33,430 nt of DNA from a virus, in IMG/VR virus record IMGVR_UViG_3300032087_002190, positions 1-33,430 of that record. One strand, 5' to 3'. The notes beneath the pieces were generated by a model. That model searched no databases, had not been told where the DNA came from, and saw nothing but the letters and a program-made list of their open reading frames with translations. The position numbers and the translations under genes were made by a program. This document shows, in pieces, positions 1-33,430 of the stretch. The first letter of the stretch is position 1. Each line of letters opens with the position of its first letter.

Positions 1-133
1 TAAACAGGTCAATGCTCTCTGCGCTGGATACAGGATGTGTAAGCGTTAGGCTTGTACCTGTAGCACCAGTTAGGTCTTGTTTAGCAGGGATTCTGCTAAA
101 GCCTTCTGTGTCTTGATTGCCTACATATCCCAT
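1..133 (-). CDS. Tail fibre/tail protein, N-terminal fragment cut by window edge
   Basis: An open frame starts at ATG 133-131 and runs off the left edge without a stop. The visible product begins MGYVGNQDTEGFSRIPAKQ and continues with a Thr/Leu-rich stretch. The opening resembles that of the 271-residue tail protein at 31125-31940 (MPYIGKSPVGGGFHKLDA, then a similar TLTLT-type strand), so it is probably a paralogous N-terminal virion-attachment module. It follows the 111-residue tail protein by 7 bases on the same strand. The C-terminal part is missing; the collar-type fragment at the other end of the window could belong to this gene or to another one. Confidence 0.6.
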   Translation of the reverse strand, partial: MGYVGNQDTEGFSRIPAKQDLTGATGTSLTLTHPVSSAESIDLF

Positions 134-140
134 GCTTCAC

Positions 141-476
141 CTATGAGCTAATGTCATCAACAGCAGATACCCAAACATCAACAGATGATGCTGTATCTGA
201 CTGAACATAAAGCCTGTCACCTGATTCAACGACAAACTTACCACCGCCATCTAAAACTTGAAGCGCACCACCAGCCGCAATAGGCGCATCTTTAATTAAA
301 TAAATATTATCAGTACCGTCATTAATGTAACAGCTAACAGTAATTGCGTTGCTTACAATGTTTGTAATGTGAATACCAACTAGGGTATCATAACTATCAA
401 AGTTAGCTCCATCTGGTATGTCTGCGGCAACAGTGCCTACAGCACTCAGTGTATATCTGCGAAAATTCTGTGCCAT
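141..476 (-). CDS. Small tail-associated beta-strand protein (hypothetical)
   Basis: A 111-residue protein that starts with MAQNFRRYTLSAVGT and has alternating hydrophobic strands, Gly/Asp turns and no membrane segment, as in small beta-sandwich tail or baseplate accessory proteins. A good ribosome-binding site (AGGAG, eight bases before the ATG) supports the start. It lies between the long tail fibre gene upstream and another tail-fibre-type gene downstream, all in one minus-strand series with spacings under 10 bases. That position suggests a tail or fibre accessory role. I do not recognise a named family, so the function is inferred from context only. Confidence 0.65.
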   Translation of the reverse strand: MAQNFRRYTLSAVGTVAADIPDGANFDSYDTLVGIHITNIVSNAITVSCYINDGTDNIYLIKDAPIAAGGALQVLDGGGKFVVESGDRLYVQSDTASSVDVWVSAVDDISS

Positions 477-485
477 TTTTTACTC

Positions 486-1760
486 CTATAAGGCCACGCT
501 CATTGCTATGGCAAAGCCAGGGGTTGCGCCAGCCTCAATAGCTGTCCAAGAACTTGTACCAGTATCATAAACATTTAACTTTGCATTACCTGAATCATAG
601 TATAATGCGCCATTGATTAATGCGTTACCGTCATTATCTAATGTTGGGGCTGAACTATGTGCGCCTAAATACCTATCATCAAAGTTATCAAACTGTACTG
701 CCGCTTGTTCTGCATAGTATCTAGCTGAATGAAATGTACCATCAACAGTATTGCTACCGCTTACATAACTAGCCCAATCTTTAGCAGAGTGTGAGCCAGC
801 AGAACCTCTGTTAATATCACCGATAGCATAAGTCTTGGCTGAATATTCCGTTCCATCAACCACTGTACTTGTGTTTGGTGTTGAGCCGCCACCGATAGCC
901 CACTCTTTAGCCGCACCAGCTCCAGACGTAGAAGTAACACCAGTTCCCCCAGTAGCCCATGATTTGGATGAATAGTTGCCAGTATTCGCACCATTCTCTT
1001 GAACCTGACCATTTACTTTAACAGCATAGTCTTTAGCTTCTTGAGCGTGTTCTTCTGCATTTTGTATATCTGTAATGTTTGCAACTACTGTTGCTATATT
1101 TGTTGTGTTACCAGCTACTGTTGTAATATTGGATGTAATGCCAGCCAGAGTTGTGACATCAGAAGCTATTGCGGCAAGGTCAGAGATAGCGTCTGTAGCT
1201 ACAGTGCCATCTTCAATGTCAGCCAAGGTTGCAATGTCTGTTGCTATAGCCGCAATAGTATTGACATTGCCTGTTTGTGGCCCAGCTACTACCGCACCTG
1301 TAACTGAATCAAATGCCAACACTGTGCCTTTGCGATTATTAACATCTGGCAATGTAAGCGAAACATTTGTATCAAAATCTGTTAGTTGAAGAGCGCGGTC
1401 AGATTTATCTTTCAAGTCACCTGCGATAGATATAAATTTATCTAACTCTTCATTAAGAGAAGTAATATCAAACGGACCTGATGATGGAAAATCTGTTGTA
1501 CGCTCCAATGCAATCGAGCGTGTAATAACAACTGTTGAACCACCTGATGCACCTGTTACAGAAATAGATACAGAACCTGTAGAACCAGAACCACCTGTTA
1601 CTGTATAGTCTGTTGTGAGTGTTTTAAGAACGCCATCAACATATACATTCAAGTCCGCATCTTCAAAAAACTCAAATGACACAGTAAAAGACGATTGCGT
1701 TGCACCAGCCGCAACCGCATAGGAAACTCTTGGGTCATTATCTGCAAGGTTAATAGTCAT
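486..1760 (-). CDS. Tail fibre protein with T7 gp17-like N-terminal attachment domain
   Basis: A 424-residue tail fibre. Residues 1 to about 135 look like the phage T7 tail-fibre N-terminal domain that docks the fibre onto the tail: FFEDADLNVYVDG, a DYTVTG strand, then VVITRSIALERTTDF and SLNEELDKFI. Next comes a region rich in short Thr/Ile/Ala repeats (TLAGITSNITTVAGNTTNI) that would form a trimeric coiled or beta shaft. A Gly/Ser/Ala part with repeated SAK-W-A motifs (about 250-345) follows, then a C-terminal part with a NGALYYDSGNAKLNVYD segment typical of fibre heads. It is the first gene after the internal virion protein, with a separate upstream palindrome/TTGTGCGT element, so it may have its own promoter. 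Confidence 0.88.
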   Translation of the reverse strand: MTINLADNDPRVSYAVAAGATQSSFTVSFEFFEDADLNVYVDGVLKTLTTDYTVTGGSGSTGSVSISVTGASGGSTVVITRSIALERTTDFPSSGPFDITSLNEELDKFISIAGDLKDKSDRALQLTDFDTNVSLTLPDVNNRKGTVLAFDSVTGAVVAGPQTGNVNTIAAIATDIATLADIEDGTVATDAISDLAAIASDVTTLAGITSNITTVAGNTTNIATVVANITDIQNAEEHAQEAKDYAVKVNGQVQENGANTGNYSSKSWATGGTGVTSTSGAGAAKEWAIGGGSTPNTSTVVDGTEYSAKTYAIGDINRGSAGSHSAKDWASYVSGSNTVDGTFHSARYYAEQAAVQFDNFDDRYLGAHSSAPTLDNDGNALINGALYYDSGNAKLNVYDTGTSSWTAIEAGATPGFAIAMSVAL

Positions 1761-1775
1761 TTTATCCCCTTATCA

Positions 1776-1802
1776 TGCACTAATGCAGTATGCCACGCAC
1801 AA
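1776..1802 (-). promoter_or_regulatory. Operator-like palindrome plus TTGTGCGT element before tail fibre gene
   Basis: Read on the minus strand, this gap holds TTGTGCGT (1802-1795), seven bases, then ACTGCA-TTAG-TGCA (palindromic core 1787-1776), followed by AAGGGG and the ATG of the tail fibre gene. The same two elements with the same seven-base gap occur before the holin gene at 30452-30478. The palindrome matches the set seen in the early control regions. It may be a regulated late promoter; no convincing -35/-10 pair can be assigned. Confidence 0.5.
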
Positions 1803-4800
1803 TTAGTAGCGGCTTATGGTATTGGTTAGTTCTTTCACATCATCACGAATTAGCGGCAAGCCAACAAATGGCAGATTGCGTCTGATTTCATTTGCGCCAT
1901 CACTTATATTGCCATCAATTAAATCTCTAGCGGCTCTATAAAAACCCACACCCAAATCAACAGGCGCACCAAAAGGTGTTATCAAACCATCTACCAATCT
2001 ATCTTCTCTATCTGGGCTTACAAACTTCGGTTCAATAAAAAAGTCCTCTGGTTTGTCTGCAAGATTACCAGCAACAGCCAAGCCCATATAACCTAAGTCA
2101 CCATAGATGCCTATTAAACCAGAGTGGTCAATTACACGCGCAATAATATCAGGGGATTCGCTTTCTCTATCCCACCAGCTTGCCATGCCTAAACCAGATT
2201 TGATTTCAAATGACAGATAAGATAGAGCAATTAAAGCTGTAGCTCCCTGTATTCTGTTCTGTCTTGCAGGGTCTAACATAGCGCCTAAGATTTTGTTGTT
2301 TGCACCAAACACAAAGTTCATAAAAGTAAACGGCAATGTCATTAAGCCGCTTTCTATGCGCACCATATTTACCCCGCCATACGATGCTTTCTTATCAATG
2401 GCAAACAGATTTGGATATATCTTGCGCATGCTAGCAAAAGCAGGGTTGTCTTTTACATAAGTAACACCATCCATAATCAATGGGCGGTCAAACGCCTGCC
2501 CCATAACAACAGAGTTATCAGAGTGTGCTGTAACCGCCGCTTGATATCTACGTTTTAACAGGCGTTCTTGTGGTGTTTTATTAGGCCAGTTGTCTGTGTT
2601 TGCTAAAAAAAAGTTACTGCCCTCTGCTTTTTCAAAAGGCATATCAGCAATATATTTTGCTAGCTCATCATCAATACCATAACGATTTAAATATTCTTGG
2701 TCATAACGAGATAGACGTTTACCATCTGCCATCTTTTTAGATAAACGATAAAATTTATCATTTGTTAAAAGACCATCTGCAAACTTAAATATAGTTGTAA
2801 TTGGACCAAGACCGTTAGCTGTATACATAAAGCGGTTGCCAACTTCTTGAACTTGCTCAAGCTTATTTGGCTGTACCCGCTTCATCGTATCGCCGAGTAA
2901 CTTTTGCTGTGCAAAGTTACGGATCATGTCTAGCGCCGCACCACCATTTTGCATTTCAGATAACAGCTTACCAACTGATCTGTCTGTAAGCCCTGCTACT
3001 GCGGCGCGATATACATCTCTATAACCATGCGCTAAAACAATTGTGCCTGCATCTGTAACAGCAGAAATACCAGCACCACCTAGATACGCCCAGCCAGCAT
3101 AGTTTTTTAAAAACTTAGATAGCTGGTTATCATATCTATCAGGAGAGCGTGAGAGTGCGCCCATTACGCGGTCATGTTCTCCTATAAAACCAACACGTAC
3201 TTCTGCAATTTCTTTAGCAGACATACGAGCCTTAACCATTTCGTCTGTTACTTCTTCTAAAATTTCATCGATATTCTTGCCATCAAATGCCCTTGCATGT
3301 TCAATGCGTCTGCCCATTTGTTGTGCGTAGGTGTGAAATACGTCAGGTGTTTTTACTAGAAACTCTTCTACCTGCCATTCTTCTAAATCTGTCTTGCGAT
3401 GTTTTAAATGCTTTGAGCTACCAGCTACACCTGTTGCTCTTGCATCTTCAAGCTCTTCTGCCGCTTCTTCAAGAATACGAGCAACAGTCATGTCTGCGCT
3501 TTCTTTAGGATTTGGCAAACCCTTTTTGGTATAATGGTCTACTAAAGTTTGGGTAAACTTTGCTCTTGCCGCTTCATCACCACTCAACAAAAGTTTGTTA
3601 TAATACATAGCAAACCTAAAAGATTTGCGGGTAGGTGTATCAAGAACACCTTGCAAATCATCAAGCTTGGTTCTTAAACCAGCCATTTCATTATCTAACG
3701 CATCACGCATCTTTGCTTGCTTTGATGTAGCGCCGCCTTTTGCTTTTATGGAATCTTCAAGGTCAGCAAGCTTTTGCGCTTTTTCATCTACAAGTTTTTG
3801 TAGTTTAGCCATGTCTTTTTTAATGCGCGCATCATCACGCAACACGCCAACATAACGTGCATCTTCATCAAACGCTTTGAAGAATGTATCAAACTCTTTG
3901 AACGCCTGCTTTTGTTCTTTAGTAGCACCATCAAGTGCTTTTCTGCTGATAGTTGGATTTGGATTATCCTGTTGCATATAACGCGTTACAGTATCTTCAA
4001 ACCAATCATTAAACTCACCAGTTCTAAAGGTCATCTCTTGTGTGTCTGCGCCAAGAAAACGAGCTTGCTTATGACCATCAACTTGCATTCTGTGCAGGTC
4101 AGCAAATTTTTTCATATACTCATGTGCAAGACCTTCATAGGTTTGCGCCATTTGAGCAACAGATTGCGGCGCTGTAGTATCACCAGCACCCTTTAAAGCA
4201 ACAGAAGAATTATAACTGTATCTCAGCATTTTTTCTTTAACGCTGGCAGGTATTTTAGGATTAGATAATGCGCGTTGAAAGTAAGAACCAAATGGATTGA
4301 AAACTTTAGTATCAAACTTTTCTTCATCACCAACAAGAACAGGCTTGCCATCATTGTCAGTTCTAAACAAAGGCGGCACATCTTCGCCGCGTGCTAATCG
4401 ATTTACTTTGTTGGCAGATGATTTAAAAAAAGGTGTTGTGTAAGTAGCTCCTTTGAGAGCGCCACCAAAGAACGCACTAAAGACTGTAGCGCTTGCAATA
4501 TTCTGCGTGCTTTCAAATGGGTCATCTGTTTGCGCAAATGGAGCGCGGCGTGCTTCTGATGCAACTCCATAAGCCGCACCTAATTTACCAAAGCTATATG
4601 CACTACGCGCTATATTACCACTCAAAGATACAACGTTAAGCGCAGGTACAAATGCAGTAAAGAATAATGGGTCAGCTACACCCCCAACCATCTGGCTAAA
4701 AAAACCTGCATTCGACATAGTTTGTTTACGCCGCCGTTCATTATCAACGCGCTGTTTGATAAAATCAAAATGCTCTTGGTCTTTAGCTCTTACAAACTCT

Positions 4801-5021
4801 TCATAATAAATTAGATACTCATCATCCATAGCATCCACAGGATCGAATGAAGCATCTCTATCGCGTGAACCAAACCTCATTTGCTCTTGCACAGATTCTA
4901 CTAGAGGCATGTTGTTGTAAGCTGAGGTAGCGGCAACGCCTTCCCAAAAACCAGTAGGCGCTTGCACGCGCATATCGTCTGGAACACTGATAAAGAAATC
5001 TCTTTGATTGACATCTATCAT
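1803..5021 (-). CDS. Large internal virion (ejection) protein, gp16-like by position
   Basis: A very large protein of 1072 residues from ATG 5021. A TTG six bases upstream is possible, but the AGAGG ribosome site is better spaced for the ATG. It is the third of three consecutive genes between tail tube B and the fibre, the place of the internal core/ejection proteins of T7-like phages, and is the largest, as gp16 is. Visible features: hydrophobic stretches near residues 110-150 and 640-670, and a long charged helical region (about 395-560, KMRDALDNEMAGLRTKLDD) likely to be coiled coil. I see no lytic transglycosylase signature, so peptidoglycan activity cannot be claimed. Function by synteny: forms the inner core and, after ejection, the DNA channel across the envelope. 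Confidence 0.75.
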   Translation of the reverse strand: MIDVNQRDFFISVPDDMRVQAPTGFWEGVAATSAYNNMPLVESVQEQMRFGSRDRDASFDPVDAMDDEYLIYYEEFVRAKDQEHFDFIKQRVDNERRRKQTMSNAGFFSQMVGGVADPLFFTAFVPALNVVSLSGNIARSAYSFGKLGAAYGVASEARRAPFAQTDDPFESTQNIASATVFSAFFGGALKGATYTTPFFKSSANKVNRLARGEDVPPLFRTDNDGKPVLVGDEEKFDTKVFNPFGSYFQRALSNPKIPASVKEKMLRYSYNSSVALKGAGDTTAPQSVAQMAQTYEGLAHEYMKKFADLHRMQVDGHKQARFLGADTQEMTFRTGEFNDWFEDTVTRYMQQDNPNPTISRKALDGATKEQKQAFKEFDTFFKAFDEDARYVGVLRDDARIKKDMAKLQKLVDEKAQKLADLEDSIKAKGGATSKQAKMRDALDNEMAGLRTKLDDLQGVLDTPTRKSFRFAMYYNKLLLSGDEAARAKFTQTLVDHYTKKGLPNPKESADMTVARILEEAAEELEDARATGVAGSSKHLKHRKTDLEEWQVEEFLVKTPDVFHTYAQQMGRRIEHARAFDGKNIDEILEEVTDEMVKARMSAKEIAEVRVGFIGEHDRVMGALSRSPDRYDNQLSKFLKNYAGWAYLGGAGISAVTDAGTIVLAHGYRDVYRAAVAGLTDRSVGKLLSEMQNGGAALDMIRNFAQQKLLGDTMKRVQPNKLEQVQEVGNRFMYTANGLGPITTIFKFADGLLTNDKFYRLSKKMADGKRLSRYDQEYLNRYGIDDELAKYIADMPFEKAEGSNFFLANTDNWPNKTPQERLLKRRYQAAVTAHSDNSVVMGQAFDRPLIMDGVTYVKDNPAFASMRKIYPNLFAIDKKASYGGVNMVRIESGLMTLPFTFMNFVFGANNKILGAMLDPARQNRIQGATALIALSYLSFEIKSGLGMASWWDRESESPDIIARVIDHSGLIGIYGDLGYMGLAVAGNLADKPEDFFIEPKFVSPDREDRLVDGLITPFGAPVDLGVGFYRAARDLIDGNISDGANEIRRNLPFVGLPLIRDDVKELTNTISRY

Positions 5022-5023
5022 TA

Positions 5024-7123
5024 TCAATAACCTCTAGCAGTTCTCGCAATATCATCTATTGTTTGCGGGTCGCCTTCATCGATTTTTCTGCCAAATTTTA
5101 ATCTACGCTGTTGTTCTTCACGCATCTTTTTGCGTAGCTGTTCTGTAGTTTGATTTTTTAATCTCATGCGTTGTTCAACAACAGCTTGACCACTGGCAAG
5201 CAAAGGCTCTGAGCCAGCCATTATTGGCATTTTATTTTCATCAACAATCATATAGACAGGGTTGACTGTGCCATGCCTTGGGTCTGGAATTAAAAACGCA
5301 TCCTTGCCAAGCGTATAATTACCAGCCATATCTAACAGCCCTTGTGTATGCGTTTTAAACACTGCCATGTCTGATGCCATTGGGAATGCTTTTTCTGGTG
5401 CAAAACGTGTACGCGCCTCACCCATAATAAAAGATGATTTGACAAACACTTTGTTAGAAGATTGTTTAAGGATTTCACCTGCCAATTCTTTGCCATGCAT
5501 AAGAACTAAATCTTCTGCATACTGCATATAATATGCGGCTTCTTCTGGTGAAGCATCGCTATCTAATTGGTCATTAACAAAGTCGGCTATCTTAATTTGC
5601 TTGTCACCATCCATGCCAAGTTTAGCATTTAAGATTTCTTTGCGTTGTGGATTACGTGCAAGCTCATTTCTAAGTTGAAAATATTCTTGGAAGCTAGCCT
5701 GTTTAACACTATTGCGATAAGCATCTAATGCTTCCATCTCAACAATAACATTATCTGACAAACCTCTAGTCACAGTATTTACACCGCTACCATCTTTGTT
5801 CAATCGCTTGGTAGTTTGTTGATATAAATCCATAGCAATTGGTAGCTGACCTGTATTGGCAAGCCGCTCAAGATTATCAGACGTAAACAGATTTTGTACA
5901 ACTTTTGGCAAATCACTATTAGTATGAAGAAGTAGATTTCTTATTGGTTTAGTCTCTGCATTGGCAGGGTTCATAATATTGCCAAGACTGTTCATAAAGC
6001 TCTCAACATCTTTTATGCCGTTTTTAGCAAAAAGATTATCCATATCATCTTGAGAAACTAAATACCCTTGAGACAACAATATCTGTGTTGCATCTGCTCT
6101 GCGACTATCTTTGGTAGCTTGCAATCTTTCTTGAAAGTTATTTTCTAATACAGAAATATCACCAGCAATAATGCGTCTATCTTCTGCATCAAATAATTCA
6201 GAAGAAATCATGCGCTCAGAAAAACCAGCATCAGTTAAATATTTTACAACTGACGGCTCAAGACCATCTACTGAACCTGTTCTAAAAGCTTGTTCTAATC
6301 CGTTTATAACATTAGCGGCTAGCTCTTCGCCCATTGCAGGGTCTTGAAACGCAGACAATGATGTAAGCTTTTTAACAACAGAGTTTGCTAAAGCACCGCC
6401 ATATTGACGTTTTAACGTTGTTCTTAAATTTGTAGCTTGAGTAACAGACATGCGATCCCCATGCACATCTATCAATTCATCAATTTCTCGCAATAGATTT
6501 TTATAGCTAGCATGCGCTACACTGCTATCTGATACTGGCGCACCATTGCTTATAAAAGCTTCAAGGTCATCTGAAGATTCTATAATTCTGTCATACATAT
6601 CTTTAAAATCTTGCGCATCTTCAGCATCAACTTTATCGGCATAAAGAGCGGCAGTGTTTTCACCAGCTATCTCAGCGCCAATATCAATCGCCATAGCTTT
6701 ATAACGTTCATCTGTTAGCTCTGCTGTTTTCTTTACATAAGCTGAATAAGCATTATCAAAACCATCAGGGTCTTTATCAAAATCTGCACGCAGTCTAATA
6801 GCTTCATTCTTCATGTCTTTAAAAAGAGCAGCACTATATTTTTTATCTATTAAGGACTGTGCTTCTTTTTCAGCAATTTTAGATAAGCCTTGCGGAAGAG
6901 AACGATATTCTATTCTGCCATCTGTGGTGCGAGTTTGAAAGTTTCTTGCGACATCAACACCTTTTTGTTTTTGAACTTCTACTTCTTGTTGAAAAGCTTG
7001 TTGCATCATACGTGTGCCAATTTGCTCAAGCTCTTGCCCTGCTCGAACACCAGCGGTTGATGGCTGTACAACACCTATTGGTTTGTTAAATACTGGCTGT
7101 GATTGTAATCTTTTGATTGCCAT
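5024..7123 (-). CDS. Internal virion protein, gp15-like by position
   Basis: A 699-residue, mostly helical, charged protein with no membrane segment, starting MAIKRLQSQPVFNKPIGVV. Its length and place, second of the three genes after tail tube B, fit T7 gp15, which stacks in the inner core and is ejected with DNA. The N-terminal 60 residues are Gln-rich (QQAFQQEVEVQKQKG) and predicted helical, and the C-terminal part is rich in Arg/Gln (TEQLRKKMREEQQRR). Its ATG overlaps the stop of the upstream gene, and its own TGA overlaps the start of the next gene, so translation is probably coupled through the whole core cassette. Confidence 0.72.
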   Translation of the reverse strand: MAIKRLQSQPVFNKPIGVVQPSTAGVRAGQELEQIGTRMMQQAFQQEVEVQKQKGVDVARNFQTRTTDGRIEYRSLPQGLSKIAEKEAQSLIDKKYSAALFKDMKNEAIRLRADFDKDPDGFDNAYSAYVKKTAELTDERYKAMAIDIGAEIAGENTAALYADKVDAEDAQDFKDMYDRIIESSDDLEAFISNGAPVSDSSVAHASYKNLLREIDELIDVHGDRMSVTQATNLRTTLKRQYGGALANSVVKKLTSLSAFQDPAMGEELAANVINGLEQAFRTGSVDGLEPSVVKYLTDAGFSERMISSELFDAEDRRIIAGDISVLENNFQERLQATKDSRRADATQILLSQGYLVSQDDMDNLFAKNGIKDVESFMNSLGNIMNPANAETKPIRNLLLHTNSDLPKVVQNLFTSDNLERLANTGQLPIAMDLYQQTTKRLNKDGSGVNTVTRGLSDNVIVEMEALDAYRNSVKQASFQEYFQLRNELARNPQRKEILNAKLGMDGDKQIKIADFVNDQLDSDASPEEAAYYMQYAEDLVLMHGKELAGEILKQSSNKVFVKSSFIMGEARTRFAPEKAFPMASDMAVFKTHTQGLLDMAGNYTLGKDAFLIPDPRHGTVNPVYMIVDENKMPIMAGSEPLLASGQAVVEQRMRLKNQTTEQLRKKMREEQQRRLKFGRKIDEGDPQTIDDIARTARGY

Positions 7124-7581
7124 TATATTTGTCCATACGCATCACTAAAGTTTATAGCTGTGCCAACAGATTTAAACAAAGCACTTCGCATTGCTTGATT
7201 ACCGCTTGCTCTTGCATCTGAAGCGGCATAACGCATTCTGCTTGTTGTCAACATAGATTGTGTTCTGGCTCTGCCATCAGACGTTGCAGACTTCTTTTTC
7301 TCTGCTTTAGTCAAAGCCGCAAGAGAGCGGTCATTAGAGCCGCGATTACTTTTTGCTCTTACAGCCTCATTCACATTCATTAAACTTGCTAATCTTGATT
7401 GTCTTTCATTATGCGCTTGTATCGCAGACAACTCCTCAAACTTTGCATTCTGTTCTTGTTGTGCGGCTATAGAACGTTGACGTTGTTGTTCTGCTTTACC
7501 AGCTTGCATAGAGCCGTATATAGACAAGCCTGCACCTGCTATCATTAATGCTGGATTACTCATCGCTAAAAAATTAAACAT
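7123..7581 (-). CDS. Internal virion core protein, gp14-like
   Basis: A 152-residue protein. Residues 1-30 contain a hydrophobic, Gly/Ala-rich segment (NPALMIAGAGLSIYGSMQAG) followed by a long Gln/Arg/Lys helix (QAGKAEQQRQRSIAAQQEQN) and a basic middle. This is the usual pattern of T7 gp14-type virion core proteins, which insert in the outer membrane at infection. It lies between tail tube B and the gp15-like gene, with one-base stop/start overlaps on both sides. Similar short N-glycine-zipper proteins are found in this position in many podoviruses, so the assignment is strong by synteny and moderate by sequence. Confidence 0.75.
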   Translation of the reverse strand: MFNFLAMSNPALMIAGAGLSIYGSMQAGKAEQQRQRSIAAQQEQNAKFEELSAIQAHNERQSRLASLMNVNEAVRAKSNRGSNDRSLAALTKAEKKKSATSDGRARTQSMLTTSRMRYAASDARASGNQAMRSALFKSVGTAINFSDAYGQI

Positions 7582-9809
7582 CAGAAAGCCACCTCTGCTA
7601 TCAAACCATTTATTTGTAAAGGCAATGGAGCGCTTTGCGATATTGTCACTCGCGGGTCTTTGCTATACCCAAGAGGACGAAATTCTTTTTTTCCAGTTAT
7701 CTTGTCAGGCGCATTGCCAATAGAAAAGTTTACATTACGAATAACCATATCTGTGCCATTGACAGATACGCTTAATGTCTCATTCAAATCCAAATCAACT
7801 AAAGATATTCGGCGTGGTCGCGCAGTTAAAAAACCTCCCTGCACTTGACCATCAATAGGTAGCGTTCTTAATTCTGGTACAAACTTATAACCAGCTTGAA
7901 CAGTAGAAGAATTCTTAACAGCGCTTACATCTAACTGCCCACCAGCTATTGTGAACTGACCTAAATATTCATTACCATCTGTTACATCTACAACAGCGCC
8001 ATTTGCAAAATGAGAGCTAACAGTAAACACGCCATTTGAACCAGTGAAGCTATCACTGAAGTCCATATCTAAGCCTGTTTCAAATCGTTCAAGAAATAAT
8101 TTATCTGAACCAGAGCCATCATCTCTGACAGAAACCACATACAAATCTTCTTCTACAGAACAAACAGAATGAAACTCACCCGCTGTATCCCAACGCATCC
8201 AGCCAGCACGCTTCTCATTTCTTATGCTGTAATAAACAGCAAGCTCACCATTATTCATCAAGAAGAAACCATACGCCCCTGGTCTATCCAATGAACCTTT
8301 TACGGTAGCAAGTTGTATAGGCGCAACTATAAGATGTGATGACAACAAAGATATCATGTTGCCTGTATATGCGCCTTCTGATTCTGCATAAATATATTCA
8401 CGAACTGCTGTGCCAGTAGATTGCACAAACATTGTTGCACCATCTAATGATTGCGGTCTTACAAAGCCAGTACCAAATGGTGTCTGCGCAGATATCTTTG
8501 CATTGGTTGGTGTTGTTGGTTGGTCTGAAAAAGCTGGAACATAAAACTCTGAGCGAGAAGCAAATACCTGCAAGTCACGATTAGAAACAAGGTGACGTAT
8601 TTGATTTGTTGCACCAATGTTTGCATCTAAATCTAATGCATCATTATCTTCTGCATCACCTAAATCAAAGTTAAAATATTCACCTGTCTTTGACCCCCAC
8701 AGCCCGTCTGGTTGCGATGGTGTGCCGCCGAACCACAATCTATCTTCATGGAAGGTTACAGCCGCAGGGAAGCCTCTGAGCGAGGAATAAGATTGCTCAA
8801 ACCATTCAGTAGTAGCCGCACTACTTTCAATGGTTGGAGAGCCACCACCAATAGCTTCTGATGTTGCAGAAGAGCCTGCTGTTACTTCATAAACATTTTT
8901 ATTTATAACGCGGGTTATAGTGCGTGCGCCATTTATATTAGCCGCTGAAATACCACCAACGCCACCTGCATCTGCAATTGTTACAGATGCACCTGATGAT
9001 AAACCATGCAACGCATGTGTAATTTCTATTTTGTTTGAACCATTCTTCGTCTGAATAGCATCAACATCTAATTGTGTTTTGAGCGTGCCTGTTATGTCTG
9101 CTGTTACTGATGTGCCACTTGTGAATGTTTTTATTTCTGCTTCAGCATCACCAATCAAAATCTTCACACCAACATGGTTGGCTGTAAAATAAGACGCACT
9201 TGAGGTGAGTGTCACACCAGCACCACTGGTTGCACTTGAAGATAGTGTTACACCATTGGGCTGAAAATTATAATAAGGCTGTAATGTTCTATTGCCATCA
9301 ATAGAAGTATCAAAAGAATAAAGTCTTACCTCAAAGGTGGTAAGTCCAGTTCTGACCAGAGTTCTGCACAAAAAAGAAGTGTGAGCGATAAACATAAAAT
9401 CGCCTCTTTGTGCATAAGTAAACTGATTAAGATTGGTGTTGGTAATAGGCAAAGCATTGCCATCCACATCAGCAGTAATTGTCTGAATGTGGGAAACCAC
9501 ATTTGTTGAGAGAACGATGCGGAAGATATCAAGTTGACCACTAGAGAAAGCAACAATGTATTTCTCGTCATCAGAAAAAACAAAAGGTTCAATACGTATT
9601 TGTTGTGTTAAACTACTGTTATAACTATGCGTAAAATTATAAAGACGTTTGGTAGCAGGGCGTTTTAGAACACCGCCTTCTGCGCGTATAAAAAAGTTTT
9701 TTACAGATTCACCAGCTTGTGTGTAGACAGGACTATCTACGCGAGAAGTAAGTGAAGGGTTTATTTCACCAAAAGCAAAGTTATTAAGCGGTACACGAAT
9801 ACGTGGCAT
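7581..9809 (-). CDS. Tail tubular protein B (nozzle), T7 gp12-like
   Basis: A 742-residue, beta-rich protein that begins MPRIRVPLNNFAFGEINPSL. The opening with a GE-N-PSL motif, SRVDSPVY and a VKNFFIRAEGGVLKRP segment is characteristic of podovirus tail nozzle proteins (T7 gp12 family). The rest has propeller-like blades with phrases such as FHEDRLWFGGTPSQPDGLWGS (about residues 350-370) and NRDLQVFASRSEFYV, as expected. It forms the distal tail tube through which DNA leaves the particle. It directly overlaps the tail tube A gene by one base and precedes the internal virion genes, the standard order in T7-like and BPP-1-like phages. Confidence 0.92.
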   Translation of the reverse strand: MPRIRVPLNNFAFGEINPSLTSRVDSPVYTQAGESVKNFFIRAEGGVLKRPATKRLYNFTHSYNSSLTQQIRIEPFVFSDDEKYIVAFSSGQLDIFRIVLSTNVVSHIQTITADVDGNALPITNTNLNQFTYAQRGDFMFIAHTSFLCRTLVRTGLTTFEVRLYSFDTSIDGNRTLQPYYNFQPNGVTLSSSATSGAGVTLTSSASYFTANHVGVKILIGDAEAEIKTFTSGTSVTADITGTLKTQLDVDAIQTKNGSNKIEITHALHGLSSGASVTIADAGGVGGISAANINGARTITRVINKNVYEVTAGSSATSEAIGGGSPTIESSAATTEWFEQSYSSLRGFPAAVTFHEDRLWFGGTPSQPDGLWGSKTGEYFNFDLGDAEDNDALDLDANIGATNQIRHLVSNRDLQVFASRSEFYVPAFSDQPTTPTNAKISAQTPFGTGFVRPQSLDGATMFVQSTGTAVREYIYAESEGAYTGNMISLLSSHLIVAPIQLATVKGSLDRPGAYGFFLMNNGELAVYYSIRNEKRAGWMRWDTAGEFHSVCSVEEDLYVVSVRDDGSGSDKLFLERFETGLDMDFSDSFTGSNGVFTVSSHFANGAVVDVTDGNEYLGQFTIAGGQLDVSAVKNSSTVQAGYKFVPELRTLPIDGQVQGGFLTARPRRISLVDLDLNETLSVSVNGTDMVIRNVNFSIGNAPDKITGKKEFRPLGYSKDPRVTISQSAPLPLQINGLIAEVAF

Positions 9810-10393
9810 TAGCTTCGCCTTTCAGAAATAAACCTCGATGTTACCAATCTACGTGTTGTTTGTTGCTGAGAATCTAAAGTCTTTGCTTGTTGCATAAGCT
9901 GTTGAGCTTTGCGTTCCATCATCTGAGCCATTGCCTCATCTCTTGCAATAGCCAGCGCAAATGAAGCGGCAAGCGCATATTCAACAGCTAGTGTAAAGTA
10001 ACTTGGAAAATCTTGTTCCAATGCTCTGAATGTATAATCTGCAACAACATCATTTGTGGTGCTAACATCATGGTAGAGCTTGTCACCATATATCGTATAT
10101 TCAATTAAGTTATCTTCTACTGTAACAGCGTGAAGCATTAACAAGTCATGCGGCAGTTGATACGCTATATCAAAGCGACCAGTTGGCGCGGCAGATAATT
10201 TGTTTAACGCTTTTTGATTTGTAGCAAAACGCCATCTGCTCGTACATAAAGCTGTACGAACTGTATCTTCATACAAGTTTGAGGCTACAAGAGCCTCGGT
10301 GCTATCAGCCGTAAAAGATGTGATTGGTTCTGCACCAATCAAAATCAATCCGCGTGACGCTATATCTATTCCTGAGTTTGCCGCTGTAGACAT
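9809..10393 (-). CDS. Tail tubular protein A (adaptor/gatekeeper), T7 gp11-like
   Basis: A 194-residue helical protein starting MSTAANSGIDIASRGLILIG. The motif series typical of the T7 gp11 family is present: ALVASNLYEDTVRTALCTSRWRFA near residues 30-55, a YQLPHDLLMLHAV strand-helix, then a C-terminal helix rich in Ala (EYALAASFALAIARDEAM). It binds below the portal ring and joins it to the nozzle. It follows a strong hairpin after the 89-residue capsid-associated gene, which may lower expression of tail genes compared with capsid genes. Confidence 0.9.
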   Translation of the reverse strand: MSTAANSGIDIASRGLILIGAEPITSFTADSTEALVASNLYEDTVRTALCTSRWRFATNQKALNKLSAAPTGRFDIAYQLPHDLLMLHAVTVEDNLIEYTIYGDKLYHDVSTTNDVVADYTFRALEQDFPSYFTLAVEYALAASFALAIARDEAMAQMMERKAQQLMQQAKTLDSQQQTTRRLVTSRFISERRS

Positions 10394-10400
10394 GTGGGTA

Positions 10401-10420
10401 TGGGGGGCTTACGCCCCCCA
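10401..10420 (-). terminator. Perfect GC hairpin between capsid and tail genes (attenuator/partial terminator)
   Basis: The 20 bases are a perfect inverted repeat: an eight-base arm TGGGGGGC, four-base loop, and its complement. It starts six bases after the stop of the 89-residue gene and ends just before the tail tube A ATG. There is no T-run after it in the direction of transcription, so it is unlikely to be a full intrinsic terminator. It more likely protects the capsid mRNA 3' end or attenuates read-through into the tail genes. Confidence 0.7.
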
Positions 10421-10425
10421 CTCCT

Positions 10426-10695
10426 TTAGTCGGAATCGGTGTTTGTGATAGCAACGCCGTTTACAATGTCGATGGTTGTGCCATCATTTTCATTGCAGTA
10501 AGCGTGGCTCACAACAGGTGTACCACCAGTAGATGTTACAACAATCATCACATCATTTTTGCGAATCATATTGATGGCATCTAAGAAGTAATCTTCAGTA
10601 TTCACATCTGCAATTGCATCCGCAGTTGTGTAGTTCCAAAGATTAACACCAGAGGCAGTAGCCAAGTTAGTTAAACCTGATGCTGAAAAAGCCAT
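10426..10695 (-). CDS. Small capsid-linked protein (possible cement/decoration protein)
   Basis: An 89-residue protein, MAFSASGLTNLATASGVNLWNYTT..., with a DYFLDAINMIRKNDVMIV middle and a short acidic end. Small proteins of this form (AGL-LWHYTTADA-, then -YF-DA-NML--GD-I-V) commonly follow the major capsid gene in podoviruses and are suspected capsid decoration or cement proteins. Here it lies 12 bases after the capsid gene with a strong ribosome site (GAGGAG), and a GC hairpin follows, suggesting it is expressed at capsid-like levels. The cement role is an inference from position. Confidence 0.65.
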   Translation of the reverse strand: MAFSASGLTNLATASGVNLWNYTTADAIADVNTEDYFLDAINMIRKNDVMIVVTSTGGTPVVSHAYCNENDGTTIDIVNGVAITNTDSD

Positions 10696-10707
10696 TTTCT
10701 ACTCCTC

Positions 10708-11520
10708 TTAGTTGTTATCAAGGACTTCATAGACACCGTTATCATCGATAACTTTAGCGCCCATGCTCATCATTGAAGTTGCAAGATGTGCGGCTTTCTG
10801 CGGCACATAGTTGATTTCGGTCTGCACATCAGAGTTGATGCCCAAGCCAACTGCACTTGTATGGTAGGCAATGTTCTTACCAGCAGTGATTGCTGATGTT
10901 GAGAAAATCTTGAAGCCCAAGAATTCCTTCATTGTCATACCACCAGCAAATGGCAAGTTCTGCTCACCTACGAAATCGCTTGAAGCAAATTCGTTGATGT
11001 TGAACAGATCCGCATAACCTGCTGGATGCATAGCTAAGTAACGACCACCATCTTCTGGAATGTTTGCAGTGCCGAATGTTTCAAACAGAGTTAGCAAATC
11101 TGCCTTATCAACTGCGGCGGCAGTTGAATTAATCTGTGTTGAATTTGCACCTGCATCCATTGCAGTATATAGCAAGTCATCAGTCTTACGACCAAGAGCG
11201 GCGGCGGCAGACTGTGCTACTGCTTGACGCTCATCGATGTTTGTCTTTAATTCATCCAGCTTATCAATATATTCAGCCGCATAAAAATCAGACATGGTAG
11301 CTTCCACATTAGTATGCGAAAGTTCCATTGCAGTTACATCACCATTACGTGACTTTGTTGAAGCAGAGCCAGTACCGATTTTCTGAAAGCGTACAACGCT
11401 ACCACGGACATTACCTACTGTGCGAACAGTGTTACGGAGCTTTGACCCCATACGCTGGTATGCCATGTGAACTTCAGTCTCGAACTGCTTGATAAATGCG
11501 ATATCAATTGTATTCGCCAT
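10708..11520 (-). CDS. Major capsid protein
   Basis: A 270-residue protein, MANTIDIAFIKQFETEVHMAYQRMGSKLRNTV. The N-terminal pattern (QF---V--AYQ---SKLR-TVR), the ELSHTNVEATMSDFYAAEYIDKLDELKT segment and the LGRKTDDLLYTAMDAGA helix are those of the HK97-fold capsid proteins of BPP-1-like and marine podoviruses. The C-terminal half contains GRYLAMHPAGYADL and AVGLGINSDVQTEINYVPQKAAH, also typical. It is positioned after scaffold genes and before the cement-like gene. About 105 untranslated bases precede the ATG, the longest leader in the head cassette, so an independent promoter is likely; a TTGTGCGT element lies about 140 bases upstream, inside the preceding gene. Confidence 0.92.
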   Translation of the reverse strand: MANTIDIAFIKQFETEVHMAYQRMGSKLRNTVRTVGNVRGSVVRFQKIGTGSASTKSRNGDVTAMELSHTNVEATMSDFYAAEYIDKLDELKTNIDERQAVAQSAAAALGRKTDDLLYTAMDAGANSTQINSTAAAVDKADLLTLFETFGTANIPEDGGRYLAMHPAGYADLFNINEFASSDFVGEQNLPFAGGMTMKEFLGFKIFSTSAITAGKNIAYHTSAVGLGINSDVQTEINYVPQKAAHLATSMMSMGAKVIDDNGVYEVLDNN

Positions 11521-11625
11521 TTTATCATTCCCTTCAAGATTAAGATTTACACTACATCACAGTTGTCCGTTTCGCTCTTCATCCAGTTATCCAATAAGGG
11601 CTGTCAGTTAAAAACAGGCTGTATG

Positions 11626-12171
11626 CTATTGGAATCTCACTTCAATCGCTTCATCGCAACGCACAAAACGTAAACATGAATATCCGTTTACAATGGTAGC
11701 CTCTTCTCCAAATGCAAAACCTAACCAATCCAACCACTTAATAGTTTTGTTATGGTCAGTAGGTACGACATTTTCTACAAGGTCGTAACGCTCTGCTATC
11801 CAGTTACACATGAGTTTTGAGTTGCGTAAGAAAGGGCGGGGATTTTCATCTAAAACATCTGAACCTAACATCCAAATGCTTGCGCCACAAAAATCATCTA
11901 AGTCAATAAAGGGTACAACACCAAACATACACACAGGCTCATCTTTCCAAATGCCTGTCCATGTATATGCATTCTTATACCGCAGAGGAGCATGAAGCGC
12001 CCTCCACGGTGTAGATGAATGTATCATGCATTCGCGCACATCTGATGGTCTTAAACGATGCTGAAGATAACCAGCATGTTCAACAGTAGCTTTTACAATC
12101 TTTGCATCGCCATCAACATGAAATGCATCAACGGTAGAGTTTGGAAAAACCTTCTTGGACTTTTTGAACAT
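11626..12171 (-). CDS. GNAT-like protein, T7 gp13-type internal virion protein A family
   Basis: The product from ATG 12171 is 181 residues (MFKKSKKVFPNSTVDAF). That start has AGGGA eight bases upstream; starts at 12177 and 12210 are possible but run deeper into the scaffold gene. The fold pattern is that of GNAT acetyltransferases: AYTWTGIWKDEPVCMFGVVPF, a W-LGSD strand, then LVENVVPTDHNKTIKWLDWLGFAF. Podovirus proteins of this kind, near scaffold and capsid genes, are annotated as gp13-like internal virion protein A, needed for virion morphogenesis in T7. Whether it acetylates anything is unknown. The TTGTGCGT-type sequence in its 3' end (11658-11667) may act on the capsid gene. Confidence 0.68.
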   Translation of the reverse strand: MFKKSKKVFPNSTVDAFHVDGDAKIVKATVEHAGYLQHRLRPSDVRECMIHSSTPWRALHAPLRYKNAYTWTGIWKDEPVCMFGVVPFIDLDDFCGASIWMLGSDVLDENPRPFLRNSKLMCNWIAERYDLVENVVPTDHNKTIKWLDWLGFAFGEEATIVNGYSCLRFVRCDEAIEVRFQ

Positions 12172-12826
12172 AAGCATTATCCCTTTTTGCTGGATTCCAA
12201 TAACGCTCATCTCGCATCATCGATTGCAATTCACCTTCATTCAAAGGCGCTATGCCACCTGTGTTGCCAGCCAAAGAACTATTGCCCATCTGGTTCATTA
12301 AAAACTCAAGCGCCTCAATGCCCTGTGCAGTAGCACCAAGACCTAAAATGGCATCTTGATATTCTTCTGGAAAGAATTTCTGTGACCACAAATCTACAGC
12401 TTCAATACGTGCATCTGCATTTTCACCAAGTGCTGCTTTTTCTGTATCAAGGTCAGGCTGACCAGCATTCAAAGCTTGGGCATACATATTGATGCCTTGC
12501 TCAAACTCTTCTTGGCTGTATGCATTTTCAAACGCATGATTTGCCCACCACTGGAACAACTCATTATCATTCACAAGCTCATCATCTAATGTTTCTGGAA
12601 CAAGATAATCACCTGCTGTAGCTGGTCTATTTGCCAGCGCTTCTGCTTCAAACTCAGCAACAAGAGCTTGTCTCATTTCATCTTGTGATGTGCCAAGTTT
12701 GCTTTCAAGTTGGGAATAAGAAGATGCCAAATCTTCTGGTGTATTAAACTTTTCTGGCAACCATTCTGGTCTGGCAGGTGCTTCTGTTGCTTCAACAGCA
12801 ACTTCTACATTATCTGCTTCACTCAT
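12128..12826 (-). CDS. Capsid scaffolding protein
   Basis: A 232-residue, very acidic, Ala/Glu/Gln-rich protein. It starts MSEADNVEVAVEATEAPARP and continues with WLPEKFNTPEDLASSYSQLE, the phrase that identifies T7 gp9-type scaffold proteins and their relatives. Its C-terminal tail (residues about 205-232, RYWNPAKRDNAYVQKVQEGF) is the likely capsid-binding helix. It guides prohead assembly and leaves before or during DNA packaging. It lies upstream of the capsid gene, separated only by the GNAT-like gene, whose start overlaps its 3' end by 44 bases. Confidence 0.88.
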   Translation of the reverse strand: MSEADNVEVAVEATEAPARPEWLPEKFNTPEDLASSYSQLESKLGTSQDEMRQALVAEFEAEALANRPATAGDYLVPETLDDELVNDNELFQWWANHAFENAYSQEEFEQGINMYAQALNAGQPDLDTEKAALGENADARIEAVDLWSQKFFPEEYQDAILGLGATAQGIEALEFLMNQMGNSSLAGNTGGIAPLNEGELQSMMRDERYWNPAKRDNAYVQKVQEGFSKLYR

Positions 12827-13076
12827 TTGATTTTACCTTCTCGCCGTGTTGAACTCGTCTTTCAATAAGACCTACAAGAAAACGCTGACCTTCAAGATGA
12901 CGAAGCTCTGCGTCAGATGCGCCACCACCAGTGACGGCTTCAATGGTGATTGAACGCAAATATTTAAGCACCTGTGCGCCAGTTGGCGTTCTAAACAGTG
13001 CGTTTACGTTTTGAGAAATTTGTTCGTCCTCTGCTTTGGGGCGAGGAAAACCATCAAGTCCTAGGTGTTTCGACAT
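12819..13076 (-). CDS. Small conserved head-region protein (Bbp19-like pattern)
   Basis: An 85-residue protein with the pattern ALFRTPTGAQVLKYLRSITIEA and then LRHLEGQRFLVGLIERRVQHG. This arrangement (F-TP-G--VL-YLR, then EG-R-L---I-RR) resembles the short proteins encoded between portal and scaffold genes in Bordetella phage BPP-1 and related phages. The role is unknown; a head assembly function is possible. The start overlaps the portal 3' end by 23 bases and the stop overlaps the scaffold start by 8 bases, so it is translationally coupled to both. Confidence 0.65.
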   Translation of the reverse strand: MSKHLGLDGFPRPKAEDEQISQNVNALFRTPTGAQVLKYLRSITIEAVTGGGASDAELRHLEGQRFLVGLIERRVQHGEKVKSNE

Positions 13077-14592
13077 TTGCCTGTTGCTGTTGTTGAGCCA
13101 TTTGTTGTGCCGCCTGCATTAACTGTTCGCGCTCCACCCCATCTCTTACCAAGCTGTCTGGCACACCAAACTTCTTAGCAAGAAAAACTGCAACCTCATC
13201 AGACCTAATAAGAAGATTTAAAATCTCAGGCCCGAATGTTCCCCCAACTAATTGCAGGTAACGTGATATAGAAGATATGTCTTGATTAGCCTGTGCTTGT
13301 GCAAGAGGCGATACAGACTTCACCTTTACTTCTCTGCCATTGACAGTTGGTAAATCAATTCTTCCCTGCTTCTTTAGAATATAAACTACACGCTGAAGAA
13401 TTGGCTGAACCATCTCCGCTTGCAATCTGCCAAACGCTGAACCAATACGTCTAGACAAGTCAGCCATGCGCTCTGCAACTTCTGTTGCTGAAGCTGGCGT
13501 TTTGTTTGGATCGCCAAGCATATCATTATATAATGCACGCTTGATGTTGGAGCGCATATCATTTAGCACAAGATTAGCAACATTAAAGTCACCTGCCGCT
13601 TTGATTGGTTGTAATCCAGCAGAACCCATAGCCTTTGGAATGATAGTCCCTGGAACGAGATTAATTGTATCTGTGTTTACAACACCATCATCATCCATCT
13701 GGTAAATACCAGAGATAGCCATCTGTGCATTTTCAAGGATTAATTCAATAGTAAGGTTAGTTGTCTTGATAGCTGAAAGCGCATTAACAAGTGGTCCTCT
13801 TCCATATATCTCACCTGCCGCCTTAGACCAGCGGAAGCAGATAAAAGGATTAGAACCAAGACCTGTAAACTTTTCGTGGTAGATTACAGACTTATCTTCA
13901 ACATCGATAACAAAGAAATCATGCGCTTCTTCATTGCGCTTTTCATAGTTACGACACACGATTTCAAGCATCTTACACTTTGCATCGGGATTTGTTGAAG
14001 CTTGTCTAACCAACCTTTCTGACAAGATTGCCTTAGGGTAAGCAAGCAATATCTCATTTGTCTTGAGAGAGCGCTCTCTATAAACATGATCGATGCGGTC
14101 ATCCGCACCTGTGTCCAATACCACAGACGGAAGTGGAATCGCGTTAAAGCGAAGCGGATTAACGGCATCACCTTCTTCACATAGAAGCACACCTGTACCG
14201 ACAGCCAAATCCATAAAACTCTCATGTACTTCTTGCCCGAAATTAGAGTTTTGCAAAACCTCGAATACATATTCTGTAACCTCGTCAAGCTGGTTATTCA
14301 CTTCATCAACTTGGTCTTTGGGAACTTCTGAACCAGCAACAAAGTCTGCCCAACGTGCGAAGTTTGGCACTAAGCCAGACTGAAGCCGTGATGCAAATTC
14401 TTGTGTGCCGACTACAGCAGTCTCATCAAAGATGCGGTCATCTCTGCGTTGCCCTGATGTTTCATAATAAAAGCTTTGCCGCATGGGCAAAGCATACTCA
14501 TAGCACTCATCAAATAGAGGCTCGAAGTTTAAACGCGCTGACTTAGCACGTTCATATTTTGCAAGCATACGCTCTGCGGTTTTTTCATGCAT
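13054..14592 (-). CDS. Portal protein (head-tail connector)
   Basis: A 512-residue protein of the T7 gp8-type portal family. Family-typical parts are the N-terminal LFDECYEYALPMRQSFYYE, the GTQEFASRLQSGLVPNFARW segment near residues 60-85, the core strand FICFRWSKAAGEIYGRGP (about 248-266), and the MLGDPNKTPASATEVAERM helix near 360. The C-terminus is Gln-rich. Twelve copies form the ring through which DNA enters and leaves the head. The ATG overlaps the TAA of the 71-residue gene upstream, the coupling used throughout this cassette. Confidence 0.93.
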   Translation of the reverse strand: MHEKTAERMLAKYERAKSARLNFEPLFDECYEYALPMRQSFYYETSGQRRDDRIFDETAVVGTQEFASRLQSGLVPNFARWADFVAGSEVPKDQVDEVNNQLDEVTEYVFEVLQNSNFGQEVHESFMDLAVGTGVLLCEEGDAVNPLRFNAIPLPSVVLDTGADDRIDHVYRERSLKTNEILLAYPKAILSERLVRQASTNPDAKCKMLEIVCRNYEKRNEEAHDFFVIDVEDKSVIYHEKFTGLGSNPFICFRWSKAAGEIYGRGPLVNALSAIKTTNLTIELILENAQMAISGIYQMDDDGVVNTDTINLVPGTIIPKAMGSAGLQPIKAAGDFNVANLVLNDMRSNIKRALYNDMLGDPNKTPASATEVAERMADLSRRIGSAFGRLQAEMVQPILQRVVYILKKQGRIDLPTVNGREVKVKSVSPLAQAQANQDISSISRYLQLVGGTFGPEILNLLIRSDEVAVFLAKKFGVPDSLVRDGVEREQLMQAAQQMAQQQQQANVETPRT

Positions 14593-14807
14593 TAGAGCGT
14601 TCCGTCAAAGTAACCCATGCCGCCTTTGCTACCAGTGAGCAAAGACACGCTTCCCATACCACCACGCTTTTTTTTCACAGCACGCGCGAGGTTATCTTCT
14701 TTGTTCTCAGCTTTTTTAGAAAGCTCTTGAGACATTTGATTTTCGCGCTCAATCTCTACATTAGGATCTACAGCAGGCGCTTTAGGTTGCTTGGGTGCTA
14801 CACACAT
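14592..14807 (-). CDS. Small basic protein between terminase and portal (hypothetical)
   Basis: A 71-residue protein starting MCVAPKQPKAPAVDPN, then a charged helical stretch (IERENQMSQELSKKAENKED) and a Lys/Gly-rich end (KKKRGGMGSVSLLTGSKGG). Short proteins with the MC-APK-PKAP start are regular companions of the portal gene in T7-like marine phages, with no known function. The ribosome site AAGGAG lies ten bases before the ATG. It is the first gene after the gap that follows the large terminase gene, so a promoter may lie just upstream. Confidence 0.65.
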   Translation of the reverse strand: MCVAPKQPKAPAVDPNVEIERENQMSQELSKKAENKEDNLARAVKKKRGGMGSVSLLTGSKGGMGYFDGTL

Positions 14808-14837
14808 AAGACAATCTCCTTATACCTTGTGATATGT

Positions 14838-14865
14838 TCTGCGCTTTTGCAGAGCAACGCACAAA
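14838..14865 (-). promoter_or_regulatory. TTGTGCGT element and short inverted repeat upstream of portal operon
   Basis: On the minus strand this gap has TTTGTGCGTT (14865-14856) followed closely by a small inverted repeat TCTGC/GCAGA (14853-14838). The same TTGTGCGT word lies upstream of several other minus-strand units. A control role for the portal-capsid operon is likely but not proven; no clear sigma-70 promoter can be named. Confidence 0.4.
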
Positions 14866-14866
14866 A

Positions 14867-16387
14867 CTACATCCTCGACCACAAACCAGCCCTTCTTTGT
14901 TTTGGCTTGCGAGAAAACACATCAAAGTCTTTGCGTGCTTGAAATGCATTTGTTGCATTACCAATGTTCTTCATAATGGCTCTGCCTTCACCAGCACCCA
15001 GCATTAAATACTGCACTGCATCATGTATGTGAGAGAAGTGGTTCTTTTCTGGTTTGTCATCATAACGCTCACCTGATACCTGCAACCTTCTATATTGATA
15101 ACCACCCTCAAAACCTTTGATGATTGTGCGGCAACGTGGGTCAATCAAAAGCCCAGACTGCCCGTCAACCATCCTCCCCAATGGTGCTGAAACTGATTCC
15201 AGCCTAAGAGACACATCGTTTGATGGCGCTGGACGAGCGTTAAGACCTGCACTTCGTAATATTTGGAAGGGCGTAGATTCATCTGTTTGAGCGCGAAAGT
15301 CACCTGCTGGGTCACCAAAAATGATGACCTCAGATTGATTATATCTTGTAGAAATTTCTTGTCGGAGGACTTCGGTAAATTTAACGATGCCCATATCGAA
15401 TGCCACTATCTCCTGTAATAGTAGCCAACGTCCACGCACTTTTTGCCCAAACACACCAGCAGGTGTTAAACCAAAATCAATGCCAAGGTAAATAGGCACA
15501 CCCGCCGCAACTGGTATTTCTTCTTTCGCAACATGAACGTCAGTTGCAAACATTGGATAAACAGGTTTACCGTCTTTGATAGAGCCAAGGCGGTTCATCA
15601 CATACACATCTATCCAACTCTTCGTCTTGCCCTGAACGATATTCGGATAATAATCTTTCCTCATATTGTTTTTGTTTTCTGCGTTCTCGTTGGGCGTATA
15701 TCCTGTGACGTTTCCATCTTCCTCTTTTACTTCCAGCATGCCTTGAGGTTGAGTAAAGAACTCCCAATTGTCTGGCTTGACCAACATCTTTGCCTCTTCC
15801 TTGGCAATGTGATCTGGTATTGGAACTTCTCCTGACATAATTGGCCACCAGTGATCCTCCTCTGGAGCATTAGTATCTGCAATTACTCCTGTCCAAGTAC
15901 ACCCGCCATCCTTCATAGAAGGAAATCTTCCTACGCGCATTGAACAAGCATCAATAATAGACTTTGGAATCTCACGCGCTTCATTTACCCAGATGCCTGT
16001 AAGCTCTAAGGAGAGCAACTTTTTTACATCCTCTGGTCTATCAAGAGCTAAGAAGATAACTTCCAACTCTAGGTCAGCGCGTTTAATGTTGTGAGTATAA
16101 GGAACAGACCATTGAAACTTTCCCCACTCTTCTTCAGGAAACCAATCAAGCCATGTCTTTATAGTTGTGGTTTTAAGCTGGGGGTTTGTGTTTCTAATAA
16201 CAGCCCATCGTGAGCGGCGAATGCCATTCTTATCTTTTTTCTGTTCAAGAGCGCGTCTAAATAATTCAACACAACAACAAACAGATTTACCAGAACCAAC
16301 AGGTCCACGCAGTAAACGGAAGAATACATCTGATTTCATAAACGCTTTGAGCGTGTCACCATCAGGTTTGTATTTAAATGTTGTCAA
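14867..16387 (-). CDS. terL: Terminase large subunit (packaging ATPase/nuclease)
   Basis: A 506-residue DNA-packaging motor. Residues 28-35 are a Walker A motif, GPVGSGKS; the Walker B region reads LTGIWVNEAREI near 130, with Asn in place of the usual Asp before the catalytic Glu, as often seen in T7-like marine phages. The C-terminal nuclease has YLGIDFGLTPAG, then VIIFGDPAGDFR, and ends with HFSHIHDAVQYLMLG, supplying the acidic metal ligands. The start is TTG, well placed behind AAGGA; the next Met (residue 17) is too late because it would leave the conserved start incomplete. It overlaps the 64-residue gene upstream by 14 bases. The small subunit is not adjacent but about 2.6 kb upstream. 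Confidence 0.93.
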   Translation of the reverse strand: MTTFKYKPDGDTLKAFMKSDVFFRLLRGPVGSGKSVCCCVELFRRALEQKKDKNGIRRSRWAVIRNTNPQLKTTTIKTWLDWFPEEEWGKFQWSVPYTHNIKRADLELEVIFLALDRPEDVKKLLSLELTGIWVNEAREIPKSIIDACSMRVGRFPSMKDGGCTWTGVIADTNAPEEDHWWPIMSGEVPIPDHIAKEEAKMLVKPDNWEFFTQPQGMLEVKEEDGNVTGYTPNENAENKNNMRKDYYPNIVQGKTKSWIDVYVMNRLGSIKDGKPVYPMFATDVHVAKEEIPVAAGVPIYLGIDFGLTPAGVFGQKVRGRWLLLQEIVAFDMGIVKFTEVLRQEISTRYNQSEVIIFGDPAGDFRAQTDESTPFQILRSAGLNARPAPSNDVSLRLESVSAPLGRMVDGQSGLLIDPRCRTIIKGFEGGYQYRRLQVSGERYDDKPEKNHFSHIHDAVQYLMLGAGEGRAIMKNIGNATNAFQARKDFDVFSRKPKQRRAGLWSRM

Positions 16388-16568
16388 CTTTATGATCCTT
16401 ACCGAATTTAATCATGCGCTCTACAACCTCTGGCGCTATGACAGCAATAACTTTGTCTGCCTCTCTGTCGGTTTGGAATTGCTCTGGATGGAAGGCAAGG
16501 TGTACACGCTTTACAATGTTGCGAAGAAGAGCGCGTTCATCTTTGGTGATGGTATGCAAAAAACTCAT
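16374..16568 (-). CDS. Small protein upstream of large terminase (hypothetical)
   Basis: A 64-residue protein, MSFLHTITKDERALLRNIVKR. Two helices with the phrase TDREADKVIAVIAPEVVERMI occupy the C-terminal half. Proteins of this size and pattern (ERALLR-IV, then EADKVI---P-V-E-MI) sit directly before the large terminase gene in many marine podoviruses. The function is unknown. The start overlaps the upstream stop (ATGA), and the end overlaps the TTG start of the terminase. Confidence 0.62.
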   Translation of the reverse strand: MSFLHTITKDERALLRNIVKRVHLAFHPEQFQTDREADKVIAVIAPEVVERMIKFGKDHKVDNI

Positions 16569-16819
16569 GTGCGATGTGCCTTTGTTTTTTCTGCAACTGA
16601 TTTTGGTTGCTGAGAATGTTGTTTACCAGCTTTGATGGCTTTTCGTTTGGCGGCTGTTGATGCCGCATATTCTGCTGATGAAAGAGATTTGATTGCGGCG
16701 GCTGGAAGGTAGCGTTCACCTGTAGCATCTTTTCCTTGGGTTGATGGCTTGCCAGATTTAGTGCGCCATTTTTGTTTAGTCCAATTGCGCAAAGATGCTT
16801 GAGATGGTTTTAAAGCCAT
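16565..16819 (-). CDS. Small basic protein of the terminase cluster (hypothetical)
   Basis: An 84-residue, strongly basic protein, MALKPSQASLRNWTKQKWRT. It contains KSGKPSTQGKDATGERYLP and then a helix AAIKSLSSAEYAASTAAKRKA. The combination KW-TKSGKPS-QG, GERYLPAAAI-LS--EYA-T--KRK recurs in proteins near phage terminase genes, without a known role. The positive charge suggests DNA or RNA contact, which is an inference. It overlaps its neighbours on both sides by 4-10 bases. Confidence 0.65.
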   Translation of the reverse strand: MALKPSQASLRNWTKQKWRTKSGKPSTQGKDATGERYLPAAAIKSLSSAEYAASTAAKRKAIKAGKQHSQQPKSVAEKTKAHRT

Positions 16820-17250
16820 AATTTTTTTCTCGCTACAAAGTATAATGTTCCGAAGATTAATAAGCCCGAAACTAAAATTAATGCGAATATGCCTATTGTT
16901 TCGATTAGTTCTTCACGTTTTCTTTTGCGCTCTGCGATATCTAACTGCCGTTGTTTGCGTGCTTGTGCTTGATACTTAACCCAATCAGGCCACAAGCCTG
17001 CCCTGCCATATAACTGCATCCAGCTTTGAAGCTCTGCTTCTTGCTGTTTGATTTTTTCAAGCGCCATAAATTCTTCAAAGTCATTACCAAATACACTAGC
17101 TTTCTTCTTGCGTTGCCGCGCTTGTAGGGTTTCCTTTGCGCTAACAAAATCTTTGATAGCTGACCCTGCGTCAGCGAGTTCGCGCCCATTCGCAATAGTT
17201 TGCTTTATGATTGCGAAAGCACCGTTGATTGCCGCAAGTTCTGCTAACAT
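16810..17250 (-). CDS. Membrane-anchored conserved phage protein of unknown function
   Basis: A 146-residue protein, MLAELAAINGAFAIIKQTIANGRELADAG. It has a long charged coiled-coil region (about 40-112, KKKASVFGNDFEEFMALEKI and KYQAQARKQRQLDIAERK) and one C-terminal transmembrane helix, about residues 117-138 (IGIFALILVSGLLIFGTLYFV), with the basic tail RKK after it. Proteins with this start are common next to terminase genes in marine T7-like phages; the role is not known. The coiled coil plus membrane anchor recalls spanin-like or assembly-tether proteins, but there is no signal peptide or lipobox, so I do not call it a spanin. Confidence 0.68.
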   Translation of the reverse strand: MLAELAAINGAFAIIKQTIANGRELADAGSAIKDFVSAKETLQARQRKKKASVFGNDFEEFMALEKIKQQEAELQSWMQLYGRAGLWPDWVKYQAQARKQRQLDIAERKRKREELIETIGIFALILVSGLLIFGTLYFVARKKLWL

Positions 17251-17417
17251 TAGCTAGTATAACCGCCTCCCTTTGCTTTATAAGCCTTGGCTAGCATTTG
17301 CGCTTTTCTTGCTGACCACTGACCTTTTTTGCCGCCCTTATCACTAGCTTTGATGCGATTAAAGAGCGCCTTACGCATTGCAGGTTTGGTATAATTACCA
17401 GCCGCGTTGACTGCCAT
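17250..17417 (-). CDS. Small basic protein, 55 aa (hypothetical)
   Basis: A short gene of 55 residues, MAVNAAGNYTKPAMRKALFN. Its second half is KGGKKGQWSARKAQMLAKAY and a Gly-rich end. The phrase KGGK-GQWSARKAQ is well known from small proteins of marine phages and giant viruses, so this is very likely a real gene. Its ATG is 15 bases after the ribosome-site region and its TAA overlaps the ATG of the membrane protein gene (TAATG), the usual coupling here. Function unknown; the basic charge suggests nucleic-acid binding or a packaged protein. Confidence 0.7.
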   Translation of the reverse strand: MAVNAAGNYTKPAMRKALFNRIKASDKGGKKGQWSARKAQMLAKAYKAKGGGYTS

Positions 17418-17423
17418 TATAAT

Positions 17424-17660
17424 TTACTCCCAGTAACCTAATTTATGACCAGCTTCCATTGGGCTTACTTTATTTTTTTTGGCATACCGCCTCATTATTC
17501 TTTTTTCTTGAGCTGTCCAAAGAGGTTTGCCGTTATACTCTAATGACAAAAATTTATTGTCATTTTCATCAAGGTTTTTAATTCCTTGCCCCCCTACTTT
17601 TTTAAGTAGAGATTTTTTTACAGGGTTTGATTTTTTTTTAATTAGGCTTTGTCCTTGCAT
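17424..17660 (-). CDS. Small hypothetical protein, 78 aa
   Basis: A 78-residue protein starting MQGQSLIKKKSNPVKKSLLKK, with a Lys-rich first half, a central LDENDNKFLSLEYNGKPLW segment, and WTAQEKRIMRRYAKKNKVSP near the C-terminus, which could form a helix-turn-helix-like pair. I do not recognise the family. The start follows the 50-residue gene by two bases, and it stops seven bases before the next gene, so it belongs to the same polycistronic series. Confidence 0.55.
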   Translation of the reverse strand: MQGQSLIKKKSNPVKKSLLKKVGGQGIKNLDENDNKFLSLEYNGKPLWTAQEKRIMRRYAKKNKVSPMEAGHKLGYWE

Positions 17661-17662
17661 AA

Positions 17663-17815
17663 TTAATACCCCCGTGAGTATGAGCCAGCCGCAGGTTCAC
17701 GCTTCATTAAAGAAGCAGGCTTTTTCTTTGCAGCGGTTTGTTTTTTTGCCGCTTTTTTTGCGGCGGCTTTACCAGCTTTGGTATATGGAAATTTTTTACC
17801 AGCTACGTTCGGCAT
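17663..17815 (-). CDS. Small Lys/Ala-rich protein, 50 aa (hypothetical)
   Basis: A 50-residue, histone-like basic protein: MPNVAGKKFPYTKAGKAAAK, then KKAAKKQTAAKKKPASLMKR and a Gly/Tyr end. The start MP-V-GKKFPYTKAGKAAAKKA is a recurrent opening of small proteins in marine podoviruses. Its ATG overlaps the TAA of the upstream gene (TAATG) and it ends two bases before the next ATG. The lysine/alanine repeats suggest DNA condensation or packaging support; this is an inference. Confidence 0.68.
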   Translation of the reverse strand: MPNVAGKKFPYTKAGKAAAKKAAKKQTAAKKKPASLMKREPAAGSYSRGY

Positions 17816-18120
17816 TATGCTTTATCCTTTTTAGCTTTGTTGCGTTTAGAAATAGCGGCGGCTTTTGCTCTAGCATCAGCAGAACTAGACGCACCCCACG
17901 CCATAAGGGAAAGAAGTTTTCTGGTAGGCTTGCCCTCGCTGTCTCTATCAGGACCTTTGTTGCCAGCCATGCGTGCAAGAAAGCTAGCCCTGCGAGGATT
18001 GTCACCAGACTTTACAGGCGCTTTAAGTGTGCCTTGTTTGTAACTATCGCGGCCTTTTTGGTTCAATCCACCTTTAGGATTCTTACCTGCCGAGCGTGTC
18101 CATGCTGGTGTTGTTGCCAT
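17815..18120 (-). CDS. Conserved small basic protein of DUF6321 type
   Basis: A 101-residue protein starting MATTPAWTRSAGKNPKGGLN. It contains WTR--GKNP-GGLN-KGR, LKAPVKSGDNPRRASFLARM and GPDRDSEGKPTRKLLSLMAWG, the signature of a family I know as DUF6321, present in phages and marine bacteria with no known function. The ATG overlaps the TGA of the preceding gene; a TTG one codon earlier is less likely. It belongs to the group of basic proteins encoded between the two terminase subunits. Confidence 0.72.
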   Translation of the reverse strand: MATTPAWTRSAGKNPKGGLNQKGRDSYKQGTLKAPVKSGDNPRRASFLARMAGNKGPDRDSEGKPTRKLLSLMAWGASSSADARAKAAAISKRNKAKKDKA

Positions 18121-18914
18121 CAACCAAAGCCCCCCACTTGCTCAAATAAGGTTTCCATACGCTTGCCAATGCCACCTTTTTCTTTTTTCTGCTTGTCATA
18201 ACGTTTTTGGTTGGTATCGCCAGTAGGTGTGTAAGTATTCCCACGCCGTTGGAGGTTGTTGTCCAAATATTCTACTGGTGCTTTTAATGTGTCGAAAAAG
18301 TTTTCAATCATGCCGCCAGCATATTGATTTGAGAATTCATCCCATGCTTGTTTACGCTTGTTAGTCATCGGACCTTTGAACGTAAAATTTTTTGCATTCT
18401 CTGGAATGTCATCATCAAAGTCAGTGTCTATTACATCTGGCTCATTAGGTATCTCAATGCGAACACGCATCGCATCCTCGCGGCTTGAGCCATCTGGATT
18501 CTCTGGCATCAGCTTGCCGCCCAAATATCTGGCAACCATGAAAGGGTTTTTATCTTCTGCTGACATCTTGACAGCATCAAGAAAGCTTATGTTCTGAAAA
18601 GGAGAGAAGTCATAAGTGTCAAACACCACATACTTACCATCTTTCTTTGTAAGGCCATAAGAGCCAAGAGAGTTGTCAAGCTCATAGTTCTTGCCAGTGG
18701 TCATCATTTGAACAACCTGCCCTTCCTTTAAATCAGGATGAGCTTCTTGCGCAATTGAACGCAGTAATTCGATAGCTTCGCCAGAAATATTTTTTTCAGT
18801 AATGTTGCTATCAAGTGGGTTGGCAAACTCTGGGAGAAGAGAGTTTACCACACCACGAATATAAAAGCTTTTGTGAAGCTTCATATCTTTTAACATGTCG
18901 TTCAAATTTGCCAT
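18120..18914 (-). CDS. Hypothetical protein, 264 aa, after small terminase
   Basis: A 264-residue soluble protein, MANLNDMLKDMKLHKSFYIRG. It has no membrane segment or known catalytic motif. Visible parts: a globular N-terminal domain with KKDGKYVVFDTYDFSPF near 85-105, a RYLGGKLMPENPDGSSRED segment near 130-150 with a following strand of mixed charge, an acidic stretch (DTDFDDDIPENA), and a C-terminal Gly/Lys end. It is the first gene after the small terminase and a G-tract hairpin, with a palindrome/TTGTGCGT pair upstream, so it may start an operon. I do not recognise the family; a virion or morphogenesis role is possible by context. Confidence 0.6.
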   Translation of the reverse strand: MANLNDMLKDMKLHKSFYIRGVVNSLLPEFANPLDSNITEKNISGEAIELLRSIAQEAHPDLKEGQVVQMMTTGKNYELDNSLGSYGLTKKDGKYVVFDTYDFSPFQNISFLDAVKMSAEDKNPFMVARYLGGKLMPENPDGSSREDAMRVRIEIPNEPDVIDTDFDDDIPENAKNFTFKGPMTNKRKQAWDEFSNQYAGGMIENFFDTLKAPVEYLDNNLQRRGNTYTPTGDTNQKRYDKQKKEKGGIGKRMETLFEQVGGFG

Positions 18915-18925
18915 TCTGCAATATG

Positions 18926-18957
18926 TGCAATATGGCAGTGATTATTCAACGCACAAA
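18926..18957 (-). promoter_or_regulatory. TTGTGCGT element with degenerate palindrome before 264-aa gene
   Basis: On the minus strand TTTGTGCGTT (18957-18948) is followed after eleven bases by TGCC-ATAT-TGCA (18937-18926), one mismatch from the TGCA-N4-TGCA form, then the gene start at 18914. The same order of elements is present before the tail fibre and holin genes. Probable control site of the late region. Confidence 0.4.
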
Positions 18958-18995
18958 CATAACCGAACCTTGAGAGAAAAAATACGAGTGAAGGT

Positions 18996-19031
18996 GGGGG
19001 TCGAGGGGGGAGGCGATAGTTTTTGACCCCC
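18996..19031 (-). other. G-tract inverted repeat after small terminase gene
   Basis: GGGGGTC at 18996-19002 is complementary to GACCCCC at 19025-19031, with a 22-base loop that includes another GGGGGG run. It lies directly after the small terminase stop. There is no U-run after the stem in the minus-strand transcript, so this may be a weak terminator, an mRNA 3' end, or only part of the G-rich composition here. The plus strand has closely spaced G runs that could also adopt a G-quadruplex. Confidence 0.4.
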
Positions 19032-19449
19032 CCTGCCTAGGTTAAGTCAATGTTGACAGATATGTCGCCAGCGTGGAGGTGCATGTGTCGCTCGGGGGCT
19101 TTGAACCCAGCGCGGTCTAGGATATCTTTACTCGCTTCTAGTTGCACGTACTCACTCTTAGCCCCCCGCGACAACTGCACTAACTTCGCGGCGGCAATCG
19201 TAGCACTCACGCCCATACTCTCTGCAATCCTCTGCATCATGTAACTTTGCACATGCGGTAGGCGCAAAGCCTTGCTGGCAGTCACTCTTCCGCTGTCACC
19301 CGAAGCGTAACCAGCCAAGCCAGCGGCCTCTGTGATACTACATCCATTTGCTACGAGCGCATCAACTAAGGCCGTCTGCTTGGCGGTCAGCTTCTTCCCC
19401 GCTATATCAACATCACTCATCTTATCATCCTGTACAGTTGACCCCCCCT
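19023..19449. repeat. 12-bp direct repeat bracketing the small terminase gene
   Basis: TTGACCCCCCCT occurs at 19023-19034, just past the terS stop, and again at 19438-19449, just before its ATG. The copies are identical and about 415 bases apart. They could be a scar of gene insertion, a packaging-site element, or low-complexity coincidence because of the C runs. Confidence 0.45.
19037..19420 (-). CDS. terS: Terminase small subunit
   Basis: A 127-residue protein from ATG 19420, which has AGGAT ahead of it; a TTG at 19492 would add 24 Gly/Lys-rich residues with no similarity to the family. The start of the domain reads KKLTAKQTALVDALVANGCS and continues with ITEAAGLAGYASGDSGRVTA, a helix-turn-helix of the kind found in terminase small subunits, then RLPHVQSYMMQRIAESMGVS. 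It recognises the packaging site and stimulates the large subunit. It is separated from terL by about 2.6 kb of small genes, and is G+C-richer than its neighbours. The nearby long inverted repeat at 19573-19747 is a candidate packaging site. Confidence 0.85.
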   Translation of the reverse strand: MSDVDIAGKKLTAKQTALVDALVANGCSITEAAGLAGYASGDSGRVTASKALRLPHVQSYMMQRIAESMGVSATIAAAKLVQLSRGAKSEYVQLEASKDILDRAGFKAPERHMHLHAGDISVNIDLT

Positions 19450-19572
19450 TGTGTTCCCCCCCTTTATGACTTGCACGAAATACCTCAGTCAACGCACAGG
19501 AGTTAACTCACTAAGCTCACTGGTTAATTTGCTATCGGTCTTTGTAGCCGTGTCTGTCGCTGTGCTTAAGTT

Positions 19573-19747
19573 GTCTCCGTGTCGGCGAGGCCACCCCTGC
19601 TAATCCCTTACCGTGCCGCATTTGACCAGCGATGCAAGGCCAAGCGCTGTCGTTCGCTCCGCTCCGAGCCTTGCATAGCTGGTCTGGTCATGCGGCGTGG
19701 TCGGGCTCTATCGCAGGGGATTGGCCTCTGCTTAACAAAACGGAGAC
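19573..19747. repeat. Very long imperfect inverted repeat upstream of first rightward gene
   Basis: Six blocks on the left pair in order with six blocks on the right: 19573-19579/19741-19747, 19587-19593/19722-19728, 19594-19600/19713-19719, 19615-19621/19690-19696, 19624-19630/19678-19684, 19632-19640/19668-19676. Each is 7-9 perfect pairs, with short bulges between, and a 27-base apical loop. As RNA this would be a rod of about 75 bases per arm. It lies between the leftward terminase genes and the rightward gene at 19753, and the right-hand end contains that gene's GGAG ribosome site. It is G+C-richer than the surroundings. Possible roles: packaging or replication site, structured leader, or small RNA. 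Confidence 0.8.
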
Positions 19748-19752
19748 AAAAA

Positions 19753-20235
19753 ATGAAAAGCACAGCAAAGACAAACACAGCAAAAGACCTCGAGAAAATC
19801 TTCTCAAAGGATTTCAGACAATCAAACTCTATGGTTACTTATTTACTCAGAGGTGCGGTTGAGCGTGCTGAGTATCTCATCCAGTTGAAACAAAAGGATG
19901 AGGCTTTGCACATGACAAATTGTGAGGCTCTCGCTACTGAAAACATATTGCAAATGGTGGAGAGCGGTGAAGGCTCACACATCATCATGGCGGCTGGACA
20001 ATATGGCTGTCGTATCGGAGCAATGCACTGGGATGAAACAGCTTTACAACGTGCAGATGATGCATTGATTGATTGCCAAACCGCGATTGAGATGCTCGAA
20101 GAATTTATCGAGATGACAAAGAAAACGCACAAAGATGTTACAGGCGATGCGTTCACGTACAAAAACCCAAATGCTAATAAAGGTAAGGTAATACAGGCTG
20201 ATGAATTACGCGCCAAATACCGTAAAGCGTCATAA
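19753..20235 (+). CDS. Hypothetical early protein, 160 aa
   Basis: The likely start is ATG 19753 (MKSTAKTNTAKDLEKIFSKD), seven bases after GGAG; the open frame upstream runs through the inverted repeat and is not plausible coding. The 160-residue product is helical and soluble with no motif I know: VTYLLRGAVERAEYLIQLKQ, then ADDALIDCQTAIEMLEEFIE and a Lys-rich tail. It stands alone, between the large inverted repeat and a strong terminator, so it forms a single-gene transcription unit. Its ribosome site would be hidden if the upstream repeat folded as RNA. A role in early takeover or packaging control is possible, but not shown. Confidence 0.6.
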   Translation: MKSTAKTNTAKDLEKIFSKDFRQSNSMVTYLLRGAVERAEYLIQLKQKDEALHMTNCEALATENILQMVESGEGSHIIMAAGQYGCRIGAMHWDETALQRADDALIDCQTAIEMLEEFIEMTKKTHKDVTGDAFTYKNPNANKGKVIQADELRAKYRKAS

Positions 20236-20262
20236 CCGCTAACACATTCCTCCCGAAAGGAA

Positions 20263-20294
20263 GGGCTAGCCCTCGATGGGTTAGCCCTTTTTTT
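20263..20294 (+). terminator. Strong rho-independent terminator
   Basis: GGGCTAGCCC, loop TCGAT, GGGTTAGCCC, then seven T. The stem is ten pairs with one G-T, and is extended by A-T pairs at the base. It follows the 160-residue gene by 27 bases and closes that unit on the plus strand. Confidence 0.92.
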
Positions 20295-20299
20295 ATGCG

Positions 20300-20353
20300 C
20301 CAAGCATGCTCGCCCGTAATCCCTAGATAATGAAGGGGGAGCATGCGTCTTGG
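20300..20353. repeat. Inverted repeat after the terminator
   Basis: CCAAG-GCATGCTC on the left (20300-20311) pairs with GAGCATGC-CTTGG on the right (20339-20353), with two extra bases on the right side and a 27-base loop. It has no T-run. The 300 bases between 20236 and 20534 hold only this repeat, the terminator, and the operator pair; I find no convincing gene there. Confidence 0.5.
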
Positions 20354-20418
20354 GGATTTGTAAATGGTTCAAATAAATCACCGGGCTAAAAAGAGGATAC
20401 AATGTATTCCCACAATAA

Positions 20419-20481
20419 ACTGCACAAATGCATAATAAACTCAATTTAAATGTTGATTGTACTGCAATAATGCAGTAGGCT
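20419..20481 (+). promoter_or_regulatory. Paired operators and promoter of the ArdC operon
   Basis: Two palindromes: TGCA-CAAA-TGCA at 20421-20432 and TGCA-ATAA-TGCA at 20463-20474. The second is a perfect ACTGCA/TGCAGT palindrome. They are 42 bases apart, start to start. TTGATT (20453-20458) could be a -35 with the second operator in the spacer, as at the cro-like promoter, but the -10 (TAGGCT) is poor. The next gene starts at 20535. Probably repressed in the lysogen. Confidence 0.6.
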
Positions 20482-20534
20482 GAAAGTAACACCAACGAAA
20501 CTGTAATACTCAAAATGGGTAATGGAGAAACAAA

Positions 20535-20843
20535 ATGACAATGCGTAAAATTGTAATCGATGCCTTTGGATGTGACGAATTAGTTTATCAATTCACACGG
20601 ATTGATATTGAGGATGGCGTTCTGCAAGGCGAAAGCTATGACGAGATAATGTCAGAAGTGAACGAGAAATTCTCTGATGAATACATCATTGGTGAAGCCG
20701 AAAACAGATTGTCAATTTCAGCCTCAAATTGTGTTCATAAATGCCCCTCAGATATGACAGTAGAAGAGCGCATGCATTGGAGAGAATGGGATCAGCTAAG
20801 CAATTTCATCTTTAAATATAAGTGGGAGTTGGGCAATGCGTAA
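20535..20843 (+). CDS. Hypothetical protein, 102 aa, first gene of ArdC operon
   Basis: A 102-residue protein, MTMRKIVIDAFGCDELVYQF. It is acidic with a central segment DEIMSEVNEKFSDEYIIGEA and a Trp-rich end (RMHWREWDQLSNF). No motif is known to me. GGAG precedes the ATG by nine bases. It overlaps the start of the ardC-like gene by eight bases, which suggests joint expression in the first wave after infection or induction. Small acidic early proteins often inhibit host factors, but there is no direct evidence for that here. Confidence 0.6.
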   Translation: MTMRKIVIDAFGCDELVYQFTRIDIEDGVLQGESYDEIMSEVNEKFSDEYIIGEAENRLSISASNCVHKCPSDMTVEERMHWREWDQLSNFIFKYKWELGNA

Positions 20844-21690
20844 ATCAGATTATGATGCAATCAATCAAAAGATTATCTCACAATTAAATGAAGGCGTGCG
20901 CCCGTGGTGCAAGCCTCACAACTCAGGCATGGGAGGCATGCCGCTACGTTCATGTGGCACGCCCTACCGTGGCATTAATATTATTCTGTTGTGGTTAGCT
21001 GATTATGATAATCCATATTGGCTAACCTTCAACACAATCCAAAAGCTTGGCGGCTCTGTCAAAGGGCAGAAATCCCCAGCTAAAGTTGTTTATGCATCCA
21101 ACGTGCGCAAAGAAAACGATGATGGCACAAAAGAAAGCTATGGTTTTCGCAAGCTTTCATCTGTGTTCAATGCGTCACAAGTTACAGGATTGCCCAGCCA
21201 TTATTACAACAAGGAAAAAACTTTTTATAATCCTGATGACAAGATGGCAGATATTGATGCGCAGATTGCAAGCACTGGCGCCGATATTCAAACCCGTGAT
21301 GGCACGCCATGTTATATCCCAGCAATAGACCAGATAAGAATGCCAGCCTTTGATGATTTCAAATCTGCTGGTGATTATTATTCTACTCTATTGCATGAGC
21401 TAGCGCACTGGACTGGGGCCCAATCTCGTCTTGATAGGTTGGATATGAAAAACAAGAAAGGTTATGCCTTCGAAGAATTGGTAGCCGAAATATCCGCCGC
21501 CTATCTCATGGCTAACTTAGGTATCTCTCCGCAAGTACGCGATGATCACGCCGAATATATTGGCGCATGGTTATCTGCTCTTGATGATGACCACAAATAT
21601 ATTTTTGATGCGGCAAGCTCCGCACAAAAGGCTGTTGATTTTGTCATGAATGAAATCAGCAACGCACAACACCAACTGTTAACCGCTTAA
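20836..21690 (+). CDS. ardC: ArdC-type antirestriction protein with zincin metallopeptidase domain
   Basis: A 284-residue protein. Residues 1-115 fit the ArdC N-terminal ssDNA-binding domain: ISQLNEGVRPWCKPHNSGMG, then PYRGINIILLWLADYDNPYW and KSPAKVVYASNV. Residues about 175-280 form a zinc metallopeptidase-like domain with HELAH at 187-191 and a second acidic motif EELVAE at 213-218, a likely third ligand. Plasmid ArdC proteins bind single-stranded DNA and protect incoming DNA against restriction. A gene of this type in the first early operon suits a temperate phage. Length is near that of short ArdC homologues. Whether it cleaves a host protein is not known. Confidence 0.88.
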   Translation: MRKSDYDAINQKIISQLNEGVRPWCKPHNSGMGGMPLRSCGTPYRGINIILLWLADYDNPYWLTFNTIQKLGGSVKGQKSPAKVVYASNVRKENDDGTKESYGFRKLSSVFNASQVTGLPSHYYNKEKTFYNPDDKMADIDAQIASTGADIQTRDGTPCYIPAIDQIRMPAFDDFKSAGDYYSTLLHELAHWTGAQSRLDRLDMKNKKGYAFEELVAEISAAYLMANLGISPQVRDDHAEYIGAWLSALDDDHKYIFDAASSAQKAVDFVMNEISNAQHQLLTA

Positions 21691-21704
21691 AATAGGAGCT
21701 AATC

Positions 21705-21953
21705 ATGCAAGCTGTTGAACAATTAAAACGCCTGCCATTACAGGTAACAACAATCATAGATGTCCAATGTTTGGGCGAAACGCTAGGCCGCAAGTTATGG
21801 CCTAGCGAATATCAAGAGGTAATCGATTATCTCTTTGCAAATGATTCATCTGCCAAAGCCACCGCAAAAGCGGCGGCAGATGTAACATTTGAAATCAAAC
21901 TCAATCAGATGGAGGAAGAGCATGAATATTCAAGCCAATTCATCGACGTGTAA
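21705..21953 (+). CDS. Small hypothetical early protein, 82 aa
   Basis: An 82-residue protein, MQAVEQLKRLPLQVTTIIDV, helical, with GRKLWPSEYQEVIDYLFAND in the middle and an Ala/Lys stretch. It has the ribosome site AGGAG eight bases before the ATG and lies 14 bases after the ardC-like gene. I do not recognise it. The 3' end overlaps the next gene by 32 bases in a different frame, a sign of compact early packaging. Confidence 0.55.
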   Translation: MQAVEQLKRLPLQVTTIIDVQCLGETLGRKLWPSEYQEVIDYLFANDSSAKATAKAAADVTFEIKLNQMEEEHEYSSQFIDV

Positions 21954-22158
21954 CACCATGTCTTGGGCTGATGCCTTTGCCATTGTTCACAAGTCTATTG
22001 AGTTAGATGCTCAACGCGCAGAACGGGATGCAGAATATTATGAAGATTCTCACAATCCAGATCCCGAAAATTTCTCGCACGCATTTGCCGCCGAACAAGC
22101 ACGCGAACGTGCGGCTCAACTGCGTGAAGCTTTTCAAGTTATAGCGCGTGGATTTTAA
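21922..22158 (+). CDS. Small acidic hypothetical protein, 78 aa
   Basis: The start at 21922 has GGAGG six bases upstream; an earlier in-frame ATG at 21889 has none. The 78-residue product (MNIQANSSTCNTMSWADAFA) is acidic in the middle (ERDAEYYEDSHNPDPENF) and ends in an Ala/Arg-rich helix (AAEQARERAAQLREAF). Function unknown. Its stop abuts the stop of the convergent repressor gene with no spacer and no visible terminator, so the two transcripts must overlap; that could let early rightward transcription lower repressor expression. Confidence 0.55.
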   Translation: MNIQANSSTCNTMSWADAFAIVHKSIELDAQRAERDAEYYEDSHNPDPENFSHAFAAEQARERAAQLREAFQVIARGF

Positions 22159-22713
22159 TCAATCGTGGTGCAGGTTTCTTATTATCTGCACCACCATCCC
22201 TTCAATATCCAACTCTTTTGCTTTATATATTTGCGACCCGCTTATAAATTTATTAGCCTCGCTTGTTGCTTCAAGAACTAAAAATTTATCTTCAAAAAAT
22301 GCTACAACAATATCGCCAGCCTTGAATGATTTTGATTTGCGAACAATCAAAATATCATCAACTGCCATTTGATAAGCAGGCCATCCAACCCCAAGTTGGT
22401 AAGCTTTTACTTCGCCTTTAATACCCCACACAGAAATCACCCCTAACCTATCGCGGTTTTCTGAGTACAACGCAACAGCATTAATTTCCCCCTGCTGTAT
22501 TGGCACTGATGAAAATGTTGGCGAACTGCCTGCAACATACGCCAGTTTAGATATTGTTCTTGAAGATGGTATGTTGACTGCATCTTTCAAAAAACGAGTT
22601 ATATTAGTTGGTGATGTGCCAGCCAGTGAAGCCCACTGATTAGCTGACCATCCTTTAGCATCCATTACCTGACGCATCCAAACCCGAATTGCTCTGGTTT
22701 CTGGCGTTTCCAT
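22159..22713 (-). CDS. Lysogeny repressor, HTH plus degenerate S24/LexA-like domain
   Basis: A 184-residue protein. Residues 10-60 are a helix-turn-helix domain: AKGWSANQWASLAGTSPTNI followed by TRFLKDAVNIPSSRTISKLA. Residues about 95-180 have the strand order of an S24 peptidase-like domain (YQLGVGWPAYQMAVDDILIV, then FKAGDIVVAFFEDKFLVLEA). The place of the catalytic Ser is occupied by Trp in GWPAYQ and the Lys by Leu in FLVLE, so it should not cleave itself. It faces the Cro-like gene across a palindrome-bearing region, and is the obvious candidate to bind the ACTGCA-N4-TGCA sites. Induction probably needs another route than RecA-stimulated cleavage. Confidence 0.85.
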   Translation of the reverse strand: METPETRAIRVWMRQVMDAKGWSANQWASLAGTSPTNITRFLKDAVNIPSSRTISKLAYVAGSSPTFSSVPIQQGEINAVALYSENRDRLGVISVWGIKGEVKAYQLGVGWPAYQMAVDDILIVRKSKSFKAGDIVVAFFEDKFLVLEATSEANKFISGSQIYKAKELDIEGMVVQIIRNLHHD

Positions 22714-22870
22714 ATACTACCCCTGCAAGTGGTGGTGACATATTCCCGACTGACGATAACTTGCGATTGAGTCGCAAGCCATAGGCACGATGTTTCATTC
22801 CCCTGCGCCTTCCCATCGGTGGGGCGTGAGGTACATTTTCCCAATGTGCAGTACAAGTAGACAAGTGCAT
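22655..22870 (-). CDS. Possible small leader protein overlapping repressor start, 71 aa
   Basis: An open frame from ATG 22870 with AAGAGG six bases upstream, in the otherwise empty 230-base leader of the repressor gene. The product would be 71 residues, MHLSTCTAHWENVPHAPPMG, basic, with no recognised domain, and it overlaps the repressor 5' end by 59 bases in another frame. The ribosome site and the lack of another gene in this stretch are in its favour; the composition is not clearly protein-like. It may be a translated leader for coupling, or chance. Confidence 0.3.
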   Translation of the reverse strand: MHLSTCTAHWENVPHAPPMGRRRGMKHRAYGLRLNRKLSSVGNMSPPLAGVVYGNARNQSNSGLDASGNGC

Positions 22871-22902
22871 ATCAAACCTCTTGTAAAATTACATGCTAAA
22901 TT

Positions 22903-22925
22903 AACGCACTAATTTTTTGTGCGTT
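22903..22925. promoter_or_regulatory. AACGCAC/GTGCGTT inverted repeat in immunity region
   Basis: AACGCAC at 22903-22909 and GTGCGTT at 22919-22925 form a seven-base inverted repeat with a nine-base AT-rich centre. This is the TTGTGCGT word of the late control sites, here in both orientations between the divergent repressor and Cro-like genes. A protein dimer could bind it, or the two halves could serve the two directions separately. Confidence 0.5.
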
Positions 22926-22927
22926 TG

Positions 22928-22965
22928 TTGATGCTACTGCATTATTGCATTATATACAAGCTATG
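22928..22965 (+). promoter_or_regulatory. cro-like promoter with operator in the spacer; probably leaderless mRNA
   Basis: TTGATG (22928-22933) and TATATA (22951-22956) are separated by 17 bases, a good sigma-70 promoter. TGCA-TTAT-TGCA (22938-22949) fills the spacer, so repressor binding would block RNA polymerase directly. The expected transcription start, seven bases after the -10, is the A of the ATG at 22963, and no ribosome site precedes that ATG. Confidence 0.72.
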
Positions 22966-23166
22966 AAAAGTTACATTACACAACTCACTGAATTATCCGC
23001 GCCAACTGGAATTAACTTAATGTTATTTTTCAAACAAGCTGGCGTGCCAACCTCAACATATTATCGCGCTAAAGCAGGGAAAGATTTGCGTCTATCAACA
23101 GCAAGGAAAGTTGAAGATGCGATCACATCTTACTCACTACACAAAGCCGAAAGCGAATACGACTAG
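22963..23166 (+). CDS. Cro-like HTH regulator, 67 aa
   Basis: From ATG 22963 the product is 67 residues, MKSYITQLTELSAPTGINLM. A helix-turn-helix of the form LFFKQAGVPTSTYYRAKAG followed by LRLSTARKVEDAI occupies residues 22-55, typical of small phage regulators. It is divergent from the repressor and has the operator in its promoter, as Cro has. A TTG start 18 bases earlier is possible but lies inside the operator. The likely job is to turn down repressor transcription and early genes during lytic growth. The mRNA may be leaderless. Confidence 0.75.
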   Translation: MKSYITQLTELSAPTGINLMLFFKQAGVPTSTYYRAKAGKDLRLSTARKVEDAITSYSLHKAESEYD

Positions 23167-23365
23167 CTGGCAAAATTTAATAACGTCATTGGTGAAAGCC
23201 AGATCAGATAAAGGATATTCACAAGAAGAATTAGCGCATCGGATTGGCTGTACCTCATCTCTTATACACAAATGGGAGCAAGCTAAACGTGTGCCTTCTG
23301 GTTTCATGTTAGCTTGTTGGTTGGATGCGCTGGACGCGGAAATCAAAATCGAAATCAAAGAATAA
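23117..23365 (+). CDS. XRE-family HTH regulator, 82 aa
   Basis: From ATG 23117 the product has 82 residues; AAGGAA lies about nine bases upstream. Residues about 24-78 form an XRE/Cro-type helix-turn-helix: LVKARSDKGYSQEELAHRIG, then CTSSLIHKWEQAKRVPSG and a third helix FMLACWLDALDAE. It overlaps the Cro-like gene by 50 bases in a different frame, which suggests coupled translation. A second regulator directly behind cro resembles cII-like position in lambdoid phages, but its sequence is XRE type, so the analogy is only positional. Confidence 0.75.
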   Translation: MRSHLTHYTKPKANTTSWQNLITSLVKARSDKGYSQEELAHRIGCTSSLIHKWEQAKRVPSGFMLACWLDALDAEIKIEIKE

Positions 23366-23636
23366 ACTTAAAGCAAGGCATGCAACTTGTGAGCATTGCA
23401 AGGTGACAACCGAATGGTACACCAAGCTTATGAGTGGCTCGATATATTGTCTTGATTGTATGGAGTATTACGGATGGCAACATCTCAGCGCAGTAAAGGA
23501 AGCTACCATGAAAGATGGTGGTGCGAGTTCTTCAAAGCCAAGGGTATCCAAGCGGAAAGGCAACCGCTCTCTGGACAATTGGGAGGAGAATTTGCTGGCG
23601 ATATCAAGCTCCAAACCAAGTTCGGAAGATTGGTAG
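23325..23636 (+). CDS. Possible small zinc-ribbon protein overlapping both neighbours
   Basis: A 103-codon frame. Residues about 22-50 carry two CxxC pairs (CEHC and CLDC) separated by about 18 residues with EWYTKLMSGSIY between, then YYGWQHLSAVKEA, which looks like a real zinc ribbon. The true start is uncertain: 23325 lies inside the XRE gene and has no ribosome site; an internal GTG near 23403 would lose the first CxxC. The 3' half overlaps the nuclease gene by 163 bases and has low-complexity Ser/Lys composition, so that part may simply be run-on. Without the frame, 23366-23473 would be an unexplained gap. Confidence 0.45.
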   Translation: MRWTRKSKSKSKNKLKARHATCEHCKVTTEWYTKLMSGSIYCLDCMEYYGWQHLSAVKEATMKDGGASSSKPRVSKRKGNRSLDNWEENLLAISSSKPSSEDW

Positions 23637-23818
23637 CTGAAAGTAAATACCAAGCAAAAGGCAGAGGTTTTTCTTTTCTAACCAAAACACATAAAGAACA
23701 ACCAGCCGATATCTATTTGCTCAAGCAAAAAGGCAAGCCGAATTTTATATGTATTGAAGCAGACAATCCGTTGGTGGAGAAGTTGTTTCGCTGGCTAGGC
23801 GGGGAGGAATCTGCCTAG
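23474..23818 (+). CDS. PD-(D/E)XK nuclease, Holliday-junction-resolvase-like
   Basis: A 114-residue protein from ATG 23474, which has GGAG eight bases upstream; an ATG 18 bases earlier is possible. The motifs are those of the Hjc-type PD-(D/E)XK nucleases: Glu13 in GSYHERWW, the loop ERQPLSGQLGGEFAGDI with Asp43, and Glu56-Ser-Lys58 in VAESKYQ. A C-terminal strand reads PADIYLLKQKGKPNFICIEA. It should cut branched DNA, resolving replication or recombination intermediates before packaging. This fits with the exonuclease/annealing module downstream. Other PD-(D/E)XK specificities cannot be excluded by eye. Confidence 0.75.
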   Translation: MATSQRSKGSYHERWWCEFFKAKGIQAERQPLSGQLGGEFAGDIKLQTKFGRLVAESKYQAKGRGFSFLTKTHKEQPADIYLLKQKGKPNFICIEADNPLVEKLFRWLGGEESA

Positions 23819-23860
23819 CCAGCTTCAACATTAACGCGCATTGCAGGAGGTTTGCGCAAG

Positions 23861-23930
23861 TTGATACTGCATTAATGCATTGCTCACGTCAACCCCTTTA
23901 TGTTATACTGCAAATATGCAATAGGAGGTT
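23861..23930 (+). promoter_or_regulatory. Paired operators and promoter of the replication operon
   Basis: TGCA-TTAA-TGCA at 23868-23879 and TGCA-AATA-TGCA at 23909-23920 are 41 bases apart, start to start. TTGCTC (23880-23885) and TATACT (23904-23909), 18 apart, make a plausible promoter lying exactly between and into the second operator. The AGGAGG ribosome site of the initiator gene follows at once (23923-23928). Repressor bound at both sites would close the promoter, perhaps with DNA bending. Confidence 0.65.
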
Positions 23931-23932
23931 TG

Positions 23933-24565
23933 ATGTTTCATCACATCGCATGGGCTATGAAAGCCCAAACACCAGACGCTTTATCACGATGGCTGTTAGT
24001 TGTTCTTGCTGACCATGCCAATGAGGATGGCAAATGCTGGCCTTCACAAGCCACGCTTGCCAGACGCACAGGCATGGGCAGATCTACAGTCAATCGTAAA
24101 TTAGAAATGTTAGAGCAAGCTAACTTAATTCATCGCATTTCTGGAAACAGTGAACGCTCCACTATGTATCATCTGCTAGTACCAGAGCAAGACAGGGTAG
24201 TACCAGAGCGAGACAGGGTAGTACCAGAGCGAGACACTAAACTACCATTAAACAATCATACTCTCTCAGATGAATGGAAACCATCTGAAGAATTAATCGC
24301 ATCTATTAATGAGGTTGCACATCGTAATGGTCAGGAGGTAAACCATGACATTGAAACAGCTAAGTTCATTGCACACCATCAAAGCACAGGCAAACGGCTC
24401 AAAGATTTCAAAGCCGCTTACAGAAAGTGGTGTTACAACACTGTCAGTTTCGCAACAAGAAACAGCACTGGCAAAAATGGTGGCGGGGGATATCAACAGT
24501 CATCGAAGAACGAACATGGTCGAAGATGGCGTAGCTTCATTAGTAGCGCTGGAAACAAAAATTAG
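23933..24565 (+). CDS. O-like replication initiator with N-terminal winged HTH
   Basis: From ATG 23933 (AGGAGG five bases upstream) the product has 210 residues. Residues 1-80 are an HTH_36-type winged helix: ALSRWLLVVLADHANEDGKC, WPSQATLARRTGMGRSTVNR, KLEMLEQANLIHRISG. A seven-residue repeat, VVPERDR, follows at about 84-103, encoded by 21-bp DNA repeats that look like origin iterons. The C-terminal part has a helical domain (FIAHHQSTGKRLKDFKAAYR, then KW) like those that bind a helicase or its loader. The combination is that of lambda O and related initiators. No phage DNA polymerase is present, so it must bring in the host replisome. Confidence 0.8.
   Translation: MFHHIAWAMKAQTPDALSRWLLVVLADHANEDGKCWPSQATLARRTGMGRSTVNRKLEMLEQANLIHRISGNSERSTMYHLLVPEQDRVVPERDRVVPERDTKLPLNNHTLSDEWKPSEELIASINEVAHRNGQEVNHDIETAKFIAHHQSTGKRLKDFKAAYRKWCYNTVSFATRNSTGKNGGGGYQQSSKNEHGRRWRSFISSAGNKN
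24177..24236 (+). repeat. Three 21-bp tandem repeats in initiator gene (candidate replication origin)
   Basis: Units TAGTACCAGAGCRAGACAGG(G) begin at 24177, 24198 and 24219; the first two are identical apart from one base and the third is truncated at about 18 bases. They encode VVPE(Q/R)DR. In lambda the origin consists of four iterons inside gene O, between its DNA-binding and partner-binding domains; this array has the same place in the gene. I infer that it is the phage origin. Confidence 0.7.
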
Positions 24566-24941
24566 TAAAGACTTTGAGCTTATCCGCTACAAAATACCAG
24601 CAGATTCTCCGCTTGAAAATTTAGAACAAGCCATGCGCAGAGTGCAGGCTTCTATGATACCGCTTCCCAAAGAAGAAATAGAACAACGCCTCACTGTATT
24701 GGCAATGATTGTCACCATCCCTAAAGATTTCGATGACGAAATTCTCGCCCTCAAACGAGGAATTTTGGCAGAGAAATTAACACAATGGCCTGCTGATATT
24801 GTGATTGAAGCCTTTGATAAAGTTGAAAAGAGCTGCAAATTCTGGCCTACACTTGCAGAGTTTGCAGAGCATTGCGAATGGAAGGTAAGACCACGCAAAC
24901 TTTTAATCGAAGAACTGCAAAAACGCATTGATTACCGATAA
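24345..24941 (+). CDS. Possible initiator partner / replication protein (hypothetical)
   Basis: A 198-residue frame from ATG 24345, which has a perfect AGGAGG six bases upstream but overlaps the initiator gene by 221 bases. A start at 24516 (141 residues, MVEDGVASLVALETKISKDF) would leave only a 50-base overlap and keeps the part that looks most protein-like. That part is helical (EEIEQRLTVLAMIVTIPKDF, KLTQWPADIVIEAFDKVEKS), with FWPTLAEFAEHCEWKVRPR at the end. Its place right after the O-like gene is that of lambda P-type helicase loaders, and the CKFWPTLAEF phrase is frequent in proteins beside phage initiators. The role is an inference; the start is open. Confidence 0.6.
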   Translation: MTLKQLSSLHTIKAQANGSKISKPLTESGVTTLSVSQQETALAKMVAGDINSHRRTNMVEDGVASLVALETKISKDFELIRYKIPADSPLENLEQAMRRVQASMIPLPKEEIEQRLTVLAMIVTIPKDFDDEILALKRGILAEKLTQWPADIVIEAFDKVEKSCKFWPTLAEFAEHCEWKVRPRKLLIEELQKRIDYR

Positions 24942-24977
24942 AAACCATGTTATTGTTGCATATATGCAGGAGGCATT
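24914..24977 (+). promoter_or_regulatory. Paired operators and promoter of the recombination operon
   Basis: TGCA-TATA-TGCA lies at 24957-24968, touching the AGGAGG ribosome site of the next gene. A one-mismatch copy, TGCA-AAAA-CGCA, lies 41 bases upstream at 24916-24927, within the end of the preceding gene. TTGATT (24929-24934) and TATTGT (24952-24957) are 17 apart and could form the promoter between them. The arrangement matches the two other early operator pairs. Confidence 0.6.
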
Positions 24978-25139
24978 ATGTCTAAATATAAAATTTATTT
25001 AACCGAAAACGAAGCGAGAGCGCTCGTTGCATTAACAGAAGATAGCATCGTCACACGCATGCTCAAAGCTACGATACTCAAAGCATTGTTGCGCGTGGTC
25101 AATAAGATTGAGATGCAATCAGATTGGAGGACATTCTAA
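24978..25139 (+). CDS. Small hypothetical protein, 53 aa
   Basis: A 53-residue gene, MSKYKIYLTENEARALVALT, with AGGAGG six bases before its ATG and directly behind an operator. The sequence LTENEARALVALTEDSIVTR looks like a short regulatory or partner helix pair; the end is Lys/Arg-rich. Its TAA overlaps the ATG of the exonuclease gene (TAATG), so the two are translated together. Small proteins before recombinase genes often modulate RecBCD or partner enzymes, but no such activity can be read here. Confidence 0.65.
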   Translation: MSKYKIYLTENEARALVALTEDSIVTRMLKATILKALLRVVNKIEMQSDWRTF

Positions 25140-25933
25140 TGGAACGCAAAGGTTTTATCGGAGGCTCAGACCTCTACTCTATTATGCGTGGTGATTGGCA
25201 CGACCTATGGCTGGTCAAGACAGGGCGCAAAGAGCCAGATGATTTGTCTGGTCAGTTCAATGTACAGCTGGGCAATGAAACAGAATCTTTTAACCTTGAT
25301 TGGTTAACAAAGCAGACAGGTTATAATCATCGTCAAGTTGCAACAACACTAAAACAGCAAATAATTTCTGACGTACCATATCAAGCAAGACCAGATGCAA
25401 TTGCACATGACCATTCAGATAACGCATTTGCAATTATTGAATGCAAGCACACTGGCGGTCACAAAAAGATGTCAGATATTCTTGATGCCTATCTGCCGCA
25501 AGTACATTTGTATATGCGCGTCATGGATATACATCAAACAATATTCTCTGTCATCTTTGGCAATCGTTGGGAACATTGCTTTGTAGATTATAACCATAAA
25601 TTTTGGATGGAAGTATCCACTCAAGCCCATGCTTTTTGGCAGTATGTCATCGAAGATAAAGAGCCAGAAAACTATAAATCAACAAAGATTGATTGGTCTG
25701 CTGTAAAGATTGATGGTCTGGTCTGCCGTGATGCTAGCCAAGATAATCAATTTGTAAATCTGGCGCATGACTTTGTGAACACTTCACAATCTATGAAACA
25801 ACATGACGCTGTAAAAAAAGAATTGCGTTCGATGATACAGGATAACGAGCGTGAGGTGTTCTGCGATTTGTTGAGCATCAAACGTGATAAGCGCGGTGCA
25901 TGCCGCATCACCATAAACGAAGAGGCGGTTTAG
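25139..25933 (+). CDS. YqaJ-type viral recombinase/exonuclease
   Basis: A 264-residue protein from ATG 25139, with GGAGG eight bases upstream; an in-frame ATG 15 bases earlier is less likely. The YqaJ/lambda-exonuclease-type PD-(D/E)XK core is clear: MERKGFIGGSD at the start, GNETE at 45-49, Asp86 in YQARPDAIA, and Glu101-Cys-Lys103 in FAIIECKH. A conserved helix with MSDILDAYLPQVHLYMRVMD follows. It should digest one strand of double-stranded DNA ends 5' to 3' and pass 3' ends to the annealing protein. The ERF protein gene follows by 44 bases, the standard pairing of phage recombination systems. Confidence 0.9.
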   Translation: MERKGFIGGSDLYSIMRGDWHDLWLVKTGRKEPDDLSGQFNVQLGNETESFNLDWLTKQTGYNHRQVATTLKQQIISDVPYQARPDAIAHDHSDNAFAIIECKHTGGHKKMSDILDAYLPQVHLYMRVMDIHQTIFSVIFGNRWEHCFVDYNHKFWMEVSTQAHAFWQYVIEDKEPENYKSTKIDWSAVKIDGLVCRDASQDNQFVNLAHDFVNTSQSMKQHDAVKKELRSMIQDNEREVFCDLLSIKRDKRGACRITINEEAV

Positions 25934-25977
25934 CCCCGCCTCTTCTCACACCAACTGCAAACCAAAGGAGTGCAATC

Positions 25978-26457
25978 ATGGCACAGGATAATGTAGCCAA
26001 GCTGGAAAAGCAACCAGCAAAACCAGCAATGCCAAAAACTTTTGACGAGGCAATGCTGGCCTATCAAATGGAATCTGTTACCGCTGTCAAAGACAGCAAG
26101 AATCCTCATTTCAAAAATAACTATGCCAGCCTAGAGGCTGTCATCCAAGCCGCAAGCCAAGCTAATAAATATGGTTTGTATTTTATGCAACCTCTCGACC
26201 TTATCCAGATTGGTGAAACTGTAACACAAGTTGTAAAAACAATTATTGTGCATACACCATCTGGCGAGAAGCGCGAGAGCCTTTGCCCTGTGCGTCTTGA
26301 GGATAAAAACAATCCTCAAAAGATGGGGTCAGGAATTACCTATGCTAAACGCTATGCATTGCAATCTGCGTTTGGTCTGCCATCAGAGGATGATGATGGC
26401 AACATCGCGGCGCAACCAAAGCCGAACCAACCAACCACCAAACCATCGGAGTATTAA
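25978..26457 (+). CDS. erf: ERF-family single-strand annealing protein
   Basis: A 159-residue protein from ATG 25978, with AAGGAG eight bases upstream. The ERF signature is present: FDEAMLAYQMESVTAVKDSK, then NPHFKNNYASLEAVIQAA, a central GLYFMQPLDLIQIGETVTQV, and MGSGITYAKRYALQSAFGLP with SEDDDGN after it. ERF proteins anneal complementary single strands and promote circularisation and recombination of phage genomes, as in phage P22. It works with the upstream YqaJ exonuclease and probably with the SSB-tip protein encoded immediately downstream (start two bases after the stop codon). Confidence 0.92.
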   Translation: MAQDNVAKLEKQPAKPAMPKTFDEAMLAYQMESVTAVKDSKNPHFKNNYASLEAVIQAASQANKYGLYFMQPLDLIQIGETVTQVVKTIIVHTPSGEKRESLCPVRLEDKNNPQKMGSGITYAKRYALQSAFGLPSEDDDGNIAAQPKPNQPTTKPSEY

Positions 26458-26838
26458 ATGGAATATGATAACACAAATCGCGGAGCGGCATTCCCGCCTC
26501 GCCCAGAGCAGAACATGATCCTTACTGGCAAGATGAATATGCGTGGTGATGACATGCAAGTTGTTCTGATTAAAGACACAGACCACAAAGGTGAACCTAT
26601 GATTGGCGTGTATGAGCGCGTTGGCCTTCTTTATAAAAACAAAGAAAAGGTTAAAGACAACGGGCCTGATTATACAGGGCCATTCAAGGACATGAGAGCC
26701 GCCGCTTGGAAAGAACAAAGCAAAGATGGCTTGGATTATCTGAGTATGAAGGTTTCTGAAAAGCAGGCATCTGGTTCAAAACAGCCAGCACAACAGCCAG
26801 TGGTAACAGAAGAGGTAGATGATGTTATACCCTTTTGA
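26458..26838 (+). CDS. DUF736-like protein with SSB-type C-terminal tip
   Basis: A 126-residue protein. The middle resembles DUF736 proteins: MILTGKMNMRGDDMQVVLIK near residues 20-40, an acidic strand, and AAAWKEQSKDGLDYLSMKVS at about 82-101. After a Gln/Pro/Ser linker (QASGSKQPAQQPVV) the protein ends in EEVDDVIPF, nearly the DDDIPF tip with which bacterial SSB binds partner proteins. With its position after the ERF gene, this suggests a phage single-strand-binding or partner-recruiting protein. No canonical OB-fold SSB is encoded in the window. The function is inferred. Confidence 0.7.
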   Translation: MEYDNTNRGAAFPPRPEQNMILTGKMNMRGDDMQVVLIKDTDHKGEPMIGVYERVGLLYKNKEKVKDNGPDYTGPFKDMRAAAWKEQSKDGLDYLSMKVSEKQASGSKQPAQQPVVTEEVDDVIPF

Positions 26839-27133
26839 TGATGTCAAAAAAGATTTGTCTCTTAATGATGACCGCATGCGGTATCACATTCGCAAACACA
26901 AACTGGCTTATGTAAAGATGGGGCATAAACGTTTCTTTACCAAGCCGCAGTTAGATGAATTCTATAAATGTGTTTTCGAAATTAAAGGAGCAGACGAATG
27001 CTCAGTCTCTACAAAAGAAAAGAAGTCTGGCACATCAGGGGTTCTGTCACCGATGGTGACAGAGTGGTTACAGTCAGGCGTTCTACAGGCCAAGTCAGCA
27101 AAAGAAAAGCTGAACAAGTCTGCCGATATGTAG
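26819..27133 (+). CDS. Excisionase-like HTH protein overlapping the integrase gene
   Basis: A 104-residue frame; the second ATG (26822) has the better-spaced AGAGG. Residues about 5-50 are a MerR/excisionase-type HTH: FDDVKKDLSLNDDRMRYHIR, KHKLAYVKMGHKRFFTKPQL with a C-terminal DEFY helix. The remaining 55 residues are polar, and their codons overlap the integrase 5' end by 136 bases in another frame. Placement directly before int, with overlap, is as for lambda xis. Its role is likely to bend attachment-site DNA and direct excision; a plain operator-binding role is also possible. Confidence 0.65.
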   Translation: MMLYPFDDVKKDLSLNDDRMRYHIRKHKLAYVKMGHKRFFTKPQLDEFYKCVFEIKGADECSVSTKEKKSGTSGVLSPMVTEWLQSGVLQAKSAKEKLNKSADM

Positions 27134-27954
27134 AAGAAACAATACTTACTGAAATGAGGGGCGGCATATCTATGTTGCCCTTCATAGTTGCCGCAGATAA
27201 TTGGCTTAACACAAAACCACGCGGCGCAACGGACAAATATATTTGCAATATTTTAAAAAAACATTTCGCTGACTATCAGCTTAATCATTTAGACAAAGAA
27301 GCATGGGCTTACTTTGTCGGCAAAAAATTATATGGCAGTAAGCCATCAAACATAAACAGATATCGCGCTACCTTTGTATCTATATTGCGCGCCGCATCTA
27401 TTGCTGTGCAGATACCCAAAGAAAAAGAAATGAATGACCGCATTAGATTTCTTTCTTACGAAGAACAAGAAAGATTACTTGCAGAATATCCAGAATATAT
27501 TCGCCCACTATTCATAACACTTTGCTATCAAGGCTTGCGGTTATCAGAAGCATTAAGATTAAAAACAAATCATATAAATTTAGAAGCGAACACATTGTTA
27601 GTAGACCAGAGCAAGAACGGCAAGCGCCGCATCATGCCCCTACATGAAAGAACAAGCATTATTTTAACGCCGTTCCCACCCGCTGGTTCTTTTATGTTTA
27701 CTAACAAACAAGGTGTACCCTACGCAGACCCAAGAAATCTGCGCGGGGTACACCTGAGAGCATGCAAAAGGGCTGGCATATCAGAATTTACTATTCACGA
27801 TTGGCGCCATCATTGGGCATCACGGCTGGTTATGGCTGGCGCATCGATGCCTACCCTTATGAAACTTGGCGGTTGGTCATCAGAAAAGATGGTGCTACGT
27901 TATGCATCTGTTTCTGATGAACACATAGCCGACACACTGATGAGGTTGAAATGA
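26998..27954 (+). CDS. int: Tyrosine integrase
   Basis: A 318-residue site-specific recombinase. The N-terminal MLSLYKRKEVWHIRG is a common integrase start, and AAGGAG precedes the ATG. The core-binding domain spans about 55-140. The catalytic domain has Arg181 in CYQGLRLSEA, His267 and Arg270 in IHDWRHH, Trp293 in the His/Trp position, and Tyr302 in VLRYASVS. It catalyses recombination between attP and the host tRNA-Thr gene; the attP core begins 44 bases after its stop codon on the same strand, the usual arrangement. The 5' end overlaps the excisionase-like gene. Confidence 0.95.
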   Translation: MLSLYKRKEVWHIRGSVTDGDRVVTVRRSTGQVSKRKAEQVCRYVEETILTEMRGGISMLPFIVAADNWLNTKPRGATDKYICNILKKHFADYQLNHLDKEAWAYFVGKKLYGSKPSNINRYRATFVSILRAASIAVQIPKEKEMNDRIRFLSYEEQERLLAEYPEYIRPLFITLCYQGLRLSEALRLKTNHINLEANTLLVDQSKNGKRRIMPLHERTSIILTPFPPAGSFMFTNKQGVPYADPRNLRGVHLRACKRAGISEFTIHDWRHHWASRLVMAGASMPTLMKLGGWSSEKMVLRYASVSDEHIADTLMRLK

Positions 27955-28232
27955 AAAAAAGATTGCAAAATCCGTTGGTTATATCTAATGTTTATTTCCT
28001 TGGTAAGGGTGAGGTCGCGTGTTCGAATCACGCTAGCAGCACCATCCTTGCCAAATTATTATCCTTTATATTCAGAGCCTTACGCCGTTTCTTTGTTCAA
28101 ATATTATCCTGCATTTTCGCAGTAATATTGGTGTTATGGTGCATTGGTTATGCTTTACAAATGCAGTTTATGGATATCAATACACATGTTCCGACACAAT
28201 CTCGACACACGGAAGAAGGAGAAAATGTATGA
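27951..28232 (+). CDS. Possible membrane protein frame running across attP
   Basis: A 93-codon frame whose ATG overlaps the integrase TGA and which ends at the start of the next gene. Residues about 16-31 are the translation of the tRNA-derived attP core. The second half is a likely transmembrane helix (FVQILSCIFAVILVLWCIGY) with basic residues before it. Integration would cut the frame in two, so the intact product could be made only from free phage DNA. There is no ribosome site for the ATG, apart from coupling. It may be real, or the membrane half may be expressed from another start after attP. Confidence 0.35.
   Translation: MKKRLQNPLVISNVYFLGKGEVACSNHASSTILAKLLSFIFRALRRFFVQILSCIFAVILVLWCIGYALQMQFMDINTHVPTQSRHTEEGENV
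27998..28044 (+). other. attP: attP core: 3' part of tRNA-Thr(GGT)
   Basis: The 47 bases read as the 3' part of a tRNA: anticodon arm CCTTGGTAAGG with anticodon GGT, variable loop GAGGTC, a perfect T arm (GCGTG, TTCGAAT, CACGC), acceptor strand TAGCAGC, discriminator A and CCA. The anticodon-arm sequence TTGGTAAGGGTGAGGTC is the same as in enterobacterial tRNA-Thr(GGT). The 5' part of a tRNA is absent, and the 5' anticodon stem upstream of CC does not match. This is therefore an integration site that restores the 3' end of the host tRNA-Thr gene, with the integrase gene just upstream. Confidence 0.93.
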
Positions 28233-28453
28233 CAACATCACTTAGGCACAACGGTAAAGAGTACCGTAAAGGCGCACCATTCAAAGTAGGCATGATTGTG
28301 GAAATGTATGTTGAGCGCACTATCAGAGCGCTTGATGCAAAACAAGCAGAAGAGATTGCTATTAACCGCCAGCAAGCTAAGACAGCCACACTAAGGCGCA
28401 ATGGCTACACAGTTGGTGATATTGAAATCATGAATTCAGAGGAAATTAAATGA
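28229..28453 (+). CDS. Small hypothetical protein, 74 aa, first gene after attP
   Basis: From ATG 28229, with AAGGAG six to eight bases upstream, the product has 74 residues: MTTSLRHNGKEYRKGAPFKV. It is basic and helical (ALDAKQAEEIAINRQQAKTA), without known motif. It overlaps the next gene by four bases (ATGA). In the integrated state this gene would be the first one next to the host tRNA-Thr and in the same direction, so it could be transcribed from the tRNA promoter in the lysogen. A role in the prophage state is therefore possible. Confidence 0.6.
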   Translation: MTTSLRHNGKEYRKGAPFKVGMIVEMYVERTIRALDAKQAEEIAINRQQAKTATLRRNGYTVGDIEIMNSEEIK

Positions 28454-28779
28454 ACAGAGTAAATATATTAGACCTCGCCCATAACGCAGTAGCAGAGCGA
28501 GGTAATGATTATGGCAAGCCCAATGAAAACTTTGAGCGCATTGCTCAGATGTGGTCAAGTTATACCAATCATCCGTTTAAACTTGAGGACGTTGGCATCA
28601 TGATGATGTTGGTCAAGGTTGCTCGTTTAATGGAAAACCCGCATCACCAAGACAGTTGGGTGGACATAGCTGGATACAGCGCCATCACTGCTGAAGCGAT
28701 TGCCGAAACCGCAAATAATCTGCTCCCTCTTGAGGATCAGCAAAGCACTGATTCCAACTTACAGGAGAATCGTTATTAG
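28450..28779 (+). CDS. DUF6378-type conserved phage protein
   Basis: A 109-residue protein. It has the recognisable sequence AHNAVAERGNDYGKPNENFE, RIAQMWSSYTNHPFKLEDVG and MMMLVKVARLMENPHHQDSW, ending with VDIAGYSAITAEAI. This is the DUF6378 family pattern (ERG-DYG-P--NF--IA--W), common in phages, related in shape to MazG-like all-helical proteins; the biochemical role is not known. It overlaps the upstream gene by four bases. The last 95 bases overlap the 3' end of the opposing metallophosphoesterase gene, so the two transcripts are antisense to each other. Confidence 0.78.
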   Translation: MNRVNILDLAHNAVAERGNDYGKPNENFERIAQMWSSYTNHPFKLEDVGIMMMLVKVARLMENPHHQDSWVDIAGYSAITAEAIAETANNLLPLEDQQSTDSNLQENRY

Positions 28780-29689
28780 GATCGATGACCTGCAAAATAG
28801 CTTGCCCAAAGTTCTGCTGTTCAAAGCCTTTGACAAAGGCATAAGTGTCATGGAATTTGTAACCACGCGCTCTAGCAAGCCACGCTGTGCTTTGTCTTTC
28901 TACATCTTCAATCTGAGCCAGCCCCCAATTGTGCCTGTGTCCGCTTATGTACAGATGAGCGTGACTTTTAAACCTAGCCATCTTGTTCTGGGCGTGAAGA
29001 GAATTCCACTCGGAATGACCCTTCATATCGTGCGCCGCGTGTATGCGGCACTGCCTACCGTTGGGAAAGTTGATACTAATTCTGGCTTCCCAATCTTCTC
29101 TTACGGTGTTAAGACCCGTCATCCATTTGAGAGGATCTCCCGCGCCAGACCACATATCGTGGTTGCCGCCAATGAGAACCAGAGGATTCATGCGGTCAAT
29201 CAACCACTCAACTAATTTCCATGCTGTTTTATGAGATGTGTCTTGTTCGCCATATAAGCGCCCTAGACGTCCAACCCAGTTGTTCTGGTGGTCACCAAGC
29301 GAACAGCCATAGATGCCACTGTATGATTCTTGTAGGGCTAAATGAGCGCGTAATGAATCCCAATCACAATAGTTGTCATCAATATGTGGATCACCATACC
29401 ATAACAAACCAATTGGTTGGTTAGATTTCATTTCAATTTCATGCCATTTGCACGCTTCTTTATGTGCTTTGCGCTTTTTAAACCGCTGATGCAAATGTTC
29501 GACCAGCGCATCAACTGGCAAATCATCTTCTGGCATTTCTGGTAAAACATAATCTACGCCGCTATCATTTGCGGCTTGTAAATGCCTGCCAAAAACAGAC
29601 TTCGATATGCCCAACGCTTCTGCCGCCGCACGTACCGACCCATGTGTTTCGTAATAACTTAAGACTTGTTCATTTGTTAGCTTCGCCAT
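28685..29689 (-). CDS. Metallophosphoesterase with N-terminal HTH
   Basis: A 334-residue protein. Residues 1-45 are a helix-turn-helix (EQVLSYYETHGSVRAAAEAL, GISKSVFGRHLQ). From about 93 on there is a calcineurin-like phosphoesterase with its metal-binding motifs in order: GDPHID (99-104), GDHQ (132-135), GGNHDMW (174-180), a histidine in AAHD, and GHRHN near 245. Such enzymes in phages are DNA or nucleotide phosphoesterases; the HTH suggests action on DNA. It lies after the lysozyme gene, overlapping it by 20 bases, so is expressed late. Its 3' end overlaps the opposing DUF6378 gene. The substrate cannot be told from sequence. Confidence 0.8.
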   Translation of the reverse strand: MAKLTNEQVLSYYETHGSVRAAAEALGISKSVFGRHLQAANDSGVDYVLPEMPEDDLPVDALVEHLHQRFKKRKAHKEACKWHEIEMKSNQPIGLLWYGDPHIDDNYCDWDSLRAHLALQESYSGIYGCSLGDHQNNWVGRLGRLYGEQDTSHKTAWKLVEWLIDRMNPLVLIGGNHDMWSGAGDPLKWMTGLNTVREDWEARISINFPNGRQCRIHAAHDMKGHSEWNSLHAQNKMARFKSHAHLYISGHRHNWGLAQIEDVERQSTAWLARARGYKFHDTYAFVKGFEQQNFGQAILQVIDPNNDSPVSWNQCFADPQEGADYLRFRQSLQQ

Positions 29690-30095
29690 TGCATTCCAAC
29701 ATCATAGCTCGTAGTTCCCTCCCACGATTACCAACCTGCTGAAACCATAAACTATCTTCCATCTCATAAGCCGCTTTATCCCACGCCCTATCTTCTAATG
29801 CCGCAATAAATTTCTTAAAGCGACTAAAGCGAGGCCAGCCCATATTGAATACCATTGAAGCTACAACCATTTGCGCTTGCTCTGGCAAGTCTGTCCACCA
29901 TTCCATGCGTTCATCTAATTCTTGGAACACAATCTCAACATCATCTTCTAAGATACACATTGCCGCTTGTGCTGAAATCGGCTGCAACAAATTATGACCA
30001 TAACCAATTGTTGGCACACCTACTGTGTCGTGATACATGTCAAGCCGTAGGCCTTCATGTTTAGCAACAAGGTCTAAAAATTTTGTTTGGTTCAT
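29670..30095 (-). CDS. Endolysin, T4-type lysozyme (GH24)
   Basis: A 141-residue muramidase. The T4 lysozyme catalytic triad spacing is exact: Glu14 in AKHEGLRLDMY, Asp23 in YHDTVG and Thr29 in VPTIGYGHNL (E-x8-D-x5-T). The rest contains VVASMVFNMGWPRFSRFKKF and WFQQVGNRGRELRAMML, as expected of the family. There is no signal peptide or SAR segment at the N-terminus, so it depends on the holin for release to the periplasm. It cuts the glycan chain of peptidoglycan at the end of infection. The start overlaps the holin stop by four bases. Confidence 0.93.
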   Translation of the reverse strand: MNQTKFLDLVAKHEGLRLDMYHDTVGVPTIGYGHNLLQPISAQAAMCILEDDVEIVFQELDERMEWWTDLPEQAQMVVASMVFNMGWPRFSRFKKFIAALEDRAWDKAAYEMEDSLWFQQVGNRGRELRAMMLECNGEANK

Positions 30096-30436
30096 TTCTT
30101 AAACATCTTTGTTAATTGTTGCACACCGAAGCTAGCGGCAAACACAACCGCAACAGCGCTTTTATAAAAATCAGGCATAGCATCAAGCGCGTCAAAACCA
30201 CGCCTTACAATATCTTCATGTCCAGTGAATGCTAATATAAGAGGAATAGAAACTAAGATTGTAAGCCACTCATCTTTCCACGAAGCGTTGGAGTTACGCG
30301 CTTGCTCAAGATTCCATTCTTGCTCTCCCGCCGCCACACGTTTAGCAACGGCAGTCTTTGCTCTTTGCGTTTCAACCTTAGATTCTACCCATGAGCCAGC
30401 AATGTTGGCTATTGGAGCTATCAATGCCTGTAACAT
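30092..30436 (-). CDS. Holin of the gene-transfer-agent 3TM type
   Basis: A 114-residue protein with the pattern of the 3TM GTA-release holins: an amphipathic N-terminal part (ALIAPIANIAGSWVESKVET), a charged helix with KTAVAKRVAAGEQEWNLEQA, SWKDEWLTILVSIPLILAF as a membrane segment (about 55-72), and a second one near FYKSAVAVVFAASFGVQQL (about 90-108) before the basic end. It makes holes in the inner membrane to let the lysozyme out. The lysozyme gene follows with an ATGA overlap. Directly upstream are an operator-like palindrome and a TTGTGCGT element, so lysis may be under separate control. Confidence 0.85.
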   Translation of the reverse strand: MLQALIAPIANIAGSWVESKVETQRAKTAVAKRVAAGEQEWNLEQARNSNASWKDEWLTILVSIPLILAFTGHEDIVRRGFDALDAMPDFYKSAVAVVFAASFGVQQLTKMFKK

Positions 30437-30451
30437 ATCAATACCCTATAG

Positions 30452-30479
30452 TGCATTAATGCAGTTTTAAACGCACAAA
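30452..30479 (-). promoter_or_regulatory. Operator-like palindrome and TTGTGCGT element before holin gene
   Basis: On the minus strand TTTGTGCGTT (30479-30470) is followed by ACTGCA-TTAA-TGCA (palindromic core 30463-30452). The gap between TTGTGCGT and the palindrome is seven bases, as before the tail fibre gene at 1.8 kb. The holin ATG is 16 bases after the palindrome. Likely a regulated start point of the lysis operon. Confidence 0.55.
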
Positions 30480-30620
30480 TTAACGCAGTTTAATTATTTT
30501 TAAGACTACATAAAGAATAGATACAACACCTAACACAAGCGCAATCCACTCATTGATTGCTGGCAACCAAAGAGGTGCAGAGATACCACCAGTTGCTATA
30601 GCTATATCGTTCTGGTTCAC
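30480..30620 (-). CDS. Small membrane protein, 46 aa, possibly second holin/antiholin
   Basis: A short gene with GTG start at 30620, overlapping the TGA of the tail protein gene (GTGA). The product, VNQNDIAIATGGISAPLWLP and then AINEWIALVLGVVSILYVVL with a KIIKLR end, has one clear transmembrane helix (about residues 24-41) and a basic C-terminus. Small proteins of this kind lie beside holin genes in marine podoviruses. The size, single helix and place just before the holin gene suggest a holin-like or holin-modulating role (pinholin or antiholin). It is encoded with no spare bases between neighbours, which supports its reality. Confidence 0.65.
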   Translation of the reverse strand: MNQNDIAIATGGISAPLWLPAINEWIALVLGVVSILYVVLKIIKLR

Positions 30621-31114
30621 CCTGCAATCTCCATGAGTGTCATGCTAGAAGTCCCACCATAATTTGTGCCGCCAGAGTGTCTATTAACATACCCTGTTCC
30701 ACCGTCAACACGATACTGAAGTTTGTATGTAATTGCTGATGTTGTTGCTGGACTATCCAAGAACGGTCTAACACTATGATAAAATCCTGAATCATCTGAA
30801 TAATGATTTATAAAGGAATCAGCACTACCAATATTAGGGTTTTCAGAGAGAACCGTTGTTCCTCTAAGCAATCTATAAAGCAAAGTAGTAGAACCAGCCA
30901 TTGCTTGACAAGTCTGGACGGTTACTAAAATTTTATTACTCGCAGAAGAAGGGGTTATAGAAAGACTGAAACCTGAAATATCTGCATAACTAGTGCCAGT
31001 GCGAGTTAGCAAATCTTCAAAAGAAAGAAACTTAACCTGCAACACAGTACCACTAGGCAAGCCAGCCGATGTTACATTGGTAAGAGACTGATTGTTTAGT
31101 TTGATGAGTGCCAT
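30617..31114 (-). CDS. Tail fibre-type protein, 165 aa (paralogue)
   Basis: A 165-residue beta-rich protein from ATG 31114 (MALIKLNNQSLTNVTSAGLP); GGGAG precedes that ATG, so the earlier in-frame start is not used. The middle, PSGTVLQVKFLSF and SITPSSASNKILVTVQ, and the end, FLDSPATTSAITYKLQYRVD and then SSMTLMEIAG, are closely like the C-terminal part of the neighbouring 271-residue protein. It is probably a receptor-facing or shaft domain, split or duplicated from its neighbour. The 18 bases around its start are identical to those at 33114. Confidence 0.75.
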   Translation of the reverse strand: MALIKLNNQSLTNVTSAGLPSGTVLQVKFLSFEDLLTRTGTSYADISGFSLSITPSSASNKILVTVQTCQAMAGSTTLLYRLLRGTTVLSENPNIGSADSFINHYSDDSGFYHSVRPFLDSPATTSAITYKLQYRVDGGTGYVNRHSGGTNYGGTSSMTLMEIAG

Positions 31115-31124
31115 GTCAGTCTCC

Positions 31125-31940
31125 CTATCCCGCAATTTCTGTTAATGTAATAGTGCTTATTGCGCTATAAGTCGCAGAGCGTCTGTTGATGTCTAAAATG
31201 CCACTGCCAAGTTCTACTTGTATCTTGTATGTCGTTGCAGAGGTTGTTGCGGGGCTGTCCAAATACTTCATACTTGCCGTCTCGCCTCTAGTTGCATTAA
31301 CTGTAACACCAACAGTAGCTTGGTCTCCTTGTCCAGTAACACCAAGACCAATAGGTGTGCTACCTCTGACAATTCTGTATTTTATCGTGGAAGCCGCAGA
31401 TGTTGTATGTGCGCCAATATGAAAATCAACCATAATTTTGCTTGATGTAGAACTAGGCGTAATGCTTGCAGTTAAACTAGGAATATCAACCCAAGTGGTT
31501 GACGTTGTTGTAAAGTAGTCGGATTTAACACCTTGAACCACTTGTAACACAGAGCCAGTTGGCAAGCTGTTAATTTTAGCCGCAGTAACAGCGCCGTCCT
31601 GTATCTTGGCTGTAGTAACAGCATCAGTACCAATCTTGTTAGCCGTTACAGCCCCATCAGTAACCGAACCAACACCCAGCACATCACCCAGCGCAACAAC
31701 AAAGTCAATGCTGTCTGAGGCTGTCAGAGCCGTATCAAAGATAAGGTTGCTACCTGACACTGTAAAGCTATCCTGTGGTGCTTGGATAACACCGTTTAGC
31801 GATACGAGTAGCTGGTTGGCTGTCTCTGGAAAGTATGCCGCAGAGTTTAGCGTCAATGCGTATGTGGCTGTGGCAGAAGCAGTAAGAGCATCCAGCTTGT
31901 GGAAGCCACCGCCTACTGGTGATTTACCTATATAGGGCAT
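31125..31940 (-). CDS. Tail fibre protein, 271 aa
   Basis: A 271-residue protein. The N-terminal part (1-100) starts MPYIGKSPVGGGFHKLDALT and has the strand pattern of the short tail attachment domain of cyano-/pelagi-podoviruses: ANQLLVSLNGVIQAPQDSFT, DSIDFVVALGDV. A repeat section with Ala/Thr/Lys follows (GAVTANKIGTDAVTTAKIQD). The last 145 residues share the fold of the 165-residue neighbour: PTGSVLQVVQ, SITPSSTSSKIMVDFHI, YLDSPATTSATTYKIQVEL, STITLTEIAG. It is thus a complete short fibre: attachment domain, shaft, and head. Confidence 0.82.
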   Translation of the reverse strand: MPYIGKSPVGGGFHKLDALTASATATYALTLNSAAYFPETANQLLVSLNGVIQAPQDSFTVSGSNLIFDTALTASDSIDFVVALGDVLGVGSVTDGAVTANKIGTDAVTTAKIQDGAVTAAKINSLPTGSVLQVVQGVKSDYFTTTSTTWVDIPSLTASITPSSTSSKIMVDFHIGAHTTSAASTIKYRIVRGSTPIGLGVTGQGDQATVGVTVNATRGETASMKYLDSPATTSATTYKIQVELGSGILDINRRSATYSAISTITLTEIAG

Positions 31941-32122
31941 TATTCTGCCTCCGCTATTGTTAGTTCGCCAGCGTCCACCTGACGCATGATTTCTGCGTAG
32001 TGGCGGTTGGCTGGGTCAAGGGGAACGAACATCTCTGTGCCGTCAATGGTGGCCTTTACGCCAGCTTGCGTTCCATCAAGGTCATTGTAATACTGTGCGT
32101 TTGTTATTGTCATGCTATCCAT
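31940..32122 (-). CDS. Small tail-fibre-associated protein, 60 aa
   Basis: A 60-residue acidic protein, MDSMTITNAQYYNDLDGTQA. The pattern ITNAQYYNDLDG--AGVKATIDG, MFVPLDPANRHYAEIMRQVD and AGELTIAEAE is a familiar short protein encoded among tail fibre genes in marine phages. It may be a fibre assembly chaperone or a small structural piece; neither is proven. GGAG is well spaced before the ATG. The stop codon overlaps the start of the 271-residue fibre gene. Confidence 0.7.
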   Translation of the reverse strand: MDSMTITNAQYYNDLDGTQAGVKATIDGTEMFVPLDPANRHYAEIMRQVDAGELTIAEAE

Positions 32123-32124
32123 TT

Positions 32125-33114
32125 TTACAACTCCGCATCCAGCGTTGCATTCATACTGCCAGAAGAATTCCCAGTTCCAGTTCCGCTTCCATTTACTTGA
32201 TAACTTCCTGTGCTTCCAAGCTGGGAATTAACTGAGTAACTCGTTGAGTAAGCATCCCCCAAACTTGTTATTGATGGCGATGTCCTCATATTTACTTCAT
32301 GCCCAGCCACGAAAGTGCCGTCACTTCTAGTTATAAATGCCATAGAAAATGCCTGAAAATATCTTCTGCATCTCTGCCACTCATCCCCATAAGACCGATG
32401 CTCAAATGGTGTGGCTTCGCCTACTTCAAGCTGTACGCCTGTGATGTACCAATCATTGCTGGTGCTGTCAGATAAATTAACTTGACCTACCGCACGATTA
32501 GCATTTGTTCTGCTTTCCCAAACGGTTGCCAGCGTTCCGCTAGTTAAGTTTGACCCAGCCGCCAGCCAAAATATAACTTCTAAAGATGAGTTTGCATCAT
32601 TTGTTAAACTGCCTGTAGTATCCGCTGGTACAGTTATGGTCTTATTTTCCCAAGTATTTGCAGAAGAAATTGTATATGATTGTGATGTTGAACGTGAGTT
32701 GTCTGTGTCGTTAAACTCAACAATATAAGTTCCTGTCTTTGCAGATTTAACCCAGAAAGAAAGGGTCATTTGTAAAGAATCTGGCGTTCCTTTTTTAAGG
32801 TGTTGCAGATTTTGACCTTCAAAAATAGTGGCTATGTTTAAATAGTCACCAGAGGCAGGAGAAGCATCCGCAGTCGTACAATCCATTTTCAAAGAGTAAG
32901 CAAATCCGCTTGGAGCAGATGTTGATTGACTTTGGGTATATGTTCCAAGACTTGAGATGTTTGTTTTAAATCTGTCTACAGTTTTGTAACCACTGCTAGT
33001 TATTCCTGTGCTACTCGTACCCCTCTGGGCAACCTGCATCGCACCATTGATGATAAGATTTCTCGCCCCTGCATATTGCTCTTGAGAGGCTGGTAGTATT
33101 TTTGATAATGCCAT
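32125..33114 (-). CDS. Tail fibre / receptor-binding protein with carbohydrate-binding-like core
   Basis: A 329-residue protein, MALSKILPASQEQYAGARNL. It continues with IINGAMQVAQRGTSSTGITS and GYKTVDRFKTN, a very common opening of phage fibre proteins with a jelly-roll, carbohydrate-binding-like domain (about 40-235; FWVKSAKTGTYIVEFNDTDN, NDWYITGVQLEVGEATPFEH, RSYGDEWQRCRRYFQ). The last 80 residues are Gly/Ser/Asn-rich (VNSQLGSTGSYQVNGSGTGT), probably the variable receptor-facing end. It is followed by the 60-residue accessory gene and starts with an 18-base sequence identical to that of the 165-residue fibre gene. Confidence 0.85.
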   Translation of the reverse strand: MALSKILPASQEQYAGARNLIINGAMQVAQRGTSSTGITSSGYKTVDRFKTNISSLGTYTQSQSTSAPSGFAYSLKMDCTTADASPASGDYLNIATIFEGQNLQHLKKGTPDSLQMTLSFWVKSAKTGTYIVEFNDTDNSRSTSQSYTISSANTWENKTITVPADTTGSLTNDANSSLEVIFWLAAGSNLTSGTLATVWESRTNANRAVGQVNLSDSTSNDWYITGVQLEVGEATPFEHRSYGDEWQRCRRYFQAFSMAFITRSDGTFVAGHEVNMRTSPSITSLGDAYSTSYSVNSQLGSTGSYQVNGSGTGTGNSSGSMNATLDAEL

Positions 33115-33124
33115 GTCAGTCTCC

Positions 33125-33430
33125 CTATGCTTTCACGCAGTACATCATAGCGATGTTGCGTGGTCTTACGTCATCTGTTGCTGTAATTATTCTAGAAGAA
33201 TCAAAGCCTATAAATTGACCACCAGAACCAGCGGCAGATTCAATAGTAGACCTATAAGATGTTGAGCCTTCTTCTATAAATGGATTTGTAAACCCAGTGT
33301 AATCATAAGCGTTTATTCTTGCTGTATGATGGTCACCAAACTTACCATATAAACGAGGAATACCATCTGTTTGAGAAGAGGCAAATGTTCTGCCGCTATC
33401 CGTACCTTTGCCGTTATCCCAACCACGAAT
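33125..33430 (-). CDS. Tail fibre C-terminal fragment, collar-like end, cut by window edge
   Basis: An open frame enters from the right edge and stops at TAG 33127-33125, giving the last 101 residues. They include GRTFASSQTDGIPRLYGKFG, a central GSTSYRSTIESAAGSG part and the end RPRNIAMMYCVKA. The end RP-NIA-MYC-KA is the classical C-terminus of tail fibre and collar-domain proteins that bind the receptor. It lies directly before the 329-residue fibre gene, eleven bases apart. Its start is outside the window; it could be the C-terminus of the fragment at 1-133 if the genome is circular, but only with missing sequence between. Confidence 0.8.
   Translation of the reverse strand: MRGWDNGKGTDSGRTFASSQTDGIPRLYGKFGDHHTARINAYDYTGFTNPFIEEGSTSYRSTIESAAGSGGQFIGFDSSRIITATDDVRPRNIAMMYCVKA

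Follow-up and report, generated by a model that had tools for sequence, protein, structure and literature searches.

A long imperfect inverted repeat, here called the rod (19571..19749, either strand), lies at the boundary between the late and early operons of a marine podovirus, and we confirm that its structure is real and widely kept. Dozens of relatives have such a fold at this position although their letters differ widely, and the shape is therefore probably useful to the phage. We tentatively propose that the rod represents an undescribed class of control elements in marine podoviruses: a fold of 180 to ~810 nt, conserved in shape and labile in sequence, reaching about -400 kcal/mol as RNA, sited at the early/late boundary and made of a kept basal switch with exchangeable apical cassettes. 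Such an element would act in part as folded DNA beside a promoter/G-run block and in part as a leader gating the first early gene.

The window, by which we mean the whole 33,430-base virus record analysed, encodes an integrase, a repressor-like protein, a podovirus connector and a capsid protein of the Pfam family Phage_capsid_2. By its connector protein the closest annotated phage is Pelagibacter phage EXVC031P Hodr (64% identity), and the phage is a temperate marine podovirus related to this pelagiphage. The rightward genes, from gp160 (19753..20235, plus strand) onwards, appear early and include ArdC, an HTH_36/DnaT-like replication protein, YqaJ, ERF and the integrase. Leftward run the structural genes and the first late gene, terS (19037..19492, minus strand), which PHROG and Pfam assign to the terminase small subunit and whose start may be internal. 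The rod sits exactly at the divide between terS and gp160, that is, between the late and the early operon. The ArdC-type anti-restriction gene (20836-21690) is placed early in the rightward operon, as it also is in relatives lacking gp160, and the gene of the HTH_36/DnaT-like protein (23900-24562) encodes a threefold VVPERD repeat and may contain an origin. The ends of contigs of ~33 kb fall at differing distances from terS. Around the terminase, the genes of Methylophilales phage MEP301 and Vibrio phage 1.138.O are ordered differently, and these phages offered no comparison.

The first early gene encodes a protein of 160 residues, whose family (130-165 aa) is represented next to the rod in 49 of the loci examined. 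Its AlphaFold model is all-helical (pLDDT 85). There was no useful match to gp160 in Pfam, PHROGs or PDB, where the profile query was a subset of the family alignment and the whole alignment had too few conserved stretches, and Foldseek returned nothing better than E 0.05 for the model. We therefore dropped the route to a function of the rod through this neighbour, for want of a weighty sequence or fold match.

The outermost left arm of the rod (TTGTCTCCGT, 19571..19580, plus strand) forms a perfect 10-bp helix with 19740-19749 and thereby pairs with the ribosome site, GGAG (19742..19745, plus strand), which serves the gene at 19753; the earlier note had rightly placed this GGAG inside the outermost right block. 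Further in, GAGGCC pairs with GGCCTC and GCCGCAT with ATGCGGC, and the left arm of the lower helix, Y1 (CCCCTGC, 19594..19600, plus strand), is paired in the long fold with Y2' (GCAGGGG, 19713..19719, plus strand). The left arm of the upper rod (19624..19640, plus strand) is 94% complementary to the right arm (19668..19684, plus strand), with one mismatch in 17 nt. All the blocks named before are present and pair in the right order, but they measure 6-10 bases and not 7-9. The 27 nt between the arms (19641..19667, either strand) also stand, but this apex, described as a loop, is only partly open, as it folds into a small inner hairpin.

Folded as RNA, positions 19560-19770 reach -110.8 kcal/mol (z -9.2), and none of 200 shuffles was as good, so the folding check proposed in the earlier note places the repeat well beyond chance. 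The minus strand gives -112.4 kcal/mol (z -9.7), and DNA parameters give z -9.4. Once corrected for G+C, the rod is the most extreme fold of the 33 kb window. It is indeed a G+C-richer island, with ~0.60 against 0.43 in the next gene. An intrinsic terminator was considered and rejected, since the rod is far too long and has no T run, and a terminator scan of 19380-19880 gave none at the rod.

We then compared the region in relatives. A TerS-based search yielded 80 viral loci, in which 280-nt stretches within 900 nt upstream of terS were scored for fold against G+C, with control blocks containing the same number of stretches. A z below -3 was found in 55 of 58 terS loci compared with 4 of 91 control blocks, and a z below -5 in 31 loci compared with one control block. 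With 180-nt stretches, exceptional folds were found in 35 of 63 loci compared with 12 of 253 controls; the yield is lower because many rods are longer than this. The folds in the gap adjoining terS span ~180-810 nt, and their sequences are often unrelated between lineages. Hodr, for instance, holds in the same place a rod of unrelated sequence, and its ribosome site is paired. Among three close contigs (L002, L003, L004/L005), by contrast, the rod is almost identical: L005 differs from the window at 1 of 180 nt in the rod and at 22 of 391 nt in gp160, and L003 at 3 of 180 nt in the rod and at 31 of 378 nt in terS. In a more distant relative (L006/L130, and L131), much of the arms has changed in a paired manner and gp160 is very different, while the apex is retained, with two positions changed in L130 and L131. 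Where no gp160 could be detected, the gaps measure ~350 to 840 nt and are folded, with energies as low as -402 kcal/mol; two MAG contigs whose TerS is 57% identical have rods too, but these leave the ribosome site outside. The earlier statement that nothing known has this form holds as regards Rfam and the papers searched, but a whole clade shares such folds.

Some features of these gaps are recorded here in their own right. Upstream of terS in L010, L007, L012, L013 and L044, gaps of 500-840 nt are folded nearly throughout (L010, -402 kcal/mol), contain many small perfect hairpins and precede a different first early gene. A plus-strand motif, CCGCACC ... CCGTG, recurs inside the variable stem of L039, L041, L086, L007, L010, L015, L042, L043, L064 and L081, and occurs in Hodr as a variant form. 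A short leftward reading frame follows the left arm in some relatives; it was discarded as a candidate, being absent from the window.

Paired changes are frequent in the helices. Among the 43 consensus pairs of 12 aligned leaders, 14 were changed on both sides, with pairing kept, in one or more sequences; in 15 other leaders the same holds for 17 of 25 consensus pairs. Pairwise comparison of relatives gave 252 double Watson-Crick changes. None of these counts is one of independent events. The earlier note had called for a search for compensatory changes; relatives do retain both the flanking genes and a repeat whose changes are paired, so that the outcome named there as a refutation did not arise. 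Double changes can also be the product of template switching, by which the two arms of a palindrome are made alike (PMC7202029, PMC8604942), so the covariation demonstrates a kept palindrome more surely than a kept RNA.

The apex behaves differently from the base. Near-identical lower parts carry different apices in L030 compared with L104 and in L128 compared with L114/L116, where an apical hairpin of ~100 nt is swapped as a block. One apex type recurs on leaders with different lower parts, and the apex of the window is present in four further contigs besides the close relatives and the L006 types. To judge from these sequences, the variation looks like the swapping of a sensing or binding part.

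The basal part of the rod encloses the ribosome site in most lineages. Over 23 lineages, the bases of this site pair with the far arm with a mean probability of 0.83, compared with 0.40 when the upstream part is shuffled, and 11 lineages exceed all 30 of their shuffles; in the window the values are 1.00 and 0.35, and none of the 30 shuffles reaches the former. The exceptions are L011, L056 and L070, in which the site is mostly unpaired, and L090/L091, in which it falls outside the rod. In addition, Y2' has a second possible partner, Y3 (CCTCTGC, 19725..19731, plus strand), with which it forms a local hairpin containing one G-U pair on the plus strand. Measured back from the start codon, this hairpin runs from 40 to 21 nt in the window; in 33 of 41 distinct leaders its beginning lies at 36-43 nt and its end at 19-26 nt. 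In relatives Y2' is kept, and 24 of 48 leaders show complementarity of 6 nt or more between it and each of Y1 and Y3, compared with 3.65 (maximum 6) in controls. As the arm common to the rod helix Y1:Y2' and the hairpin Y2':Y3, it renders the two helices mutually exclusive. The leader shows two of the features looked for in a switch, a ribosome site paired beyond expectation and an alternative helix that would free it. At the standard position, the internal non-Watson-Crick pairs of the local hairpin are G-U on the plus strand in four lineages and never on the minus strand, which, small as these numbers are, is the best hint of a plus-strand RNA. The proposal of a translation switch for the 160-residue protein is partly supported, by a masked ribosome site that is kept in most gp160-bearing lineages; because the helix changes are strand-neutral, the acting molecule may be RNA or DNA, of either strand.

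The explanation that we rank first, though it falls somewhat short of being probable, is that the rod is a two-state leader of the early mRNA, gating translation of the first early gene. The mRNA of the rightward early operon would have the rod as its 5' leader; in the window the rod stops 3 nt short of the start codon, so a rightward transcript cannot begin to its left without including it. When closed, the leader would form a single long rod with the ribosome site held in its outermost helix; when open, the Y2':Y3 hairpin would replace the lower helix Y1:Y2' and leave the site free. The choice between the states might be made by the cut of a double-strand RNase, by a ligand or protein at the exchangeable apex, or by the timing of folding during transcription. 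In favour of the gate we count the masked ribosome site, the competing helices near the start codon, the double changes and the near invariance of the rod among close relatives. Variable apices on near-identical bases resemble, by analogy, a sensor on a kept switch. For such a gate we infer plus-strand transcription through the rod, an actual block of translation and a trigger for opening; left of the rod, no conserved rightward promoter was seen. Counting against it, the rod is so stable that opening needs outside help. The ribosome-site exceptions, the persistence of large folds where the first gene is not a detectable gp160, and the strand-neutral helix changes, halved G-U pairs and RNA-like unpaired bases of the minus strand, detailed below, also speak against the gate.

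Beside the rod, the sequence holds a second kept feature (19442..19498, minus strand), consisting of TGTGCGTTGACT, ~18 nt, CATAAA and then G7-N7-G7, promoter-like and directed towards terS. Most lineages, with or without gp160, have on this strand TGTGCGTTGAC(A), ~18 nt, a TAAA-rich hexamer and two runs of ~7 G separated by 6-7 nt; L006, L018, L032 and L078, for example, show TGTGCGTTGACA - ~18 nt - TAAA-rich hexamer - G7 - 6 or 7 nt - G7. The spacing of the G runs differs by one base between lineages, which indicates that the block is not simply terS coding sequence. It reads as a putative leftward promoter with a G-run element; a G-quadruplex is possible in principle, and the block is a candidate late promoter, pac or origin signal. 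The spacer separating this block from the rod on its left side (19507-19526 in the window, and in relatives) also contains direct repeats of the type CTCACNAAGC(A)CTCAC, possibly operator sites.

The nature of the changes within the rod bears on the molecule that acts. Changes within the helices left a G-U pair on the plus strand 139 times and on the minus strand 131 times, and for pairs common to the folds of both strands they are equal in number for each strand; the share of G-U among all pairs is 5.1% and 6.5%, compared with 11.5% and 12.5% in shuffles, or about half. This strand-neutral, Watson-Crick-only constraint is compatible with folded DNA, though it does not prove DNA to be the acting form, and template switching between the arms could also yield it (PMC7202029, PMC8604942). 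Among perfect triloop hairpins on either strand, 22 of 62 have GNA loops compared with 32 of 235 elsewhere in the same phages. GNA triloops are very stable in DNA. Large folds and the G-run block moreover remain beside terS where gp160 is not found. It is accordingly quite possible, if still doubtful, that the rod acts as folded DNA, a cruciform or a folded single strand, where the operons meet next to terS and the promoter-like/G-run block; it might then serve packaging, concatemer processing, replication or late promoter control, and the masked ribosome site would be a by-product. Folded DNA does not account for the coincidence of the rod's end with the ribosome site in most lineages, or for the local hairpin with plus-strand G-U pairs at a fixed distance from the start codon. 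Because of the strand-neutral helix changes, the G-U depletion and the RNA-like unpaired bases of the minus strand, we rank a DNA-level role only a little below the RNA gate, and the two may hold at once.

Those unpaired bases raise a further alternative, ranked third and in our view unlikely, that the minus strand yields a functional leftward RNA: one that stands alone as a structured RNA, or one that overlaps the start of gp160 as a leader or antisense RNA. On the minus strand they are A/G-rich and C-poor (A 0.40, G 0.315, U 0.20, C 0.09), a skew not seen in the spacer adjoining the rods. The minus strand also folds better in 41 of 45 leaders, and in most lineages better than composition predicts, but this advantage is partly compositional and was given up as a way to call the strand. 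Helix mismatches, with 35 A-C compared with 13 G-T on the plus strand, mostly contain G on the minus strand; the pattern is explained by the skew of the unpaired bases and is thus not taken as proof of the strand. The neutrality of the helix changes also weighs against a minus-strand RNA, and on that strand the rod lies upstream of the kept leftward promoter-like block, so that no promoter is evident for such a transcript. Finally, a palindrome of the mobile or repeat type (REP, MITE or similar), lodged without a function for the phage, is very improbable. Apical modules do swap between near-identical leaders, and palindromes in general can spread and be homogenised, but a MITE, REP or insertion element should be multi-copy and the rod has one match in the window's genome, occupies the same place in 55 of 58 loci and is nearly invariant among close relatives.

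No described RNA family accounts for the rod. At the gathering threshold, Rfam 15 gave no matches in the window or in 20 relatives, and in 8 relatives searched at E up to 1 it gave only two matches, both at chance level. We searched the literature for such or similar elements and found no description, and the paper on the Skadi pelagiphage does not mention hairpins or inverted repeats. If the two-state gate is true, the first early gene of a large group of ocean phages, which encodes a conserved protein, is under the control of an exceptionally large RNA switch with a sensing part that is interchangeable in the manner of a cassette. If folded DNA is the acting form, the phages keep a long palindrome, a structure usually unstable in bacteria, where the early operon meets the late one. 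The relatives also provide a rare natural series in which many unrelated sequences have reached the same shape, and the element is readily testable because the isolated pelagiphage Hodr carries a version.

Several known systems resemble the rod in part. The concatemer junction of T7 has a hairpin end, and pac and cos regions adjoin terminase genes. The rod too is a DNA palindrome near terminase genes, but the T7 palindrome is far smaller, and a DNA end or packaging role at the rod is putative. Plasmid sso and Frpo elements are hairpin single-strand origins and single-strand promoters, and Frpo precedes the early genes of the incoming element. With these the rod shares the form of a long imperfect DNA rod, and an ArdC-type anti-restriction gene is early in this phage; phage DNA, however, enters as a duplex, and a single-strand stage or nicking enzyme would be hypothetical here. 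GOLLD, ROOL and OLE are giant ornate RNAs with very large, very stable folds (PMC12286853). The fold of the rod is likewise very large and stable, but it lacks an Rfam match and its sequence is not kept between lineages. In the lambda N leader, a hairpin with an RNase III site covers the ribosome site of the first gene of the early operon. The likeness lies in the first early gene, the ribosome site under a leader hairpin and a double-strand RNase cut that would turn translation on. The rod differs in its length of 180 to ~810 nt, its sequence lability with conserved shape, its exchangeable apices and its second local hairpin, and an RNase III cut is hypothetical here. The expression platforms of riboswitches and attenuators are bistable leaders. 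Unlike these, the rod has a long state that is overwhelmingly more stable, its helix changes show no preference for the RNA strand and its ligand is hypothetical; what it has in common with them is a pair of mutually exclusive helices with a shared arm beside the ribosome site, and a variable apex on a kept base.
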